Origin: Caldalkalibacillus uzonensis
GTDB taxonomy: Bacteria > Bacillota > Bacilli > Caldalkalibacillales > Caldalkalibacillaceae
Length of the DNA: 64,000 nt
Assembly (NCBI RefSeq): GCF_030814135.1
Contig: NZ_JAUSUQ010000001.1
Location: forward strand, 186,001 to 250,000
Reading direction: 5' to 3'
Position numbers and translations under genes: made by a program. The notes beneath the pieces were generated by a model. The model was not told the origin of the DNA and ran no database searches. It saw only the letters and a list, made by a program, of their open reading frames with translations. Below, piece after piece: positions 1 through 64,000 of the stretch; position 1 is the first letter of the stretch, and the number at the start of each line of letters is the position of its first letter.

Positions 1-727
1 AAAAGACATCCACATCATTAGCTGGAGGAACTGCCAGGCCGATTTTAAATTTGCGCGGCAAATACAGCGGTCCATAGATAGGCTCTTCATCTTCATTTTC
101 CTCGCGGCTGTCCGCCACTTTTTCGCCATTGAGCCAGATCTCGTGGTACGCCTTCGTCCTCGGACAAAGGTGCTCGCTGATCCGCTGGGCCCATTGATAA
201 ACTTCTGCATGAATCTCCGACTGGTAGGGATTGGGTGTACACATAACATTGCGATTGACATCACCGCAACCGGCCAGTGTTGTCAAGAGCGCTTCATTGA
301 TTGCATTGATGGTCTGGCCCAAGTTCCACTTCAGAACGCCGTGTAACTGGAAGGCCTGCCTTGTCGTCAGCCGTAGAGAACCGTTGGCATAGTGCTGGGC
401 GAGACGGTCCATCACCAGCCACTGTTCTGGTGTGACAACACCCCCAGTCACCCGCACACGTACCATAAATTGATAAGCAGGTTCCAACTTCTGCCGCCTG
501 CGTTCATCACGCAGATCCCGGTCATCCTGCTGGTAGCTGCCGTGGAATTTCAACAGCTTGGCATCTTCCTCAGACAAGGCTCCGGTAATCGGGTTTTGGA
601 GGGACTCAAGTATGGTCCCCCGCAAGTAGCGGCTTTGTCGCTTAATACGCTCCATTTCGCCGGGCGGGCCATCCTGCGCTTTACTGGACGTACTGCTTTG
701 GGTTGGGACAAAACGATCTTGTGACAT
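1..727 (-). CDS. cysI: Sulfite reductase hemoprotein subunit (partial, N-terminal part)
   Basis: The reading frame opens at an ATG at 727 and runs off the left edge, giving about 242 N-terminal residues. It begins [10 protein letters not shown] and contains the nitrite/sulfite reductase ferredoxin-like half, including a [10 protein letters not shown] stretch and a [11 protein letters not shown] stretch that binds substrate and siroheme in this family. The protein would reduce sulfite to sulfide with siroheme and a 4Fe-4S cluster in the cytoplasm. The cluster cysteines lie beyond the window. It follows cysJ by 31 bases in the same direction, so the two subunits are probably one operon. Confidence 0.95.
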
Positions 728-758
728 GCCTCTCGCTCCTTTCGGTCCGGATTGGAGT

Positions 759-2648
759 TCAGTATACATCCCGCTGGTAACGTTTTTCCTGCCGCATTCG
801 GGTCAGATAAGCCTCGCTTTCTTCCCGGCTCATGCCCCCTTCCCCCTCGAGGATGTCAATCAAGGCAGCATGGACATCTTTGGCCATGCGCTGCTTATCA
901 CCACAAACATATACATGGGCGCCTTCCTCCAACCATTCAAAAAGTTCCCTGCTTTTTTCCTGCATGCGGTGTTGCACGTATACCTTGCTGTCGGTATCGC
1001 GTGAAAAAGCGACATCCATTCTTGTTAACACCCCTTCCTTTAGCCAGCGCTGCCATTCCAGCTGATACAAAAAGTCTGTGCGGAAATGACGGTCACCGAA
1101 AAACAGCCATGTTTTCCCCTTGGCACCAATTTCCTCCCGTTCGGCCAGAAATCCCCGGAAAGGAGCGACACCGGTGCCTGGCCCGATCATGATCACCGGT
1201 GTATCCGGATTGGACGGCAGTTTGAAATCCGGGTTATGGTGAACGTATACCGGAAGGGTATCCCCTGGCTGGACACGCTCGGCACAGTATACCGAACAGA
1301 CACCGAAGCGTTGGCGTCCATGGGCATGGTAACGCACTGCCCGGATAGTCAGATGGACTTCCTCTGGGCTGGCCTTTGGACTGCTGGCAATGGAGTAGAG
1401 ACGAGGAGGAATCATGCGGAGCATGGGTACAAAGTCGCGGGCAGGGATACCAGAAAGAGCGTAATCCTCAACCAAATCTAATAAATCCCGCCCTTCCACG
1501 TAAGCCCTGAAAGCTTTTTCATTGCCCTGTTTCAGAAGCTCTTTCAGCCCAGGATTGGCAGAAAGCTGTGCCACTTGCTCCAGCACTGTCTTGGTCAATA
1601 CCGTTATTTCATAATGGCGGAGCAACGCTTCCCGCAGCGGGCACTCCCCCCTCTCTTTGCCCACCGGTACCAGCTCTTCAGGATGCCAGCCCATAACATT
1701 GATCAAAGTATCGACCAGCATGGGCTGATTTTGCGGATAAATACCCAGGCAATCCCCCGGCTCATACTGAAGATTAGATCCTTCAATGGACAGTTCCAGG
1801 TGACGGGTTTCCCGGTCCGATCCACGACCGTTCAGATTCAAATTGTCAAGCACTTCAGCCTCAAAAGGATGAGACCTTGAATAAACAGGCTGGTCTGTGA
1901 CTGGTGGAGTCCCTGACGCCAGCAAGGCTGGAGACGGCCCAGGTGCTGGGCTTCCGGCGGATACAGTGGCTGCCGTTATAGCAGAGGCGCTCTCTGGCAT
2001 CTCATGTAAGGTACGCAGAATCCCTTCCATCCACTCCTGAGCAGGATCTTCAAAATCCACATCACAATCGGTGCGCGGATAGAGCTGCTCACCACCCAAT
2101 TCCTTCAGGCGTTTATCAAAATCCTGGCCCGTTTTACAGAAATGTTCATAGGAACTGTCTCCCAGTGCTAGAACGGAATATTGAAGTTCTTTCAGACACG
2201 GTGCTTTTCGGCTGTGCAGGAACTCATAGAAAGACAGGGCATTGTCCGGTGGGTCCCCTTCCCCATAGGTACTTACCACAATCAGCAAAATCCGAACATT
2301 CTTTAATTTCTGAGGCTTAAAATCATCCATGGCGGAACATGTGATCTGAAACCCATGTTCCTTTAACTTTTCGGTCAGCTTTTCAGCCAACCTTCTGGCG
2401 TTTCCAGTCTGAGAGCCGAACAGAACTGTGATTTCTAAGCAAGCGGCTGTAGAAATTTCTGTGGAAACAGATATTGACGGGTTGTTTTGTAAAACAGGTT
2501 GGGCTTTTGTTAACGCTGCCGTTTGATTGAGCGCAGTCAAATATCCGCATAACCACATTTTTTGTTCTTCCGTGAACTTTGGTAAAAGACGGTTCAGCAG
2601 ATCCACCTGCTCCTGGTTAAACGGGCTATTCTCTACCTTAAGTTGCAA
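759..2648 (-). CDS. cysJ: Sulfite reductase [NADPH] flavoprotein alpha subunit
   Basis: A 629-residue protein with an N-terminal flavodoxin domain ([35 protein letters not shown]), then a FAD-binding domain (RLYSIASS) and a C-terminal NADPH domain ([12 protein letters not shown], ending KRYQRDVY). It passes electrons from NADPH through FAD and FMN to the CysI hemoprotein for sulfide production. I chose the TTG at 2648: AGGTGG lies just upstream and the protein then begins [14 protein letters not shown], matching Bacillus CysJ as I recall it. An upstream GTG at 2663 lies within the ribosome binding site. Length is normal for the family. Confidence 0.95.
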
Positions 2649-2777
2649 CGATATCCACCTCACAAATAAAACAATAACATTTATTCATAGTAGTATAATA
2701 TGATTTATTGATTTACTTATTTTACTTTACCACAAACATACAAAGCAGATCAATATGTCAATGGTTCTTTTCACGAG

Positions 2778-2820
2778 AAAAAGGCCAAGCATACCCTTTG
2801 TGGGCTAACTTGACCTTTAA
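2778..2820 (-). terminator. Rho-independent terminator after the WrbA-like gene
   Basis: The arms AAAGGCCAAG and CTTGACCTTT pair with one mismatch. On the minus strand the hairpin is followed by a T-run. It lies just past the stop codon at 2843. Confidence 0.65.
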
Positions 2821-2842
2821 CTCTATGCTTTTTAATTGATTT

Positions 2843-3454
2843 TTATTGATTACCGTTTTTCACCCATTCTGCTACTGTAACTGTACGTTTAGCTTGGTGT
2901 TTGACTGCTTGCTCTACGTCTTCCTGCATATCTCCATCTTGATCCACAGTCACACTGGTTCCATAAGGATTACCACCTGCAACGAAGATGGATTGATCTG
3001 TATAACCTGGAGCTGCAATAATGGCTCCCCAGTGGAACATCGTTGTATAAAGAGACAGTATCGTTTGTTCTTGCCCTCCATGAGAGTTTTGAGCTGAGGA
3101 CATTGCACTGACAACTTTGTTCACAAGTTTTCCTTCAAACCAAAGTCCTCCCGTTGTATCAAGAAACTGTTTGACTTGAGAAGGTACATTTCCAAACCGG
3201 GTTGGCACACTAAAGATAATGGCATCGGCCCAGACAAGATCATCCAGCGATACTTCAGGCACATCTTTCGTTGCTTCAAGATGAGCCTTCCACCTTGGGT
3301 TTGATTCAATCGCTGCTTGAGGAGCTGTCTCAGCTATTTTTAGCAGTTTTACTTCAGCACCAGCTTCTCTGGCACCATCAGCAGCCCATTGTGCTAATTG
3401 GTAATTTGCACCTGTTGAACTGTAATAAATAACCGCTAATTTAACTTTTGTCAT
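2843..3454 (-). CDS. WrbA-like NAD(P)H:quinone oxidoreductase (flavodoxin-like)
   Basis: A 203-residue flavodoxin-like protein. The FMN phosphate loop YYSSTGANYQLA lies near residue 10, followed by the WrbA signatures SVPTRFGNVPSQVKQFLD and SSAQNSHGGQEQT. The family reduces quinones by two electrons and so protects against quinone redox cycling. The ATG at 3454 has AAAGGAGA eight bases upstream. An in-frame ATG at 3508 also has a fair AAAGGGGA site and would add an 18-residue basic N-terminus, so the start is not settled. The gene diverges from an HxlR regulator across a perfect palindrome, which fits control by quinone or thiol stress. Confidence 0.85.
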   Translation of the reverse strand: MTKVKLAVIYYSSTGANYQLAQWAADGAREAGAEVKLLKIAETAPQAAIESNPRWKAHLEATKDVPEVSLDDLVWADAIIFSVPTRFGNVPSQVKQFLDTTGGLWFEGKLVNKVVSAMSSAQNSHGGQEQTILSLYTTMFHWGAIIAAPGYTDQSIFVAGGNPYGTSVTVDQDGDMQEDVEQAVKHQAKRTVTVAEWVKNGNQ

Positions 3455-3657
3455 AGCTTCTGTCTCCTTTGCATTTAATTTTTTAAATAATTTCCTTAGA
3501 ATTCCCATATTATAATCCCCTTTAACTTGTCTCCATAACTGCAAACTATGTACCGTTTCCCACGGCAACGGATCTTCTGACTGAATGATTCCCCGACCTG
3601 CTGTCAACTGCTAATTACCACCTGACACCTCCCCATATCACTATAGCTATAATTTTT

Positions 3658-3686
3658 TTATTTACTAACCAATGGTTAGTAAATAA
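3658..3686. promoter_or_regulatory. Perfect inverted repeat, probable HxlR operator
   Basis: TTATTTACTAACC, three bases, then GGTTAGTAAATAA forms a perfect 13-base inverted repeat between the divergent WrbA-like and HxlR genes. A TATAAT at 3704-3709 probably serves the HxlR gene. On the minus strand a TTAGTA/TATAGT pair with 17-base spacing overlaps the palindrome. A bound dimer could therefore control both promoters (inference). Confidence 0.7.
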
Positions 3687-3750
3687 CGTTAATATCATTA
3701 TGTTATAATTACCTTAGCTTTGTCAAGTTATAATCAGTGAGGTGTAACAA

Positions 3751-4065
3751 ATGGAGGAAGATTTTCATTTGTGTCCCAAATTTGAAGCAGCGTTTCAATT
3801 ATTAGGCAAACGTTGGACCGGTTTGATTCTTCGCGTATTAATGAATGGTCCCAAAAGATTTAAGGATATATCTCATCTTATTCCAAACATAAGTGATAAG
3901 ATGCTTGCAGAACGATTCAAAGAGCTAGAAGCTGAAGGCCTTGTGGTTAGACGGGTGTATGATGAAGTACCCATAAGAATTGAATATGAATTGACGGAAA
4001 AAGGGAAGGCTTTGGAACCCATGATGAATGAATTTCAAAAATGGGCAGAGGTTTGGATGAAATAA
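3751..4065 (+). CDS. HxlR-family winged-helix transcriptional regulator
   Basis: A 104-residue protein with the HxlR pattern: FEAAFQLLGKRWTGLILRVL, then RFKDISHLIPNISDKMLAERFKEL as the helix-turn-helix, and the wing GLVVRRVYDEVPIRIEYELT. HxlR/YodB-type regulators sense diamide, quinones or aldehydes, often through a cysteine near residue 6. A cysteine occurs here in DFHLCPKFE at about residue 7. The ATG at 3751 follows GAGGTG. It is transcribed away from the WrbA-like gene, with a palindrome between them, so it probably represses that gene and itself. Confidence 0.9.
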   Translation: MEEDFHLCPKFEAAFQLLGKRWTGLILRVLMNGPKRFKDISHLIPNISDKMLAERFKELEAEGLVVRRVYDEVPIRIEYELTEKGKALEPMMNEFQKWAEVWMK

Positions 4066-4098
4066 AAAGAGTTGTCGACACTTTGACAACTCTTTTTT
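4066..4098. terminator. Bidirectional terminator downstream of the HxlR gene
   Basis: AAAAGAGTTGTC and GACAACTCTTTT form a perfect 12-base stem with T-runs on both strands. It would end the HxlR transcript and also the small minus-strand gene remnant whose stop abuts it at 4097-4099. Confidence 0.85.
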
Positions 4099-4230
4099 AG
4101 CTCCACTTGTACATTTGTTTATCTGTGTACTGAATCGGGTTATACATAGCCAGCACCGCTTGTGTCCATGTGATATGCAGGCCATATTAAGCTCCATTTT
4201 TGCAGGCTTTAATGGTGGTACATTACTCAT
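4097..4230 (-). pseudogene. Small gene broken by a one-base frameshift (unknown product)
   Basis: An ATG at 4230 has an excellent AAAGGAGGAG site and reads MSNVPPLKPAKMELNM. One frame over, the sequence continues HITWTQAVLAMYNPIQY and ends MYKWS at a TAA that abuts the terminator at 4066-4098. Restoring one base near 4180 joins both parts into a 44-residue protein of natural composition. I do not recognise the family. Without the repair, the frame from 4230 runs through the terminator into the antisense of the HxlR gene. A sequencing error is possible. The remaining bases up to 4362 show nothing else. Confidence 0.4.
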
Positions 4231-4362
4231 TATTAACTCCTCCTTTTTATTAACAGTACCGCCTTAAACCCGTAAGCGGCATGGATACCATCTGTCTTAA
4301 ATCTGCAATACCAACAGGGATAAATGAACTTTATTCCTTGAGCGGGATAGTATTTGGATGCA

Positions 4363-5313
4363 TTATGCCTCTTTCCCCGGCAAGATATCACTCGCGCGAC
4401 ATAAGATCAGGTAAGTAAGCCCCGATTTTCTCCTTCTTCCTATCTTATTATCTATGATTTGTGATTCGATCATTTGCTCCCAAAATGGAAGCCGTTCTTT
4501 TAACCTCCTAATGGTCTGCCGGATGCTCGCTTCAGATCTCTCCTGTTCAAAATACTTGTCAAACAGTTGCACCTTTATATCTTCGTATGTCATATAACGG
4601 TCCGCTTGTATAAGTATGAACAATACATAAAATGATGTCTTTTCCAGTTTTTTTCGTTTCCCTGCAAATGCGACTTCATATCCTTCATCGCTGATAGATA
4701 AAAGTACTTGATTTGCTTCGGGGTAGTCGTACAGTTCGTTATAATAATCCTCTGAAATAACTTCACTTCCGTCAGGGGAAATTTTCCGGTAAAGCATTCT
4801 TTCCAGCATATCTGCACTGGTCACAAGGATTTCACTTTTGTACTTCTCAATGAGAGCGGAATTGTATTGTGCATAAGCATTGTTTTGGATGAACTCAATC
4901 TCTCCCACTGATTCCTTAACTAAGAAAATCCCGCAATTGACCATAAACATTTGCGTGAGTAAAACTTGTGTTTCGTCCAGCTGTTCCTGATCCGTTCCAT
5001 CGAGGGCTTTCTTAAAGTGATGAATCGCTTCGGCATATTCTCTTTTTCTGTACAGCAAATGGGCCAACCGGTAGTGGGCAACCGGGTGTTTTTGATCTAA
5101 AGCAAGTGCTTTGCGCAAATATTTTTCAGCTTGTTCGGGATCTGGCTGCTCAGCCATTTTAAAATTTTCTCCATGAAATAGATAAAGACGTACAAGCTGT
5201 TTTTTAATTTTAGCTTCTTCCTCTTTGTTCCTCTTTCTTTTGGCCTCGGACAATTGCTGTCTTAATCTCTTTTCTTCCCGATGAGGAAAATATTCAACAG
5301 TGGCTTCCATCAT
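4363..5313 (-). CDS. TPR protein with C-terminal winged-helix-like domain
   Basis: A 316-residue protein. Residues 1-45 are charged and helical (EEKRLRQQLSEAKRKRNKEE). Two tetratricopeptide-like repeats follow at about residues 50-110 (AEKYLRKALALDQKHPVAHY, then AEAIHHFKKAL). The last 100 residues, with SFYVLFILIQADRYMTYEDI and SEASIRQTIRRLKERLPFWE, resemble the trans-reg-C/OmpR winged-helix arrangement. The ATG at 5313 follows GAAAGGGGAACG. It diverges from the metallopeptidase at 5440, with a palindrome between them, so it may be a regulator of that gene. No exact family was recognised. Confidence 0.7.
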   Translation of the reverse strand: MMEATVEYFPHREEKRLRQQLSEAKRKRNKEEEAKIKKQLVRLYLFHGENFKMAEQPDPEQAEKYLRKALALDQKHPVAHYRLAHLLYRKREYAEAIHHFKKALDGTDQEQLDETQVLLTQMFMVNCGIFLVKESVGEIEFIQNNAYAQYNSALIEKYKSEILVTSADMLERMLYRKISPDGSEVISEDYYNELYDYPEANQVLLSISDEGYEVAFAGKRKKLEKTSFYVLFILIQADRYMTYEDIKVQLFDKYFEQERSEASIRQTIRRLKERLPFWEQMIESQIIDNKIGRRRKSGLTYLILCRASDILPGKEA

Positions 5314-5374
5314 CGTTCCCCTTTCTTTTACCGTATATTTATCTTCTCCACTTGCCTGTACATTTCCTGCTGCA

Positions 5375-5393
5375 CTGTGACAGAGTGTCACAG
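5375..5393. promoter_or_regulatory. Inverted repeat between divergent genes, probable operator
   Basis: CTGTGACA, GAG, TGTCACAG is a perfect 8-base inverted repeat in the 126-base gap between the TPR/winged-helix gene and the metallopeptidase gene. Its position suits control of one or both promoters. Confidence 0.5.
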
Positions 5394-5439
5394 CACTTAA
5401 GGTAGACTAAAAGCAACAAAACGAAAGGAGCTGGCTGAG

Positions 5440-6777
5440 ATGAGCAATTGGACCACACTTTTGGCCCGCCATGGGTTTGAGAAAGCCGATTTAGATCAAG
5501 CAAAAGTAGGACACAACACCAATACCATGTTTCTTAACCAAGCATTGACTCTGGCAGGCTGCCATGATTTAGACCAGGAACCTGTCACTGAACGTGCGTG
5601 GATACAGGCACTGGAACAAGCTGCTGAACACACTCAGGGACGGGGACGCGAAACAATTGTTTATCCGGTGAAGGAAGAGCTTCCCCTGCAGGACATTGAT
5701 CCTTATATGCGTGGCATCGTGCGCTGGCTAAATGAACTGGGAATATATACGGTGTATAGTTGTGACGGGCATGACAGGGGTTGCGCCTATGTTCGTTTAA
5801 AAAAATGCTTGTCCTTTCAGCAGATGAGCACCATTAAGGCTTGCCTTCCCCAAGGATTGAAAGTGAGGTTTGAGGGGAAAAGAGTATCATTCTTTTATCA
5901 GCAGGGTGAAATATCAAAGTTATTGGATATGGGTGAACGGCTGTATCAAGTCAAGCAGTCAGAAGAAAAAGTACTCTACTTTGAGGCAGAGCAATTTAAG
6001 CAACGGGTCATTGAGTTGTTAAAACACGGAGGAAGCAGCGGAAATGAGCGTGAGATCAGACAGTTTCTGCAACGAAAATTAAGAAAACTGACAGATTATA
6101 CTTATGTCGACCATGCAGGAAATCTCTTGGCATACCTCTACTGTGGTGAAGGTCCGACCGTCTTGATTTCTGCACACATGGATATATATGAAGATATTAA
6201 GCCCGGACGGACAATCATTGAAAACGGTACTCAACTCTTCAGTTCAGAAGGTATCTTAGGTGCTGACGACCGGGCTGGAATTGCAGTTATTTTGGAAGTT
6301 TTATCCCGCATCCAGCGGACCAATTTTGCCGGAACGTTCAAAATTGCTTTTACAGTAAAAGAAGAAACAGGATGCATCGGTTCCAAGCAGATTGACCCTC
6401 ACTTTATAGAGGATGCAGATGCTGCCATTGTGGCTGACCGAAGGGGAACCCGGGATATTGTAATTTCTTATGGGGGCATGATTCCGTTTTGTCCGCAAAG
6501 TTACGGTCATCTGTTTGAACAGGCAGATGCATTATGTGGCATGTATGATTGGAGGATGACCGCAGGAGGCTTAAGTGATGCAAAAGTGTTTGCTGAAAAA
6601 GGGATCCCCTCTGTCAACCTGTCCGTGGGCTATATGAACGAGCATAGTAAGGAAGAAACGCTGGATTACAGAGCAGCCTATGAAACCGCCAAATTGATTG
6701 AATCTGTTTTGCACCATAATTTAATTAAAGGTGCATTTGATCGGGAACTTCACAATTCTGTTTACTCACTTTCATGA
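5440..6777 (+). CDS. M42/M20-like metallopeptidase with extra N-terminal domain
   Basis: A 445-residue protein. From about residue 190 it has a zinc-aminopeptidase fold with all expected ligands: SAHMD (His246, Asp248), GADDRAG (Asp276), KEETG (Glu308/309), VADRRG (Asp333) and NEHSKEE (His402). It probably removes amino acids from peptides in the cytoplasm. Residues 1-185 are not part of the usual enzyme. They contain YMRGIVRWLNELGIYTVYSC followed by DGHD and RGCAYVRL, and may form a substrate- or metal-binding module (inference). The ATG at 5440 has AAAGGAG upstream. It is divergent from the TPR regulator. Confidence 0.85.
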   Translation: MSNWTTLLARHGFEKADLDQAKVGHNTNTMFLNQALTLAGCHDLDQEPVTERAWIQALEQAAEHTQGRGRETIVYPVKEELPLQDIDPYMRGIVRWLNELGIYTVYSCDGHDRGCAYVRLKKCLSFQQMSTIKACLPQGLKVRFEGKRVSFFYQQGEISKLLDMGERLYQVKQSEEKVLYFEAEQFKQRVIELLKHGGSSGNEREIRQFLQRKLRKLTDYTYVDHAGNLLAYLYCGEGPTVLISAHMDIYEDIKPGRTIIENGTQLFSSEGILGADDRAGIAVILEVLSRIQRTNFAGTFKIAFTVKEETGCIGSKQIDPHFIEDADAAIVADRRGTRDIVISYGGMIPFCPQSYGHLFEQADALCGMYDWRMTAGGLSDAKVFAEKGIPSVNLSVGYMNEHSKEETLDYRAAYETAKLIESVLHHNLIKGAFDRELHNSVYSLS

Positions 6778-6792
6778 TTAATAAAATGACCA

Positions 6793-7625
6793 TTATTTGA
6801 ATAAAGAACCGTTCAAAGATTTTCCGGATTTTCCGTCCACGAGGGTGATTTGAATGCCCTCATCAATTCGCTTGGCGCTTAACCGTAACAAGGCCCATGT
6901 CACAGTGCCAATAATGCCGACCAACATGAAAACACCAATCATGACGACTGCAGCCTCGTATGCCGCTTTCATGGTCATGATCATACTGATGAGTAAGGCC
7001 GAAAAATCCCTGCCCCTGTGCTGACAGATCAGTGAAAAAGGGCGCATACTTGACAGGCATTAAGATCATGAGCGCTGGACCAGCGATAATCAAAAAATAA
7101 ATAAGGTTACACGCTAACAGGAGAAAACTTGTACCTGTTTCCAATCGCTGTTGAGGATTTTCCGGATTGTATTTTGCACCAATGGTTCTCCCCATAAGCC
7201 AATGCTCGCCATGCCAAGGGAGATGAAAGCGAAGGTCACGATCCCTGCACACATCCAAAGCCAGGACCAATTAAGAAAAATACCAATGCCGATTTCCAGC
7301 ACCACTGCCACGAAAAATGGCAATAACCAATGAATCCATATTTTCCCCAAGGCAATTTGTATGCCGCTCAAAGGAAGGGTTCGCAACAACCACACTGCTT
7401 TTTCCTCCCGGCCAATACTTGAAGCCGTGAATCAGAGAGCAGTGTGCGGAACCCTTCTGGGTTAGTGACAGCATTGATGACTGGATACACTAAAAGCACC
7501 AATAAGGGCAAGAGCATCATCCATTCCCGGGGATCCCGTTTGATGCTGTGCCACTCTTTGATCCCTAGCGCAACAACAGGGTGATGCAAGGCGGGTTTAG
7601 CCTGATGCGACTGGCCTCTCTTTTT
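6793..7625 (-). pseudogene. Degenerate ABC-2-type permease gene with several frameshifts
   Basis: Overlapping minus-strand frames each encode part of one membrane protein. The order is EWMMLLPLLVLLVYPVIN (near 7500), QIALGKIWIHWLLPF and MCAGIVTFAFISLGM (7390-7180), then NLIYFLIIAGPALMILM (near 7080), and finally EAAVVMIGVFMLVGIIG to the stop at 6793. At least three frame changes, near 7390, 7185 and 7035, separate them. A good AAGGAGGG near 7628 lacks a start codon at the right spacing. It resembles the C-terminal half of large ABC-2 exporter permeases. No ATPase partner is adjacent, so it is taken as decayed. Confidence 0.7.
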
Positions 7626-7642
7626 CTTCCCTCCTTCAGACG

Positions 7643-8599
7643 TTATTCAATAAGCGTGTTGATAGCGTCTATTACAAGTTGCGGGTGATTCTGGGGAATC
7701 ATATGTGCAACATGAGGAAGCACCAAAAGGTTCGCATGCGGGATATCTTCTTTCAGCCGAAAAGCCTGCTCTTTTGTCCCAAATGGATCATCGTCTCCAA
7801 CGACTATGACCATCGGATGTTTAATTTCTTTGTAACGGATACTCATTTCTTCTGAAGCAGGCGGAAAGGCCAGAACATCTTCCCGGTTGGCTTTAAACTG
7901 GCCCGGTCGAAGCCAAAGGGCGAGAGTGGCCTGACGATAATCAGCAGGCACTGTTTCAGGGGCGAAAGTTGCCTTTAACATCTGTTCGGTCATGAGTGTT
8001 CCCAACGGACTTCTTAACAAGGTATACAGCATGATCTCTCCGATGACAGGAGTAGTGACCAGGGCAGATATAGGATCCCCGTTTTCTGCTGGATTGCCTT
8101 CCTTATACATAGCAGCTCCCAATGTAACAATACCGGAAATATCATCCGGGTAGGAAAGGGCATATGTGAGCACCATGGTTCCGCTCCATGAATGTCCAAC
8201 GAGAATGGGTCTTTCAATTCTTAACTCTTTAAGCGCACCGTGTATAAGTCGGGCTTGAACAGCGGGCGTTACTTCTTCAGTTTGGGGTCTCTCACTGTAT
8301 CCATATCCCGGACGGTCAAACGCAATAGCGTGATACCCCTGTTCTGCAGCGATTTCCATTACTTTTTCAAAATCATTGGCGTTAAGAATACCTCCATGCA
8401 GAAACACAATGGGTTTTCCTGACCCCTTTGTGATATAGTGTAATTTAATTCCTTCCACAGTGACAAACTGACCCTTTGGCGGATATTGAACTTCAGCTTG
8501 TTTAAATTTGTACTGGTTGTATAAAAACAGTCCTCCCATTAAGGCAACAAACACAAAAAATATCATCAACATCTTCATCCCTCTTTTCAATTGATTCAT
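7643..8599 (-). CDS. Membrane-anchored alpha/beta hydrolase
   Basis: A 318-residue protein. Residues 8-27 (MLMIFFVFVALMGGLFLYN) form a membrane anchor. The hydrolase domain has the oxyanion-loop HGG in VFLHGGILNAND, the nucleophile elbow GHSWSG, an acidic residue in VVGDDDPFG and the catalytic histidine in LPHVAHMIPQNHP. The substrate is unknown; esterases and haloperoxidase-like hydrolases share this pattern. The ATG at 8599 follows GAGGGGTG. An 18-base operator at 8632-8649 matches one upstream of the adjacent TetR gene, so the hydrolase is very probably a TetR target. Confidence 0.85.
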   Translation of the reverse strand: MNQLKRGMKMLMIFFVFVALMGGLFLYNQYKFKQAEVQYPPKGQFVTVEGIKLHYITKGSGKPIVFLHGGILNANDFEKVMEIAAEQGYHAIAFDRPGYGYSERPQTEEVTPAVQARLIHGALKELRIERPILVGHSWSGTMVLTYALSYPDDISGIVTLGAAMYKEGNPAENGDPISALVTTPVIGEIMLYTLLRSPLGTLMTEQMLKATFAPETVPADYRQATLALWLRPGQFKANREDVLAFPPASEEMSIRYKEIKHPMVIVVGDDDPFGTKEQAFRLKEDIPHANLLVLPHVAHMIPQNHPQLVIDAINTLIE

Positions 8600-8631
8600 C
8601 AGCTTGCACCCCTCGCCCCAATGTGATAATG

Positions 8632-8649
8632 ACATACTTCTTAGTATGT
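8632..8649. promoter_or_regulatory. TetR operator upstream of the hydrolase gene
   Basis: ACATACTTCTTAGTATGT is an inverted repeat with 7-base arms, 33 bases before the hydrolase start. It differs at only three positions from the site at 9517-9534 upstream of the tandem-HTH TetR gene. Confidence 0.75.
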
Positions 8650-8665
8650 TAAGGATGTTGTAAAG

Positions 8666-8682
8666 GCCCGTTATTGACGGGC
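8666..8682 (-). terminator. Hairpin between the TetR gene and the hydrolase gene
   Basis: GCCCGT and ACGGGC form a short perfect stem 10 bases past the TetR stop. The following T-tract is weak on the minus strand, so termination may be partial. Confidence 0.45.
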
Positions 8683-8691
8683 ATTTTGGAG

Positions 8692-9477
8692 CTATTGCTG
8701 CTCAGGTTGGATCCCATACCATAATATTTTTGAAACGTCTGCTGACAGAGATTTGAACGAAATTTGATTTGGAGCAATTAACCACATCAAGACAATGCCA
8801 TTGATCAGAGCATGAAACGTAACGGATAATGCATGGGGATCAACTTGTGAATTGATAAGCTGTTTTCGCTTCAACTCTGCCAGAATGTCCGCAGTCTGTT
8901 CAAACAGTTTTGAAAAAGATGCACATAGTTTTTTCTTGACCGCTGGTTCCCGGCTGCTCGAAACAAACTCAAGGAAAAGCATCGGTCGTTCTCCATCGCC
9001 TTGCTCGCACATTTCAAATTGTGATGCCAGCAGCGTGCTTAAAGCGTCCTGCGGAGCCGATGAGGTAAAAATATCTTGGGACTGTGTAGGAAGTTCATGA
9101 AGGAGCTGCCTCAGACTGCGATCACAAAGGGCGAGATATAAATCACTTTTACTTGAAAAATGCCAGTATACGGCTCCTTTGGTCATTCCTGCTTCCTTGG
9201 CTACTTGATCCAGTGTGGCACGATTATACCCGTACCTTGCAAATACCCTGCCGGCAGCTTCTAAAATTTTGGTGCGTGTATCTGCAAGCCGAGGATTGTT
9301 CTCCGTTTGTTGTTGCTTTAATATTCTTCTCATTTCTTCTTTACTTCCGAAGTATCTTTGTACAGTCGTCCAATGCACTCCTGCTGCTCTGGCAATGTCC
9401 GCATAAGTAATTTTGTCGTATGGATAACGGTTGGCGAGATCTAAAGCCGCCTGTAATATTTGTTCAGAAGATTTCAC
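8692..9477 (-). CDS. TetR-family regulator with two tandem helix-turn-helix domains
   Basis: A 261-residue protein, longer than the usual 190-210. Two TetR N-terminal domains follow each other. The first spans residues 5-50 (ILQAALDLANRYPYDKITYA, AGVHWTTVQRYFGSKEEM). The second spans residues 69-115 (ILEAAGRVFARYGYNRATLD, GMTKGAVYWHFSSKSDL). A helical ligand domain follows. The GTG at 9477 has GGAGGATG upstream. Near-identical palindromes at 9517-9534 (before itself) and 8632-8649 (before the hydrolase) support autoregulation and control of the hydrolase. Both DNA-binding domains look intact. Confidence 0.88.
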   Translation of the reverse strand: MKSSEQILQAALDLANRYPYDKITYADIARAAGVHWTTVQRYFGSKEEMRRILKQQQTENNPRLADTRTKILEAAGRVFARYGYNRATLDQVAKEAGMTKGAVYWHFSSKSDLYLALCDRSLRQLLHELPTQSQDIFTSSAPQDALSTLLASQFEMCEQGDGERPMLFLEFVSSSREPAVKKKLCASFSKLFEQTADILAELKRKQLINSQVDPHALSVTFHALINGIVLMWLIAPNQISFKSLSADVSKILWYGIQPEQQ

Positions 9478-9516
9478 TCTGCATCCTCCATCATTATGTT
9501 CAGCAATATTATAATT

Positions 9517-9534
9517 ATATACTTATAAGTATGT
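9517..9534. promoter_or_regulatory. TetR operator upstream of the tandem-HTH regulator
   Basis: ATATACTTATAAGTATGT contains the perfect palindrome ATACTTATAAGTAT. It lies 40 bases before the TetR start and matches the site at 8632-8649 in 15 of 18 positions. Confidence 0.75.
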
Positions 9535-9598
9535 TTTTATTGTATTTGTATGCCCCAATATTGTCAAGATTAAACTGTTCTGGTGTCTCGGTTTGAAC

Positions 9599-9721
9599 CT
9601 ACCAATTCCCTTTCCATTCACCCAGATCACGACTTTTTACACTCAGATCCAAAAAGTGATGGGGGCAACAGAAAGATTGAAGAAGATTTTGGAATTTGCT
9701 GATGATGTGAGCGAGGAATAA
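9599..9721 (+). pseudogene. Fragment of an ABC exporter (membrane/linker region)
   Basis: One plus-strand frame reads PFTQITTFYTQIQKVMGATE then RLKKILEFADDVSEE before a TAA. This matches the last membrane helix and linker of BmrA/MsbA-type ABC exporters (FFTQ.QKV.GATERI..IL). No start codon and no ATPase domain are present, so this is a remnant. The rest of 9535-9917 shows no other gene. The minus-strand frame across it has an unnatural composition. Confidence 0.5.
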
Positions 9722-9917
9722 ATCGCCGAAGCAGCAAAGGGGAATAAGAATTGCGTGTGACAGTAACTTCTGAGACACGCATCGGCCGGGTCGGTCAGAT
9801 AGAACTCGAACCGGCCACTCCAAAATCACTTTTGCCTTCGTGGCGGCTGTTCCACTCACGTCCATGACAACTGAACTCTCTTTACACATGTAAAATGACT
9901 TTACTTATGTACTCTTC

Positions 9918-10525
9918 TTACTTGAAATGTTTCCTATACCATTCTGCTGCCGCTTGTACTTCAGTCTGAGTGAGCTGATAACCGTAATTTTCCCAATGAA
10001 CGTGTACTGTTCACCTTGTTTTTCTAACATAGATTGTAGCTCAAGTGATTCTTCTGGAGGGCAAATCGGATCATTTTTCCCTGCGCCAATAAATATTGGC
10101 ATACCAGTAAGATCTGGCAGCTCAATTCCTCTCCTAGGAACCATCGGGTGATGCAGAATCGCCCCTTTTAACGCCTTCTCATAATGGAACAATAAACTTC
10201 CTGCAATATTAGCCCCATTCGAATAACCGATGGCTATGAGATTATTGCGGTCAAACCCATATTCTTTGGCAGCTTGGTCAAGGAATTCATACAATTCTTT
10301 TGTCCGAAATATTAAATCCTCTTCATCAAACACCCCTTCTGCTAAACGCCGAAAGAATCTGGGCATTCCATTCTCTAGCACATTCCCGCGGACACTTAAT
10401 ACGGAAGCTTCAGAATCTATCATACATGCAAGTGGTAAAAGATCTCGCTCAGTTCCTCCCGTCCCATGTAACAATAAAAATGTTGGTTTGCTCTTCTCTT
10501 TTCCTTGTTGAAATATATGTTTCAT
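9918..10525 (-). pseudogene. MhqD/YodD-like carboxylesterase, frameshifted near its C-terminus
   Basis: The ATG at 10525 has GAGGAGG upstream. The frame gives an alpha/beta hydrolase: LLLHGTGGTERD (oxyanion loop), AIGYSNGANIAGSLL (nucleophile Ser) and GAGKNDPICPPEES (acid). After EKQGEQYT the frame goes wrong. One base over, the family C-terminus continues VHWENYGYQLTQTEVQ and AAAEWYRKHFK to a TAA at 9918, including the catalytic HW(E/D)..GHQL region. One missing base near 9998 explains this. The catalytic histidine region (Tyr instead of His in GYQL) would be lost or altered. It follows a TetR gene by 106 bases in the same direction. A sequencing error cannot be excluded. Confidence 0.75.
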
Positions 10526-10631
10526 TTTTTTTGCCTCCTCTGTTTTAGTCTAACCTAGACCCTATATGGTTTATGATAACATTTTGAATTGATATCATTG
10601 CTTTTAGTGAAATGGATGCTTTTTGCTTCAT

Positions 10632-11228
10632 TCATTTCCTCTGATGGTCATTATAAATGGCCTCTTTACGCAGACGGGCAGCATCCATAATATCAGTTGC
10701 TGTACTCTCTAAAATCTCTGTCACCTTTTCTTCAGTAAAATCCTCCGGAAGTAATCCATTGGCAACCATGACGGAAAGCCCCGTTTGAAAAATCCTCATT
10801 TTTAATAAAATGTCCATCAGTTCTTCGTCAGTAAAGCCTTCAAGATCTGAATCCTTTTTCATTTGTTCCACAAGGTCGTTACCCAGTTCTTGGTCATAAC
10901 GCTTCATATAATCGTTCTGTTTCATGACCAGGTCTCTAAATAGCACACTGTACTCCTTAGCAAATCGCAGGCTGGCGATCCCCATATCACGAAACGGACT
11001 TCCGGTATTCTGTTCCATCAATATTTGCCTGCTTTTATGAAATGTTTTTTTAATTACCTCCTGTATGAGTTCATCGACATCTTTAAAATTGACGTAAATT
11101 GGAGCAATGGAGCTCCCCATTTTCTCAGCCACTTTTCTGATCGTTATGGCATCAATACCTTCTACCTTGGCTATTTCAAAAGCCGTATCAATAATTTGTT
11201 CTCTGGAAAACCTTTTTTTAGGTGGCAA
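10632..11228 (-). CDS. TetR/AcrR-family transcriptional regulator
   Basis: A 198-residue protein with an N-terminal TetR helix-turn-helix: RFSREQIIDTAFEIAKVEGI, then ITIRKVAEKMGSSIAPIYVN. The rest is helical and variable. I place the start at the TTG at 11228, giving MPPKKRFSREQII, because AAAAGGGGAG lies seven bases upstream. The longer frame would read through AT-rich operator DNA. A 44-base perfect palindrome at 11260-11303 lies just upstream and probably binds this protein. The next gene downstream is the frameshifted MhqD-like esterase, its probable target. Confidence 0.85.
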   Translation of the reverse strand: MPPKKRFSREQIIDTAFEIAKVEGIDAITIRKVAEKMGSSIAPIYVNFKDVDELIQEVIKKTFHKSRQILMEQNTGSPFRDMGIASLRFAKEYSVLFRDLVMKQNDYMKRYDQELGNDLVEQMKKDSDLEGFTDEELMDILLKMRIFQTGLSVMVANGLLPEDFTEEKVTEILESTATDIMDAARLRKEAIYNDHQRK

Positions 11229-11259
11229 GTTGGGTCTCCCCTTTTGTATATCTATATCT

Positions 11260-11303
11260 TTTATTATATAACATATGATATATATCATATGTTATATAAT
11301 AAA
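11260..11303. promoter_or_regulatory. 44-base perfect palindrome upstream of the TetR gene
   Basis: The stretch reads the same on both strands for 44 bases, with the core ATATGATATATATCATAT near the centre. It lies 31 bases upstream of the TTG start at 11228, where promoter and operator would overlap. It may be a TetR operator, or AT-rich DNA that folds into a cruciform. Confidence 0.65.
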
Positions 11304-11376
11304 TGTTCATTTTGCAAATTATTCTTAACTATACAATTTAAACTAATATGTTAGGGAATGATTTTGAAGCCCCAAA

Positions 11377-11409
11377 AAAGAACTCAAGTATTGTTTCCTT
11401 GAGTTCTTT
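11377..11409 (-). terminator. Terminator ending the thiamin-riboswitch operon region
   Basis: AAAGAACTCAAG and CTTGAGTTCTTT form a perfect 12-base stem followed on the minus strand by TTTTTT. It lies after the antitoxin relic and is the first strong terminator downstream of the dehydrogenase gene. Confidence 0.85.
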
Positions 11410-11455
11410 GTGAGAAAAACCATAATAATCGGGGTAAGTACACTTTCAAGTATAC

Positions 11456-11669
11456 CTAAATGCTTTTCATGTTTTCCAAAAACAACGGATCCTCTGCTGC
11501 CTTTACAATTTCATTCTTCAACATTCCTTCTCAATTTGTTTCGAATATTGCTCAAGTGCTTCTCTGACTCCTGCATTCACAGACGGAATATATTTTTTGT
11601 TCACATAAAATTTATACTTCTCGATCAGTCCGAAGGTAAACTAAAAATCACATTCTTTGGTTTCGACAT
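11456..11669 (-). pseudogene. Ribbon-helix-helix antitoxin-like relic with two frameshifts
   Basis: Three minus-strand frames join into one small DNA-binding protein: MSKPKNVIFSLPSD, then LIEKYKFYVNKKYIPSVNAG with VREALEQYSKQIEKE, then LKNEIVKAAEDPLFLENMKS. The strand (VIFSLPSD) followed by two helices with SVNAGVREAL is the usual ribbon-helix-helix pattern of CopG/ParD/MazE-type antitoxins. One base is missing after the SD codons (near 11628) and one after the EKE codons (near 11521). No toxin gene is adjacent. It lies between the dehydrogenase gene and its terminator. Confidence 0.5.
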
Positions 11670-11684
11670 ACGACCACATTATGA

Positions 11685-12461
11685 TTATTTGAATACTAGC
11701 CCGCCATCCACAATTAAGCATTGACCTGTCACAAACCGGGACCATTCACTAGCAAAAAAGAGTGCACTTCCTGCCACATCTTCAGGCCGGGCAATTCTGC
11801 GCAAAGGGGTTTGAGCAATAATCGCTTCTTTTACTTCTTCTTTCGTTTTTCGACTTGCATCTGTAGGGTATACAAGCCCCGGTGCAATACAATTGACAGT
11901 AATCCCAAACTGCCCAAGATCAGCAGCCAGATTTTGAGAGTAAGTAAGTAGGGCTCCTTTAGCTGTCGTGTAATCATGATAGGGTACAGTTGGCTTATAG
12001 ACAAGATCTGAAACCATATTAATAATGCGTCCAAAGCCTTTCGATTTCATAATCGGAATGACATGTTTGCATACATTGTACGTCCCTTTTAGAGAGCCAT
12101 CAATCTGATGCTGATAATCCTCCCAAGCAAGCTCCCAGGCCATCTTTCTTTGATCAGGATCAAAAGTATACTCATATAAGGCATTATTAACGACAACATC
12201 GATTGCATCGAATTCATCAACGATTTGCTGGATCATTTCTTCCATATCTTTCTCATCCGTCACATCTCCCTGACAAGCCATCACTTCTGTATGGTAGGTT
12301 TCCATAAAACGGCGGGCCAATTGCTCTGCTCTCTCTTTATTTTTCAGGAAATTAATGATCACAATAGAGCCCTGCTGGGCAAAGGCTTCAGCCATGGCCG
12401 CCCCAATTCCACGGCTGGATCCTGTAATCAGCACAACCTTTCCTTTTAAGGATAGATTCAT
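11685..12461 (-). CDS. Short-chain dehydrogenase/reductase, last gene of the TPP-riboswitch operon
   Basis: A 258-residue classical SDR. It has the cofactor motif TGSSRGIGAA, the NNAL stretch (VVVNNALYEY), serine in NMVSDLV, the catalytic YTTAK pair and the C-terminal VTGQCLIVDGG. Members reduce ketones or aldehydes with NAD(P)H. I chose the ATG at 12461 over the GTG at 12473. It lies 52 bases after the ABC binding-protein gene and appears to be the sixth gene of the operon starting at 17695. In that setting it could reduce the aldehyde made by the LuxC-like enzyme to an alcohol (inference). Confidence 0.88.
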   Translation of the reverse strand: MNLSLKGKVVLITGSSRGIGAAMAEAFAQQGSIVIINFLKNKERAEQLARRFMETYHTEVMACQGDVTDEKDMEEMIQQIVDEFDAIDVVVNNALYEYTFDPDQRKMAWELAWEDYQHQIDGSLKGTYNVCKHVIPIMKSKGFGRIINMVSDLVYKPTVPYHDYTTAKGALLTYSQNLAADLGQFGITVNCIAPGLVYPTDASRKTKEEVKEAIIAQTPLRRIARPEDVAGSALFFASEWSRFVTGQCLIVDGGLVFK

Positions 12462-12513
12462 GCCATCACCCACTTCTCATCCCATTTTTTTATTACCAAT
12501 TCTTGATCAGCTA

Positions 12514-13527
12514 TTATTTCAGTTCTTTCACTAATTCATTTGTGACGATTTCTGCTACATTTACAGGCTTTTCAAGTAAACCGATGTTTAGATAGGTCTC
12601 CTCCACTTGTTTAAAAATCTCGACATCTAACCAGCCCGGGCCTTTATCTTTCATTTCATCATTGATTGACGTCTCATTACGGATCTTGATTATGTCCAGG
12701 TTGCGCTGCTCATCTTGACCATCAATCGCGTAGTCTGCCGCTATTTTTGCTGCCTCCTCCGGATTCTCCAGCGTATATTTAACACTATCTTTGTACACCT
12801 GAAGGAAGCGGACTAACAAATCTCTTTTTTGATTAAATATCTCTTTCGTCACCACAAAAACGTCCGTTGGGGTGTTGAGCACATCTTTGACTTCGATGAC
12901 ATTCACTTCCCCCAAACCCTGCTGCAAAGCATCATACAGACCTGTATCCGTAGCTGCCGTAGCGACAACTTGCTTGTTCATGAGTGGTCCAAAGTTTAAT
13001 ACCCCTGCAGGAACAACATTGATATCCTCTTCGGTCATACCTGCTGAATAAAGCAGTACTTTTAAATTATCATAAGTTCCACTGCTAAGGCTGTATACAC
13101 CCACATCTTGACCACGCAAATCTTCCACACTGGTGATGTTGCTTTCTTTTAAAGATACGAGATTAAAGACATTCTCAGGATAGATGTTATATATGATCTT
13201 CAATTTTTCTCCCTGTTCCATAGCTTGAAGAACTGCCTCTACATTGGCAAAGGCGATATCCGCATTACCGGCTATGATATTTTTGATGGCATCACCACCG
13301 CCAGCCCCAGGTACATATTCGAAATCAAGTCCTGCTTCCTCAAACCAACCCTTCTCCTCTGCCACAAATAAATTGCTTTGCTCTACGATAGGCTGGCTCC
13401 ATGAAGCCATTTTCAATGATTCAAGTTCCTGTTCTTGATGGCTGGTTTGACTGCATCCCACTAACGTAGAAAGTAAACTAATCATGACCAGTAACATCAC
13501 TATATTTTTCAATAACATGTGTTTCAT
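12514..13527 (-). CDS. ABC transporter substrate-binding lipoprotein (NMT1/ThiY/SsuA type)
   Basis: A 337-residue exported lipoprotein. The signal peptide ends in the lipobox LVGC, followed by a NMT1/THI5-like periplasmic-binding fold: VEQSNLFVAEEKGWFEEAGL, GAGGGDAIKNIIAGNADIAF, and SVEDLRGQDVGVYSLSSG. Relatives bind thiamin pyrimidine precursors, sulfonates or taurine. The ATG at 13527 overlaps the permease stop (ATGA) and has AAGGAG nine bases upstream. The TPP riboswitch at the head of the operon points to a thiamin-related ligand, as for ThiY (formylaminopyrimidine). Confidence 0.88.
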   Translation of the reverse strand: MKHMLLKNIVMLLVMISLLSTLVGCSQTSHQEQELESLKMASWSQPIVEQSNLFVAEEKGWFEEAGLDFEYVPGAGGGDAIKNIIAGNADIAFANVEAVLQAMEQGEKLKIIYNIYPENVFNLVSLKESNITSVEDLRGQDVGVYSLSSGTYDNLKVLLYSAGMTEEDINVVPAGVLNFGPLMNKQVVATAATDTGLYDALQQGLGEVNVIEVKDVLNTPTDVFVVTKEIFNQKRDLLVRFLQVYKDSVKYTLENPEEAAKIAADYAIDGQDEQRNLDIIKIRNETSINDEMKDKGPGWLDVEIFKQVEETYLNIGLLEKPVNVAEIVTNELVKELK

Positions 13528-14285
13528 CGCCATTCTCTCCTTGAGTGATGATATTTTTTAAACAGCAGCTTTTCAGTCCAGTGGATTCCCTCATAGAGGA
13601 ATAACCCCATGAGCGTTAATAAAATGAAAGCGGAAAAGATTAACGTTGTATCGTATTGCGCTGAAATAATCAAGGCACCCAAGCCTTTGTTGGCCCCGAC
13701 AAACTCACTGACCACAGCGCCCACAACACTTAAAACAACAGCCACTCTCAGGCCTGAAAAAATATATGGGACAGCCGTAGGCAAGCGTAATTTTAAGAGC
13801 GTTTGCCTTTTGCTTGCCCGCAGAGAACGAAACAGTTCAAGCCTCTCTTGATCGACAAAGGTGAGCCCTGTGATGGTACTTTCCAATAATGGAAAGAAGC
13901 AAATAAGGGCCACAATGATGATCTTAGGTTCATAGCCAAAGCCAAACCAGGTGGCGAGCAGTGGAGCTAAGGCCAACTTAGGCATCGCCTGAGAGGCAAT
14001 AAGGTAAGGTTGGATGATATTGCGTACGGTATCTGATTGGGCAATTAGAAATCCTAAGCCGATGCCCATTATCGATCCAAGGATAAATCCCCCTATAATT
14101 TCAAGCAGTGTGGCCCAAATATGTGGCCAAAAATATCCATTTAATAGCTGAGTGATTAATTGGGCAAATATGGCCGATGGAGCAGGCAATATGAGCGGGC
14201 GTATTTGACAAGCATAAACAATCCATTCCCATATCCCAATAATGCCTACAAAAAGAAGAAGTGAGTAAAAAGAGGGTTTTTTCAT
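13524..14285 (-). CDS. ABC transporter permease (ThiX/SsuC type)
   Basis: A 253-residue membrane protein of the BPD transporter family. About six membrane helices are visible, starting FYSLLLFVGIIGIWEWIVYA. The cytoplasmic coupling loop is present (FRSLRASKRQTLLKLRLPTA, with a preceding E-R-L-E-L). It starts at 14285, overlapping the ATPase gene by four bases, and ends overlapping the binding-protein gene. It would form the channel of the importer with the ATPase at 14282-15034. Confidence 0.9.
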   Translation of the reverse strand: MKKPSFYSLLLFVGIIGIWEWIVYACQIRPLILPAPSAIFAQLITQLLNGYFWPHIWATLLEIIGGFILGSIMGIGLGFLIAQSDTVRNIIQPYLIASQAMPKLALAPLLATWFGFGYEPKIIIVALICFFPLLESTITGLTFVDQERLELFRSLRASKRQTLLKLRLPTAVPYIFSGLRVAVVLSVVGAVVSEFVGANKGLGALIISAQYDTTLIFSAFILLTLMGLFLYEGIHWTEKLLFKKYHHSRREWR

Positions 14286-15034
14286 CTTGCACTCCCTCTT
14301 TCAATTTCCTGGTACAATTCCCGAACAAGCTGGGTGAACTGTGGTTCAAACTTTAGTTCATGATGCCGGGGACGGTCAAACGGGATGGCGTATTCGGCCA
14401 CAATACGAGCCGGCCGCTCCCCTAAAACAAACACACGGTCAGATAACAATACAGCCTCTTGAATATCATGAGTGATAAATATGGTGGTTGGTTTAAATTG
14501 TTGAGACAGACGCTCAAGCTCGTGCTGCATCTGCTCTTTAGTCAGGGCATCTAAAGCAGCAAAGGGCTCATCCATAAGCAGTATCTTTGGTTCCGTGATT
14601 AATGCTCTTGCCAAGGCGACTCTGGACAACATGCCACCAGAGCATTCATGGGGATATTTATCCATATCTTGACTCAGACCAACTAAGTCTAGTATTTCTT
14701 TAGCCCGGGAAAGCTGTTCTTCTTGTACATGTCCCTGTAATTCATAAGGCAGCAAAACATTTTCAAGCAGAGTTCTCCATTCTAACAGCACGGGTTTTTG
14801 AAAAACATAGGTGACTTCGTCTCTGGGGCTGTCTACCTTCTCTCCACCAATTTCTATTTCACCCTCAGTTGGCCTCATCAGTCCCGCAATCATTTTTAGT
14901 AAGCTTGTTTTACCACTGCCACTTTTCCCTATCATGCTGACAAACTCTTGTGAATCAATCTTTGCATTCACATGTTTAAGAATTGGCTTTTCCTTTTGAA
15001 AGCATAAACTGACATCATTGATAACTACTTCCAT
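14282..15034 (-). CDS. ABC transporter ATP-binding protein (ThiZ/SsuB type)
   Basis: A 250-residue ATPase. Walker A is GKSGSGKTS, the Q-loop is YVFQKP, the signature is CSGGMLSRVALARAL, Walker B is ILLMDEPFAALDAL and the switch is THDIQEAV. The signature with SGGM is common in the nitrate/sulfonate/thiamin-precursor subfamily. The ATG at 15034 has GAGGAGC seven bases upstream. It is the third gene of the TPP-riboswitch operon and energises uptake through the permease at 13524-14285. Confidence 0.92.
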   Translation of the reverse strand: MEVVINDVSLCFQKEKPILKHVNAKIDSQEFVSMIGKSGSGKTSLLKMIAGLMRPTEGEIEIGGEKVDSPRDEVTYVFQKPVLLEWRTLLENVLLPYELQGHVQEEQLSRAKEILDLVGLSQDMDKYPHECSGGMLSRVALARALITEPKILLMDEPFAALDALTKEQMQHELERLSQQFKPTTIFITHDIQEAVLLSDRVFVLGERPARIVAEYAIPFDRPRHHELKFEPQFTQLVRELYQEIERGSAR

Positions 15035-15049
15035 CACTACCGCTCCTCA

Positions 15050-16531
15050 CTAATCCCTGTAAGGATCATACCGGTCGATCATGTTTTCTGCTGATCCCTC
15101 CACATCACACCACCTGACCAAATCAGCTAAATGAAGTCGCCCATCATGATGCCAACCCGGTTGGGGTTCCGTCATTTTACCTAAGGCACAAATCCTGTTA
15201 ACGCCGCTTTCACCGAGCATTCGAATGACAGACCTGAATTTAGATGGCCCACAGGCCACACCAACGGTTTGCACGAATGTGCGGATCCCCTTGATTTTAT
15301 GCGGGAGATCATCCAGATCGTCTAATGGTACAACCGTGACAACCCTGTTTAATACAGACAAAGGAAAGAAGGCTTCCGTATCATTTTCTTCATTGTAAAG
15401 AACGGTCCAGGAGGTGTCTCCCTTACTCACTAACAACTCAATTTTTTGTGAAGAATAGCTTTGGAATTCTGCTTTTGAGCGGAATGATAAAATCGCTTGG
15501 TTTTCCACTTCTGTTAACTGGGCACGGGGCATTTTGTATTGAAATCGATCCATTTCCTGAGCTAACATACGGGCAAAATCCCTGGGAGAAATTTTCCCGC
15601 CCTTTTCGACATAGAAGACATGGGGAGATAAACAGCCTTGTTGATCAAACCAGGAAACATCGTGAGCTGCCAAATGTGCTGTTTCCCATGCTGTCGTCCC
15701 TTCTAAGCACTCATTGGTAATAAGTCCAAAACTTACTTTATGTCCATGGGGCACAAACCTTACATCATGAGGAACTCTGGCCTTGACCGCTTGGATTGTA
15801 TGCATACTGCCATAGGCAATAACAGCCTCTGAACTTTTAAAAGCAATCTCCTCCAGTTCAGCTTGGCCGCCCTTCCACCACACGATGGCCAACGTTGCGG
15901 CCATTTTGGGTTCAATTTTTTCAAGTGTTTGGGCAAAAAGCACAGGAAATAAAGGCTCAGCTGAAGAGACCTTTCCCAGTGTCGCCGATTTTAGAATCAT
16001 TCCAGCAGCCATGCTCCACAAGGGAAGTGCGGGAACATTGCCAGAGAAAATGTGAGTGGTACACTGTGGCCCATAAGCTTTAAGCAATCCCCCTGCTTTT
16101 CTGGGCCTAAATTCATCCAGGATTAACGGGTTAGGGAAATCTTCCTCCACCATTCGTTGGAGTTTTTCCTTGCGAAATAAGCGTAAGTATTTTGTTAAAA
16201 ACAGTCTGATCATTTCTGAATTATAACCTGTGATGACCGGGAGATATTCCTCAGCCATTTGTCTAAGCTCAAATTGCGGGTTTAACCATGATTGTACAGC
16301 CTCATCAATGACCTCGATGATATCATTGACCCTCATCCGCTTTAACCCACGTTCACGATTAACTTTAATCTGCTCCATAATCAACTTCAGCTGTTCAGGT
16401 GTTAACTGAGGCACCTGAAGGGAAATGTCCTTCCCGTGATGAGAAAATACAAGGGTTTTTCTTGCTAACGATCGCTGCAGATCCTCTGGCAGATTACAAG
16501 GCAAATAAAAAGAGTCTATAGTCGGACTCAT
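15050..16531 (-). CDS. LuxC-type acyl-CoA/acyl-protein reductase
   Basis: A 493-residue protein of the LuxC family (aldehyde-dehydrogenase-like fold). The cofactor region is around IFSGNVPALPLWSMAAGMIL, and the nucleophile lies in FDQQGCLSPHVFYVE (Cys300, equivalent to the acylated cysteine of LuxC). The C-terminal GRLHLADLVRWCDVE block is also typical. The enzyme reduces an activated acyl group to an aldehyde with NADPH. The ATG at 16531 follows AAAGGGGAG, 39 bases after the LuxE-like stop. No luxA or luxB is nearby, so light emission is not its role. The riboswitch suggests a thiamin-derived acid as substrate (inference). Confidence 0.9.
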   Translation of the reverse strand: MSPTIDSFYLPCNLPEDLQRSLARKTLVFSHHGKDISLQVPQLTPEQLKLIMEQIKVNRERGLKRMRVNDIIEVIDEAVQSWLNPQFELRQMAEEYLPVITGYNSEMIRLFLTKYLRLFRKEKLQRMVEEDFPNPLILDEFRPRKAGGLLKAYGPQCTTHIFSGNVPALPLWSMAAGMILKSATLGKVSSAEPLFPVLFAQTLEKIEPKMAATLAIVWWKGGQAELEEIAFKSSEAVIAYGSMHTIQAVKARVPHDVRFVPHGHKVSFGLITNECLEGTTAWETAHLAAHDVSWFDQQGCLSPHVFYVEKGGKISPRDFARMLAQEMDRFQYKMPRAQLTEVENQAILSFRSKAEFQSYSSQKIELLVSKGDTSWTVLYNEENDTEAFFPLSVLNRVVTVVPLDDLDDLPHKIKGIRTFVQTVGVACGPSKFRSVIRMLGESGVNRICALGKMTEPQPGWHHDGRLHLADLVRWCDVEGSAENMIDRYDPYRD

Positions 16532-16570
16532 GCTTGTCTCCCCTTTGACTGCGACACCTATAAAAAATAA

Positions 16571-17695
16571 CTACATCTGTCTTGACGCAAGGAACTCCTC
16601 TACGGCCAAAGAACATCCCTTTGCTTCAGCTCCTGTTGCCCTGCCCAACAGTTCAAAGCCGTTCAGTGTAGATCTGCCCATATCTTCTGTCATGATGGCT
16701 AGAACCGAGTTGAGATTGGCCAGATCATAATGGACAATAATGCCTTGTTCACCGCAAGGTTTAGGTTTATAAGTAACTGGATCGATCACCAAGGTTCTAA
16801 CCCAGTGAGGTGGTACCTTTACATTGTTCACACTTTCGGTCTGATTGGCGGTATGATCTGCGTTAACTGCATGATACAGGTTTTGGTCATAAAACTGGGA
16901 GCTTAATTCTGTCATGCCATACATGTTAACACAATACGCTTCAGGTATGGAGAATAAGATGCTCATCTCTTGCTTAAACTGGTGCGGCAAAATCTCTCTG
17001 GACCGTCCTTTGGCTCCCCCGGTATCCATCACCCTGCTTCCTTGAGGCAGCTTAAAGGTTAATCCCTCTTGTTTACAATGATCTAAAAAATGAATAAATG
17101 AAAAGGTCGCTCCTATCACAAGGACAGGCTCATCCTTTTGCTCACTCGCTCTTAACATATCGATAAGCAAGTCCAAATCAAAATGGTTACTCTGAACCAC
17201 ATAGCGGCTATCCTCAGTTCCGAACATATCTAGCGCCAGCCTTAAATAATGAGCTAAAGAAGAATTGGGCATATCTTCTTCAGGAGGGAATAAAATGGCC
17301 ATTTTGATTTGTTCCCTATCCGGCAAGATATTTGGTTTAAAGTAACGTTGCATCGACAAATCATAAATGTCTAAATCCCGATGATAATGTTTCCCCTTTT
17401 TTGCTGGGTTCGTCGTCCCACTGGTCATAAAAATTGCTTCCGCTTCTTCTATCGGACAAGCTGACAAAATGGCTTCTTTAAAAGCGTTAATCGGTACAGC
17501 TGGTATCTCGGTAAAGTGTTTGACGGAAACAGGGGATACCCTGCGTTTGCGGCAAAATTTCCGAAAAGCCTGATTATGCTCATATTGAAAAGCAAACAAA
17601 GACAAAGCCAACTGATTGAATTCTTCTTCTGAAGCTTGATCCTGTAATATAAAATCCCTCACCTTTTCTTTTATTGATGAATAGGCTTCATTCAT
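16571..17695 (-). CDS. LuxE-type acyl-protein synthetase
   Basis: A 374-residue ATP-dependent acyl-activating enzyme. The adenylate-forming motif is MTSGTTNPAKKGKHYHRD (residues 90-107), followed by YGMTELSSQFYD. Near the C-terminus KGCSLAVEEFL carries Cys361, at the place where LuxE accepts the acyl group. LuxE makes acyl-AMP from a carboxylic acid, moves the acyl group to its own cysteine, then hands it to LuxC. The ATG at 17695 has AGAAGG seven bases upstream. It is the first gene after the TPP riboswitch and its terminator, so it is the first one switched off by thiamin pyrophosphate. Confidence 0.9.
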   Translation of the reverse strand: MNEAYSSIKEKVRDFILQDQASEEEFNQLALSLFAFQYEHNQAFRKFCRKRRVSPVSVKHFTEIPAVPINAFKEAILSACPIEEAEAIFMTSGTTNPAKKGKHYHRDLDIYDLSMQRYFKPNILPDREQIKMAILFPPEEDMPNSSLAHYLRLALDMFGTEDSRYVVQSNHFDLDLLIDMLRASEQKDEPVLVIGATFSFIHFLDHCKQEGLTFKLPQGSRVMDTGGAKGRSREILPHQFKQEMSILFSIPEAYCVNMYGMTELSSQFYDQNLYHAVNADHTANQTESVNNVKVPPHWVRTLVIDPVTYKPKPCGEQGIIVHYDLANLNSVLAIMTEDMGRSTLNGFELLGRATGAEAKGCSLAVEEFLASRQM

Positions 17696-17728
17696 ACACA
17701 CACCTTCTTTCTCTCATATAAAGCAATT

Positions 17729-17758
17729 AAAAAACCACTTCTTAATCGAGAAGTGGTT
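17729..17758 (-). terminator. Riboswitch-controlled terminator
   Basis: On the minus strand AACCACTTCTCG, ATTA and AGAAGTGGTT fold into a hairpin followed by TTTTTT. The 5' arm AACCACTT can alternatively pair with AAGTGGTT, the 3' strand of riboswitch helix P1. The terminator and antiterminator are therefore mutually exclusive. Confidence 0.9.
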
Positions 17759-17798
17759 AATCGTAAAATACATGGCTTGTATACATATATCTTACATC

Positions 17799-17893
17799 AA
17801 CCACTTCCCTACGCTGCTATGATGCAGTTCAGGTTCAAAGGGTTCTAAGGCTAAACACCTTAATCTCAGCCTGATTCGGCTCCCCTAGTGGTT
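17799..17893 (-). promoter_or_regulatory. TPP (THI-box) riboswitch
   Basis: Reading the minus strand from 17893, the conserved blocks appear in order: ACTAGGGGAGCC, GGCTGAGA, ACCCTTTGAACCTGA, and GCAGCGTAGGGAA. These are the thi-box elements that bind thiamin pyrophosphate. Helix P1 is AACCACT (17893-17887) with AGTGGTT (17805-17799). Bound TPP holds P1 closed and frees the downstream terminator, stopping expression of the LuxE/LuxC/ABC/SDR genes. Conserved-block order and pairing leave little doubt. Confidence 0.95.
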
Positions 17894-17916
17894 ATATCTA
17901 ATATTTAGTTTACTTA

Positions 17917-17944
17917 AGCTTATCATAATCAAATGGAATGTCAA
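17917..17944 (-). promoter_or_regulatory. Putative promoter of the riboswitch operon
   Basis: A consensus TTGACA (17944-17939) lies 16 bases from TAAGCT (17922-17917) on the minus strand, about 24 bases before the aptamer. The -10 is weak. Confidence 0.45.
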
Positions 17945-18030
17945 CACATCCCCCCTCATGGGTGAAAAATATTCAGTTTTTAAAGTATTTATATAAACAA
18001 ACCTCTATGTAAGAAATCGTATAATAAAAC

Positions 18031-18330
18031 TTAAATGTTAAAGCGTTCGATTTGCTCATACTGATGGTATTTATATAATATATTCCTTTGTCTTTCTCCA
18101 ATCAGATCAAAGTGTGGATATCTTGGATGTCGGTCAATCCATTCGGGGGCTAAACCTTCCTTATTACCCCAGACAATCAATTTGTCTATGTCTGCACAAC
18201 CGACTTTGGTCACTGTTTTAATATGAGGGTACTTAGGGTGAACCCAATAATGAGTAATAAAAGCAATTTCCCCATTTGCAACCTTGTGTTTCCAAATGTC
18301 TAACTCTTTTCTGTTGATGCCAAAAGCCAT
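18031..18330 (-). CDS. Conserved small protein (YneQ-like), unknown function
   Basis: A 99-residue soluble protein beginning MAFGINRKELDIWKHKVANG and containing ITHYWVHPKYPH, VTKVGCADI and HPRYPHFDL. The pattern resembles small Bacillus proteins of the YneQ type, as I recall them. No catalytic motif is evident. I chose the ATG at 18330, with GGTGGGTG upstream, over a GTG at 18342. It stands alone between the riboswitch promoter and the nitronate monooxygenase gene. The 218 bases upstream show no further gene. Confidence 0.7.
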   Translation of the reverse strand: MAFGINRKELDIWKHKVANGEIAFITHYWVHPKYPHIKTVTKVGCADIDKLIVWGNKEGLAPEWIDRHPRYPHFDLIGERQRNILYKYHQYEQIERFNI

Positions 18331-18548
18331 ATCTTCATTCACCCACCGTATAACTTTATCATACTGTTTCCACTTTCATTACTCACGAAGGAGAATATTG
18401 AGCATTATAGCTGTGATTGTATTATAGCTGATCTATCATTAGAATGGAATTTTTGGAGGAACAGGGGGCAAAACAGATGCAATTGAGAGGCATTTAAGGT
18501 AAAGTGAGACATATATATGATCACAAAATGTTTTGAAGGGTGAGAAAA

Positions 18549-19523
18549 ATGGTAAAAAGGTTTCCTCCACAGCTTGCCGGCCAGACGGTGTTGCCCGTGA
18601 TCGCGGCTCCCATGTTTCTTGTTTCCAGTCCCAAATTGGTCATTGAAAGTTGTAGAGCTGGCATCATTGGCTCATTCCCTTTGCTCAATGCCCGGACGGC
18701 ACATATTTTAGAGGACTGGATGCAAAACATAATTGAAGAACTGGAAAAAGCACGCCGGGAAAATCCGGAGCGGCGTGTGGCTCCCTGGGCAGTTAATCTT
18801 ATCGTGCATCGCACGAACAAACGTTATGAAGAAGATTTAGAACTGATTAAAAAGTATCAGCCTCCGATTGTGATTACCTCTCTGGGTGACCCGGCCCCTG
18901 TTGTCAATGTTGTACATACATATGGCGGGCTTGTTTTTGCGGATGTGGCCAACCTTGTTCATGCCCGAAAAGCAGCCGAAAAAGGGGTTGATGGACTTAT
19001 CCTCGTCTGCAACGGGGCTGGCGGGCATGCCGGAACAATTAACCCCATGGCCTTTATGGGTGCAGTTAAGGAATTCTGGGACGGTATCACTATTCTTGCC
19101 GGTTGTATTTCCAGCGGCCAAGATATTTTGGCAGCAGAAGTACTCGGTGCAGATTTTGCCTACATGGGAACGCGTTTTATTGCCACGCACGAAAGTTTTG
19201 CCAACTCAGATTATCAAAAAATGCTAATAGAATCCAGCGTGGAAGATCTTATTTATACTGATGCGTTCAGCGGAGTGAAAGCCAATTATCTCATTCCCAG
19301 TATTGTCAGAGCAGGGCTTGATCCCGCACATTTGAACAAAAAGGAAACCGTCGACTTTTCCAAACTGAACCAGTCTGAAGCAAAAGCCTGGAAAGACATC
19401 TGGTCCGCGGGACAAGGGGTCAGTACCATTAAAGAGGTGCTGCCCGTTGCCGAATTGGTGGAAAGACTTCGAGCAGAATATCAGCAGGCACTTGCCTCTT
19501 TATGTTCTAAACGTTCAAACTAA
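18549..19523 (+). CDS. Nitronate monooxygenase / 2-nitropropane dioxygenase family flavoprotein
   Basis: A 324-residue TIM-barrel FMN protein: PVIAAPMFLVSSPKLVIESC at the start, LILVCNGAGGHAG for phosphate and flavin contact, and AGCISSGQDILAAEVLGADF with AYMGTRF near the second phosphate site. The family oxidises alkyl nitronates, though many members act on other substrates. The ATG at 18549 has GAAGGGTG upstream; a GTG at 18540 is an alternative. The strong terminator at 19551-19586 follows. Confidence 0.88.
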   Translation: MVKRFPPQLAGQTVLPVIAAPMFLVSSPKLVIESCRAGIIGSFPLLNARTAHILEDWMQNIIEELEKARRENPERRVAPWAVNLIVHRTNKRYEEDLELIKKYQPPIVITSLGDPAPVVNVVHTYGGLVFADVANLVHARKAAEKGVDGLILVCNGAGGHAGTINPMAFMGAVKEFWDGITILAGCISSGQDILAAEVLGADFAYMGTRFIATHESFANSDYQKMLIESSVEDLIYTDAFSGVKANYLIPSIVRAGLDPAHLNKKETVDFSKLNQSEAKAWKDIWSAGQGVSTIKEVLPVAELVERLRAEYQQALASLCSKRSN

Positions 19524-19550
19524 ATAAATGAATTAATGTTAACGTTGTCA

Positions 19551-19586
19551 TGAAAAAGTCACTTCCTTTTGGAAGTGACTTTTTCA
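19551..19586. terminator. Strong bidirectional terminator
   Basis: TGAAAAAGTCACTTCC, TTTT, GGAAGTGACTTTTTCA is a perfect 16-base stem between convergent genes. It serves both the nitronate monooxygenase gene and the CAP lipoprotein gene. Confidence 0.92.
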
Positions 19587-19595
19587 TCAGGATAA

Positions 19596-20513
19596 TCACT
19601 TACTGATAAACATTTGTGTCCAGTAATGACCGTTTTCATTGTAGCCCACACCAATGTGCGTGAAATTTCCATTTAAAATATTGGCTCGATGTCCTTCACT
19701 ATTCATCCATGCTTGAACAACGGCCTCAGGAGTTGGCTGACCCTGGGCAATGTTTTCGGCTGCTGCATTAAACGAGATACCGAAGTCTCTCATCATATCG
19801 AACGGTGAACCGTAAGTAGGGCTAGTATGGGAAAAATAATGATTGGCTTGCATGTCATTGGACTTTTCGCGCGCAACGCGATTCAAAGCTGCATCCGTTT
19901 GCAAGTCTGACAATCCATTCCTTCTTCTTTCAGCATTTGTTAATTCAATGACTCGGGCTTCAATCTCACTTACACCCTCTGCTACTTCCGGCTGAGTTGT
20001 GGTTTCCGGCTGTTCACGCTGCTCAGGCTGCTCTTGTGCGGGCGCTTGTGGTGGCTGCTGTGGCGTACCTTGTCGCAGTCTTTGTACAATATCTTCCGGT
20101 GTCAGCCTTGTTGTACCTTCTGGGACCAGCCGAGCAACCTGTTCTGGTGTCAGCCGTTCTGCACCTTCTGGTATTAATCGGGCGATTTCTTCAGGGAGTA
20201 ACCGGGCAATATCTTCGCGAGTAAGCCGAATATCCGCATGTTGTCCATCAACAATGATGAAGTCATATTTGGCATGTTGAATTTGAACAGGTTTCGTATG
20301 AGGAAATTGGTCACTGGGTATTGTTGTACTTTCACTTGATATTTGGCCAAGCGGCCCCTCGGAAGCCAATGGCTCTTCTTTCGCCTGCAGGCCTTCAATA
20401 TAGGCATCATCAATAATCCTTGAATCTTGTGCCTGATCACCTGCATTGGTACAGGCAACAATACTCAGTAAAAGTAAGCTGGCAACGTATAAAGGTATCC
20501 AGTTTTTGCTCAT
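19596..20513 (-). CDS. CAP/SCP-domain lipoprotein with octapeptide repeats (YkwD-like)
   Basis: A 305-residue exported lipoprotein. The signal peptide ends in the lipobox IVAC (Cys21). Residues 95-142 are six tandem octapeptides of the form xRLxPExx (ARLLPEEI, ARLIPEGA, ERLTPEQV, ARLVPEGT and so on). A Pro/Gln-rich linker follows. The C-terminal 125 residues are a CAP domain: IELTNAERRRNGLSDLQ, HYFSHTSPTYGSPFDMM, AAENIAQGQPTPEAVVQAWM and SEGHRANILNGNFTHIGVGY. The Bacillus relative YkwD is a surface protein of uncertain role. The ATG at 20513 follows AAGGGGC. Confidence 0.9.
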   Translation of the reverse strand: MSKNWIPLYVASLLLLSIVACTNAGDQAQDSRIIDDAYIEGLQAKEEPLASEGPLGQISSESTTIPSDQFPHTKPVQIQHAKYDFIIVDGQHADIRLTREDIARLLPEEIARLIPEGAERLTPEQVARLVPEGTTRLTPEDIVQRLRQGTPQQPPQAPAQEQPEQREQPETTTQPEVAEGVSEIEARVIELTNAERRRNGLSDLQTDAALNRVAREKSNDMQANHYFSHTSPTYGSPFDMMRDFGISFNAAAENIAQGQPTPEAVVQAWMNSEGHRANILNGNFTHIGVGYNENGHYWTQMFISK

Positions 20514-20599
20514 GATCAATGCCCCTTTTTTTGATATTTGATTTACCATTATTGTTTCATGTTGTTAACAAAGTATATGTGTCAATTATTTCTAAAAGG

Positions 20600-20645
20600 G
20601 GCATTAAAAAGCTAAGCCCTGAAAAACCAGGATTTACTTTTTTGT
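20600..20645 (-). terminator. Possible terminator after the YhfK-like gene
   Basis: CCTG and CAGG bracket a short loop, with flanking AAG/CTT pairing and a T-run on the minus strand. The stem is imperfect. Confidence 0.4.
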
Positions 20646-20651
20646 GCATGT

Positions 20652-21296
20652 TTATATATTTTTTAATGCATCAGCAATTGGTGTCTCACCTGATATAATA
20701 TCAAAACCCCGCCTAAAGGTATGCTCCTCGTTAAGTGTTGCAACAATGGTGGCTGCGACGTCCTCACGTGGAATCGATCCTCTCTCAAGTTCTTCCCCGG
20801 CAGAAATTTTTCCTGTTCCCGGTTCATTAAGCAGGGCACCTGGGCGGATAATGGTATAATTGAGCTGAGTGGACATCAGCATTCTATCTGCATAATGCTT
20901 TGCTGCAAAGTAATGCTTAATCCCCTCCCACCATTTCTCCCTGATATGGGCAGAAAGAGCGCTGACCATAATAAACCGTTTGATTTCTGCCTGTTCGGCT
21001 GCTTCTATCGTTTTCACTGCTCCGTCAAGATCGACAAGTATCGTTTTATCCGCCCCTGTATGACTACCCGATCCCGCCGTAAAAACAATTGCTTCACATC
21101 CCTCTGCTGCTTTCGCTATTTCCTCGACGCTGCCTTCCAAATTGGCTACGACGGTTTCTACGCCTTGTTCTCTAAAGGTCACCGCTTGTTCCTCTTTTCT
21201 GACCATCGCACGGACATCATGTTCTTCGCTGTTGCTTAATAAGCGAACGAGATGCCGGCCAATCTGCCCCTTTGCTCCAACGACCAACACTTTCAT
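20652..21296 (-). CDS. Atypical SDR, NAD(P)-binding sugar-epimerase-like protein (YhfK-like)
   Basis: A 214-residue Rossmann protein: MKVLVVGAKGQIGRHLVRLL with the GxxGxxG cofactor loop, VFTAGSGSHTGADKTILVDL, and the ending FDIISGETPIADAL. It resembles Bacillus YhfK and atypical SDRs that bind NAD(P)H but often lack the YxxxK pair. A redox-sensing or quinone-related role is possible. The ATG at 21296 has AGGAGAGTG upstream. It lies downstream of the ring-cleaving dioxygenase, 114 bases away in the same direction. Confidence 0.82.
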   Translation of the reverse strand: MKVLVVGAKGQIGRHLVRLLSNSEEHDVRAMVRKEEQAVTFREQGVETVVANLEGSVEEIAKAAEGCEAIVFTAGSGSHTGADKTILVDLDGAVKTIEAAEQAEIKRFIMVSALSAHIREKWWEGIKHYFAAKHYADRMLMSTQLNYTIIRPGALLNEPGTGKISAGEELERGSIPREDVAATIVATLNEEHTFRRGFDIISGETPIADALKNI

Positions 21297-21410
21297 CACT
21301 TACACTCTCCTTTCGCTGGTTTATTTTGAGTACATTCTGCTTCATACTATTGGCAAAATGCTTTCATCCTATCCAATTTTTTTGATTAAGCTGAAAAAGC
21401 TTGGCAATCA

Positions 21411-22409
21411 TCACTTTTGGTTTACCGGTGATTGTTTAGTGTTCAAAGGCTCTAACATGGCTTCGATTTGTTCCCGTTGATTTTCAAAGTAAGGGGGTAA
21501 GGCCAGATGTTCACCTAAATGATCAAACGGCTCATCCACTTCGAAACCTGGGCCGTCAGTGGCTAATTCGAATAATATTCCATTGGGTTCTCTAAAATAT
21601 AAGGATTTAAAATAATAGCGCTCGACAATGCCCGAATTGGGGATTCTTAATTCTTTCAGCAGTTCAGCCCAGTGCTTAAGTTCCTCTCCGTCTTCAACCC
21701 GAAAGGCCACGTGATGCACACTGCCGCGCCCTTGGCTTTCACGTGGCAGATCCGTGCGTTCTTCCAGATGAACTTCTGCCCCTGTCCCCCCTTCTCCAGT
21801 TTCAAACACTTGAATATCTAGTCCCCCGCTTATAACGGACGGATATGTCCTTGCTTCACGAAAACCTAATACATCAGTTAACATTTTGGCGGTAAGCTCA
21901 AAGCTGGAGACGGTCAATTTAACGGGCCCCAAGCCGACAATTCCATATTCTTGAGGAACAGGACTTCTATCCCACGGTCTTCCCCCTGCCACACCCACAT
22001 TGTCTTCATCTGAAACAAGGACCAGGCGTTGCCCTTCAAAATCGCGAAATGCTAGTGTTGCCCGACCGCTATGGTACGAGATTTCATCGTGTTCAATCCC
22101 AAGCTGTTCAAAGCGGTTCTGCCAATACTGCAGTGACTCATCATCTGGCACACGTAATGATGTAGCCGAAATACTGTTCGTCCCCTGGTATGTTTGTCCG
22201 GCATTGAGGATTTCAAAAAACGTTAAGTCGGTACCTGGATTTCCCCTTTCATCCGCATAGAATAAATGATAAACCGAAGGATCATCCTGATTGATGGTCT
22301 TTTTCACCAGACGCATGCCAAGTGTTTTGGTATAGAACTCGTAATTTTTCTTGGCATTGGCCGTGATAGCAGATACGTGATGGATTCCTTTCAGTGGTCT
22401 CAGCTTCAT
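21411..22409 (-). CDS. Ring-cleaving dioxygenase of the MhqO/VOC type
   Basis: A 332-residue protein of two VOC modules. The metal ligands of extradiol dioxygenases are visible: His in KGIHHVSAIT, His in GSVHHVAFRVED, and Glu in NGILFELATDGPG. The family includes Bacillus MhqA/MhqO, which open hydroquinone or catechol rings during quinone detoxification. The ATG at 22409 follows GAAAGGGATG. With the WrbA-like, HxlR and MhqD-like genes nearby, it adds to a quinone-stress theme, although each gene has its own promoter region. Confidence 0.88.
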   Translation of the reverse strand: MKLRPLKGIHHVSAITANAKKNYEFYTKTLGMRLVKKTINQDDPSVYHLFYADERGNPGTDLTFFEILNAGQTYQGTNSISATSLRVPDDESLQYWQNRFEQLGIEHDEISYHSGRATLAFRDFEGQRLVLVSDEDNVGVAGGRPWDRSPVPQEYGIVGLGPVKLTVSSFELTAKMLTDVLGFREARTYPSVISGGLDIQVFETGEGGTGAEVHLEERTDLPRESQGRGSVHHVAFRVEDGEELKHWAELLKELRIPNSGIVERYYFKSLYFREPNGILFELATDGPGFEVDEPFDHLGEHLALPPYFENQREQIEAMLEPLNTKQSPVNQK

Positions 22410-22467
22410 GAAAATCATCCCTTTCGTTTGTCATTAGTGTTAACGCCGTTGAGCTTTTTATGTTTGT

Positions 22468-22758
22468 TCAGGGTGCTGACCGAGATACTGCTTTTTGTTC
22501 CAGTTCATACACCATGGCCAAAACCTCAGCTATGACCGCATAAATTTCTTCCGGAATTTGCTCATTCAACTCAAGTTTACTTAACAGCTCTACCAAGGAA
22601 GGATCTTCATAGATGGGTATACCATGTTGGCTGGCCAGTTCAATGATTCGCTCTGCAACGAGTCCAGTTCCTTTTGCTTTAACGACAGGTGCATCGTGCT
22701 GCTCAGAATCATATTGCAATGCCACAGCCTTTTTAAGCGGTTCGCTTTCTCTATTCAT
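22468..22758 (-). CDS. ylqH: FlhB-related cytoplasmic protein (YlqH-like)
   Basis: A 96-residue protein related to the C-terminal cytoplasmic domain of FlhB/EscU export-switch proteins: AVALQYDSEQHDAPVVKAKG, LVAERIIELASQHGIPIYED, LVELLSKLELNEQIPEEIYA. The self-cleaving NPTH motif of true FlhB is replaced around QYDSEQHDAP, so no autocleavage is expected. The start overlaps the ylqG stop (ATGA), as expected for a translationally coupled pair. Its cellular role is unknown. Confidence 0.88.
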   Translation of the reverse strand: MNRESEPLKKAVALQYDSEQHDAPVVKAKGTGLVAERIIELASQHGIPIYEDPSLVELLSKLELNEQIPEEIYAVIAEVLAMVYELEQKAVSRSAP

Positions 22759-23996
22759 ATGCGAATATCAACTCCTTGATAGTGCCCCCAAATGAGGGAC
22801 GGTTTTGCTTGATCCGGTGCACGGCGCAAAACTTGCCACTCTTTGGCCACCAGGCTGGAGAGCTTGTATTGATGGGAGGCCAAACCTTTTTTAATCGCAG
22901 GTTTGTATTGGTCCAGCCAGCTTTGTTGGATAAGATCATTGAACAACTTAATTGATACCCACCGGTTTTGCACCTGTACATCCACACATGTTTCCCCTAG
23001 GCGTTGCAGGTTAACATATATTAACAATCGGCAGTGCTCGGAGCTAATCTTGCCCTTTTGGTTTGTATATCCTTGCAGTTCCCCATATACTGAGTCGGGT
23101 CGTCCGTGTTGGCGGACGAGAAGGTGAAACACCATGAAGGATACGGGCAAGGCAGAATCTCCCTGCATTAATAGGTGTTGTCCTGCCAACTGGTACAAAA
23201 TATTTTCAGCCTGTTTACGGGCAGACTGGTTTAACGTGGTATCTTTTATCCAGTTCTGTAGAAGTACTGATAAGGTCAGTTGGTTGGGAGCGGTTTCTTG
23301 TGCAGCACTTGTTGGGAGATGTAAAGATAACCGTTGGAAATAATCTTTTAATTGTCCTGCACTAAACTGGTGTACAGGCAAGCGGAACAACAGTGCTTGC
23401 AAGACCTCACGTTCATCCTCCCCCACCATCCCCATTAATTGAGCAATGGACTCTTTTAGATTTGGTTGGTGAAGAAACATGTCAATGGCACGAACAATAC
23501 CAGGACTTGGTGGCCAACCATTCTGCAGGGCCAACAGCACAGCCTGCTGCTGCTTCTCTCCTCGCCCGACCAGTGCCAGGGTCTCTTGTACTTGTTGGAA
23601 CACTGAGCGATTTAAAGGAAGGTGATGGGAAACAAAAAGTTGAACTAACTGGCGGTTTGAGGGCGTGTCAGAGATCCCTAGCCAACGTAGCAAGGGCTGC
23701 CAATCCTGGTCCGTATTCCGGCGTGGAGTGGTATCATAGGAAGAATCGTGGATTAATTTTAAAATGACAGGCCTCGATACTGCTTGGACTTGAAACCATT
23801 CGCTTTGACCTGTACTCAGGGGAACTTCCAAGCGGGCCAACACCTTGAACTTCCCAAGTTGGACCCAGGCTGTTTGCTGAGGCAAAAGCTGAATGATCCT
23901 GCCCTTTAACACCTGCCCAGGACGCAGGATAAAATGATTGTTTGTAGTAATGTCATTTAAGTGGTTTATGAGTGATGAAACCCAGGGTAGGGACAT
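22755..23996 (-). CDS. ylqG: YlqG-like protein related to flagellar hook-length control (FliK C-terminus)
   Basis: A 413-residue soluble protein. N-terminal PGQVLKGRIIQLLPQQTAWV is a small beta domain. The middle is helical. The C-terminal GKISSEHCRLLIYVNLQRLG with TCVDVQVQNRWVSIKLFNDL resembles the FliK C-terminal domain that contacts FlhB. Pairing with an FlhB-like YlqH, sharing an ATGA overlap, is the same arrangement as ylqG-ylqH in B. subtilis, and suggests interaction outside the flagellum (inference). The ATG at 23996 follows AGAAGGGAG with a rather long 12-base spacing. Confidence 0.8.
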   Translation of the reverse strand: MSLPWVSSLINHLNDITTNNHFILRPGQVLKGRIIQLLPQQTAWVQLGKFKVLARLEVPLSTGQSEWFQVQAVSRPVILKLIHDSSYDTTPRRNTDQDWQPLLRWLGISDTPSNRQLVQLFVSHHLPLNRSVFQQVQETLALVGRGEKQQQAVLLALQNGWPPSPGIVRAIDMFLHQPNLKESIAQLMGMVGEDEREVLQALLFRLPVHQFSAGQLKDYFQRLSLHLPTSAAQETAPNQLTLSVLLQNWIKDTTLNQSARKQAENILYQLAGQHLLMQGDSALPVSFMVFHLLVRQHGRPDSVYGELQGYTNQKGKISSEHCRLLIYVNLQRLGETCVDVQVQNRWVSIKLFNDLIQQSWLDQYKPAIKKGLASHQYKLSSLVAKEWQVLRRAPDQAKPSLIWGHYQGVDIRI

Positions 23997-24120
23997 TGTG
24001 AGTGGGCACTCCCTTCTGAATGGAGTGAATTCATCAAAAAGGGCATTGCCCCTTGCTTTAATTATTAGTACATTTTCGGGAAAAAGAAAAAAATATCCTT
24101 CCAAGTTGAGAAATTTTAAG

Positions 24121-25347
24121 TCATACAGATTTATAATGTTCGGAGACCGTTTTTGCTTCCCGGTGCTCCATGAACCACAAAACACAGGCACTGATAATGA
24201 AAAGCCCGCACGTCACATAAAAGACAACCGGTATCCCATAATAGGCAGCGATCAATCCACCAATCACAGGACCCAGCGCATTCCCCAGAAAACGGAAACT
24301 TTGCTTATAGCCCAGTATTTCACCCTGAATAGACAATGGTACCACTTGCCGGACATAGGCCGTTTGACAGGGAATGATGCCGCCGATCGTCGCCCCGAGC
24401 AGGAACCGCAAGATAACCAATTGCCAAACAGACGTTACAAAAGCCTGGGGCAGATAAACCACAGCCGTCAGGATGATAAGTATGATTAGTATTTTCTCAT
24501 AGCCAAAGCGATCTCCTATCTTTCCCCACTGTCTGGCAAACAGTAAATTGCCCAAGCCAGCGGCTGAGAAGGCCATACCTGCCAAGAAAGCCAAGTTCTC
24601 CGGTCCGGTTAATTCACTGACATATAAGGCGAGCAGTGGCTGAATCGCGAAGTGAGCCACATGGACCAGCATGGCAATCAGCATCATTGTCAATAAGACC
24701 GGTGTAGTGACGATGTATTTGACTACCTCACGCATGCTGTACTTTTTATTATCTTTTTCGGAGGTGGAAGCCACCCGCACCTCTTGAACACCAATCACAA
24801 CAAGCAAAGCAGCAATACAGGTTGCCACTGAGGTCAGTATAAACGTATAAGTGAAACCAAACCAATCAGCCAACAGACCACCGATTAGGGGGCCCAGTAA
24901 AGCACCGGATACATTGCCTGTTTGTAAGCTCCCTAGGGTTTGGCCAGCAATCTCCTTGGGTGTCTGTGCAGCTATGAAGGCTTGAGCCATGGGTATAAAC
25001 CCGGCAAACAAGCCCATAAATAAACGCACAATAAATAATAAAGATACAGAGTGAACCAATCCCATTAACAGAAGGCACAAGGAAACCCCAAAGCCAAGAA
25101 TGATCAATACAATCTTCCGTCCATATCTGTCCCCGATACGCCCCCATACAGGAGAAAATAAAAAAGCAGTGACAAAGGTCACGCCAAACACCAATCCCGC
25201 CCAGCGCTGTACTTGCGCTTCAGTATATGTTCCCATTGTATCGATCAACAAAGATAGAAATGGCAGAATCATGGTTAAACTACCGGCGATTAAAAAGTTG
25301 GCAAACCACATAATGCTTAAGTTGCGTTTTTGAACTTCGATGACCAA
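24121..25347 (-). CDS. MFS multidrug-type efflux transporter
   Basis: An approximately 408-residue protein with twelve predicted membrane helices. The MFS motif A appears after helix 2 (GRIGDRYGRKIVLIIL) and again in the second half (GKIGDRFGYEKILIIL). Motif C-like GALLGPLIGGLLADWFG in helix 5 is typical of drug/H+ antiporters. The start is uncertain. I use the TTG at 25347 behind AGAAGAAGG, with short spacing, since the longer frame from 25383 has no binding site. No regulator gene is adjacent. Confidence 0.85.
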   Translation of the reverse strand: MVIEVQKRNLSIMWFANFLIAGSLTMILPFLSLLIDTMGTYTEAQVQRWAGLVFGVTFVTAFLFSPVWGRIGDRYGRKIVLIILGFGVSLCLLLMGLVHSVSLLFIVRLFMGLFAGFIPMAQAFIAAQTPKEIAGQTLGSLQTGNVSGALLGPLIGGLLADWFGFTYTFILTSVATCIAALLVVIGVQEVRVASTSEKDNKKYSMREVVKYIVTTPVLLTMMLIAMLVHVAHFAIQPLLALYVSELTGPENLAFLAGMAFSAAGLGNLLFARQWGKIGDRFGYEKILIILIILTAVVYLPQAFVTSVWQLVILRFLLGATIGGIIPCQTAYVRQVVPLSIQGEILGYKQSFRFLGNALGPVIGGLIAAYYGIPVVFYVTCGLFIISACVLWFMEHREAKTVSEHYKSV

Positions 25348-25428
25348 CCACCTTCTTCTGTTCTTATAAACCTTTCGTTTCAATTTACTACAGAGGGTAT
25401 AGATAACTGATCCATTCTCACATGTTCC

Positions 25429-26298
25429 CTAAATATGATTTAATTTGTCAGGATTCATAATAATATATATTTCTTTTATCTGATTGTTTAGTACTTTATA
25501 ACTAATCACACTATGCACCTTATCACCAACATAATTGACAATTCCGGGAATTCCATTTATATTTTCTATTGAAAAATGGAATTCAACAGGTGTTTGTCTC
25601 TTTACACCTAACAGAAACATGATCACCCGATGTGATGAGACAACAGGACGGATAGCTGCTGATACTTTTCCTCCTCCGTCAGAATACAAGGTCACATCTT
25701 CGGAAAGCAGCTGGAGAAGATTTTGTTTATCCTCTAGGTTTACAGCCCTTACAAACTCCATTAAAAGTTGCTTGTCAGCATCATAATTAATAACCGGATC
25801 GGGAGCTTCGGCCGCTATTTTTTGCTTTGCTCTGCTGAAGATTTTACGACAGTTCGTTTCCGTTTTCTCTACAATGTCTGCAATTTCTTTGTAATCTAAA
25901 TCTAATACTTCTCTTAAAATGAATACCGCTCTTTCCACCCCAGATAATTTTTGCATAATCGTTAAATAAGCAATAGAAATATAATCTGCGTTAACTAATG
26001 AATCAAGTGGGTTGGTTTCCTCATCCCGAAATACCAGAGGTTCAGGGAGCCAGGGGCCAACATATACCTCCCGTTGTTGATTTGCTGACTTTAAGTAATC
26101 TAAACAGCGATTGGTAATGACTTTGCACAAATAAGCGCGGATATTTTTTATTTTCTCAGTCCTTATCTTTTCCAGTGTCAGAAATGTATCATGTACCATA
26201 TCTTCCGCATCTGTCACTGTTCCCAACATGCGATACGCTAATGAAAATAGCAGCGGCTGGTACCGCTTATAAAGTTCCTGAATGTCTATAAACCACAC
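25429..26298 (-). CDS. ECF41-family RNA polymerase sigma factor with SnoaL-like extension
   Basis: A 289-residue sigma factor. Regions sigma2 (YQPLLFSLAYRMLGTVTDAE) and sigma4 (LSGVERAVFILREVLDLDYK, then a helix-turn-helix) are followed by a SnoaL-like domain of about 110 residues. The ECF41 signatures are all present: WLPEP in the linker, DGGGK and NPDKL in the extension. The extension modulates the sigma factor in place of an anti-sigma protein. The GTG at 26298 overlaps the oxidoreductase gene by 32 bases. A matching promoter lies at 27647-27673, so it controls its own operon. Confidence 0.92.
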   Translation of the reverse strand: MWFIDIQELYKRYQPLLFSLAYRMLGTVTDAEDMVHDTFLTLEKIRTEKIKNIRAYLCKVITNRCLDYLKSANQQREVYVGPWLPEPLVFRDEETNPLDSLVNADYISIAYLTIMQKLSGVERAVFILREVLDLDYKEIADIVEKTETNCRKIFSRAKQKIAAEAPDPVINYDADKQLLMEFVRAVNLEDKQNLLQLLSEDVTLYSDGGGKVSAAIRPVVSSHRVIMFLLGVKRQTPVEFHFSIENINGIPGIVNYVGDKVHSVISYKVLNNQIKEIYIIMNPDKLNHI

Positions 26299-27610
26299 CT
26301 CCCCTCCGTGTGCTATCTTTAATTATACTTAAAGCTGCCTGTTTTGCACTTGATAAAGCTGCATCAGCCAGCATATATTTATCACTTAACCAGTCTCCTG
26401 CAACATAAAGACCGGGAAGTACCCTATCTAGAACTTGCAACTCATTCAGCCGTTCTTTTGTATTATTGTCAGGTAAAGCATGAGAGACAAGCATACGTGG
26501 GAGAAAACGACTGGTGATCACCTCTTTTTGCCAACCTGGTTGAAGAAGATCAAGAAACGCCTCCAGTTCTTTCTTTATTTTTACAGGCTCGTATTCTTCG
26601 TTGACATCTAAATATTTGTAAACATGAACCACCATTTGATGCTTATGCCTACCCAATTTAGCTCCACTGGAATGATTGGAGAAATAAAGGGATTGGTCAA
26701 TACATAAAGCAAATGAAATACGTGGAGAAGGCAATTGGTTGAATACAATATCCAAACTTGCCCCAAATACGGGTTTGAATTGGTTGAGCACCGTCAATGC
26801 TTCCTTTTCTTTTGCCGGAAGTAACTCATATGTGTGAGCAGGAGAAATCGTTGAAAGTACATGTTTTGTTGTGATCACTTTGTCATTCAAAACACCGACA
26901 GTTATTTCAGGATAAGCACCATTGATGCTTGTCACTTGATGTTGGTTCAGAATAGTGGCCCCGCTTTGCATGGCCCGCTTTGCCAAACCGTCAACAATTT
27001 GCTGCCAACCCCCATTGACATACAAAACGCCATGCATGGAAAGCTTTAGTTGTTCCAGAACGATCCTGGCAGTGACAAGTTCGGGGTTGCTGCAATAAGT
27101 GGACAGTCTGCACAAGCAGTAAACGTAATCTCTAACCCTTGGCGATGATATTTCCCGCTCGGCCCAGCTCTGTAAATTTTCATTCTCTGCAACTTTGGCT
27201 GCTATCTTTGGTAACAGAAGTATCAGACGGATCATTTCTTTCTTTTCTTTCCATGTGAAATAAGAGGTTGACAGTAAGGACAGAGGTGTTAGGGGAAGTC
27301 TGAATGTTCGGCCCCGGTCAACTAATGTTCCTTTCAATGCCGGAGTGCCGCCCGGATGGGAGATGCCCAACTCATTCAACACTTTCCTGCCGGCTCCCCT
27401 TTTGTAAAGAGCATGAGGCCCTAGATTGAGAAAGCACCCTTCCTTCTCAGTTGTGCCAGCCCGGCCTCCCAAATGTTTTGATCTTTCCAGAACTAAAACC
27501 TTCTTTCCAGAGCGCGCAAGAATACAAGCAGCGGTTAGTCCTGATAATCCCCCGCCTATCACCACTACATCCCAGTTGATATCTGTTACAGACATTTTCT
27601 TTTGCGTCAT
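26267..27610 (-). CDS. FAD-dependent oxidoreductase (phytoene-desaturase/amine-oxidase type), ECF41 partner
   Basis: A 447-residue flavoprotein. The N-terminal dinucleotide fold is VVVIGGGLSGLTAACILARS with LERSKHLGGRAGT. The C-terminal FAD motif is PGLYVAGDWLSDKYMLADAA. It resembles carotenoid-desaturase-like and protoporphyrinogen-oxidase-like proteins. The substrate is unknown. ECF41 genes usually sit beside carboxymuconolactone decarboxylases, oxidoreductases or epimerases, so this is the expected partner. The ATG at 27610 follows AAAGGAG. Its promoter carries the ECF41 consensus. Confidence 0.88.
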   Translation of the reverse strand: MTQKKMSVTDINWDVVVIGGGLSGLTAACILARSGKKVLVLERSKHLGGRAGTTEKEGCFLNLGPHALYKRGAGRKVLNELGISHPGGTPALKGTLVDRGRTFRLPLTPLSLLSTSYFTWKEKKEMIRLILLLPKIAAKVAENENLQSWAEREISSPRVRDYVYCLCRLSTYCSNPELVTARIVLEQLKLSMHGVLYVNGGWQQIVDGLAKRAMQSGATILNQHQVTSINGAYPEITVGVLNDKVITTKHVLSTISPAHTYELLPAKEKEALTVLNQFKPVFGASLDIVFNQLPSPRISFALCIDQSLYFSNHSSGAKLGRHKHQMVVHVYKYLDVNEEYEPVKIKKELEAFLDLLQPGWQKEVITSRFLPRMLVSHALPDNNTKERLNELQVLDRVLPGLYVAGDWLSDKYMLADAALSSAKQAALSIIKDSTRRGGVVYRHSGTL

Positions 27611-27646
27611 CAAAAAGCTCCTTTCGTCATATCTTTTCAATACTAT

Positions 27647-27673
27647 GACGGTTAAGGTGGATATTTTGTGACA
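27647..27673 (-). promoter_or_regulatory. ECF41-type promoter
   Basis: On the minus strand TGTCACA (27673-27667), 16 bases, then CGTC (27650-27647) matches the known ECF41 promoter consensus. It stands 37 bases upstream of the oxidoreductase start. Confidence 0.85.
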
Positions 27674-27718
27674 CAAAAAAATTAAATGTTTTGAAACTGG
27701 TTAAGTGATGGAGATAAT

Positions 27719-27745
27719 AAACAGCCCTCCATACAGAGGGCAATT
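27719..27745 (-). terminator. Hairpin after the desaturase gene
   Basis: GCCCTC and GAGGGC form a 6-base stem followed on the minus strand by TGTTTATT, three bases past the desaturase stop codon. The T-tract is short. Confidence 0.55.
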
Positions 27746-27747
27746 GT

Positions 27748-28797
27748 TTACTTTAGCTTTTTTACTTTGATCTGATTAGGATCAAGGCCATTGCCTAGTG
27801 AACCGTACACATGGCCGCGGTGCGGGTCGATTAATTCCTTGGCTTTGTAATAAATCCGCGGTGTTTTCCACAATGTGAGCAATGCCTTGAAGAGCGACAG
27901 TTCATGATAGCGGTCCGGCCATCTCTTCTTGATCTCTTTCTTAACCAAGGGATAGTACTTCGGATTCATCGCAGGGAACAAATGATGTTCCGTGTGATAA
28001 GAAAAGTTAAAATGAAGCACGTCTACCCATTTGGGAACGGTAACGGTGAGTGTGTTAGCCAGAGGGTCATTAACAGGCACCAGCGGATTAAGGCGGTGGT
28101 TTGTTGAGATATAGGCAATAAGGATGAAGTTGGCTATTAACAGCGGTATCAAAAAAGCAAACAGCCACTTTTCAAATCCAATCAGGACTAATAACCCAAT
28201 CCATGTTGACCAAGGCAGAACCAATTGCGTAATCACCTTCAGCCTGGCTCTCTGCTTAAATTCCCGGACATAGCGGAAAAACATACGTAACGAATGGACA
28301 GTGAAGGTCAGGGAAAAGCAAGTAAAGCTGATCGTTGAACGAAACCACATGGGTAATTTATAGACCCATTTCATATACGGACGTTGATAAAACTGCTCCA
28401 AACTGGCCCAGGCATCGGGATCTGTCTCCTCATGTTGAGTATGAACATGGTGTTCGATGTTGTGCCATTTCCTCCACAATTTTGGCCCCGTGCACAATGG
28501 CCATAGCGCAATGGCGCCTAGTACATTACGGAGCCAAGGTGTCCTGACCACTGAACCATGCAAAATCTCGTGCCCCAAAAAACCAATACCGGCGAAACTG
28601 AAACCTAACACAAAAGCCAACAGCACATTGATCCACCAGTGAAGATCCACAATGGTAATCAATAAGATGCTACTCATGATAATGGTGAGGTAAACGGCGC
28701 CACCCCATAATCTCCCAGGCACAGGCTGGAAAGCTTCCCGGGGAAGATGGGGGGAGATCCTGGCCGCATACCATCCAAAGCTGCGAAGTTCTTTCAT
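27748..28797 (-). CDS. Membrane fatty-acid desaturase
   Basis: A 349-residue membrane di-iron desaturase. The three histidine boxes are HEILH (near residue 76), HNIEHH (near 111) and HTEHH (near 268). Four membrane helices lie between and around them. It inserts a double bond into acyl chains of membrane lipids, adjusting fluidity. The ATG at 28797 follows AAAGGAGAACG. The gene stands alone and is followed by a hairpin. No DesK/DesR regulators are nearby. Confidence 0.92.
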   Translation of the reverse strand: MKELRSFGWYAARISPHLPREAFQPVPGRLWGGAVYLTIIMSSILLITIVDLHWWINVLLAFVLGFSFAGIGFLGHEILHGSVVRTPWLRNVLGAIALWPLCTGPKLWRKWHNIEHHVHTQHEETDPDAWASLEQFYQRPYMKWVYKLPMWFRSTISFTCFSLTFTVHSLRMFFRYVREFKQRARLKVITQLVLPWSTWIGLLVLIGFEKWLFAFLIPLLIANFILIAYISTNHRLNPLVPVNDPLANTLTVTVPKWVDVLHFNFSYHTEHHLFPAMNPKYYPLVKKEIKKRWPDRYHELSLFKALLTLWKTPRIYYKAKELIDPHRGHVYGSLGNGLDPNQIKVKKLK

Positions 28798-28931
28798 TAA
28801 CGTTCTCCTTTTAACAAACTTTAAAGTGTAAAAAACGACTCTCTTATCATGTTAACCTATCTACGCTTATTTTGCACCTCTTATTTAAATTTTTCGCAAA
28901 TATGGTGAATGAGACCTACACATCAGGGCAT

Positions 28932-28961
28932 AAAAAATGACGCTGACCACGATGGCCAGCG
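28932..28961 (-). terminator. Terminator after spoVIF
   Basis: GCTGACCA, CGA, TGGCCAGC pair with one mismatch. A T-run follows on the minus strand. Confidence 0.75.
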
Positions 28962-28968
28962 CAGCAAC

Positions 28969-29235
28969 TTATTTGCGAGGCGAATTGAACATTTTCAGCA
29001 GATCAGGCAAACTTTTGGGAATTCGGTCGTTCATGATGGCCTTAACGATAAACTCCTCTTTGTCCTTGGAGACCGGGATATTAACCATGCGGGATATTTT
29101 GGCAATCAGTTTGCGAATTGTTTTTTCATCTTTTAAATTTGCTTTTTGTAACGAATTAGCCAGTTTAATGATCTCGCCCATATCCACATTGGTTTGTTGT
29201 TCAATATTGTCAAAAAGCGGGTTTTTTCTTTTCAT
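28969..29235 (-). CDS. spoVIF: Stage VI sporulation protein F
   Basis: An 88-residue protein: NPLFDNIEQQTNVDMGEIIK, LANSLQKANLKDEKTIRKLI, then AKISRMVNIPVSKDKEEFIV. This agrees with Bacillus SpoVIF (YjcC), a mother-cell protein needed for proper spore coat assembly through the GerE regulon. The ATG at 29235 follows GGGAGGAG. It is monocistronic, ending at the terminator at 28932-28961. Intact length supports an active sporulation programme. Confidence 0.85.
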   Translation of the reverse strand: MKRKNPLFDNIEQQTNVDMGEIIKLANSLQKANLKDEKTIRKLIAKISRMVNIPVSKDKEEFIVKAIMNDRIPKSLPDLLKMFNSPRK

Positions 29236-29340
29236 CTGTTTCTCCTCCCTTCTCCATGATGTCCTTAAACATAAAACCCCTTGTACTAACAGTTTATGAA
29301 GCAGAACAAAAATGGAAAGGGAGGCAAATATGGATTTATA

Positions 29341-30477
29341 CTAATTTTCTTTACTGAATAGGTCACACTCTACGCTCCACCGTTCCACCGGCGAATGACG
29401 TTGAAGGGTAAAGATAAGTTCCCTTGTTTCTTTGCCACGGTCCTTCCAGTACAATTGGACCTTGACAGGGATTTGCATGAACAGCAGGTCATGCGCAGGT
29501 TCTTCTGTCAATGTGGAAATCTTGGTCACGTAATGGAGCTCTGTCAATGTGTTACGGATGGCAGCCTTATCATCTTTTAATACTGATGGAAGTAACTGCT
29601 TGAGTAAGTACTCATCCTGCTGGTTAAGAGCCAGGATAAAAATATCCACCAGTTCGTATGGATCGGCCTTGTCCAAGTAATCCGCCAAATGTCCGGCCGC
29701 TTTATGAACCATAACCTGGTGAGTGGGATCTACCCGTTTAGTGCGGTGTGTTGTGCTGCCCAAAAAGTGAATGCAAAAGTGGCCTGGGAAGCCATTTTTT
29801 AAGGCGCCTCTGCCATGCGGCATTCCATGCATGGATGCTGCAATAAAGCGGTTATTGATTTTAACAAGGATTGCCCTTCTTTTCCAGCTCCACTTTCCCT
29901 GATAAATCTCTCTCATTATCTTGGTATCGTGATAAGTGAGGGGTTGTACGTCTGCATGTCGGCTTCCTGCCCGGCGCTGAGCCCGGAAGCGCAACCCTGT
30001 ATCGAGATCAATAATGTCAAATACCGCTTTGCGGGGGAGCAAAGATTGTACCTCTTCCCACATGAGCGGTTCGCCGTAATGTTTTTGGCTTAATAAATGG
30101 ATATAAGAATGCAGCAGTTTGCGGGTCTCAGTACTAACCTGCAGTAGTTGGTGACCTGTGACGTCAAAGACGTAGCCTTGCTCATCAGCCAGGTAATGGG
30201 TTGTTTTCCCATCAGCGTAAAGGGTAAGGTAAGCTGCCGGGAGGTCACAGGTTCGTAAAGCACGCTGAAAGGAGCGGTTCCGAAAACGATCAACCCAACG
30301 GGGGTGCTCGATGATAAGGGCCGTGGAAAAGTGTGCAGTAGGGGAAGACTTGACAGTAATGGTTAAATAAGAATTTGCAACAGGATCAGCATGAGAGACT
30401 GCTTGAGTGATGGAGGGAGATCCACACAGTCCTAACACAAGCAGGCAGCAACTCCAGATGACGGCGTGACGAATCAT
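29341..30477 (-). CDS. Exported protein of unknown function with an L,D-transpeptidase-like motif
   Basis: A 378-residue protein with a signal peptide (VIWSCCLLVLGLCGSPSITQ). The central part has AAYLTLYADGKTTHYLADEQ, KWSWKRRAILVKINNRFIAA, SMHGMPHGRGALKNGFPGHF and CIHFLGSTTH. The HG...GHFCIHF arrangement recalls the HG...SHGC(I/V)R catalytic motif of YkuD-type L,D-transpeptidases, but the match is partial. A C-terminal domain of about 100 residues follows. It probably acts at the cell surface or in spore cortex/coat (inference). The start is uncertain between the ATG at 30477 and a GTG at 30486 or 30495. Confidence 0.7.
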   Translation of the reverse strand: MIRHAVIWSCCLLVLGLCGSPSITQAVSHADPVANSYLTITVKSSPTAHFSTALIIEHPRWVDRFRNRSFQRALRTCDLPAAYLTLYADGKTTHYLADEQGYVFDVTGHQLLQVSTETRKLLHSYIHLLSQKHYGEPLMWEEVQSLLPRKAVFDIIDLDTGLRFRAQRRAGSRHADVQPLTYHDTKIMREIYQGKWSWKRRAILVKINNRFIAASMHGMPHGRGALKNGFPGHFCIHFLGSTTHRTKRVDPTHQVMVHKAAGHLADYLDKADPYELVDIFILALNQQDEYLLKQLLPSVLKDDKAAIRNTLTELHYVTKISTLTEEPAHDLLFMQIPVKVQLYWKDRGKETRELIFTLQRHSPVERWSVECDLFSKEN

Positions 30478-30564
30478 GATGTTCACTCTCTTCACCTTAC
30501 ATCGATGGGTTTAAAGTTAATCTCATTTTAAGATAGGGTTCCATATTGGTTCCAGGATTATTCC

Positions 30565-30592
30565 AAAAAAACGCCCATCTTATGTGGGCGTT
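30565..30592 (-). terminator. Terminator after the HSL-type esterase
   Basis: AACGCCCA and TGGGCGTT form an 8-base stem followed on the minus strand by TTTTTT, 20 bases past the esterase stop. Confidence 0.88.
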
Positions 30593-30613
30593 CCGTTCCT
30601 GATTAACGTGTTA

Positions 30614-31768
30614 TTAGCGGTGTAAGATTGAACTCACCTTTTTACCCAGCAGGTAAGCGGCAAAGGCATAAGCCTCAAGCTGATCCCTCACTTTGGCCAT
30701 ACCGAGGGGAGGATCGATCACCTGCAGCTGATAAGGTTTCGCTTCAAGTTTATCATAGAAGGCTCTGCGCAAGAAGGAGCTTGTCTCATTTAACCCATGC
30801 TTGCCTCTGTACATCACCTCATAAAAGGAGATGAAGCCGTGCATCACACCTCTGTAACGCATTGCCTCCACGGTTACCCCGAACTCGGACAGACGCTCAG
30901 CATAAGCTTCTCCCTCGTCGCGGAGAGGGTCAAATTCAGCCGTGATGATCAATGCTGGAGGCAAACCGGAAAGATCTTCAGCATGGAGGGGCGATGTATA
31001 GGGACTGAACCACATCACTTCTTGCGGCGTGTATTTTTCACGGGCCAAATACATCACCTGGCGTGACAGCAAAAAATAGCCGCTGTCATAAAATTCCCGT
31101 GAAGGAAGAGATACTTCCTGGAATGTGGTCACCGGATACAGCAAAACCTGCGCTTTCAGTTCAGGCCCCTGCCTGTCACGGGACATGGCGGCCACAACAG
31201 TGGCGATATTGCCGCCCGCACTGTCTCCTGCCACGGCGATGCGGTTCGGATCCCCGTTAAGTTCCTCCGCTTTTTCCACTGCCCACAGAAGAGCTTCATA
31301 GCTGTCTTCGATGGCTGTCGGGAACGTATAACTGGGAGCCACCCGGTATCCCACCGAAATGACAACGCTTTGGGTCTGGACGGCAAGTGAACGGGTAACA
31401 TTTTCGTGGGTGTCAATACTGCCGTAACCTTCAAGGAAAGCGCCCCCGTGATAATACAGAATCATAGGATAGGGCCCTTCTCCAGAGGGACGGTGAATAC
31501 GCACGGGAATGGTTGTCCCATCTGAAACAGGAATCTGTTGATCAAATTTGTCTAACATTGAACTCCCTTTATTGGCCAGTATGCGGGGAGGACTCATATC
31601 AAGCGTCACCAAATTGTGATTGATGGCATGCAATATCACAGCGGTTTTGGGCGGCAGCTTGCCTTGTTCCGTTGACGCCCAATACTGGACAAAACCAATG
31701 ATAGTCAACAAGACAACAACAGCAACAAGAACGATACCGATACATAATTTTTTGATAATTGCAAACAA
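30614..31768 (-). CDS. Membrane-anchored esterase/lipase of the hormone-sensitive-lipase family
   Basis: A 384-residue protein. An N-terminal anchor (IGIVLVAVVVLLTIIGFVQY) precedes an alpha/beta hydrolase with the HSL oxyanion motif YYHGGAF, the nucleophile GDSAGGN, the acid in EFDPLRDEGEAYAERL and the histidine in RGVMHGF. It would hydrolyse short acyl esters outside the membrane. The start is doubtful: the frame opens with a TTG at 31768 without a clear binding site. The 240 bases upstream hold only the catalase terminator. Confidence 0.85.
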   Translation of the reverse strand: MFAIIKKLCIGIVLVAVVVLLTIIGFVQYWASTEQGKLPPKTAVILHAINHNLVTLDMSPPRILANKGSSMLDKFDQQIPVSDGTTIPVRIHRPSGEGPYPMILYYHGGAFLEGYGSIDTHENVTRSLAVQTQSVVISVGYRVAPSYTFPTAIEDSYEALLWAVEKAEELNGDPNRIAVAGDSAGGNIATVVAAMSRDRQGPELKAQVLLYPVTTFQEVSLPSREFYDSGYFLLSRQVMYLAREKYTPQEVMWFSPYTSPLHAEDLSGLPPALIITAEFDPLRDEGEAYAERLSEFGVTVEAMRYRGVMHGFISFYEVMYRGKHGLNETSSFLRRAFYDKLEAKPYQLQVIDPPLGMAKVRDQLEAYAFAAYLLGKKVSSILHR

Positions 31769-31955
31769 TTTCAGGTTAAGCTGTCAACTGGTTGGACAGC
31801 GTTGCCCTCCTCTCGCTGTTAAACTCAGATGTTGTCAGGCTGACTGCAGCCCTATTTCCTTGGTATTAATATTATATCAAAATAACAACACTTGTTACGG
31901 ATTAATTTTGTCCAATCATTTCCATCTAAGCTCAGCTGTAACCCATTATAACAAA

Positions 31956-31983
31956 TAAAAAAGCCCCACTAAGAATCGTGGGG
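31956..31983 (-). terminator. Terminator after the manganese catalase
   Basis: CCCCAC and GTGGGG form a stem followed on the minus strand by CTTTTTTATT, 26 bases past the catalase stop. Confidence 0.85.
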
Positions 31984-32008
31984 ACATGCAAACTTAAAAA
32001 ACGTCATG

Positions 32009-32905
32009 TCACAAGCCGGCTGAACGCTGCAAGCGCTTGGCTATTTCAATGAAGTCTTCTTTAGAAATACCAGGAGCAAATTCTTCTGGCAATGCTTCAA
32101 GATCAGGGATCGGTGCTCCTTCAGGTGTCCCTTGAATCACTTCTAATGGTTTGCCATCGAGGGGATGTTTCCCTTTCCAGATCAGGGCAATATCCTTATA
32201 ATCCGTATCACTGAACGTATATAAACGGCGGTGAACCCCTTGCTCTTCATATTTTCGTGCTGTTTCAAACACACGATTCTCCAGATTAGGGATGGGGAGC
32301 ATTCTAGTCATATCGACACCGGTGATGATTTCAATCGCTTTGGCATAGGCCATAATATGAACACCGCCGCGTACAAGCAGATAACCAATCAACTCCCGTG
32401 CCACCGGGTGATCCGTCATTTCATATACCCGCATTTTGTGGGTTCGGGCACCGCATTCTAGGAAGAAATTGTGCAGCAGATCCAGCAAAAGGTTGCCGCT
32501 GTTAAAAACATAATCCCCATTCCAAGCTTTTCCCATTGAATCACCAGGAAGGGCCGTTTGGGCATTGACAATAAAGTGATAGGTGTTACGTTTGTCAACA
32601 GCGTTACGCATCGGCGCAATATCTGGATCGCCAGGAAAAGTGGTTCCGGTCAGCATCAGGTTGATTGTATAAGAAACCAGCTCCACATGGCCCACTTCTT
32701 CCGCCGTAATACTGGCCACCAAATCATAAAAAGGTCTCAACTTCTTTTTTTGCCTGAAATTGAAAGACTGAAATAAATAATTGTTCAGGGTGGACATCTC
32801 ACCAAACCGTCCGCCTAACAGTTCCTGTACTGCTGCGGCAGCGTTTGCATCGGGATGGTCAGGAACAGGCAGTTCAATCGCGAGCTTGTTAATGCGTTTA
32901 AACAT
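32009..32905 (-). CDS. Manganese (non-heme) catalase
   Basis: A 298-residue ferritin-like protein. Di-manganese ligands are expected in LLGGRFGEMSTLNNYLFQSF, in ITAEEVGHVELVSYTIN, in FFLECGARTHKMRVYEM and in LLVRGGVHIMAYAKAIE. These correspond to the Glu/His pattern of the family. The GDSMGKAWNGDYVFNSGNLL region is also typical. It dismutates hydrogen peroxide to water and oxygen. Related Bacillus proteins (YdbD, CotJC) are stress or spore-coat proteins. The ATG at 32905 follows GGGAGGGATC. Confidence 0.93.
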   Translation of the reverse strand: MFKRINKLAIELPVPDHPDANAAAAVQELLGGRFGEMSTLNNYLFQSFNFRQKKKLRPFYDLVASITAEEVGHVELVSYTINLMLTGTTFPGDPDIAPMRNAVDKRNTYHFIVNAQTALPGDSMGKAWNGDYVFNSGNLLLDLLHNFFLECGARTHKMRVYEMTDHPVARELIGYLLVRGGVHIMAYAKAIEIITGVDMTRMLPIPNLENRVFETARKYEEQGVHRRLYTFSDTDYKDIALIWKGKHPLDGKPLEVIQGTPEGAPIPDLEALPEEFAPGISKEDFIEIAKRLQRSAGL

Positions 32906-32984
32906 GGTGATCCCTCCCATAATCACTCACACTTACAGTAATTATGATTATGAGCGGTCAAGTTTGTCTGATGCCAACAATTAA

Positions 32985-33284
32985 TTATGTTTCTGCTGTC
33001 ATTGTATGTTGGGATTGATGGTAATCTTGCCGAAAAGCCACCTGGGGCATAACCCAAACAATCTGCTGTGTGCGAATAAAGAACAATGTATGGTGGACAT
33101 TAAGGGTAACATGATCGGGCTTTACATCGGTGACGATGCCCCTGACGGAACCCTGTGTGGTTTGAACAACCACGCGATGCCCAACCAAGGATTGCAAAAC
33201 TTGATAAACATAGGGGTCCGCAGACGGAAGCATTGGAGAGATTCCAGTATAGTGATGACCCATGTAATCGTATGGATACGCCAT
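32985..33284 (-). CDS. DUF2642 spore-type protein (YuzF-like)
   Basis: A 99-residue protein. The N-terminus is Tyr/Pro/His-rich (YPYDYMGHHYTGISPM). An Sm-like small beta domain follows: LVGHRVVVQTTQGSVRGIVT, DVKPDHVTLNV, FIRTQQIVWVMP. DUF2642 proteins are found in spore formers and include coat-associated members. The ATG at 33284 follows CAGGAGGC. It stands alone between the catalase and YheC/D genes. Confidence 0.75.
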   Translation of the reverse strand: MAYPYDYMGHHYTGISPMLPSADPYVYQVLQSLVGHRVVVQTTQGSVRGIVTDVKPDHVTLNVHHTLFFIRTQQIVWVMPQVAFRQDYHQSQHTMTAET

Positions 33285-33355
33285 AAGTAACGCCTCCTGT
33301 CTCTTTATCCTCCGTAACTCACCTTTAGTCTATGATCATAGGGGCGGGCGAGTGC

Positions 33356-33385
33356 ATAAAAACCAGGCCAAATATAGACCTGGTT
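33356..33385 (-). terminator. Terminator after the YheC/YheD-like gene
   Basis: AACCAGG and CCTGGTT form a 7-base stem followed on the minus strand by TTTT, 13 bases past the stop. Confidence 0.8.
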
Positions 33386-33398
33386 TCAATTACATTGA

Positions 33399-34511
33399 CT
33401 ATTTTTTGTCTGCAATGAATTTGGCATATTCCAAAAGATAAAGTGACGATCTCCGGACTGCTTGTATGTCATATGCTTTGCGCAATGAAACTTTTCTTGA
33501 GCGTGAATTACATTCAATAAACCACAATTTTCCGTTTTTATCTAGCCCAAGGTCGATCCCAATCTCCCCCGAGGGACCATATACCTTTTCAACCGCTTGA
33601 TAAATTTTAACCAGGCATTGAGTGACCTCTCTTTTCAGTGCTAACAATGCTGGTTTGGAATAGCCCAATCTTTTTTTGAAGAAATATTCAAATGGAAAAC
33701 TGGAGCCGTGCGTGCTAATTGGTGAATCTTTTCTGCCAAGGCGTACGGTAATCCCTACGATCTCAAGCTTACCCTTGCCGTTTCTTTGTACCTCCGCTCT
33801 GACATCAGCGATTCTGTTTTTGTATTCGATCAAGTCAAGCCCTTGTTGCACAATAACCTTGCGCCCTTTATAGGCCTCACGGATTTGTTCAGCCAGTTCT
33901 GCCAGGGTTTTACCCCGGCGGATCACTGTTTGCCTTGCAAAGGACCGGGTTTCAAAGTTGTCCTGTCCCAGCTTGGTTATGCGCATCACACCTCTGCCCC
34001 GGCCTCCCCGGCGCGGTTTAACATAAATGCTATCATAGCGATCCAACATTTTTTTCAGATCATCCTGATCTTTAAAAAGGATGGCTTTTGGTACATAGGA
34101 ACTGACTGAGGAGTCTTGGGACAAATGCTGATACACGTCCCACTTATTAAAGCCTTCAAGGTAATTGAGTGGCTTAATCCCATACTCATTTATCTTTTGG
34201 CGCAATTTAACATACTTGGGTCTATTCAGGCTGTCTGTTCTCCGGTATAAAACATCTGGGAATGGAAAATAGCGCTGTTTCCATTTTCCTTCTTCCGCGT
34301 CGAAATAGGTGCCTTTGATTTTGTCAAGTTCATCATCCACATCCCTCTGGCAAAAGAAATATAAAGTGGTCTGTGCTGTCAAATTGGCCTTTGACAGTTC
34401 AACATACTTGTAATGGGGTTTTTGTTTATTTAGCTTTTTGATTTGTTTTGGAAAAACAAAAACACCAACAATTGGTTTGTTTAAAGGCCCGAACGTTCCA
34501 TCTACGCTCAT
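33399..34511 (-). CDS. YheC/YheD-type ATP-grasp spore coat-associated protein
   Basis: A 370-residue protein. The N-terminal part contains FPFPDVLYRRTDSLNRPKY. An ATP-grasp domain follows, with SIYVKPRRGGRGRGVMRITK as the nucleotide loop and EIGIDLGLDKNGKLWFIECN with the metal-binding Glu and Asn near the end. YheC/D proteins are endospore coat-associated; their ligase reaction is not known. The ATG at 34511 has AGGAAGTGA upstream. It stands alone. Confidence 0.88.
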   Translation of the reverse strand: MSVDGTFGPLNKPIVGVFVFPKQIKKLNKQKPHYKYVELSKANLTAQTTLYFFCQRDVDDELDKIKGTYFDAEEGKWKQRYFPFPDVLYRRTDSLNRPKYVKLRQKINEYGIKPLNYLEGFNKWDVYQHLSQDSSVSSYVPKAILFKDQDDLKKMLDRYDSIYVKPRRGGRGRGVMRITKLGQDNFETRSFARQTVIRRGKTLAELAEQIREAYKGRKVIVQQGLDLIEYKNRIADVRAEVQRNGKGKLEIVGITVRLGRKDSPISTHGSSFPFEYFFKKRLGYSKPALLALKREVTQCLVKIYQAVEKVYGPSGEIGIDLGLDKNGKLWFIECNSRSRKVSLRKAYDIQAVRRSSLYLLEYAKFIADKK

Positions 34512-34631
34512 ATTATTGTCACTTCCTAACAACAGATAATTAAAACATACGAACTGCTCACACTTGATTGCACGTTACCTTATTATACGGGCATTACACT
34601 CTCCAAGATTGTACCTTAGTCCCTATAAAAC

Positions 34632-34658
34632 AAAAAAACACAGCTGTGATAGCTGTGT
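34632..34658 (-). terminator. Terminator of the MoxR/VWA operon
   Basis: ACACAGCT and AGCTGTGT form an 8-base stem followed on the minus strand by TTTTTTT, seven bases past the last stop codon. It ends the eight-gene operon that starts at 47150. Confidence 0.9.
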
Positions 34659-34664
34659 CACAAC

Positions 34665-37463
34665 TTATCGGCGCCGTATCTTTTTCTTGGCCTCAAGCAG
34701 ACGAGTGAATGGATCACTTTCAGCTGAAGCGGATTGGGATTGTTCAGCAGCTGGCTGTGTCCCTTTAGACGTCATTGGGTTCTGCTCAGCCTTGGCAAGT
34801 CCGCCTCTGCTTATTAAGGGAGCAGATATATTGGCCGGGCGGGCAGATGAGTTGGAGACAGGCGCATGCCACGTTGCTTCTGGCTTCCTGCGCAACTTGG
34901 TCCCTAGCTTTTCAACCAAGTGCAGGGAAAAATGAAGTCTGCGCAAGGCAATATCGATGGGCCATAATATTGCAGCCAGGATGAGCAAGAATGTGGAGAT
35001 ATCTTGAGACTCCCATTTCAGAGGCAAATCTCCTCGAAAGACCTCTTCCCCTGAGGCAATGAGCCGTCCGTCCGCCGCTTCAACCCAGGTGCGCAATTGC
35101 TGCTCCCCATGATCAAACAAGCGGTACTCCGGAGAGTAGGACACGGACAGTCCGGCCGTTTCGCTGGCCACAATGTGCTCCCCTTCCCGCTGGAGAATAT
35201 GAATCAGATAGGTGCCTGTTTCTGAGGCATCAAAGGCAGCTTGCAGCTGACCAGGTGCAACGGGTTTGAGCGGAACAGCCTGTCTCTTCAAGCTGTCGTC
35301 AATCACAACGGCCTCAAGCTCACCGGGCATGGCCCTATCACTCGGAAGGGAGACGGTGATTTTTGCCGTCAGGCCTTCTACCTTTGTTTCGATAGTCCAA
35401 CCACCGGGTGTGGCTTGAGGTAATGTCCACTGTACCAGCTCGTTCCAAAAGGATGGCAGCCCCGTCCAATTCACCCATTGCGGTGCCCACTGACCTTCCC
35501 AATCACTGGTCCACGCCACTGCCCTGCCCAATCCATATTGCCAGCGGGACAAGACTGGGTCGCCGTCTGTGCTGGTGAGGACAACTTCAGCGGTTTGCTT
35601 CGGGGTGGCGGCAATGTACGCTGCTAGAGAAGGAACATCGCCTGACAAACTTGCCCAGTCAAATCCTCCCGTTTGCAGCGGAATATGGGTTTTCTCAACA
35701 ATAAATGTGCGGTTGGCCAACGCAGTTTCTGTTGTAAACACCCGGGGTAAGCTTTCCGGGTCAGTGACAAAGTAATGCCGGCCCCCGCCTGCTTCGGCAA
35801 TCTGTTCCAACAGCTGAATGTCGGCATCAGCACCCACAGCCACAGTAGAGACTGTAATACCCAGTTCTTTCATCGCCGCCAGCAGTCCGACATAATCATC
35901 GTCCCGTCCGGAATGGCCATCTGTCAGTAAAATGATGTGTTTGCGCTGGGTCAGAGTATCTTTGATGGTATGAAATGCATACTCCAGTGCAGCGAAGATG
36001 TCTGTGCCTCCGTCAGCATAAATACTGCGGATTTGATCTTGTACAGTCGCTAAATCGGTTGCCTGTTGCATCTCAACGACTTCCCAGGGGGCACTGTCAA
36101 AAGCCACGACCCCAATTTGGTCTTTCTCTGACAACATTTCAGTGGCCCTGACCGCCCCCTCCTTGGCCAGTTCCATGCGGGTCAGGCCGGCAAAGCCATC
36201 CTGCATGCTTCCAGATTTATCAATGACCAGACTGAGAGCTAAAGAGGGCAGTTTCTCCTTTGACTTCAGATCCATGTCTACAGGCAGCGCTTCTTCAATG
36301 GGAGTGGAAAACCATCCGCCCAGCCCAAAGCTGTTGGAACCTCCAGTCTTGACCAAACCGATACCCAAATCACGCACAGCGGTACGGATGCGCTCCATAT
36401 CCGCCGGTGTCAGTGAACGGGCTTCTACATCAGCCAGGATAAGCGTAGCATATTGCTTTAAATCCTCCAATTGCTGCGGGATCTGGCTGGCAAGACGCAC
36501 CTCCGTTTCATAATCACCCGCTTGCAGGATTTGAACGACATTGTGCGCAGCTCCCTGGTGGCCTTCCAACACCAAGATCCGGGGTTTTCCGCCCACCTGA
36601 GTAAAGGCAAAAGCCTGGTTATTGGCTGCAATGGTATCTTGTTCGGCCTCTAGTTCGGCCCGGTAGCGTTGGAAACCTTCTCCTCCAGCTTTAAGCTGGA
36701 AGGCAAAGCGGTTGATCCCATGATCAATGTCCACTTCCTGCTCGGCGACCAGGCTTGACCTTTCATACAAACGGAGTGTGCCTTTCGTCGTTACCGTGCT
36801 TTCTGCCTCAACTGTGACAGTAAATGTTTCGTTCAAATGCAGGCGGTCAGGCAAGTGCAGCGCAGAAAGCAAAACTTCCTCCTCTATGTCCTGCTGCAGG
36901 TACATCGCTTCAACCACAATGCCCCTTTCTTTGGCCCACTGAATCTCCTGAGTAACGTCGCCGTGCGTTTCTAACCCATCAGTGACCAGCACAATCTTGC
37001 CCCGGTCCTGACTGCCGATAAGCCCTGAAGCAAGCCGGACACCCTCCGCCAAGTTGGTGGCATGGGGGTTGATGACAGCTCCCAATGGAGCAAGTTCCTG
37101 ACGATTGGTCAGCGGCTGTTCAATCACAGCTTCCTGGCCAACGGAAACGATAGCAAACTGGTCCTCTTCCTGCTTATTGTCCACAGCTTCTTGTAAAAAA
37201 GTAAAGATGCGCTCCTCATTTGGCATGGAGGCCGAACGGTCGACGACAAATACCACTGTTTCACCTGAAACGGGAAATAAAACATGGAGTCCGGACAATA
37301 CGCTAATAAGCAAGGTAAACAAAACGAGACGCGTGAGCAGGATCATATACTTTTTTGGACCTTGCACCCTGGTTTGTGTTTTCCACCACCAAGTCAGCAA
37401 AAGCAGAACGGGGATAAACAACAGCAGATACAGCGCGGAATGGACACTAATAGCCACGCACAT
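34665..37463 (-). CDS. Large membrane protein with two von Willebrand A domains
   Basis: A 932-residue protein. Two membrane helices at the N-terminus (LYLLLFIPVLLLLTWWW, LVLFTLLISVLSGLHV) and one near residue 840 (STFLLILAAILWPIDIAL) enclose an external part. VWA domain 1 has the metal site DRSASM (near residue 75). VWA domain 2 has DKSGSM (near residue 415) and LLTDGHSGRDDD. The region between is glutamine-amidotransferase-like (RILVLEGHQGAAHNVVQILQ). The start at 37463 overlaps the upstream gene by 17 bases. It is the last gene of the operon, and the pairing with MoxR suggests a metal-dependent adhesion partner of that ATPase. Confidence 0.85.
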   Translation of the reverse strand: MCVAISVHSALYLLLFIPVLLLLTWWWKTQTRVQGPKKYMILLTRLVLFTLLISVLSGLHVLFPVSGETVVFVVDRSASMPNEERIFTFLQEAVDNKQEEDQFAIVSVGQEAVIEQPLTNRQELAPLGAVINPHATNLAEGVRLASGLIGSQDRGKIVLVTDGLETHGDVTQEIQWAKERGIVVEAMYLQQDIEEEVLLSALHLPDRLHLNETFTVTVEAESTVTTKGTLRLYERSSLVAEQEVDIDHGINRFAFQLKAGGEGFQRYRAELEAEQDTIAANNQAFAFTQVGGKPRILVLEGHQGAAHNVVQILQAGDYETEVRLASQIPQQLEDLKQYATLILADVEARSLTPADMERIRTAVRDLGIGLVKTGGSNSFGLGGWFSTPIEEALPVDMDLKSKEKLPSLALSLVIDKSGSMQDGFAGLTRMELAKEGAVRATEMLSEKDQIGVVAFDSAPWEVVEMQQATDLATVQDQIRSIYADGGTDIFAALEYAFHTIKDTLTQRKHIILLTDGHSGRDDDYVGLLAAMKELGITVSTVAVGADADIQLLEQIAEAGGGRHYFVTDPESLPRVFTTETALANRTFIVEKTHIPLQTGGFDWASLSGDVPSLAAYIAATPKQTAEVVLTSTDGDPVLSRWQYGLGRAVAWTSDWEGQWAPQWVNWTGLPSFWNELVQWTLPQATPGGWTIETKVEGLTAKITVSLPSDRAMPGELEAVVIDDSLKRQAVPLKPVAPGQLQAAFDASETGTYLIHILQREGEHIVASETAGLSVSYSPEYRLFDHGEQQLRTWVEAADGRLIASGEEVFRGDLPLKWESQDISTFLLILAAILWPIDIALRRLHFSLHLVEKLGTKLRRKPEATWHAPVSNSSARPANISAPLISRGGLAKAEQNPMTSKGTQPAAEQSQSASAESDPFTRLLEAKKKIRRR

Positions 37464-39384
37464 ACACCCCCCATTCTAAACAGGCCAACAGTAAAGCAGC
37501 CAGAACCACCCAAAAAACAAGGGGCTGGTAGCGGATCTGACTATAGGGTTCATGGTTATCTTCCACAGTTTCCCCTTCCCCAGACGCATCGCCTTCCCTT
37601 TTCTCGGACTCAAGCTCCCCATTTTCGTTTGCCAGAGAGGTGGCATCCTGTGTGACGTAAAGCGTTTGGGGGGCAATATTGGATTCACTGTCCGGCAGCT
37701 TCACACTAAAGTGCCGTACGTTGCGTTGCCCGTCTTTTTCCTCTTCCACGGTGTACAGGCCAAGCAGTTCGGGGATCTGCACCACCACAGGATCGATGTG
37801 ATCCGGCAGTGTGGTTCTGGATCCATCGGGGCCGGTCAGCGTTCTGTTTTCTGAACCGGCTACAAACGGAATCACGGTCTGTTCCCCTGGATAACTGTCA
37901 GCAATAGGCAAGGATTGCACAGGGGACAGCCAGGTTAATATATTGGTGATCAATATGGGAAAAGATGGCCGCAAGGGAAGATCGGACTTGGTTAAATCAA
38001 AACCTAGCACAACCACCCGCTTGTGATTAATCTCCCCGGCAGATAACAGTTGAAGATCTCCCGCTTGCACCAGGTTTTGCTGGAGTCCATTGAGCGCTAT
38101 TGAACGGGCATCACTGATGTACACATCCTGCCAATGGACATGGTTCAGGATGTCATGGTCAGGGTGAAGGATGTTTAACTCAGCGCTCAGCGTTTGGGCT
38201 TCGCTCACAGAGAGCCATGAGGACTCTTCAGCAGGATTGATCAAGAAGAGATGCCCCTCAGGCAGCACGTCAGGCACCACTTCATCAAAGATCCAAATGT
38301 CATATCCCTGGAGATCCTCAGGAGGTGCCGACAGTTTATCAAGCTGAATGTGGGGATGGAGACTGAGCGCTTGGATCACAAAATAGTTGGGCTGTGGGGA
38401 GACCAAGGCCACGCGAATCTCTTGCTGCCGAAAAGGAATGCTCCACAATTGATTATCCGCTTCCAGTGCATCCTGATCAGCCTCTACCACGGCGTGGTAC
38501 AGGGGTGACGGGGGCAAGGAGGGAAGATGCAATGTATAGCTCTCCTGCCCTTCAACCGTAAATGGAAAAACACCAATCTGTTGCCCGGCCGCATCAAACA
38601 GCATCACTTTTCCCTCTATGGTTTGGTGTCCGTGATGATCAATGCGGATTAAACCTTCTATCTTCCCTTCCCGCTCCTGCGTGACGAAGGTGCCCAAAGC
38701 CACATTTTCACTCTCTTTTCCAACTGGGATATGCTGAAACCGGTTGGGGTCAAAGGTGAACATATGGCGGTCGTTCATCAAACTATTGTTTCCCAAGCTG
38801 TTGCTTCCGTCCCCAATCCAGATCAGCGCAGTGTCCGGCTCTTGCTCTGCCATCGCTTTGGCCAGGCTAAAGGCAGCGCTGTAGTTACTTGTGCCAGGAC
38901 GGGGCTTTAATTCCTTCAATTTCTGCAAAATTTCGTCAGGATCCTCGGCGCGGGAAAGGTGAACCACTGGCTCCCTCCCTGCTTCGATCAAGGTAAGTGT
39001 GTGTGCGGCACTTACGCCTTCAGCCAGCCCTTGCACGGCCTCCGTAGCCTTCTCAAAACGCGTGGTCTCTCCCTCCCTGGTCAACATACTGCCTGAAGAA
39101 TCAAGGACGACGATGGTATGGGGAGCCAAGACCTCTCCCTTGGGAATAGCAGGTTTTAATAGGGCTAAAATTAACAGCATAGCTACAAACAGTTGCAAAA
39201 AAAGCAATATATTTTGCTTTAGCTTTTGCCAGGGGCGGCTGGCCTGCTGATGCTGTAAGACGCGTTCCCACAATAAGGTGCTGGATACTTCCACATTCTC
39301 GTATTTCCGCTTCAGCAAATACAGGAGGAGAATGATCGGGATCAATGCCACTGCCCACAAGTGTTGAAGTCCAAGCCACTGCAT
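37447..39384 (-). CDS. BatA-like membrane protein with a von Willebrand A domain
   Basis: A 645-residue protein. The N-terminus has the BatA-type arrangement: one helix (LWAVALIPIILLLYLLKRKY), a loop, then a second helix (LFLQLFVAMLLILALLKPAI). The VWA metal site is DSSGSM, with WIGDGSNSLG further on. A C-terminal helix (YQPLVFWVVLAALLLACLEW) closes the protein. It is expected to face the outside with the VWA domain. It lies 14 bases after the DUF58 gene and overlaps the double-VWA gene downstream. Confidence 0.87.
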   Translation of the reverse strand: MQWLGLQHLWAVALIPIILLLYLLKRKYENVEVSSTLLWERVLQHQQASRPWQKLKQNILLFLQLFVAMLLILALLKPAIPKGEVLAPHTIVVLDSSGSMLTREGETTRFEKATEAVQGLAEGVSAAHTLTLIEAGREPVVHLSRAEDPDEILQKLKELKPRPGTSNYSAAFSLAKAMAEQEPDTALIWIGDGSNSLGNNSLMNDRHMFTFDPNRFQHIPVGKESENVALGTFVTQEREGKIEGLIRIDHHGHQTIEGKVMLFDAAGQQIGVFPFTVEGQESYTLHLPSLPPSPLYHAVVEADQDALEADNQLWSIPFRQQEIRVALVSPQPNYFVIQALSLHPHIQLDKLSAPPEDLQGYDIWIFDEVVPDVLPEGHLFLINPAEESSWLSVSEAQTLSAELNILHPDHDILNHVHWQDVYISDARSIALNGLQQNLVQAGDLQLLSAGEINHKRVVVLGFDLTKSDLPLRPSFPILITNILTWLSPVQSLPIADSYPGEQTVIPFVAGSENRTLTGPDGSRTTLPDHIDPVVVQIPELLGLYTVEEEKDGQRNVRHFSVKLPDSESNIAPQTLYVTQDATSLANENGELESEKREGDASGEGETVEDNHEPYSQIRYQPLVFWVVLAALLLACLEWGVYVRGY

Positions 39385-39398
39385 AGGTTCCCCTCCTT

Positions 39399-40283
39399 TC
39401 AGCCTAACATCCCTGCTGATTTGAACACGCGGTAAATGGTATGTTCGAGGGAATGTTCCGTGTGAACATCCACATATAACATGTCGCGTTTGAAAGCAAA
39501 GGCAGCGATCTCCTGTTGAAACAGACTGACTGCCTCTTTATACCGGCCTAGGACCCGCGGGTTTAAGCTGATTTCCTTTCCCTCTCCCGTTTCACTGTCG
39601 ATCAGCCGCCAATCCCCCTCAAGGCCGGGGTTCCGCTCGTGTTGTGAGAGCAGGTGAACAAGAATCACTTCTTGACGGGCTGCTTGGATAAAGCGGATAC
39701 CCTCTTCATAACCGTTCGGAAATAAAAAATCTGAGAAAATAATGGCAAGGCCTGGCTGGCCATGAACCGCCCGGCCATCAGCAAGGGCTGTGTTCAAATT
39801 CCCTTCCTGTGCCGGATTTAAGGACTGCAAAAACTGAAACAACTCCCTGACCTGTCCTTTACCTGTCAGGTTGCGCTGTTTGGCTTTAATTTGCTGATCA
39901 AAAGCATAGACGGACACGCGGTCAAAATGGTGGAGAGACAAATAGCCAATCGCAGCACATAATTCCACTGCACGCTGAAACTTGTGCGGGCGGCCAAAGG
40001 CCATGGACCGGCTGCTGTCAATATACAATGAAATGTGCAGCTCTTGCTCATCCAGGTATGTTTTTAAGAACAGCTTGCCCAGCCGGCCGTAAGCATGCCA
40101 GTCCAGACGGCGAATATCATCACCAGGCGTATAAGAACGGTAATCGGCAAACTCGACTGACTGGCCTAACAAGCGGGAACGTCTTTTTCCAGCCCACCTG
40201 CCGCTCACCATTTTCCTGCTCAGCACCTTCATCTGCTCCAAGCGTCGCAAAAAGTCTGGATCAAGAACAGGCGCTTCATTCAT
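39399..40283 (-). CDS. DUF58 domain protein
   Basis: A 294-residue protein with the DUF58 core: GQSVEFADYRSYTPGDDIRR, LDWHAYGRLGKLFLKTYLDE, then a degenerate VWA-like fold with the metal site YIDSSRSM. DUF58 proteins almost always accompany MoxR ATPases and are thought to be their scaffold or substrate partners. The start at 40283 overlaps the MoxR stop by four bases (ATGA). Confidence 0.93.
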   Translation of the reverse strand: MNEAPVLDPDFLRRLEQMKVLSRKMVSGRWAGKRRSRLLGQSVEFADYRSYTPGDDIRRLDWHAYGRLGKLFLKTYLDEQELHISLYIDSSRSMAFGRPHKFQRAVELCAAIGYLSLHHFDRVSVYAFDQQIKAKQRNLTGKGQVRELFQFLQSLNPAQEGNLNTALADGRAVHGQPGLAIIFSDFLFPNGYEEGIRFIQAARQEVILVHLLSQHERNPGLEGDWRLIDSETGEGKEISLNPRVLGRYKEAVSLFQQEIAAFAFKRDMLYVDVHTEHSLEHTIYRVFKSAGMLG

Positions 40284-41269
40284 TCTGTTTTCACCGCTTC
40301 AATGATGTCGGTGATGAGCTGGTCCGTACGCACCCCATTGGCTTCCCCCTCAAAATTAAGCAACAGGCGGTGACGCAGGGCAGGCCAGGCGACTGTCCGA
40401 ATGTCGGCGTAGGCAACATGCAGACGCCCGTCACAAAAAGCGCGAACTTTGCCCAGTTTAATCAGGGCTTGCAACCCCCTTGGTCCGGCCCCAGCCCGCA
40501 CATACTGCTGTACGGATGGGACCGGGGTTAAGTCAGGGTGGGTGGCTATGACCATTTTGACGGCATAATCAAGTACTTCATCGGCCACAAGGATGTCGTT
40601 CACCGCCCGTTGAATCTCTAGAATCGTGTCTCCGCTGGTGATCCGGGAGACTTCCGGATTTCTGCCCATCGTTGTTCGCCTGATAATCTCCTTCAGCTCC
40701 TCTGCAGCCGGAAAAGGGACATCAATTTTGAGCAAGAAACGGTCCAGTTGAGCTTCTGGCAAAGGATACGTGCCTTCCTGTTCCAGAGGATTTTGAGTGG
40801 CCAACACAAAAAAAGGCTCAGGCAGGTTCCTTGTTTGCCCGGCGATGGAAACGGTACGCTCTTGCATCGCTTCCAAAAGGGCACTCTGGGTCTTGGGTGT
40901 GGCTCGGTTGATTTCATCGGCCAAGACAATGTGAGCGAAGACAGGTCCCGGTTGAAACTTGAAGTACTGCTGCCCCTCCTTATTCACTTGAATGATGTTC
41001 GTGCCCACAATATCGGCAGGCATCAGATCGGGGGTAAATTGAATGCGTTTAAAAGAGATATCAAATGTTTGAGACAACGTGCGGACCAGAAGCGTCTTTC
41101 CCAGGCCAGGCACCCCCTCAAACAAGGCATGCCCCCCGCTGAACACCGCCCACAATAAGTGTTCAATCACGTCCTTTTGACCAACAATTACTTTTCCGAT
41201 TTCCTGACGAACCTGGTCAATGATGGATCTGTACTCTCCAAAATAAGCCGTCGTTGTTTCCGCTTGCAT
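40280..41269 (-). CDS. MoxR-type AAA+ ATPase
   Basis: A 329-residue ATPase. Walker A is GVPGLGKTLLVR, Walker B is HIVLADEINRATPKTQSALL, sensor 1 is FVLATQNPLEQEGTYPLPEA with the arginine finger in AQLDRFLL. MoxR proteins act as chaperones that insert metals or mature complexes. The genomic partner set here (DUF58, two VWA proteins) is the standard one. The ATG at 41269 follows AAGGAAGGCG with rather long spacing. It lies 61 bases after the coiled-coil gene. Confidence 0.95.
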   Translation of the reverse strand: MQAETTTAYFGEYRSIIDQVRQEIGKVIVGQKDVIEHLLWAVFSGGHALFEGVPGLGKTLLVRTLSQTFDISFKRIQFTPDLMPADIVGTNIIQVNKEGQQYFKFQPGPVFAHIVLADEINRATPKTQSALLEAMQERTVSIAGQTRNLPEPFFVLATQNPLEQEGTYPLPEAQLDRFLLKIDVPFPAAEELKEIIRRTTMGRNPEVSRITSGDTILEIQRAVNDILVADEVLDYAVKMVIATHPDLTPVPSVQQYVRAGAGPRGLQALIKLGKVRAFCDGRLHVAYADIRTVAWPALRHRLLLNFEGEANGVRTDQLITDIIEAVKTE

Positions 41270-41330
41270 ATTTAACGCCTTCCTTTGATTTTTGTAATTT
41301 TATTGTCTCTTTTTGAATTTGTTCGTTTGT

Positions 41331-42944
41331 TCACGGTTCGATTTGGCTGAAATACCGTTTAACCACGTCCTCATAAGCAGGGGGGATATGTCCGGACTGA
41401 AGCTGTTCCCGGACATAGTGCTCATACTGCTGATAAACCTCCCGGTAAGGGGTCACCGTTCCAGATGCCCCATAACTTTGCCGGGTCAACCGTTCTCCGT
41501 TTTCACCCTCTCCCGTTGGCCCGCCAATGGTGGCTTGGTGGTCACCCTGTCCGGCGATACGTTCACTGGGCACAGAAACAAGTTGCCTCGACCCAGCACC
41601 CAGACCGGCACCGCTTCCCCCTGGTCCTGATCCGCTGCCCCCCGTTCCTCCTCCGCCTGCTCCCCCTCCGGACCCTTGAGTGCCGGATCCCTGAGCGGTC
41701 CCTTCTCCGGTCGAACCAGACTGCCCCTCACCTTGGCTATTGCCTTGGCCTTGCTGTTCGGCATGCCCGCTGCCTGCTGACCCGGAGCCAGGCTGTCCGG
41801 AAGTTGAAGAAGGGGGTGAAGCGGAACTTCCCCCTTGTTGGCTTGCCGGCTGGGAGGGGTTGGCAGCCCATGTGCCGGAGGAAGTCACCTCTCCGGCCAA
41901 GAGCTGCTGTGCCTGGGCCAGCACCGTTTGAGCCTCACTCAACTGGCTGGCAAGTTGAGCCGCTTGAGCCGCAAACTGACCAGAGTGGCTAAGCTGTTGC
42001 TGAAGCAGGTCGGTGACGGCGTTCTGATTGGCTTGTTGCCCTTCTGCTGCCAAAGCTTCCAACCTGTTTTGTAATGCTTTGAGTTCTTCTGCTAAGAGCT
42101 CCAGCTGCTCAGCTGATAATGCCCCTTGAAGCACATCCATGTCGACGGGCTGAGCGTTGGCCGCTGCTTGTTGCACAGCTTGATACATGTGTTGCAGGGC
42201 GTCCTGTCTCAGTCTCTCCCTGTCGGCTAGAGCAGCCAGCTCTGTGCTTGCTTGCTCTATATTGTTTATGTTTTCAGAGAGAGATTGCCTTTCCTGCAAC
42301 TGCTGCTGAAGATCTTCTAATTTTTGGATCAGGTCCTCCTGCTGTTCCGCTGTCAATTGTCCGCTCTGCTTGATGTCTTGCTTGGCCTCTTCTAATTTCT
42401 GTGTGGCCTCGTCAGTGGCCTCTTGGGTGATTTGTCGTTCGTAGAGCACATCATCCATGGGATTGGGTAAAACCATGAGCAGCATCAAAGTGGCCAGTAA
42501 ACTGCCAGACACAATCAACCGTGTGCCGGCCACCTTCAAGACAGGCATCTGTTTCAGTATGGCCGGCAGATGATGACGCAGTTGTTCAATGGCATCTTTC
42601 TTTTGTTGCCGGGCAATAGGGGACGGATCAGCACCATATTGCCAAGCGGTCATCACGCTCTCGTTTAAGCCCCGTTGATCTGCTTCCCTGGCCGCCTGAC
42701 GATAAGTGGGACGCTGTGTCCAGGTAGCCATAAAGACGGCTGCTGCAGACAGCAGCACCACCAGCCACAGGAACAGCTTGGCCTGGGTAAGGGGAATCAC
42801 ACGGGAAAGCACAAGGATCCCACACCCCAAACCAAGCGCCACAGGGATCACCCGCCAGCTGATGTTCCAGATCAAACGGTAAATCAACCGCTTCCGAATC
42901 GGGGACAATAAGCGGTAAAGTTCATCTTCCCGGCGTGTAAACAC
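41331..42944 (-). CDS. Membrane protein with long coiled coil and Gly/Ser-rich region
   Basis: A 537-residue protein. It has three N-terminal membrane segments (VIPVALGLGCGILVLSRVIP, LFLWLVVLLSAAAVFMATW, LIVSGSLLATLMLLMVLPNP). A Gln/Glu-rich coiled coil spans about residues 180-350 (TQKLEEAKQDIKQSGQLTAE). A low-complexity Gly/Ser/Gln stretch spans about residues 360-450. The conserved-looking tail is YREVYQQYEHYVREQLQSGH then IPPAYEDVVKRYFSQIEP. The GTG at 42944 has AGAGGTGAG upstream. Similar tails occur in proteins encoded with MoxR/DUF58 systems. It may tether the complex to the membrane (inference). Confidence 0.8.
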   Translation of the reverse strand: MFTRREDELYRLLSPIRKRLIYRLIWNISWRVIPVALGLGCGILVLSRVIPLTQAKLFLWLVVLLSAAAVFMATWTQRPTYRQAAREADQRGLNESVMTAWQYGADPSPIARQQKKDAIEQLRHHLPAILKQMPVLKVAGTRLIVSGSLLATLMLLMVLPNPMDDVLYERQITQEATDEATQKLEEAKQDIKQSGQLTAEQQEDLIQKLEDLQQQLQERQSLSENINNIEQASTELAALADRERLRQDALQHMYQAVQQAAANAQPVDMDVLQGALSAEQLELLAEELKALQNRLEALAAEGQQANQNAVTDLLQQQLSHSGQFAAQAAQLASQLSEAQTVLAQAQQLLAGEVTSSGTWAANPSQPASQQGGSSASPPSSTSGQPGSGSAGSGHAEQQGQGNSQGEGQSGSTGEGTAQGSGTQGSGGGAGGGGTGGSGSGPGGSGAGLGAGSRQLVSVPSERIAGQGDHQATIGGPTGEGENGERLTRQSYGASGTVTPYREVYQQYEHYVREQLQSGHIPPAYEDVVKRYFSQIEP

Positions 42945-42948
42945 GTTC

Positions 42949-43836
42949 TCACCTCTTTAACCTGAGCGATGGGCGTACCGGTTTAATGAAGTAGATGGCC
43001 AGCAATAAACAGATCAGGCACATTCCGCCCAGCACCATCAGATACAGGACATACGGATCCACAGGCAAGGCAAATTGGGGGCCTGCACCACCGAAAGACC
43101 CTGGAGGACCCATCCTGTCACTAAGCGGTCCAATGTCAAAAACATATAACATGAGGAATAACGGATTAATACTCTGAAAAAATTCAGCCCAAAACACATT
43201 TTGGGGTGGATAACCCTGCGCGGAACGATAAGCCAGTTCCTGTATGACAACTGAAGCAATAAACGTGCCGGCCAGGTAAACAAAAATAAAACCATAGGTA
43301 AAAACAGTGGCGACACCTGTCCGTTTAAACATGGTGGAGAACAGAATGCCAATGCTGCCCACAGCAAACATGGTGATTAAATACAACAAGAAGACTTTAA
43401 CTAATTGCTGGGGAGAAATGCCTCCGTATAAAAAGACAATGCTGTAGAGCGGAATTGAGGACAACACCAGAAACATCATAAAACTGAGGGAGGACAGCCA
43501 TTTTCCCAAGATAATTTTCGATGCCGATGAATTGGTGGTAAGCAGGATATCTAACGTTTGCCGCTCCCTTTCGCCACTGATCACCCCTGCTGTCAGCCCT
43601 GGCGTCACAAAACCGATTAAGGCAAATTGCAGCATGGTGAGCATCATGAACAATTCCCGTGAAGCCCGGGGATTAAAATAGGTTTGATCCCCTGTCATCA
43701 GATAAATAAAGGTAAAAACAATCCCGCCCAAAACAGCAAGGTAAAGCGTAATGGCCACTGGCGCCCGTCCCGACCGCATTCTTAAGCGCAGCTCGTTGAC
43801 CAGAATCGGATTGTGTAATCGCTTAAAGACATTCAT
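42949..43836 (-). CDS. ABC-2-type transporter permease
   Basis: A 295-residue membrane protein with six helices, among them APVAITLYLAVLGGIVFTFI and LMMFLVLSSIPLYSIVFLYG. The loop VISGERERQTLDILLTTNSS is the E-loop typical of ABC-2 permeases such as NosY/GldF. The start overlaps the ATPase gene by four bases. With the ATPase it forms an exporter or mechanotransmission unit within the MoxR/VWA operon. Confidence 0.9.
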   Translation of the reverse strand: MNVFKRLHNPILVNELRLRMRSGRAPVAITLYLAVLGGIVFTFIYLMTGDQTYFNPRASRELFMMLTMLQFALIGFVTPGLTAGVISGERERQTLDILLTTNSSASKIILGKWLSSLSFMMFLVLSSIPLYSIVFLYGGISPQQLVKVFLLYLITMFAVGSIGILFSTMFKRTGVATVFTYGFIFVYLAGTFIASVVIQELAYRSAQGYPPQNVFWAEFFQSINPLFLMLYVFDIGPLSDRMGPPGSFGGAGPQFALPVDPYVLYLMVLGGMCLICLLLAIYFIKPVRPSLRLKR

Positions 43837-44759
43837 GATCCCACCCCCTTCGTAATTTTCATAAAGATTTCCTCCAGATTTCCCTGGGCTTCACTAAAAG
43901 CCACAACAGGGTATCCCCTCTTCATCAGCTCGGCAAGAAGCTGGACCTGTTCAGCATCGGAACCACTAAAACCAGCCTCAATACGATCATCCACTCGCCT
44001 GACCGACGTGACCAAGGGATGGCTGCTTAACATCTGAATCACTTCCTCCCACCCGTTTAACAAGCGGATAGTGATGATTTTTTGTTCATTTATCTTCAGA
44101 TTAATCTCTTCCATGGTTCCTACCGTCACCAATTCCCCGCCTTCTATAATCCCGATCTGATCACACATTTCAGCTAATTCGGGCAGGATGTGTGAACTGA
44201 TTAAAATCGTTTTGTCCATGTTGCGCAACTCTTTTAAAATCTCCCTCAGCTCCACCCTGGCCCGGGGATCAAGGCCTGAAGCCGGCTCATCCAAGATCAG
44301 GACCTGTGGATTGTGCACCAGGCATCTGGCCAGACCCAGACGCTGCTTCATCCCCCGGGACAAACTGTCTACATAAGCTTCCCGTTTATGGATTAAATTG
44401 ACAAGCTCAAGCAGTTTGGGGATGATCTCTTTTCTCTCCCGTACGGGAATATCATAATTGGCCCCGTAAAAATCGAGGTATTCCTCCACTTTAAGATTGT
44501 CATAAACACCAAAAAAGTCAGGCATGTAACCAATCAACCGGCGGACTTCCCGGGGATTTTCCGTCACCTCAAATCCGCCGATAAAGGCTTTTCCACTGGT
44601 GGGAGCCAATAAAGTAGCCAGGATGGACAGGGTGGTCGATTTCCCAGCCCCATTGGGTCCAACAAACCCGAAAACAGTCCCCTCCTGGATCTCCAGTGAC
44701 AAGCCTTTTAAGGCCTCTGTTTTTCCAAACCGTTTGGTTAGTTGCTCAAGTTTAATCAT
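43833..44759 (-). CDS. ABC transporter ATP-binding protein (GldA/NosF/CcmA type)
   Basis: A 308-residue ATPase: Walker A GPNGAGKSTTL, signature LSRGMKQRLGLARCL, Walker B VLILDEPASGLDPRARVELR and the switch SSHILPELAEMCDQ. The C-terminal 80 residues form the regulatory extension common in ABC-2 exporters. The start at 44759 is immediately after the upstream stop. It is the second gene of the operon and partner of the permease at 42949-43836. Confidence 0.93.
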   Translation of the reverse strand: MIKLEQLTKRFGKTEALKGLSLEIQEGTVFGFVGPNGAGKSTTLSILATLLAPTSGKAFIGGFEVTENPREVRRLIGYMPDFFGVYDNLKVEEYLDFYGANYDIPVRERKEIIPKLLELVNLIHKREAYVDSLSRGMKQRLGLARCLVHNPQVLILDEPASGLDPRARVELREILKELRNMDKTILISSHILPELAEMCDQIGIIEGGELVTVGTMEEINLKINEQKIITIRLLNGWEEVIQMLSSHPLVTSVRRVDDRIEAGFSGSDAEQVQLLAELMKRGYPVVAFSEAQGNLEEIFMKITKGVGS

Positions 44760-47150
44760 TTACTCCACCACCTGTCCCTGCCAGCTGATTCTGGGTATCC
44801 CAATATGTTGGAAATCTTGTGAACTGGATAAACGGATCCGTATCATGTTTTCCTCGGAGAGGTAATCTGGCTGCTTCTTCACTACCAAAGTGTGCTGATC
44901 AAGCACCTCATCCAATGGTTCATAGGTTTCTGTTTTCCAGTTATAAATCTCTCTTGTAAACTGTGGGTTGTCATGACTCCAGGTACGCAGATAAATCTCC
45001 TCTGGCTCTACGGTCATATGGGGATGTTCCACTTTAATGTCAAAGACCAGTTCCCCATTTCGTCGGATGACGTAACCATCCCCTGAATGCTCCACAGTGT
45101 CGTCACTGTCGACCAGAGCGGGACTAACGACGCCTTCGGGAACAAACACAGACCCATCAGGTGCAGGAAGCACATTTAAAGCCGCTTTGACGAGCAGCAG
45201 GGAATCGGTTTGATAGGAATGGTCCGCTATTTCCAAGTCAATCACGTCAACATCTGTCCAACCAATAATCATAAATGGGTCAGTCATCATGGAGAACGGA
45301 CGGTGCATATTGAACATATCCAGAATCAAATATTCTCTGGTTGAATAATAGTTGTGCTGAGGCACGTTTGTTTTGATGCTATCTGGCAGCAGACGCTCGA
45401 CTGGCGGAAATACGTCCCTGCCTGACTGGGCCGGATTATATGTAAAAGACACTTCTTGTGACTCACCAGGCTCCAGTGTGCCAATATCATGCACCCTGGT
45501 CCCACTTACCACTTTGGCATCATAAATGGTTAAAGATGTGTGATTGGTGACAGTGCCCTTCATTTCCCCTTCCTGAAAGACAAACTGGGATTCAAAATGA
45601 CCGATATCCGGCAGTGACGTTTCAAACAAGGCTTTTCGCAATGACCAGTATTCAACATCTTTAAATACAATGTCAGCTTGTTGGGGAGGATGGGTGATCC
45701 AGACATCACGGTTGGTGTCCGCAGGCGGATATGAACGGTAATAACTGTCAATGGCAGCCCTTACGCCTCCCGTTTCGTTATAGCGCAGATGGTAATCGCC
45801 GCCCTTGGGAACAAAGATGGCTGACACCGCTGTCAGCTGGGCCTGCTCCGTTTGTTGAAGATCAAGGATGCCGACTTGATGGACAAGCACATTCTGCGTA
45901 CGCTCCATGCTGCCATAGAAAAAGATAACCAAGCCAATCAGGCAGGCAACGCCGGGCACAATCATCCACATCCAGCCCCGTTTGTCCCGACGCTTTAAGA
46001 TCCAGTATAAGACTGGACCGACCAGGACGATATACAGTCCAAACAGAACACTGATCGTGCTTAAGTCAGGCAGCTGCAATGACGGGATGCGTTCAGCAGC
46101 CTGCAGCAATGACCAGTACTGATCATAAGGATCCATCTTCGCTGCATCGTATCCAGCAGACGTCACCACTGTTCTGCTGAGCAGCTCAGCCCACACATGT
46201 TGATGCCCCTCCCCAGCGTTGATAAACTCCCCGGCCAGATCATAAGCAACATACAGGACATGCCCATGCCCAGCTGGTCCAAGGACAAACAGGGGATTCT
46301 CGTCTTGCTCAACCACAACTTGTCCCTTAACCTCTCGAGTGCGGCTGATCGTCAGCGGTCTTTGAAGGGGTATATTGTCAGCTATATCGGTGTCCAAACC
46401 TGGCAGTTCTTTTAAAGACACCGTCCCATTTACCTTTACAGGAGAAATATCTTTAAGCCTATCAGGAAGTTTATCGTAATGTGGCCCTCCAGCCAGGACA
46501 AGCAGGCCGCCATTCAATGTCCATTCCTGAATCGATTCAACTTGGGCAGAAGTGAGCTGATCACGGGAAAAATCATTAATCACGATCACATCAAGGCCAT
46601 CAAGAAAGATGGGCCTTTCAGGTATGTCACTGCGATTTAAAGCAACAACCCGAACAGAACTGTGAAAGATGTCTTTAGGCAAGCTTTCCAGAAAGCTGCC
46701 CGTATTCGGATCTTCGGCTAACACACCGATTAAAATGGCTTCACCTGACAAAGATGGTCCGCTCAAGGTGGTTTTGGCTACTTCCTTCCCCTCTTGCACC
46801 AAGCGGACAGATGCACCAGACAAATAGTCGCCGGGCACATACAACGACACCATTTGGGTGGTACCTTGGGAAATGGCCACAGGCCGGTAATAGACTCCGC
46901 CAAAGTCACCAGGGATATCAATGGTGACTTCTCCTTCAATATCTTCACCCATGTTGGTCACTTTCACTTGGACAGGAACCCAGCTGGCAGGCTTGTACAC
47001 ACCGCCGAATCCCACTTTTACTTCCAATTTCACTTGTTCATCCGCAAAAATGGTTGAAGTCAGTAATAATGAAGCAACGATAATAGCCACCAGAGCACAA
47101 ACTAAACAGCGAAACGTGTTGGGTCTCATCCGACTGACAGACATATACAT
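44760..47150 (-). CDS. Large exported/membrane protein, first gene of the MoxR/VWA operon
   Basis: A 796-residue protein. A signal peptide (LVCALVAIIVASLLLTSTIF) precedes a beta-sandwich (FGGVYKPASWVPVQVKVTN). A glutamine-amidotransferase-like Rossmann region follows: GLDVIVINDFSRDQLTSAQV, with EWTLNGGLLVLAGGPHYDKL. Two membrane helices lie near residues 365-415 (VLFGLYIVLVGPVLYWIL, WMIVPGVACLIGLVIFFYGS). The remainder is extracellular and beta-rich. The family was not recognised by name. The layout suits an envelope-facing partner of the ABC-2 transporter. The start is the ATG at 47150 behind GGGGG. The 240 bases upstream of it hold only the tRNA terminator. Confidence 0.8.
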   Translation of the reverse strand: MYMSVSRMRPNTFRCLVCALVAIIVASLLLTSTIFADEQVKLEVKVGFGGVYKPASWVPVQVKVTNMGEDIEGEVTIDIPGDFGGVYYRPVAISQGTTQMVSLYVPGDYLSGASVRLVQEGKEVAKTTLSGPSLSGEAILIGVLAEDPNTGSFLESLPKDIFHSSVRVVALNRSDIPERPIFLDGLDVIVINDFSRDQLTSAQVESIQEWTLNGGLLVLAGGPHYDKLPDRLKDISPVKVNGTVSLKELPGLDTDIADNIPLQRPLTISRTREVKGQVVVEQDENPLFVLGPAGHGHVLYVAYDLAGEFINAGEGHQHVWAELLSRTVVTSAGYDAAKMDPYDQYWSLLQAAERIPSLQLPDLSTISVLFGLYIVLVGPVLYWILKRRDKRGWMWMIVPGVACLIGLVIFFYGSMERTQNVLVHQVGILDLQQTEQAQLTAVSAIFVPKGGDYHLRYNETGGVRAAIDSYYRSYPPADTNRDVWITHPPQQADIVFKDVEYWSLRKALFETSLPDIGHFESQFVFQEGEMKGTVTNHTSLTIYDAKVVSGTRVHDIGTLEPGESQEVSFTYNPAQSGRDVFPPVERLLPDSIKTNVPQHNYYSTREYLILDMFNMHRPFSMMTDPFMIIGWTDVDVIDLEIADHSYQTDSLLLVKAALNVLPAPDGSVFVPEGVVSPALVDSDDTVEHSGDGYVIRRNGELVFDIKVEHPHMTVEPEEIYLRTWSHDNPQFTREIYNWKTETYEPLDEVLDQHTLVVKKQPDYLSEENMIRIRLSSSQDFQHIGIPRISWQGQVVE

Positions 47151-47333
47151 ATATGAAAACCCCCGTTACTTTATGATTTTTTCTATACCACTACTATCAA
47201 TAATAAGACGCTTCAAACAGCAAAAAAGTTTCGATTATTTAATGAACAAGAACTATAAAATAAGTTAAAAAAGTAAGATCATGAAAATAATTGTATCACT
47301 CACTCCCAGGTCATGAGAACAAAAATATTTGAA

Positions 47334-47366
47334 AAAACAAAAAACCCTCTGAATAGAGTTCAGAGG
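47334..47366 (-). terminator. Terminator of the tRNA cluster
   Basis: CCTCTGAA and TTCAGAGG form a perfect 8-base stem followed on the minus strand by GTTTTTTG. It lies 60 bases after tRNA-Tyr. Confidence 0.88.
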
Positions 47367-47425
47367 ATTAATCAAAGTAAAAACGGAGTCATGTCAATTA
47401 AGACAATATGTAAAGCTTAAGGTTA

Positions 47426-47510
47426 TGGTGGAGGGGGACGGATTCGAACCGCCGAACCCAGAGGGAGCAGATTTACAGTCTGCCGCGTTTAGCCACTTCG
47501 CTACCCCTCC
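47426..47510 (-). tRNA. tRNA-Tyr (anticodon GTA)
   Basis: The 85-base gene has a long variable arm and the anticodon arm GCAGACTGTAAATCTGC. The acceptor GGAGGGG pairs with CCCCTCC, and the CCA tail is encoded. It is the last gene of the cluster. Confidence 0.96.
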
Positions 47511-47514
47511 ACAA

Positions 47515-47591
47515 TGGTGACCCGTAGGGGATTCGAACCCCTGAATGCCGGCGTGAAAGGCCGGTGTGTTAAGCCACTTCACCAACGGGCC
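47515..47591 (-). tRNA. tRNA-Glu (anticodon TTC)
   Basis: The anticodon arm is CCGGCCTTTCACGCCGG. The acceptor GGCCCGT pairs with ACGGGTC, with an encoded CCA. The body is almost identical to the copy at 48718-48794, which lacks a matching acceptor strand. Confidence 0.96.
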
Positions 47592-47620
47592 ACGATGGTT
47601 AAATCAGGATATAAATGCTT

Positions 47621-47713
<93 letters not shown>

Positions 47714-47744
47714 GCGTTTTCATCATGATAATCAATGGGTAAAA

Positions 47745-47821
47745 TGGTGGCGGCGGCGGGGATCGAACCCACGACCTTACGGGTATGAACCGTACGCTCT
47801 AGCCAGCTGAGCTACACCGCC
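47745..47821 (-). tRNA. tRNA-Met (anticodon CAT, elongator)
   Basis: GGCGGTGTAGCTCAGCTGG with anticodon arm TACGGTTCATACCCGTA. The paired first base (G1-C72) marks it as elongator rather than initiator. CCA is encoded. Confidence 0.95.
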
Positions 47822-47865
47822 AAATTAAAATTTAAAAAATAACCATAGAATAGAAAAGAAAAAAA

Positions 47866-47942
47866 TGGTCGGGAAGACAGGATTTGAACCTGCGACTTCC
47901 ACGTCCCGAACGTGGCGCTCTACCAAGCTGAGCTACTTCCCG
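47866..47942 (-). tRNA. tRNA-Pro (anticodon CGG)
   Basis: The anticodon arm CCACGTTCGGGACGTGG gives CGG. The acceptor CGGGAAG pairs with CTTCCCG, and CCA is encoded. The usual Bacillus Pro gene in such clusters carries TGG. Confidence 0.94.
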
Positions 47943-47947
47943 AAAGA

Positions 47948-48024
47948 TGGTGCGCCCTGAGAGACTCGAACTCCCAACCTTTTGATTCGTAGTCAAACGC
48001 TCTATCCAGTTGAGCTAAGGGCGC
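47948..48024 (-). tRNA. tRNA-Arg (anticodon ACG)
   Basis: The anticodon arm TTTGACTACGAATCAAA gives ACG, with A34 expected to become inosine. The acceptor GCGCCCT pairs with AGGGCGC, and CCA is encoded. Confidence 0.96.
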
Positions 48025-48045
48025 TTGTTATATTTTTGTGATAAA

Positions 48046-48120
48046 TGGAGCGGAAAACGGGATTCGAACCCGCGACCCCCACCTTGGCAAGGTGGTGCTC
48101 TACCCCTGAGCTATTTCCGC
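48046..48120 (-). tRNA. tRNA-Gly (anticodon GCC)
   Basis: The anticodon arm CCACCTTGCCAAGGTGG gives GCC. The acceptor GCGGAAA pairs with TTTCCGC, and CCA is encoded. Confidence 0.96.
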
Positions 48121-48148
48121 TCATCATGTTTATGATAAACAGTGTAAA

Positions 48149-48236
48149 TGGTGCGGGTGAAGGGATTTGAACCCCCACGCCCGTAATGGGCACTAGACCC
48201 TGAACCTAGCGCGTCTGCCAGTTCCGCCACACCCGC
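48149..48236 (-). tRNA. tRNA-Leu (anticodon CAG)
   Basis: A class II tRNA of 88 bases. The anticodon arm CTAGGTTCAGGGTCTAG gives CAG. The acceptor GCGGGTG pairs with CACCCGC, and CCA is encoded. Confidence 0.95.
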
Positions 48237-48249
48237 ACATTGTAAATAA

Positions 48250-48325
48250 TGGTGAGCCGTGAAGGATTCGAACCTTCGACCCTCTGATTAAAAGTCAGAT
48301 GCTCTACCAGCTGAGCTAACGGCTC
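48250..48325 (-). tRNA. tRNA-Lys (anticodon TTT)
   Basis: The anticodon arm TCTGACTTTTAATCAGA gives TTT. The acceptor GAGCCGT pairs with ACGGCTC, and CCA is encoded. It is the first gene of the second tRNA unit, 17 bases downstream of a -10 box. Confidence 0.96.
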
Positions 48326-48341
48326 ATTAAGGACAAGTGTT

Positions 48342-48370
48342 AGTATACAACGTTTATTCTGTTTTTGCAA
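48342..48370 (-). promoter_or_regulatory. tRNA promoter upstream of tRNA-Lys
   Basis: TTGCAA (48370-48365), 17 bases, TATACT (48347-48342) on the minus strand. It drives Lys through Tyr. Confidence 0.8.
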
Positions 48371-48435
48371 CACCTTTTTTACACCCTCAAAATTGGATAA
48401 CAAAACAAACTCAACAGGTAATTATCGACTAAAAA

Positions 48436-48512
<77 letters not shown>

Positions 48513-48524
48513 CATGGAAGGAAA

Positions 48525-48598
48525 TGGAGCGGGTAATGGGAATCGAACCCACGCTACCAGCTTGGAAGGCTGGAGTTCTACCACTGAACTACACCCGC
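48525..48598 (-). tRNA. tRNA-Gly (anticodon TCC)
   Basis: The anticodon arm CCAGCCTTCCAAGCTGG gives TCC. The acceptor GCGGGTG pairs with TACCCGC using one wobble pair. CCA is encoded. Confidence 0.96.
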
Positions 48599-48602
48599 TC
48601 GT

Positions 48603-48677
48603 TGGCTGGGCTGGCTGGATTCGAACCAGCGCATCACGGGGCCAAAACCCGTTGCCTTACCACTTGGCTACAGCCCA
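48603..48677 (-). tRNA. tRNA-Gln (anticodon TTG)
   Basis: The anticodon arm ACGGGTTTTGGCCCCGT gives TTG. The acceptor TGGGCTG pairs with CAGCCCA, including the weak U1-A72 pair typical of Gln. CCA is encoded. Confidence 0.96.
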
Positions 48678-48717
48678 TCACAATTTATTAATGATTTAAT
48701 TATATACAAATTCTAGA

Positions 48718-48794
48718 TGGCGGAGCTGACGGGATTCGAACCCCTGAATGCCGGCGTGAAAGGCCGGTCTGTTAAGCCACTTCACTAACGGGCC
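48718..48794 (-). tRNA. tRNA-Glu (anticodon TTC) with mismatched 3' end, possibly chimeric
   Basis: From its 5' end to the T-loop it nearly matches the intact Glu gene at 47515-47591. After TTCGAATCCC the 3' strand becomes CAGCTCC with discriminator G. Against the 5' strand GGCCCGT, pairs 3, 4, 6 and 7 fail, and one T-stem pair is lost. The foreign CAGCTCC would pair six of seven with GGAGCTA of the odd Ile gene. Confidence 0.75.
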
Positions 48795-48828
48795 ACAAAT
48801 ATAATCTGTCAAAATCAACGCAAGAGAT

Positions 48829-48857
48829 AATATACCAGGACTTTTTCATTTTTGCAA
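48829..48857 (-). promoter_or_regulatory. tRNA promoter upstream of tRNA-Glu
   Basis: TTGCAA (48857-48852), 17 bases, TATATT (48834-48829) on the minus strand, 34 bases before the first tRNA. Confidence 0.8.
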
Positions 48858-48910
48858 CCTCTTTAAATAAAGAAAGACAATTCAAAGCTTTCCCCCAAAT
48901 GATTAACATA

Positions 48911-49075
48911 TTAAGGTGATTTTTTAAACAGACGCTTGATTATTTTAATCAAAGACCAGAAACGATTTTGACTCCCTTTGCTCAAGTGTTTATACTTCCA
49001 CGCATGGTTCGCATTGTAACGGACGTCGTCCATATACTGTTTTAAAACCCACTCATGATCTGTTGGATTATACAT
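48911..49075 (-). CDS. Small basic protein of unknown function (54 residues)
   Basis: The ATG at 49075 has a strong GGAGGGATTAAC upstream and opens a 54-codon frame: MYNPTDHEWVLKQYMDDVRY, then NANHAWKYKHLSKGSQNRFW, then SLIKIIKRLFKKSP. The N-terminal half is acidic/aromatic. The C-terminal 14 residues form an amphipathic basic helix that could touch membrane or nucleic acid. I do not recognise the family. It lies alone between the tRNA promoter and the response regulator. Confidence 0.65.
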   Translation of the reverse strand: MYNPTDHEWVLKQYMDDVRYNANHAWKYKHLSKGSQNRFWSLIKIIKRLFKKSP

Positions 49076-49182
49076 GTTAATCCCTCCGTGATTGACGGCA
49101 ATTAACCTCTATTTTTACTGTCACTGGAATTATAACAACGGAGGGATTCTTTAGCGTCGGGCAAGCGGTTGATTTTAAAATA

Positions 49183-49214
49183 CAAAAAAGGTCTCACTCC
49201 AATGTAAGGCCTTT
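49183..49214 (-). terminator. Terminator after the response regulator gene
   Basis: AAAGGTCT and AGGCCTTT pair over eight bases including one wobble. A T-run follows on the minus strand. Confidence 0.75.
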
Positions 49215-49259
49215 CCTCATGTCAGATTCAGACTATAGTCTCAGTTTAGCAATAATACC

Positions 49260-49907
49260 TCATTGTTGATGGCCAAACCATTTATGCTTAATTGCATACA
49301 CTGCGGTCTGCGTGCGGTCATGCAACTCCAATTTGGCCAAAATACGTGTAACATGTGTTTTTACCGTTTTTTCTGTTACATTGAGATCCGCCGCAATCTC
49401 TTTATTGCTTTTGCCCAATGTGATATGGTACAGCACATCTTTTTCTCTGGGTGTTAAACTTGAAAATTTCACTGCTGATTCTTCCTGGGAGGTGACATGT
49501 GTCACCAGTTGATGGGTCACTTGAGAATGAAGCGCTTTTTCCCCGCTAACCGTTTTTTTGATCGCTTCTACCAAGATATCAGGCTCCACATCTTTAAGTT
49601 GATATCCTTCTGCTCCCGCTTTAATACCGGACAATACGTATTCTTGATCGGAGAAACTGGTTAAGACAATCACTTTGACCTGCGGATACGTCTCCTTAAT
49701 CTTCCGCGTGGCTTCAATCCCATCCATCTCCGGCATAATCAGATCCATCAGCACAACGTCAGGCTGATACTTCTCTACTTTGGCAATAGCTTCTTTTCCG
49801 TTTCGCGCTTCTCCCACCACTTCAATATCCCTTTGGGTTTGCAGAAAAAACTTTAATCCTTTAAGCACAATGGCATGATCGTCTACCAACAACACTTTAA
49901 TCTTCAT
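49260..49907 (-). CDS. NarL/LiaR-type response regulator
   Basis: A 215-residue protein. The receiver domain has the acidic pair in VLLVDDHAIVLKGL, the phosphorylated Asp in DVVLMDLIMPEMDG, Thr in VIVLTSFSD and Lys in YQLKD. The C-terminal LuxR-type helix-turn-helix is SSLTPREKDVLYHITLGKSN, KEIAADLNVTEKTVKTHVTR. The ATG at 49907 lies inside the end of the kinase gene, behind GGAAGAG. It resembles LiaR/VraR/DegU relatives. It should be phosphorylated by the kinase encoded just upstream, whose gene contains a stop codon. Confidence 0.93.
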   Translation of the reverse strand: MKIKVLLVDDHAIVLKGLKFFLQTQRDIEVVGEARNGKEAIAKVEKYQPDVVLMDLIMPEMDGIEATRKIKETYPQVKVIVLTSFSDQEYVLSGIKAGAEGYQLKDVEPDILVEAIKKTVSGEKALHSQVTHQLVTHVTSQEESAVKFSSLTPREKDVLYHITLGKSNKEIAADLNVTEKTVKTHVTRILAKLELHDRTQTAVYAIKHKWFGHQQ

Positions 49908-51552
49908 TTGTTTCTCTTCCCCCATCCTGCTTTAATGGTATGCTCACATGCACTCTAGTGCCTTTGTTTTCCTGGCTGTAAATATGAATAGAACCGCCTG
50001 CCTCTTCTGCCCTTTCTTTCATGCTGGTTAAGCCCAGCGAATAGCCATTCCCATCAACAGCATGAGGATTAAAGCCGCATCCATCATCGATGATACTCAG
50101 TCTGATTTGTTTTTTATCAATCGTTAATTTAATGGTTGCTACGTTTGTTCTGGCATGTTTTCTGATGTTATTAAGTGCTTCCTGACCAATCCGCCACAAT
50201 GTTTCTTCTACACGGCGTGGCAATTGGGCGATCCCTTCTACTTGATCATTAATCTTTAGTCCTATTTTTTGCCCGTACTGTTTGAGGGTAGTCATAATGC
50301 CTGCTTCCACGTTGGCAGGTCGGAGTTGCCAAATGAGAGAGCGCATATCAGCCAAGGCTTCCTTGGACAATGTTTGGATTTCTTCCAGTGACTCGCCCAC
50401 TAATTGAGGATCGGTAGGCAGGCATTCTTTGGCACCCCGGGCCATAAGGGATAACGAAAAAAGCTTCTGATTAACCGAATCATGTAAATCCCGGGCTAAC
50501 CGGTTTCGTTCCTCAACAAGGAGCATTTCCTGCTTCTGCTCATGCAAACGGATCGTTTCGATCAACAAAGAAAGATGATCTCCCAACGCTTTAAGGACGT
50601 CTCTTTCCGTTTCGGAAAGCGGGTTGTCCGTTGTTTGGGCTACATACAGCAAGCCGATGGGTTTATCCGACAGTATCAGCGGAACAGCTGCGGCATGCCA
50701 CGTGTTTTTTTCTCTTACATCTGGCAGAAAAGCAAGCTTTTCCTGCCCAAGGGCGATGTTCTGTTGCTCCAGAGCTGATTTGATGACGTGAGCATTGGTC
50801 AGAGAAAGCTTATGATCGATTTTGGTTGTAACGACTGCTTCTCCTTTATAAAAAAGGCTTTCCAAGCGCAGCTGTTGGTTTTTTATGAGGAACAAACTTA
50901 TCACAGGCCATTGAAAATGGCGGGCAATATGTTGTACCACTTTTTCAGGTAATACCCTTATATTGTTTATTTTCCAGAGGACCCGGGTCAGTTCATCAAG
51001 TTGAGCAAAATATTCCGCCCGTTGTTTCTGGGCTTCGAACAAATTAATTCGCTCTACCGCCGTACCGATTTGAAACGCAACCGATTGTAATAACGTCAAT
51101 TCCTTTTCTGTAAAGTGTTCTTTGCCCGGAGAGCCAACGTTGAGCAAGCCAAAGCGTTTGCCGCTTGCCATCAATGGGACCGTAGCGTGATGAGTCAAAT
51201 TTTGGGTATCTCCCCACTGATAAGTCACCGCATCTTCCAGCCGTTTACATTCCATGATATTGACAGCCTGCTGCAATTGCCCGGACCAAAATTTGTCCAG
51301 ACACCAACAAGACATGTGGCGCATGGGCTTTTTGTTCTCCTATTCCAGAGCCGGAGGAAGGCAGTGATCTGCCACACATGAATAATGAGGCCGATCCTTG
51401 ACAAGAAAAATCCATCCTGTCTTCAGTTCAGTGACTTGCAGCAGCTTTTCAAGAACGCTTGGCAACATCTCATCCAGGTCGACACATTGGTTTAACGTTT
51501 CGGCAATTGTTTTTAATGTGAAAAGTTCATCAACTCGATCTGCGTTACCCAT
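49897..51552 (-). pseudogene. GAF-domain sensor histidine kinase interrupted by an in-frame amber codon
   Basis: The frame starts at the ATG at 51552 behind AAAGGGTG (MGNADRVDELFTLKTIAETL). After LPPALE it meets TAG at 51342-51340. In the same frame it continues ENKKPMRHMSCWC and runs to 49897. The whole gives about 551 residues: a first GAF domain split by the stop, a second GAF domain (LDELTRVLWKINNIRVL onward), the dimerisation/phosphoacceptor helix EERNRLARDLHDSVNQKLFS (HisKA_3) and an ATPase domain with IDDGCGFNPHAVDGNGYSLG. It forms an operon with the LiaR-like regulator. Readthrough, re-start at ATG 51324, or a sequencing error are alternatives to true loss. Confidence 0.8.
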
Positions 51553-51690
51553 CTAGTTTCACCCTTTGCCCGTATGATTCTATACCTACTTTACCATATT
51601 CGATTTGAAAAGGAATAAGAAGACGCAGGAATAGGAACGATATGTAAGAATAAAGAACAAGGGATGATTAAACGAGGTGGGAAGTTGATT

Positions 51691-52254
51691 ATGAGTCGTT
51701 ATGTTGCTTGCATGCTCACGATTGTATGGGTCATCACCAGTCTTGTGATCGGCGTAGTAGCTGCTCAGCAGCCGGCTAACATCGATCTTGAGAAATTGAC
51801 TGCAAAAGTGCCCAATGCACAAGCATTGGTGGATCAAGCTGATCTCATTGTTTACGGCACACCCAGGGAAGAGCCGAAACAAGAACCCACAAATCAAAAA
51901 GTAAACGATGGCGAATTGGTGATCTTCTATCAGAGTTTTGAGGTTAAAGAGGTGATACACGGTCCAGGTTCCCGCAGGGTGGAGATTGTTCGTCCGGGTG
52001 TTGAACCTCTTCCTCCCCCTGAGGATCCGATAAACTTAGTGTATCCTGGCCCTTTGGCTGATTCAGTGGACTATGTGTTGTTTCTGAAACAATGTGACAC
52101 CACACGCCATTATTATGTGGTCGGGGTGTGGCAAGGGGTATACCCGCTGGACCCTCAGGGCAGAACCATCGCTTTGTTGGAAGAAGGATTTCCCACGTTT
52201 CACGGCTTAACCGTAGAGGAAATGAAAAGAAAAATCAATCAGCTCCAATCATAA
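51691..52254 (+). CDS. Exported protein of unknown function
   Basis: A 187-residue protein with a signal peptide (MLTIVWVITSLVIGVVAAQQ). The mature part contains LVDQADLIVYGTPREEPK, VNDGELVIFYQSFEVKEVIH and SVDYVLFLKQCD. A beta-rich fold is likely; no catalytic motif is evident. I chose the ATG at 51691 because CGAGGTGGGAAG precedes it. It is divergent from the sensor kinase and 104 bases upstream of the radical SAM gene in the same direction. Confidence 0.7.
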   Translation: MSRYVACMLTIVWVITSLVIGVVAAQQPANIDLEKLTAKVPNAQALVDQADLIVYGTPREEPKQEPTNQKVNDGELVIFYQSFEVKEVIHGPGSRRVEIVRPGVEPLPPPEDPINLVYPGPLADSVDYVLFLKQCDTTRHYYVVGVWQGVYPLDPQGRTIALLEEGFPTFHGLTVEEMKRKINQLQS

Positions 52255-52358
52255 GGCGAATGCCTAACAGAACCCTCTATTTGCGCCGTCTGGCCATTGG
52301 GCTTATACTTAATGAAGACGGTGCATTCTCATTTCTAGAAGGGAATAGAGGGATTTAC

Positions 52359-54128
52359 ATGAAAGTGATCGTCAGCACATTAAATGCCAAATATATCCAC
52401 ACTTGTCTGGCCTTGCGTTATTTAAAAAGCTTTGCCGAACCGGAATTCCCGGTTGAAATAAAAGAATATACGATTAAAGAGCCGACCATGAGTATTGTCA
52501 CTGACCTGTACGCCCAGACGCCTGATGTGCTGGGATTCAGCTGCTACATCTGGAACATTGAGCAAACAATCCCAGTGATTAAGATGCTCAAAAAAGTAAA
52601 ACCAGAGCTGAAGATTGTCTTGGGCGGTCCAGAGGTATCCTATGACGTTGCTTATTGGCTGGAGCGTATTCCGGAGGTGGATTTCATCGTTGTCGGAGAA
52701 GGTGAAGAAACTTTTAAGCATTTGCTGCAGGAAATCCACAGCAGTCAAAAGTATCATTTGGTGTTTGGTCTGGCTTATCGGAACAAGCAGGGCCGTCCGG
52801 TAATCAATCCACCTAGGCCCAAGCTAGATCTGAATACAATCCCCTCTCCTTTCCGGTTTGAGGAGGATTTGCCTCATCTGGCCAAACGAATCACTTACGT
52901 AGAGACAAGCCGGGGATGCCCGTTCAGCTGCCAGTTTTGTCTCTCATCAATTGAAGTTGGTGTCCGCTATTTCAATATTGACCGCATGAAAGAAGAGTTA
53001 CTGTTTTTAATCCGGAACGGTGCCAAGCTGATTAAATTTGTGGACCGGACGTTTAATATTAAACGTGACTATGCCATGGAGATGTTTCAATTTTTGATTG
53101 ATAACCACCAGGGATGCGTCTTCCAGTTCGAGATTACGGCTGATATCATGCGCCCCGAAGTCATCCAGTTTTTGAATGAGCATGCCCCGGAAGGCATTTT
53201 CCGCTTTGAAATCGGGGTACAGTCAACCAACGATATCACCAATGAGTTGGTCCGTCGCAAGCAAAATTTTAAGAAATTAGCCAGGAATGTTAACATGATT
53301 CGAGATGGAGGAAAAATCACCCAGCACCTTGATCTGATTGCCGGTCTCCCTGAGGAAGATTACAATTCTTTCCGCAAAACCTTTAATGACGTGTTTGCCT
53401 TGGAGCCGGATGAATTGCAGCTTGGTTTTCTGAAAATGCTGCGTGGAACAGGATTGCGTGAACGGGCCAGCGATCATGGTTATGTTTATATGGATCACGC
53501 GCCATATGAAATTTTGCAAAACAATGTTCTTCCCTTTGATGATATTGTGCGCATTAAACGTGTAGAGGATGTATTGGAAAAGTATTGGAATGCTCACCGG
53601 ATGGATCATACGGTGAAATACCTGACACAGTACGAATTTGACACTCCATTTGACTTTTTTCAGGAATTTGGCGACTACTGGGACAGCCGGGGCTGGGCCA
53701 AAATTGGACATCAGTTAGAAGATTTGTTCCGCCGCCTCTACGAATTCCTCACTCAGCGCCGCACACGGCGCCTGCAGGTCATTGAAGGGCTGATGAAGTA
53801 TGACTATTTAATCCGTCACAAGCATAAACCACGAACAACATGGTGGGAACCTAAGCTTGATAAAAGCTCACGAAAAGCGTATATTAAACTGTTGACAGAC
53901 AAGCCGGAAAAGGTTTCGCGTGAATTTGTCCAGCTGGGGTTGTCTGAACAGGAGCTGCACAAGCATACGATGATGGAGTTACTGGATTTTGACCTTGGCC
54001 TTTACTTGGCTGCAGGTAAAGTAAGGTTGCAGCCTACCCTGCTGATCGTTTATTATCATCCGAAACAGGACACTGTAGCGTTTTTCTGTGCACCTGCAGA
54101 ACATTTTAGATCTGAAAAATACGCTTAA
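52359..54128 (+). CDS. B12-binding-type radical SAM protein (DUF4080)
   Basis: A 589-residue protein. The N-terminal 150 residues are a cobalamin-binding-like domain (VLGFSCYIWNIEQTIPVIKM, LKIVLGGPEVSYDV, VDFIVVGEGEETF). The radical SAM core has the cluster motif CPFSCQFC after YVETSRG. A C-terminal DUF4080 domain follows with many aromatic and basic residues. Reaction unknown; relatives are called B12-binding radical SAM proteins, or P-methylase-like. The ATG at 52359 follows AGAGGGATTTAC. A terminator follows at 54158-54188. Confidence 0.88.
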   Translation: MKVIVSTLNAKYIHTCLALRYLKSFAEPEFPVEIKEYTIKEPTMSIVTDLYAQTPDVLGFSCYIWNIEQTIPVIKMLKKVKPELKIVLGGPEVSYDVAYWLERIPEVDFIVVGEGEETFKHLLQEIHSSQKYHLVFGLAYRNKQGRPVINPPRPKLDLNTIPSPFRFEEDLPHLAKRITYVETSRGCPFSCQFCLSSIEVGVRYFNIDRMKEELLFLIRNGAKLIKFVDRTFNIKRDYAMEMFQFLIDNHQGCVFQFEITADIMRPEVIQFLNEHAPEGIFRFEIGVQSTNDITNELVRRKQNFKKLARNVNMIRDGGKITQHLDLIAGLPEEDYNSFRKTFNDVFALEPDELQLGFLKMLRGTGLRERASDHGYVYMDHAPYEILQNNVLPFDDIVRIKRVEDVLEKYWNAHRMDHTVKYLTQYEFDTPFDFFQEFGDYWDSRGWAKIGHQLEDLFRRLYEFLTQRRTRRLQVIEGLMKYDYLIRHKHKPRTTWWEPKLDKSSRKAYIKLLTDKPEKVSREFVQLGLSEQELHKHTMMELLDFDLGLYLAAGKVRLQPTLLIVYYHPKQDTVAFFCAPAEHFRSEKYA

Positions 54129-54157
54129 CCCGTCCTCATCCAGTACCTATGACAGCG

Positions 54158-54188
54158 AAAAACCATGGCCTAAAAACCATGGTTTTTT
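54158..54188 (+). terminator. Terminator after the radical SAM gene
   Basis: AACCATGG and CCATGGTT form a perfect 8-base stem with a plus-strand T-run. Confidence 0.88.
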
Positions 54189-54330
54189 GTGATTATTGCT
54201 GAGTCAGGTTTTTCTCCAAAATGATTTTTGGCTCTCCCCTGTCATCGGTGTATGTCCCGATCACATCAACTTTTTAAATCGTTGAGCAACGGGCTTGAAC
54301 ATGATACCTTAGTGATGAGGTGAACAAGTT

Positions 54331-54642
54331 GTGAAAAAATATGCTGCTTTTCTATTACTTCATCTCATGATCTTATCCCTCATCACCTTTCTCCTTTCCC
54401 GCCAGATTGGTCTCCCTTGGTCTCACACCATGTTTTTTGTTGGCGGAGTGGCCATCGGTGTGGCCGCCTTTTATGCTGTCAGCGGAGATTTTTTTTCTAA
54501 GAGAGCCGAACTGGAAACACAACATGAAACACGGGGCGTATATGAGGAACGATTACAAAAATACACAATCACGGTCAGCCCTTTTTTTGTGGCGTCCATT
54601 CTGTTTTTTATCTGCAGCTTTATTTTCCCCTATTTGTTTTAG
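54331..54642 (+). CDS. Small membrane protein with three transmembrane segments
   Basis: A 103-residue protein with hydrophobic segments at residues 4-23 (YAAFLLLHLMILSLITFLL), 32-51 (HTMFFVGGVAIGVAAFYAV) and 82-102 (SPFFVASILFFICSFIFPYL), and a charged loop between the last two. The GTG at 54331 has GAGGTGAAC upstream. A similar arrangement occurs in small DUF3899-type Bacillus membrane proteins, but I cannot confirm the family. It stands alone. Confidence 0.7.
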   Translation: MKKYAAFLLLHLMILSLITFLLSRQIGLPWSHTMFFVGGVAIGVAAFYAVSGDFFSKRAELETQHETRGVYEERLQKYTITVSPFFVASILFFICSFIFPYLF

Positions 54643-54661
54643 GGCTTTTTTGCTTTTTAGT

Positions 54662-54760
54662 TTACATAATAAATGTTATGTTATTTTTCAAACCTGCTGT
54701 TTCGAGGGCTTCATTAACACCATCCAACGCAGGCATTTGCTGAATGGATGCGGCCAACAT
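54662..54760 (-). pseudogene. Fragment resembling a cobalamin-binding domain
   Basis: A minus-strand frame just past the acetyltransferase gene reads MLAASIQQMPALDGVNEALE then TAGLKNNITFIM and stops. The pattern of a T/S-rich stretch, M(P), helix and AGL(R)..V.F(I/V) resembles the Rossmann core of corrinoid proteins. There is no binding site and no upstream continuation. It is a weak call; it may be chance. Confidence 0.2.
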
Positions 54761-54772
54761 GGTACAAAGTGG

Positions 54773-55321
54773 TCATTGCTTCTCTCTCCAATCTTTAGCG
54801 AGCATGCTGTACACCACGAGATCCAGGAAGCGGTCATTGACCCATTCAGCTTCTCTTTCGATGCCTTCCTGGACAAAACCCAAACGTTCAGGGATGGCTC
54901 TGCTTTTATGGTTATTGACCGCCGCCTTGATCACAACCCGGTTTAAACCCAGATCCAGGATGGCATAGTCCACTAAAGCCTTCACTGCTTTGGTCATCAT
55001 ACCTTTACCCTGAAAGGATTCTCCTAGCCAGTAGCCAATACTGGTGGACTTGTTAACCCAGTCAAAGCTGTGAAAACTAATCGTACCAGCGATCTGACCG
55101 TTGTAAAAAATGCCTGCTGTAAAGCCGTTGTTTTCAGCAAATTGTTTGAGGCTAAAACGGATGAAAGATTTGGTATCCTCAGGAGACTGTGTCGCATCCA
55201 CCCAGGGAAGCCATTCCCGCAAATAGTCCCGGCAGCTGTCTGTCAGCTGGAAAAGCGCTTCTGCATATCTCAATTCCAGGATGCGCAGCTCGGTCTCTTT
55301 ATCAATCCGGTAATAAAACAT
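54773..55321 (-). CDS. RimJ/RimL-type GNAT acetyltransferase (YdaF-like)
   Basis: A 182-residue N-acetyltransferase. The acetyl-CoA site is in IGYWLGESFQGKGMMTKAVK, followed by LNRVVIKAAVNNHKSRAIPE and LGFVQEGIEREAEW. It resembles Bacillus YdaF and other RimL-type enzymes that acetylate N-termini of ribosomal or other proteins. The ATG at 55321 follows AAAGGAGAG at seven bases. Confidence 0.9.
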   Translation of the reverse strand: MFYYRIDKETELRILELRYAEALFQLTDSCRDYLREWLPWVDATQSPEDTKSFIRFSLKQFAENNGFTAGIFYNGQIAGTISFHSFDWVNKSTSIGYWLGESFQGKGMMTKAVKALVDYAILDLGLNRVVIKAAVNNHKSRAIPERLGFVQEGIEREAEWVNDRFLDLVVYSMLAKDWREKQ

Positions 55322-55394
55322 GGTCACTCTCCTTTCTTACTCCACGAGCGGTGGTTTGCCAGGGCTCTTATAATATTCAAATAATAATTCAACT

Positions 55395-55578
55395 GGGATG
55401 GGGTGTTCGCTCTACAGACAATGGGGGCAGTTCATGTTCCCCACAAAAACGGACATTCTGTGTTTCCAGACCGCTCTCAGCCACCCCGCCGACCAACTCA
55501 CACTGAATAAAAATTTTGTACACATGATACCGATATCTGCCCAGCCCCCTGGGCCCACTTTAACCAATTGGTTGACAT
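55395..55578 (-). other. Gene-poor stretch with possible broken small ORF
   Basis: Between the acetyltransferase and DUF1992 genes (55322-55692) no intact gene is seen. An ATG at 55578 with a fair AAAGGGTG opens MSTNWLKWAQGAGQISVSCV and stops after QNFYSV. A shifted frame then reads LETQNVRFCGEHELPPLSVE to a stop near 55395. This could be one frameshifted small gene or chance. Confidence 0.2.
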
Positions 55579-55692
55579 TGAATCACCCTTTATTAATTTG
55601 TGTGTTCAACTGTTGTTTCCAGGCCAGTACCTTTTGAACTTTTGTCAGTCACACCATCTAGCCCTATTGGATCGTGGCCGTCTTCCCTTTTT

Positions 55693-56064
55693 CTATTTAA
55701 GACGGTTGTCGATCTTGCCTTGATAGGCTTGCAGAGCAGTTGAGCCGGTTTTGTTCCTTTTTTCCATGAGCAGGTTGAATCTGAGCATCTTCTCGTTCAG
55801 TTCTTTTTTCAGCTTCGCTTTTTGCTCATCATCATAGCAACATTCGATCAAACTTTCCAGATTAACCAGCTCTTTTTTCAGTTGCAGCTCTTCAGGCAGG
55901 ACACCCGCATTTTTCAGCAGCTTATAACCCGCCCGGAGATCTTCCGGAACCCGGGATAAGTCTTCCAGATTTAACGGTTTGCCTTGCCCAGACAGGTTGT
56001 TAAACTCCCCTTTTTTTATCGCCTCGCGGATTTTTTCTTCCGCAATTTGAGACAGAATATCCAT
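55693..56064 (-). CDS. DUF1992 (DnaJ-C28-like) protein
   Basis: A 123-residue protein with the DUF1992 core: ILSQIAEEKIREAIKKGEFN, NLSGQGKPLNLED, VPEDLRAGYKLLKNAGVLPE. The rest is charged and helical. The family occurs in DnaJ homologue C28 and in small bacterial proteins; the role is unknown. The ATG at 56064 follows AGGTGATC, 11 bases after the macro-domain stop, so the two genes are co-transcribed. Confidence 0.9.
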   Translation of the reverse strand: MDILSQIAEEKIREAIKKGEFNNLSGQGKPLNLEDLSRVPEDLRAGYKLLKNAGVLPEELQLKKELVNLESLIECCYDDEQKAKLKKELNEKMLRFNLLMEKRNKTGSTALQAYQGKIDNRLK

Positions 56065-56074
56065 GGGTGATCAC

Positions 56075-56533
56075 CTACTCTAATTTGTAAGCATAGATGG
56101 TTTGATTAAATTGATCTGAAACCCGGTCCAAGATCTCAGAAACATTAGCCCAGGCCCCACCGGCCAGACCGCAACCTATCTTGTATGGCACACCAAATTT
56201 AGGGTTGCTTAGACCCTCATACGCATAACGAAACATCTCGGTCAGTGCTGACTCAAGTGCGGCATAATCAGTTTTAGGACCAGGCCCGTCATAGTGGAAT
56301 TGCCCATACAAATTGACCACATAACGGTCTGCAGCTACTTTAGCGACTGAGATTTTTCCCAAGCGCTGCTCTGGGGGATACGGGAAATCCCGGTCAGCTT
56401 CATAGGCTTGAGGATACAACTTTTTAATCTGTTTGGCAATGCCCGCTTCCATGGAAGAAAAACAATTGGCCTGGTGGGCAATCACATCACAATCAGACTG
56501 GAGCAGATCACCTTTTACAATCACCAAGGGCAT
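56075..56533 (-). CDS. Macro-domain protein
   Basis: A 152-residue macro domain. The start MPLVIVKGDLLQSDCDVIAH matches the usual first strand and loop. QANCFSSMEAGIAKQI and VPYKIGCGLAGGAWANV supply the glycine-rich loops that bind ADP-ribose. It may remove ADP-ribose from proteins or process ADP-ribose phosphate, like YmdB and Poa1-type relatives. The ATG at 56533 follows CAAGGAGATG. It is the first gene of a pair with DUF1992. Confidence 0.85.
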   Translation of the reverse strand: MPLVIVKGDLLQSDCDVIAHQANCFSSMEAGIAKQIKKLYPQAYEADRDFPYPPEQRLGKISVAKVAADRYVVNLYGQFHYDGPGPKTDYAALESALTEMFRYAYEGLSNPKFGVPYKIGCGLAGGAWANVSEILDRVSDQFNQTIYAYKLE

Positions 56534-56832
56534 ATCGAACATCTCCTTGTACTTGTATATGAATAAATTTCGATAAGACGGCCACCCAAGTACCATTCTA
56601 TTTGGTCTACTTTCTTAATTTACCAAATAATTGCCATAAAGTTTCCAAACGCTCTATGGGTTACAAAGTTTACCAGTGATGAATAGGAGAGAATGTTTCA
56701 CTCTCATCTTTTCAAATCCTAGAACTTCTTCCGAACTACAAATCAATTCCCCTAAGTAATTATTTTTCAATAATGAACAAATATATAAGGTATTTTTTTA
56801 ATTTTTTAATAGTTCCTGCGTAGTTCGTTTTT

Positions 56833-56883
56833 TGGACACATCCTCTCTTTTTCATTGTAAGGGACTTAACTAAAATGTGTCCA
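56833..56883. repeat. Inverted repeat in AT-rich intergenic DNA
   Basis: TGGACACAT and ATGTGTCCA form a perfect 9-base inverted repeat with 33 bases between. TGGACACA-type sequences resemble the ends of some IS3-group elements, so this could be a relic. The surrounding 56600-57000 is AT-rich and shows no gene. Confidence 0.35.
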
Positions 56884-57006
56884 TGAAACTATACTAACTC
56901 TACAAGTCCAGTTGATCTTTCGGCTAGACTCTCTAAGCATATTATAGGTTAACGTATAGTAGTTTATAATAGTTTATGAAGAAATATGGAAAGACGGTGA
57001 ACAAGG

Positions 57007-57081
57007 ATGATTAAAAAATTACTAGGGATTATTTTATTAATGTTTATAATGGTTGCTTGTCAGCAAGATGAGGTTGTGTAA
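57007..57081 (+). pseudogene. Truncated lipoprotein leader
   Basis: The ATG at 57007, behind GGTGAACAAGG, opens MIKKLLGIILLMFIMVACQQ then DEVV and stops at once. This is a complete lipoprotein signal peptide with lipobox MVAC and no mature protein. A TATAAT lies about 40 bases upstream. It is probably the stub of a deleted lipoprotein gene. Confidence 0.55.
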
Positions 57082-57112
57082 ACTTTCGGATGTTAAGGCG
57101 GTTGCTATCCAC

Positions 57113-58036
57113 TTAAAAAGAGAAAGACAACTGTTGCGGTTCTTGGTTCAGCGCCTCCCGGCTAGTGTCTTCTGATGCACGTTCCCGCGAAAAACCGTAG
57201 TGTTCAAGCAACTGGTTAATCTGCCGGTCGATACGCTCCCGGTAGCGGTCTGGAAGACGCCCGTACCGGTAAAGTGCTTCATAACGTTGGACAAGGGAAG
57301 GCTCCCGCTGTTTGAGGACCTGCAAGAACCACGTTTTAACCTCGGGAGTGGTAAGCCTGAGATAGGAAGGCATGACAAACCGTGCCCCATGCTCCGCTGC
57401 AGAGGCAATGACCTCCCGCAAATCCCGGGGACGGTCCGTTAAATAGGGAACAATCGGGGCCAAGAAAATACCGGCTGGCAATCCTGCTTGGCTTAACCGG
57501 CGTACTGCGGCCAAACGCTGCCGGGGATGGGGTGAAGCAGGCTCTAGCATGCGCCAAATATGTCTCTGCATCGTATTGACACTGAAATTGATAGACACCA
57601 CAGGTAAGGTTTTAAGTATATCAATGTCACGCAAAATAAGGGGCGAACGGGTCGTAATGCTGACGGGTACCTGATAACGGGCTAAAACTTCCAGACACTT
57701 GCGGGTCAGTTGCAACTTGCCTTCTAATGGCTGGTAAGGGTCGGTCGCTGTCCCGATGGCCACTGTGCCGAGATGTTTCAAAGTACGGCTGAAACCGGCC
57801 ATGCGTTTCAGTTGCTCCGTCAATGCTTCCACTGCATTCTGTTTATATAAAATGTAGTGTTGAAAGGTATCATCACATTCCAAGTCCAAAAAACGGTGGG
57901 TGGCCCGCGCATAGCAAAAGCTGCAGCCATGCTGACACCCGCGGTACGGGTTAAGTGACCATTCAAACGGCATCGAAGGGGCCTTCACCCGGTTCAACAC
58001 CTGCTTGGCAGTAAGGGGTTCACAAACAGGAGACAT
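57113..58036 (-). CDS. Radical SAM protein of the SPL-like (Rv2578c) family
   Basis: A 307-residue protein. The 4Fe-4S motif is in NPYRGCQHGCSFCYARATHR, followed by GTVAIGTATDPYQPLEGKLQ and ITTRSPLILRDIDIL. These are hallmarks of the spore-photoproduct-lyase-like group, here a shorter version without evident SPL-specific cysteine. The substrate is unknown. The ATG at 58036 follows TGGAGGATCACG. It lies 122 bases downstream of the VOC-methyltransferase gene in the same direction. Confidence 0.88.
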   Translation of the reverse strand: MSPVCEPLTAKQVLNRVKAPSMPFEWSLNPYRGCQHGCSFCYARATHRFLDLECDDTFQHYILYKQNAVEALTEQLKRMAGFSRTLKHLGTVAIGTATDPYQPLEGKLQLTRKCLEVLARYQVPVSITTRSPLILRDIDILKTLPVVSINFSVNTMQRHIWRMLEPASPHPRQRLAAVRRLSQAGLPAGIFLAPIVPYLTDRPRDLREVIASAAEHGARFVMPSYLRLTTPEVKTWFLQVLKQREPSLVQRYEALYRYGRLPDRYRERIDRQINQLLEHYGFSRERASEDTSREALNQEPQQLSFSF

Positions 58037-58158
58037 TCGTGATCCTCCAATACAAACATATGTTTGCACCCAGTTTAACACATTGGGGACAATTTTAGAA
58101 GGGGTATTCATTAGAAAATCCTTGGTATAATCTGCGTTAACATATCTCCTGTTATAGC

Positions 58159-59307
58159 TCATGACAGCTTAACTGCCTTGATGAGCACGGCCTCCCCTTC
58201 AAAAGAGGTGACCCGGTCTCCTTCGGCTGTAACCTTCAGTTTCTGGCGGACAGGTGCTGGCGCCCTCACGATAAAAGCGGCCAATTCCCTTTTGTCTTCC
58301 TCCGGCAAATTCATGCGGCTGCACCACTCTTCGAACGCAAACGTTTTAGCAAAACGGTAACATTCTTCAATGACAAGACCGTTCTCCTCCAACATGCGCA
58401 CCCATTCTGACTTTTTCCAAGCCCGGACATGGCTGTAGTCCCGGAGTTTTTCGATTTCATTATAAAACTGATCAATTTCATCGTCTTCCGCTGCCACATT
58501 ATCCACCAGCAAAAAGCGTCCGCTTGGCCTTAGCACACGAAAAACTTCGTTTATAAACTTTTGAACGTTGGGAAAATGATGGGCGGCAATGCGGCAGGCA
58601 ACCACATCAAAAGTTTCCGGGCCAAACGGCATCTGTTCAGCATCCCCTTGCACATAATCGACGTTTTGATACCCGTTTGCACTAATAAAACGTTGGGCGG
58701 CTTCCAGCATTTCAGGGGTAAGATCCATTGCTATCACTTTAGCGGCTAAGGGAGCAAGAGCATTGGCCACATGACCGCCCCCTGTTCCTACGTCCAGAAC
58801 CACATCCTGCGGTGTAACTGCCGCAATCTCTACTAATTTGGCCAGATCTCTTCCCTTGGCATGAATATCACTGGTGACATAAGCTTCCGCACTACGCCCG
58901 AACTGGTTTTGTACATCTCTTTTCCCTTCTTCAACCCGGCCAGGTTTCCGTTCAAGAAATTCTATACGATTGCCAAAGGGGTCAAAGCAGGAGAACCGTT
59001 CTACATTGGGAATAGGTGTTTCATCTCTTGTCTTCACGCCTTGCTTTTCAAAATAACGGCGAACTTCTGCCAAATTGGCCACTTCAAAGGCAGGATGCCG
59101 CTTGGAATGCTCTTTTTGAAAAGGTTCCACTCCAATATGCAGCTCAATATCCCCAACTTTGTACCACAACCCCCCGTTGGGGAGTAATGACTGGGGTTTC
59201 GGGATTTCTTTGAACCCCAAGATATCCGTATAAAATGCCCGCGCTCTGTCCTCCGCTCCAACCGGTATACAAATCTGCACATGATCAAGTTTGATAACTT
59301 TTATCAT
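58159..59307 (-). CDS. Fusion of a VOC (glyoxalase-fold) domain and a SAM methyltransferase
   Basis: A 382-residue protein. Residues 1-120 are a VOC domain: LDHVQICIPVGAEDRARAFY, WYKVGDIELHIGV and FDPFGNRIEFLE, with His/Glu ligands in place. Residues 135-382 are a class I methyltransferase: VVLDVGTGGGHVANAL for SAM, AMDLTPEM, and FDVVACRIAAHHFPNVQKFI, like UbiE/MenG-type enzymes. The two halves may act on the same small molecule. The ATG at 59307 follows AAGGAGGG. Two tandem 20-base repeats precede it. Confidence 0.9.
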   Translation of the reverse strand: MIKVIKLDHVQICIPVGAEDRARAFYTDILGFKEIPKPQSLLPNGGLWYKVGDIELHIGVEPFQKEHSKRHPAFEVANLAEVRRYFEKQGVKTRDETPIPNVERFSCFDPFGNRIEFLERKPGRVEEGKRDVQNQFGRSAEAYVTSDIHAKGRDLAKLVEIAAVTPQDVVLDVGTGGGHVANALAPLAAKVIAMDLTPEMLEAAQRFISANGYQNVDYVQGDAEQMPFGPETFDVVACRIAAHHFPNVQKFINEVFRVLRPSGRFLLVDNVAAEDDEIDQFYNEIEKLRDYSHVRAWKKSEWVRMLEENGLVIEECYRFAKTFAFEEWCSRMNLPEEDKRELAAFIVRAPAPVRQKLKVTAEGDRVTSFEGEAVLIKAVKLS

Positions 59308-59318
59308 GGGCACCCTCC

Positions 59319-59358
59319 TTAGTTTCATTATATAAAACTTAGTTCTATTATATGAACC
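59319..59358. repeat. Two adjacent 20-base direct repeats in the promoter region
   Basis: TTAGTTTCATTATATAAAAC and TTAGTTCTATTATATGAACC abut each other, 12 bases before the VOC-methyltransferase start. Each unit contains an imperfect palindrome (for example GTTC-AT-rich-GAAC). They overlap the likely -10 region and are probably operator sites for a regulator not encoded nearby. Confidence 0.55.
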
Positions 59359-59399
59359 ATTGATTCCATTCTACCATATTTAACGTGTTGTGTACAGAC

Positions 59400-59426
59400 A
59401 AAAAGGACCGAATGGCCTTCGGTCCT
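59400..59426 (-). terminator. Terminator after the TVP38-like gene
   Basis: AGGACCGAA and TTCGGTCCT form a perfect 9-base stem with TTTTT on the minus strand. Confidence 0.9.
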
Positions 59427-59471
59427 ACGTTTAATAAAGCATCCACTTAGTTTGTTTTTTGTACAAGGTCC

Positions 59472-60107
59472 CTAATCTACCGCTACCTTCAGTCTACCAC
59501 GATACCACAAGCTGTAAAGCCCAAATACGGCCAGCATAAAAAGCAAATATCCACCCAGTGTCCACATCAAAACTGAAGGTGAGGAAAACATTTGCTTACC
59601 GCACAAGGCATACACAAACATCCCCGGAATCTGACCAATGGCTGTCGCCCCAAAATAGGTAACAAAAGACATGTTGCTGATGCCTGAATAAATGTTAACC
59701 ACTGGCGTCGGTACAATCGGTACCAAGCGGACAAAGAGCACCGCCACAAAGGCGTTCTTTTCAATCATGTCTGTTAACTTGTCCAGCTTCTTAAATCGCT
59801 GAATGGTTTTGTCAAAGTAGCTGCTTAAGGCGGACCGGGCAAGGAAAAAGAAAATAGCGGCTGATGAGACAGCCCCAAACCAGTTAATCAGCGTTCCCAA
59901 GATAACACCGTATTTGGCGCCCATCACCCCGGCAAACAAGGTAAATGGGATAACGGGGAAAACAGACAAAAACGTGGCCAGAACGAACACCATGGGGAGC
60001 TGTGAAAGATCCCCTTGATTAATCCAAGCTAACAAAGGTCCCCGATAATGATATGACAAATATAAGACTAACGCGTATAATCCGAGCCAACAAAGCCATT
60101 TATTCAT
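59472..60107 (-). CDS. TVP38/TMEM64 (DedA-like VTT) family membrane protein
   Basis: A 211-residue integral membrane protein with about five helices. The VTT-domain pattern is present: FLSVFPVIPFTLFAGVMGAK, YGVILGTLINWFGAVSSAAI, and VLFVRLVPIVPTPVVNIYSG. Relatives flip or transport lipids such as undecaprenyl phosphate or phosphatidylserine. The ATG at 60107 follows GGGGAGAGC. It is divergent from rarD. Confidence 0.88.
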   Translation of the reverse strand: MNKWLCWLGLYALVLYLSYHYRGPLLAWINQGDLSQLPMVFVLATFLSVFPVIPFTLFAGVMGAKYGVILGTLINWFGAVSSAAIFFFLARSALSSYFDKTIQRFKKLDKLTDMIEKNAFVAVLFVRLVPIVPTPVVNIYSGISNMSFVTYFGATAIGQIPGMFVYALCGKQMFSSPSVLMWTLGGYLLFMLAVFGLYSLWYRGRLKVAVD

Positions 60108-60198
60108 GATGCTCTCCCCACTGTAAAAGAGATAATAATAACTGCTGAATGCCAACAAATCAATTTATGTATACAACAGTCCCATTAAAGCAAAATAA

Positions 60199-60228
60199 TT
60201 GTTATTTTTTTTAGAAACCCTCTATAAT
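60199..60228 (+). promoter_or_regulatory. Promoter upstream of rarD
   Basis: TTGTTA (60199-60204), 18 bases, TATAAT (60223-60228), 40 bases before the rarD start. Confidence 0.6.
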
Positions 60229-60268
60229 GGAGAGGTAGAAATTATTTCGTGAATCGAGGTAACTAGCC

Positions 60269-61204
60269 ATGGAGAATCAAAAACAAGTCATCATTGGGGC
60301 ATGGTATGCGATAGCTGCTTATGCGGCTTGGGGATTGCTGCCTTTATACTGGAAACTGTTAGAAAACATCCCAGCGCTTGAAATTTTGGCTCACCGGATC
60401 ATATGGTCCTTTGTATTCGTCGCCCTCATTCTGGCTGTGAGCTCCAAGTGGCCACAACTGAAGAAAGAATGTCTCTCCATCTGTCGCAATCGGAAGCAAT
60501 CCCTTGCATTAATGTCCTCCGCTGTGGTCATCAGCGCCAACTGGTTGATTTATATTTGGGCCGTTAACAATGACCGGGTGATCGAAACCAGTCTGGGTTA
60601 TTATATCAATCCCCTGTTTAGTGTTTTACTGGGTATTGTTGTCCTTAAGGAGCGATTAACCTTCTGGCAATCTTGGTCATTTGTCCTGGCTACGATTGGC
60701 GTGCTGATTATCACTGTTAAATACGGCACCATTCCGTGGATTGCCTTATCACTAGCCCTCAGTTTTGCGTTATACGGCTTGGCCAAAAAAATAGCCAATC
60801 TAAATGCCATGATCGGCCTGGCCTTTGAGACGTTGTTAACCTTACCGGTAGCCTTATTATATGTGGCGTTGCTACACAACGCTGGAAACAGCTCCTTTGG
60901 TGCCAGCTCTGTCAGCACCTCTCTGCTTTTGGCGGGGGCCGGCATGGCCACTGCTCTTCCCTTGTTGTGGTTTGCCCAAGGAGCAAGGAAAATTCCATTA
61001 TCTATGCTTGGTTTTTTCCAATACATCGCCCCATCCATTACACTATGTCTGGGCATTTTCGTCTTCAATGAACCGTTTAGCAAAATTCATTTGATCAGCT
61101 TTATGTTTATCTGGAGTGCTTTAACACTTTACTCACTGTCAAAAACCAAACTCATGGTTCAATTGGAAACAAAACTGAACCGCAAAAAATCGTTTGGAGC
61201 TTAG
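60269..61204 (+). CDS. rarD: RarD-type EamA transporter
   Basis: A 311-residue protein with ten membrane helices. The RarD opening is AWYAIAAYAAWGLLPLYWKL, then ILAHRIIWSFVFVALIL, ISANWLIYIWAVNNDRVIET, SLGYYINPLFSVLLGIVVLK and, near the end, GFFQYIAPSITLCLGIFVFN. Named from chloramphenicol sensitivity in other bacteria, the substrate is uncertain and drug/metabolite efflux is assumed. The ATG at 60269 follows GAGGTAAC. No partner gene is adjacent. Confidence 0.9.
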   Translation: MENQKQVIIGAWYAIAAYAAWGLLPLYWKLLENIPALEILAHRIIWSFVFVALILAVSSKWPQLKKECLSICRNRKQSLALMSSAVVISANWLIYIWAVNNDRVIETSLGYYINPLFSVLLGIVVLKERLTFWQSWSFVLATIGVLIITVKYGTIPWIALSLALSFALYGLAKKIANLNAMIGLAFETLLTLPVALLYVALLHNAGNSSFGASSVSTSLLLAGAGMATALPLLWFAQGARKIPLSMLGFFQYIAPSITLCLGIFVFNEPFSKIHLISFMFIWSALTLYSLSKTKLMVQLETKLNRKKSFGA

Positions 61205-61298
61205 TTACCTCTTGTTGAGATTATGGTGGTTTGCCAATTGTTGCTGAGCCATTTTGATCATTTCCTTTACCATTTTGCCGCCGATTACGTCTGGCCAT
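61205..61298 (-). pseudogene. Possible small gene with a frameshift, abutting rarD
   Basis: An ATG at 61298 has AAAGGGG nine bases upstream and begins MARRN. One frame over the sequence reads VIGGKMVKEMIKMAQQQLAN then HHNLNKR to a TAA at 61207-61205, exactly abutting the rarD stop. Removing one base would give a 30-residue amphipathic protein. The family is unknown. Confidence 0.25.
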
Positions 61299-61404
61299 CC
61301 AGGTCATCCCCTTTCTTTGTGCTAAAATTAGCTTAACTCATCGGTCCACGGACTATTCATGGCACATGATTAACGCGGCCACAGTTACAATCTGACACTC
61401 CCAA

Positions 61405-61440
61405 AGTACAAAAGAGCGATGCCCATCAATGAACATCGCT
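61405..61440 (-). terminator. Terminator after the small cysteine-rich gene
   Basis: AGCGATG and CATCGCT form a 7-base stem followed on the minus strand by CTTTTG, 13 bases past the stop. Confidence 0.65.
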
Positions 61441-61452
61441 TGATGTAAATCC

Positions 61453-61653
61453 TTATTTAAACGCTTTTCCTTTGGTGAGGATACAAGGTACACCATAGCC
61501 TATAGCCCCTGGCTGGGACATCTTTTCCAAGTAGGCCAGGCCGCGTTCACACTGCCGGCAAGTTTCACACTTGTCCGAAGTGACGATTTTCATCGTATGT
61601 TGAAACTTGCCTGCCGGCTGCCTGTTGAACCGCTTTAGTTTCTTTTTGACCAT
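61453..61653 (-). CDS. Small cysteine-containing protein (unknown)
   Basis: A 66-residue basic protein: MVKKKLKRFNRQPAGKFQHT, MKIVTSDKCETCRQCERGLA, then a tail with VPCILTKGKAFK. The CxxCxxC run plus a fourth cysteine suggests a small metal-binding site. The ATG at 61653 follows GGGGAAGGTAGGG. No family was recognised. It stands alone with its own terminator. Confidence 0.65.
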   Translation of the reverse strand: MVKKKLKRFNRQPAGKFQHTMKIVTSDKCETCRQCERGLAYLEKMSQPGAIGYGVPCILTKGKAFK

Positions 61654-61856
61654 CCCTACCTTCCCCTTCCGCACAAGCAGTCATTTCTCAATCTACCGTA
61701 TTGTATGTGCGGAAGGTTGAGTTGTCTCACCCTGTTATGCCTATTTTATTCTAAATTTATTCTAAATAGTGGCAATAGTTGTTTGGCTAGTTCTTGCAGT
61801 TTGATGGTTGTATCTCCCTCTCTAGACATCTTGGATATTAAACTGAAATAAAAAAA

Positions 61857-61916
61857 GACCCAAAATATATAAGGTCACCTTAAAATCAGGCCTGTTACCC
61901 TTATATATTTCAGGTC
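61857..61916 (-). terminator. Long hairpin terminator after the BglG-type antiterminator gene
   Basis: AAATATATAAGG and CCTTATATATTT form a 12-base stem, extended by GACC/GGTC after a small bulge. On the minus strand TTTTTTT follows. It lies 45 bases past the stop. Unusually long, with a 23-base loop. Confidence 0.8.
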
Positions 61917-61961
61917 CTGCCCGGGAATCACCGGTCACAATCCCTTATCATTCTGTGGTAA

Positions 61962-62810
61962 TTATGCTTTGTCGGCGACACGCTGCAAATGCAGGGAAAT
62001 ATAGCCAATTTCCGACTCGGGAAAGATAATGCCGTATTCGTTTTCCAGATATTGAGCCAGCTTTTGGGCGCATTGAAACTCTTGTGTGTATTTATTTTTA
62101 ATCAGCGCCAGCATGTCTTGATCCATGGCGTGAAATGGTTCGTCACTTTCCGCTCTCATTAAGGCGAAACGAAGATGGGTAATTAACCCCTGATATGAGA
62201 GGCTCTCTTGATCAAGGTAAATGTCCAGCTCTTGTTCAATCATGCTGGTTAGCTCATTAATCATGGTTGTTTGCCTCAGGGTATTTTCCATGCTGCTGTC
62301 CTGAATTTTGGCGGTGTGGATGTGAAGGGCAATATACCCTGCTTCATCCGGGGGCATGTTGACATTCAGTTTATCTTTCACGTATCTTATGGCCCACATG
62401 CCAATTTCAAACTCTTTTTTGTATAAGACCTTGATCTCGTTCAGTAACTTGTTCTCTATCTTGATGCCGTTTTCAATCCGGTCAATAGCAAATGACAAGT
62501 GATCAGTCAGGGCAATATGAATATGATTGTTCAGTTTGGTTCCCAGTTTCTTTTCAGCATAAGAAATAATATCTTCGGCAAGGGCAATGTGCTCTTCAGG
62601 AAGGGTGCGCAACAGTTCCTGAAACTTTTCATTTTCCTCTTTCATGACAAAGATTTTTTCAATCTTTTCTTTGTTGATAATATCATTTTTCCGCTTTTGA
62701 AAACCAATGCCTGCACCCATGACGATTTTTTCTTCATGACCATCTTTGACCACAACGGCATTGTTATTGAGGATTTTTTTAATCTTTAGGGGGTTAGATC
62801 TGGACCGCAT
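61962..62810 (-). CDS. BglG/GlcT-type transcriptional antiterminator
   Basis: A 282-residue protein. The N-terminal RNA-binding CAT domain is KKILNNNAVVVKDGHEEKIV with MGAGIGFQKRKND. Two PRD domains follow, with regulatory histidines in LTDHLSFAIDRI, YIALHIHTA, LITHLRFALMR and YISLHLQRVA. It binds RAT hairpins in nascent mRNA to prevent termination and is controlled by PTS phosphorylation. The ATG at 62810 follows GGAGAGGTGG. It follows crr in the same direction, so it may be GlcT-like, but LicT or SacT cannot be excluded. Confidence 0.88.
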   Translation of the reverse strand: MRSRSNPLKIKKILNNNAVVVKDGHEEKIVMGAGIGFQKRKNDIINKEKIEKIFVMKEENEKFQELLRTLPEEHIALAEDIISYAEKKLGTKLNNHIHIALTDHLSFAIDRIENGIKIENKLLNEIKVLYKKEFEIGMWAIRYVKDKLNVNMPPDEAGYIALHIHTAKIQDSSMENTLRQTTMINELTSMIEQELDIYLDQESLSYQGLITHLRFALMRAESDEPFHAMDQDMLALIKNKYTQEFQCAQKLAQYLENEYGIIFPESEIGYISLHLQRVADKA

Positions 62811-62941
62811 CTGCGCACTTCCACCTCTCCTTATAAGAGACAACCGGACTGTCCAATTGAGGGCTGTAATTACCTTTTGAGACCTGCCCGCCTGGCCGGA
62901 CTGACGCACTTATCCAAGCAGGCAGCCCCATTGGCGTATGG

Positions 62942-63442
62942 CTATTCCTTGATTTTGAGCTTGATCAAATCATGTTGTCCGGCTGTAACTTTATTATGGT
63001 GGATTTGCTGCACATTTTCAACGTGACCTCCATTTGTTATGACCACCGGTGTAACCGTACTTGCCGCTTTCTCTTCAACCAGACCGAGATCAAAGGTGAT
63101 CAGCAGGTCACCGGCTTTCACTTTATCCCCCTGTTTGACATGGGCCTCAAAACCTTCTCCCTGCATATTGACCGTGTCAAGCCCGATATGAATCAGTATT
63201 TCCACACCAGCCTTGGAGCGGATGCCCACAGCGTGTTTGGTGTGAAACACTTGCACAACCTCACCGTCAACTGGAGCGACGGCTTTTCCCTCATCCGGCT
63301 GAATGGCGATGCCGTCGCCCATCATTTTTTGTGAAAATGTGGGATCAGGCACCTCTTCCAACCTAACCACTTGTCCACTTAAGGGAGCAACTAAAGTTTC
63401 TTCGCTGGGCTTGCTTTTAATGCCAAACCATTTTTTAAACAT
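62942..63442 (-). CDS. crr: PTS glucose-type EIIA component
   Basis: A 166-residue EIIA-Glc protein. The start MFKKWFGIKSKPSEETLVAP leads into the beta-sandwich. The two active-site histidines are in VFHTKHAVGI and ILIHIGLDTVNMQGEGF (the phosphorylated one). It takes phosphate from HPr and passes it to an EIIBC permease. The ATG at 63442 follows GGAAGGTGATTG. It lies 30 bases after ptsI. Confidence 0.94.
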   Translation of the reverse strand: MFKKWFGIKSKPSEETLVAPLSGQVVRLEEVPDPTFSQKMMGDGIAIQPDEGKAVAPVDGEVVQVFHTKHAVGIRSKAGVEILIHIGLDTVNMQGEGFEAHVKQGDKVKAGDLLITFDLGLVEEKAASTVTPVVITNGGHVENVQQIHHNKVTAGQHDLIKLKIKE

Positions 63443-63472
63443 TGTCAATCACCTTCCCAGAACGCATTGGAA

Positions 63473-64000
63473 TCAGGAAATTTTAAATTTGTCCTTTACG
63501 TAGCTGACAACTTCTTCAGTGGTATTCATATTAAGCACTTGCTCTATCATGTTTTCCACCTGCGACTTGCTTAACTGGCTGATTTGATTTCGGGCAGGCA
63601 AAATGGAAGTGGCACTCATACTAAACTCATCTAATCCCAGTCCTAGTAAAATAGGGATGGCCAGTGGATCACCAGCCATTTCACCGCACATGCCAACCCA
63701 TTTTCCTTGTTGATGAGCGGCCTGGATAACGTTGTGAATCAGCCGCAAGAGAGCGGGATGGAACGGTTGATAGAGATAGGAAACCTGTTCATTCATGCGG
63801 TCCGCAGCCAGGGTGTACTGAATCAGGTCGTTGGTGCCGATACTGAAGAAGTCAACCTCTTGAGCAAAGCGGTCGGCCAAGACAGCCGTTGAGGGGACTT
63901 CCACCATAATCCCCACCTCAATGTTCCCGGCCACCTGCTCACCTGCCTCAACCAGCTTGTGTTTTTCTTCCTCTAAGATGGCTTTGGCCTGTCTGTACTC
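63473..64000 (-). CDS. ptsI: Phosphoenolpyruvate-protein phosphotransferase, enzyme I (partial, C-terminal part)
   Basis: The frame is open at the right edge and gives 175 C-terminal residues. It contains the PEP-binding blocks [38 protein letters not shown] and [20 protein letters not shown], with the catalytic cysteine in GMCGE. Enzyme I takes phosphate from phosphoenolpyruvate and hands it to HPr. It is co-directional with crr and the antiterminator gene, forming a PTS gene group. Confidence 0.95.

Follow-up and report, generated by a model that had tools for sequence, protein, structure and literature searches.

A TPP riboswitch-controlled operon with LuxE- and LuxC-like enzymes in Caldalkalibacillus uzonensis as a candidate module for thiamin-pyrimidine salvage

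What do relatives of the luminous fatty-acid reductase do in an operon under thiamin control? In the 64,000-nucleotide stretch of Caldalkalibacillus uzonensis DNA analysed here (the window), a TPP riboswitch heads a six-gene minus-strand operon encoding a LuxE-like ligase, a LuxC-like reductase, a ThiZ/X/Y-like importer and an SDR. The six gene assignments, first made from the letters of the DNA in an initial annotation, were all recovered as Pfam matches (Table 1). The ATPase and permease genes overlap by 4 nucleotides (ATGA) and the permease and substrate-binding protein (SBP) genes likewise overlap, as had been described.

Table 1. Features of the riboswitch-headed operon, in window coordinates
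Feature	Position	Strand	Evidence
TPP riboswitch aptamer (THI element)	17789..17896	-	Rfam RF00059, 77.6 bits, gathering 54.3, full length
Antiterminator hairpin, aptamer 3' P1 strand x terminator 5' arm	17748..17809	-	RNA fold -31.7 kcal/mol, z -8.5
Intrinsic terminator, AACCACTTCT-CGATTA-AGAAGTGGTT then T run	17733..17758	-	10 bp stem, -13.7 kcal/mol, z -5.1
LuxE-like carboxylate-activating ligase / acyl-protein synthetase, 376 aa, catalytic-type Cys363	16571..17701	-	PF04443 1.1e-21
LuxC-like acyl-thioester reductase, 493 aa, Cys300	15050..16531	-	PF05893 2.2e-99
ABC importer ATPase, ThiZ-like	14282..15037	-	PF00005 1.9e-32
ABC importer permease (BPD), ThiX-like	13524..14285	-	PF00528 1.9e-28
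Lipoprotein SBP, NMT1/THI5-like, ThiY-like	12514..13533	-	PF09084 1.2e-43
SDR, PRK08642-like, 262 aa, proposed aldehyde-to-alcohol step	11685..12473	-	PF13561 (adh_short_C2) 7.4e-57

The riboswitch is complete, as claimed at the outset, and belongs to RF00059 by its gathering score, conserved core and expression platform. In the RNA fold, a terminator and a competing antiterminator are positioned between the TPP aptamer and luxE. The aptamer's 3' P1 strand (GAAGTGGTT) and the terminator's 5' arm (AACCACTTC) are exactly complementary, which makes the element an ordinary OFF switch.

The LuxE-like protein falls in the PF04443 superfamily (77.6 bits versus a gathering score of 24.9) and has the C-terminal acyl-carrying cysteine; the residue originally numbered Cys361, a count that begins at an ATG two codons further along, becomes C363 when the GTG is taken as the start, and it shows at least 98% conservation across 86 orthologues. 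The LuxC-like protein falls in PF05893 (333.5 bits versus 21), and its catalytic cysteine, C300 as first reported, is likewise at least 98% conserved (83 orthologues). Matched against PDB 7xc6, the fatty-acid reductase (LuxC-LuxE) of luminous bacteria, the LuxE family profile gave a LuxE match of 8.8e-30 and the LuxC family profile a LuxC match of 3.3e-42, in keeping with a homologous pair with conserved acyl-carrying cysteines. The relationship is distant, however: scores were far below the NCBIfam equivalog cut-offs for luminescence LuxE and LuxC proper (NF052244 and NF052251; 66.7 of 550 and 108.3 of 750 bits), and the module is thiamin-controlled, has an added SDR and is without a LuxD or luciferase gene. 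In RefSeq the two genes are labelled "long-chain fatty acid--CoA ligase" and "acyl-CoA reductase". The SDR scored above the NCBIfam cut-off of NF006393 (PRK08642, "3-oxoacyl-ACP reductase"; 302 bits, cut-off 292), and its Y168 and K172 are conserved in 79 orthologues.

The SBP was examined as an AlphaFold2 model (pLDDT 91). Its top structural match was the FAMP-binding ThiY 3ix1 (Z 31.9); 4nmy, a thiamin-bound thiamin-binding protein, came next (Z 30.3), ahead of Thi5 (Z 27.7), with SsuA near behind (Z 27.6). The closest structural neighbours of the SBP model are thus proteins that bind FAMP or thiamin, together with Thi5, and by this structural measure the transporter groups with ThiXYZ-type pyrimidine importers, its predicted cargo being a thiamin pyrimidine.

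Related loci were gathered with LuxE alone as query and without use of the riboswitch, which yielded 376 relatives and 80 retrieved loci. A TPP-riboswitch match was present upstream and on the same strand in 80/80 of these loci and nowhere else in them, as counted with our own model built from 13 TPP sequences, which was used because some riboswitches of Proteobacteria fall below the Rfam gathering score (48.8 to 50.2 bits in L062, L112 and L052, and 33.6 bits in L104); the weakest matches to our own model were those of L104 (E = 0.01) and L052 (E = 0.001). Because the arrangement recurs in loci retrieved without the riboswitch, it is far beyond chance, and the earlier concern that relatives might carry luxEC without a thiamin link did not materialise among these close relatives. 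No TPP riboswitch was found at the remote LuxE/LuxC loci L029, L030 and L120, and a search within the source genome's own order was positive for the source genome only (1/5). The module is carried by many soil and water bacteria.

LuxE, LuxC and the SDR occurred together in 74/74 loci free of contig-end cuts, and the ABC importer accompanied them, in the same gene order, in 66 of these 74. Whether thiY-like genes always accompany riboswitch-linked luxE-luxC pairs had been asked in the initial annotation; they usually do, but not always. Modules without the ABC importer often had an NCS2 nucleobase permease instead (3 of the uncut loci), some of them on small lactobacillus plasmids, and an importer or permease gene was within the operon in at least 69 of the 74. 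Forms reduced to LuxE, LuxC and the SDR, with no transporter gene linked to them, were found in L046 and in Pantoea (L081, L097 and L101). Several operons contain or adjoin thiamin genes. In Ramlibacter/Burkholderiales loci thiD is the first gene of the operon, and in Limnohabitans, which is ThiC-less, the order is TPP-luxE-luxC-thiZXY-SDR-thiO-thiS-thiG-thiE; thiG, thiO or thiF are neighbours in L020, L067 and L107. In L021 thiM lies next to the module, directly after the SDR gene, in Robertmurraya (L067 and L075) it precedes the module, and a ThiW gene lies within Niallia operons; these placements of thiM and ThiW could point to thiazole.

Across 53 carrier genomes, ThiD and ThiG were found in every one. 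ThiC was present in 42, including the source genome, and the module is therefore an extra there. ThiM was detected in about 32 carriers, and of the 21 without it, 18 were Betaproteobacteria, nearly all of which are without ThiM. Full-length thiamin pyrophosphokinase (TPK) was found in about 22 carriers and was missing from about 31, including all Betaproteobacteria and Pantoea; by the same PF04263 search, outside of which ThiK falls, the source genome is also without full-length TPK. In a set of 60 Ramlibacter genomes (drafts and MAGs), ThiG was kept in 25/27 ThiC-less carriers and in 3/19 ThiC-less noncarriers (Fisher P = 1.2e-7, in a test that ignores phylogeny), and TenA was found in no carrier. 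Mutual exclusion of the module and ThiC had been expected in Ramlibacter but was not seen, with no anticorrelation of the two as such (6/33 versus 8/27, P = 0.36). The Ramlibacter signal is thus ThiG retention among ThiC-less genomes and not module/ThiC exclusion.

Since ThiD is present in 53/53 carriers, thiD lies inside operons, thiC is often lost and ThiG is kept, a pyrimidine carboxylate is favoured as the substrate. Comparison of sequences establishes the operon, its riboswitch, their conservation and a link to pyrimidine over thiazole supply, and from it we consider it probable that the operon serves to salvage the pyrimidine half of thiamin by reducing an imported pyrimidine acid, most likely 4-amino-2-methylpyrimidine-5-carboxylate, a known thiamin breakdown product, to 4-amino-5-hydroxymethyl-2-methylpyrimidine (HMP). 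The identity of the acid, the order and direction of the reactions and the cofactors are probably as follows. At low TPP the riboswitch would permit transcription, and the ThiXYZ-like importer, or a nucleobase permease in some relatives, would take up this oxidised pyrimidine half of thiamin. The LuxE-like enzyme would activate the acid with ATP, the LuxC-like enzyme would receive it in thioester form and reduce it with NADPH to the aldehyde, and the SDR would convert the aldehyde to HMP, to be phosphorylated by ThiD and coupled to thiazole by ThiE. In ThiC-less hosts the module would thereby supply the pyrimidine half. As a counterpoint to salvage, the SDR may run in the oxidising direction.

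The original proposal, import of an oxidised thiamin-related acid followed by its reduction to the alcohol and reuse, fits all of the comparative evidence, and of its candidate acids the pyrimidine carboxylate stands while thiazole acetate and thiamin acetate are disfavoured. The versions with thiazole acetate and thiamin acetate were the first to be tried, the thiM gene of L021 being persuasive, and genome-wide searches for ThiM, TPK, ThiG and ThiC went against both. Thiazole salvage, in which 4-methylthiazole-5-acetate would be reduced to hydroxyethylthiazole and phosphorylated by ThiM, draws on the thiM genes of L021 and Robertmurraya and on the thiG, thiO or thiF neighbours; with ThiM missing from 21/53 carriers, mostly Betaproteobacteria, and thiazole already produced through ThiG in all 53, it is unlikely. 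Retention of ThiG with loss of ThiC is, moreover, the reverse of its prediction, and Burkholderiales operons have thiD built in, not thiM. We hold as similarly doubtful a de novo bypass of ThiC, in which the three enzymes would make HMP from a pyrimidine acid made inside the cell: ThiC-less genomes with ThiG and without TenA need some pyrimidine source, and transporter-free forms exist, but nearly all uncut operons include an importer or permease gene (66 ABC and 3 NCS2) and no recurring neighbour gene for synthesis of a pyrimidine acid was seen. A metabolic by-pass under TPP shortage, reducing fatty or branched-chain acids that pile up when TPP enzymes fail, is very improbable; LuxE and LuxC are familiar as subunits of fatty-acid reductase, and the RefSeq labels agree, but the proteins score far under the NCBIfam LuxE/LuxC cut-offs, and the ThiY-like importer, the nucleobase permease, the operon thiD and ThiG retention with ThiC loss are left unexplained. 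Least probable is repair of whole thiamin by import and reduction of thiamin acetic acid, which the thiamin-bound relative 4nmy of the SBP would suit, but which is disfavoured because full-length TPK is missing from so many carriers in the PF04263 search and which leaves the ThiC-less/ThiG-plus pattern and the NCS2 permeases unexplained.

Salvage of a pyrimidine acid would have its closest counterpart in FAMP/AmMP salvage, which uses a ThiXYZ importer, the deformylase YlmB and the hydrolase TenA to yield HMP. Both share TPP-riboswitch control, a ThiXYZ-type importer with an NMT1/THI5-like SBP, and HMP as the product passed to ThiD. FAMP/AmMP salvage (for its vitamers, see PMC10881298) proceeds by deformylation and deamination, whereas ATP- and NADPH-driven carboxylate reduction is proposed for the module; TenA and YlmB-type enzymes are absent from the operon, which is thus not a FAMP/AmMP salvage system. 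As in the TPP-riboswitch regulons of PMC3766115, the riboswitch would govern thiamin precursor synthesis and uptake; the main text of that study makes no mention of LuxE or acyl-CoA reductase. In the literature searched, nothing relevant came up for LuxE/LuxC with thiamin or riboswitches (an earlier mention is possible), in line with the initial statement that no described pathway of this kind was known.

Genome surveys read thiC loss as HMP auxotrophy and take the pyrimidine vitamers that cells can use to be HMP, AmMP and FAMP (PMC10881298, PMC12442306); in a coastal survey no pyrimidine vitamers besides these three are named (PMC10881298). The literature searched held no report of the pyrimidine acid where carriers live, rat urine being neither soil nor water. 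We see an even chance that the environment holds an unrecognised B1 vitamer, a pyrimidine carboxylic acid derived from thiamin, and that a widespread, partly plasmid-borne operon reduces this acid to HMP and so replaces ThiC in bacteria scored as pyrimidine auxotrophs. If the operon works in the proposed way, part of the ThiC-less bacteria would subsist on a vitamer that nobody measures, the B1 cycle would gain a further loop in which oxidised breakdown products are recovered, a LuxE/LuxC pair would acquire a role in cofactor metabolism, and the "fatty acid" annotation in many genomes would need correcting.

The operon is headed by a full-length TPP riboswitch, and a predicted terminator and a competing predicted antiterminator are both placed 3' of its aptamer. 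Because the strand closing aptamer helix P1 (GAAGTGGTT) is the exact complement of the first arm of the terminator, operon transcription should stop upon TPP binding. Six genes follow uninterrupted on the minus strand, encoding LuxE-like and LuxC-like proteins, an ABC ATPase, a permease, an NMT1/THI5-like lipoprotein, and a short-chain dehydrogenase/reductase (SDR), and this bore out the arrangement described in the initial annotation. The cysteines reported there were also present, that of LuxE at residue 363 counted from the GTG start (361 from a nearby ATG) and that of LuxC at residue 300; both are kept in >80 orthologues. Genes for an MhqD-like esterase (match to residues 1-174 of 206) and for a TetR-type regulator lie directly past the operon, and the window also holds a cluster of twelve tRNA genes.

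Coordinates of riboswitches, regulatory elements, and additional reading frames in the window and in retrieved loci
Feature	Sequence	Position	Strand	Score
TPP riboswitch, full-length	Window	17896-17789	-	77.6 bits (gathering score, 54.3)
Terminator, 10 bp, predicted	Window	17758-17733	-	z-score -5.1
Antiterminator, predicted	Window	17809-17748	-	z-score -8.5
MhqD-like esterase and TetR-type regulator	Window	9905-11288	-	
Twelve-tRNA-gene cluster	Window	47429-48677	-	
tenA-like frame (C5)	L005, own genome	1824-2276		
Nucleosidase-like frame	L023	9361-10008		
Tandem TPP riboswitches	L049, Niallia	8710-8818 and 8973-9082		
Tandem TPP riboswitches	L070, Niallia	4928-5032 and 5246-5355		
ThiD-derived frame, putative	L111, Variovorax	9608-9967		

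Among 399 Bacilli genomes, all nine strong LuxC relatives found beyond the window's own genome had an adjoining LuxE gene. A scan across 84,980 species that used only the LuxE alignment as query, and not the riboswitch, yielded 376 relatives, the best 80 of which came from Bacillota (Halalkalibacter, Domibacillus, Geobacillus, Robertmurraya, and Desulfosporosinus), Betaproteobacteria (Comamonas, Achromobacter, Bordetella, Ramlibacter, Curvibacter, and Variovorax), and Pantoea. Each of these 80 loci had a TPP-riboswitch match 5' of luxE in the same orientation, and nowhere else in the locus; relatives carrying luxEC without a thiamin link, which the initial annotation had named as evidence against its reading, were thus not encountered among them. 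Rfam's own model agreed in eight sampled proteobacterial loci (four at or above the gathering score, three at 48.8 to 50.2 bits, and L104 at 33.6 bits). No TPP riboswitch was found at the more distant LuxE/LuxC loci L029, L030, and L120, the last of which lies on a Priestia plasmid and includes a fatty acyl-AMP ligase. LuxE, LuxC, and SDR occurred together in every one of the 74 loci, out of the 80, that no contig end truncates. The importer, ThiY included, accompanied them in 66 of these (order LuxE-LuxC-ThiZ-ThiX-ThiY-SDR) and was missing from eight. On comparative sequence grounds, the operon is a conserved system.

An NCS2 (xanthine/uracil-type) permease gene lies 5' of luxE in three of the eight loci lacking the importer and also in L023 and L026. 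Permease-LuxE-LuxC-SDR sets behind complete TPP riboswitches were also present on plasmids of Lactiplantibacillus plantarum (NZ_CP035118.1, 10 kb) and Levilactobacillus brevis (NZ_CP050546.1, 21 kb), which would represent a plasmid-borne vitamin salvage module; both strains are from Korean samples (food; makgeolli). The six-gene form was found on plasmids of Azospirillum lipoferum and Priestia megaterium. In RefSeq, the LuxE-like and LuxC-like genes are annotated as "long-chain fatty acid--CoA ligase" and "acyl-CoA reductase," respectively. Niallia has a tandem pair of TPP riboswitches 5' of thiW-(NCS2)-luxE-luxC-SDR. A putative nucleosidase-like frame lies 3' of the SDR gene in L023, L054, and L072 (a Bacilli genome and Bordetella).

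Gene content was compared in 53 carrier genomes, with one organism entered twice (G085 and G407). ThiD and ThiG were present in all 53 and ThiC in 42; ThiG was still present in all 11 ThiC-less carriers (Ramlibacter, Limnohabitans, Niallia, Aquibacillus, Pullulanibacillus, and one further Bacilli genome). The ThiD substrate 4-amino-5-hydroxymethyl-2-methylpyrimidine (HMP) is therefore predicted to be usable by every carrier. Hydroxyethylthiazole as the product would need ThiM, found in only about 32 of the 53, and would be a dead end in many carriers because ThiM is often missing there; thiM 3' of the SDR gene in L021 and ThiW in the Niallia operons, both minority cases, keep this reading alive. 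Thiamin itself would likewise be a dead end in many, since full-length thiamin pyrophosphokinase was found in only about 22 of 53 (20 have neither enzyme).

Operon neighbors agree with the apparent assignment to the pyrimidine half. In Ramlibacter and several other Burkholderiales, thiD lies between riboswitch and luxE (316 bits; cutoff, 205); the ThiC-less Limnohabitans has TPP-luxE-luxC-thiZXY-SDR-thiO-thiS-thiG-thiE, and the module is embedded in thiamin operons in L020 and Robertmurraya. A Variovorax frame at the thiD position retains only the first (FRYPRVLSIA) and last (GPLNHGHAPEAMRLQPLN) residues of ThiD and is apparently what an internal deletion left of a former operon thiD. Of 60 Ramlibacter genomes, 33 had the module and 14 had ThiC or a fragment of it, without anticorrelation (P = 0.36). 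Among the 46 ThiC-less genomes, ThiG was kept in 25 of 27 carriers versus 3 of 19 noncarriers (Fisher P = 1.2e-7, uncorrected for phylogeny). TenA, the known gateway of AmMP/FAMP salvage, was found in no Ramlibacter carrier, which leaves the module as the only recognized candidate for pyrimidine supply in those that lack ThiC.

The closest structural match of the binding protein model (pLDDT 91) was FAMP-binding ThiY from B. halodurans (3ix1; Z 31.9), followed by the thiamin-bound C. difficile protein 4nmy (Z 30.3) and HMP synthase Thi5 (Z 27.7); the sulfonate binder SsuA scored only slightly lower. These matches fit, rather than prove, a thiamin-pyrimidine ligand. Judged by family, LuxE would adenylate a carboxylate and carry it as a thioester, LuxC would reduce this to the aldehyde, and the SDR would reduce the aldehyde to the alcohol. 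The candidate substrate is 4-amino-2-methylpyrimidine-5-carboxylate, the acid whose alcohol is HMP. This acid has been reported among the thiamin metabolites of rat urine (Neal & Pearson 1964, cited in PMC7780320).

The window's own genome can make thiamin de novo, because four further TPP riboswitches adjoin thiT, thiC, a thiE...thiG operon, and a tenA-like frame. The TenA match of this frame is limited to residues 10-95, which may reflect truncation or a frameshift. In the same genome PF04263 recovered no ordinary thiamin pyrophosphokinase (sole match partial, 31 bits, in a 388-residue frame), despite riboswitch control of thiT.

In the literature covered, which was incomplete, no description linking LuxE, LuxC, acyl-protein synthetase, or acyl-CoA reductase to thiamin or riboswitches was found, and LuxE and acyl-CoA reductase are absent from the main text of a large riboswitch regulon survey (PMC3766115). 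The module shares its riboswitch control with known TPP-controlled precursor salvage but differs in its LuxE/LuxC/SDR-type chemistry, and would constitute a new branch of such salvage with new chemistry.
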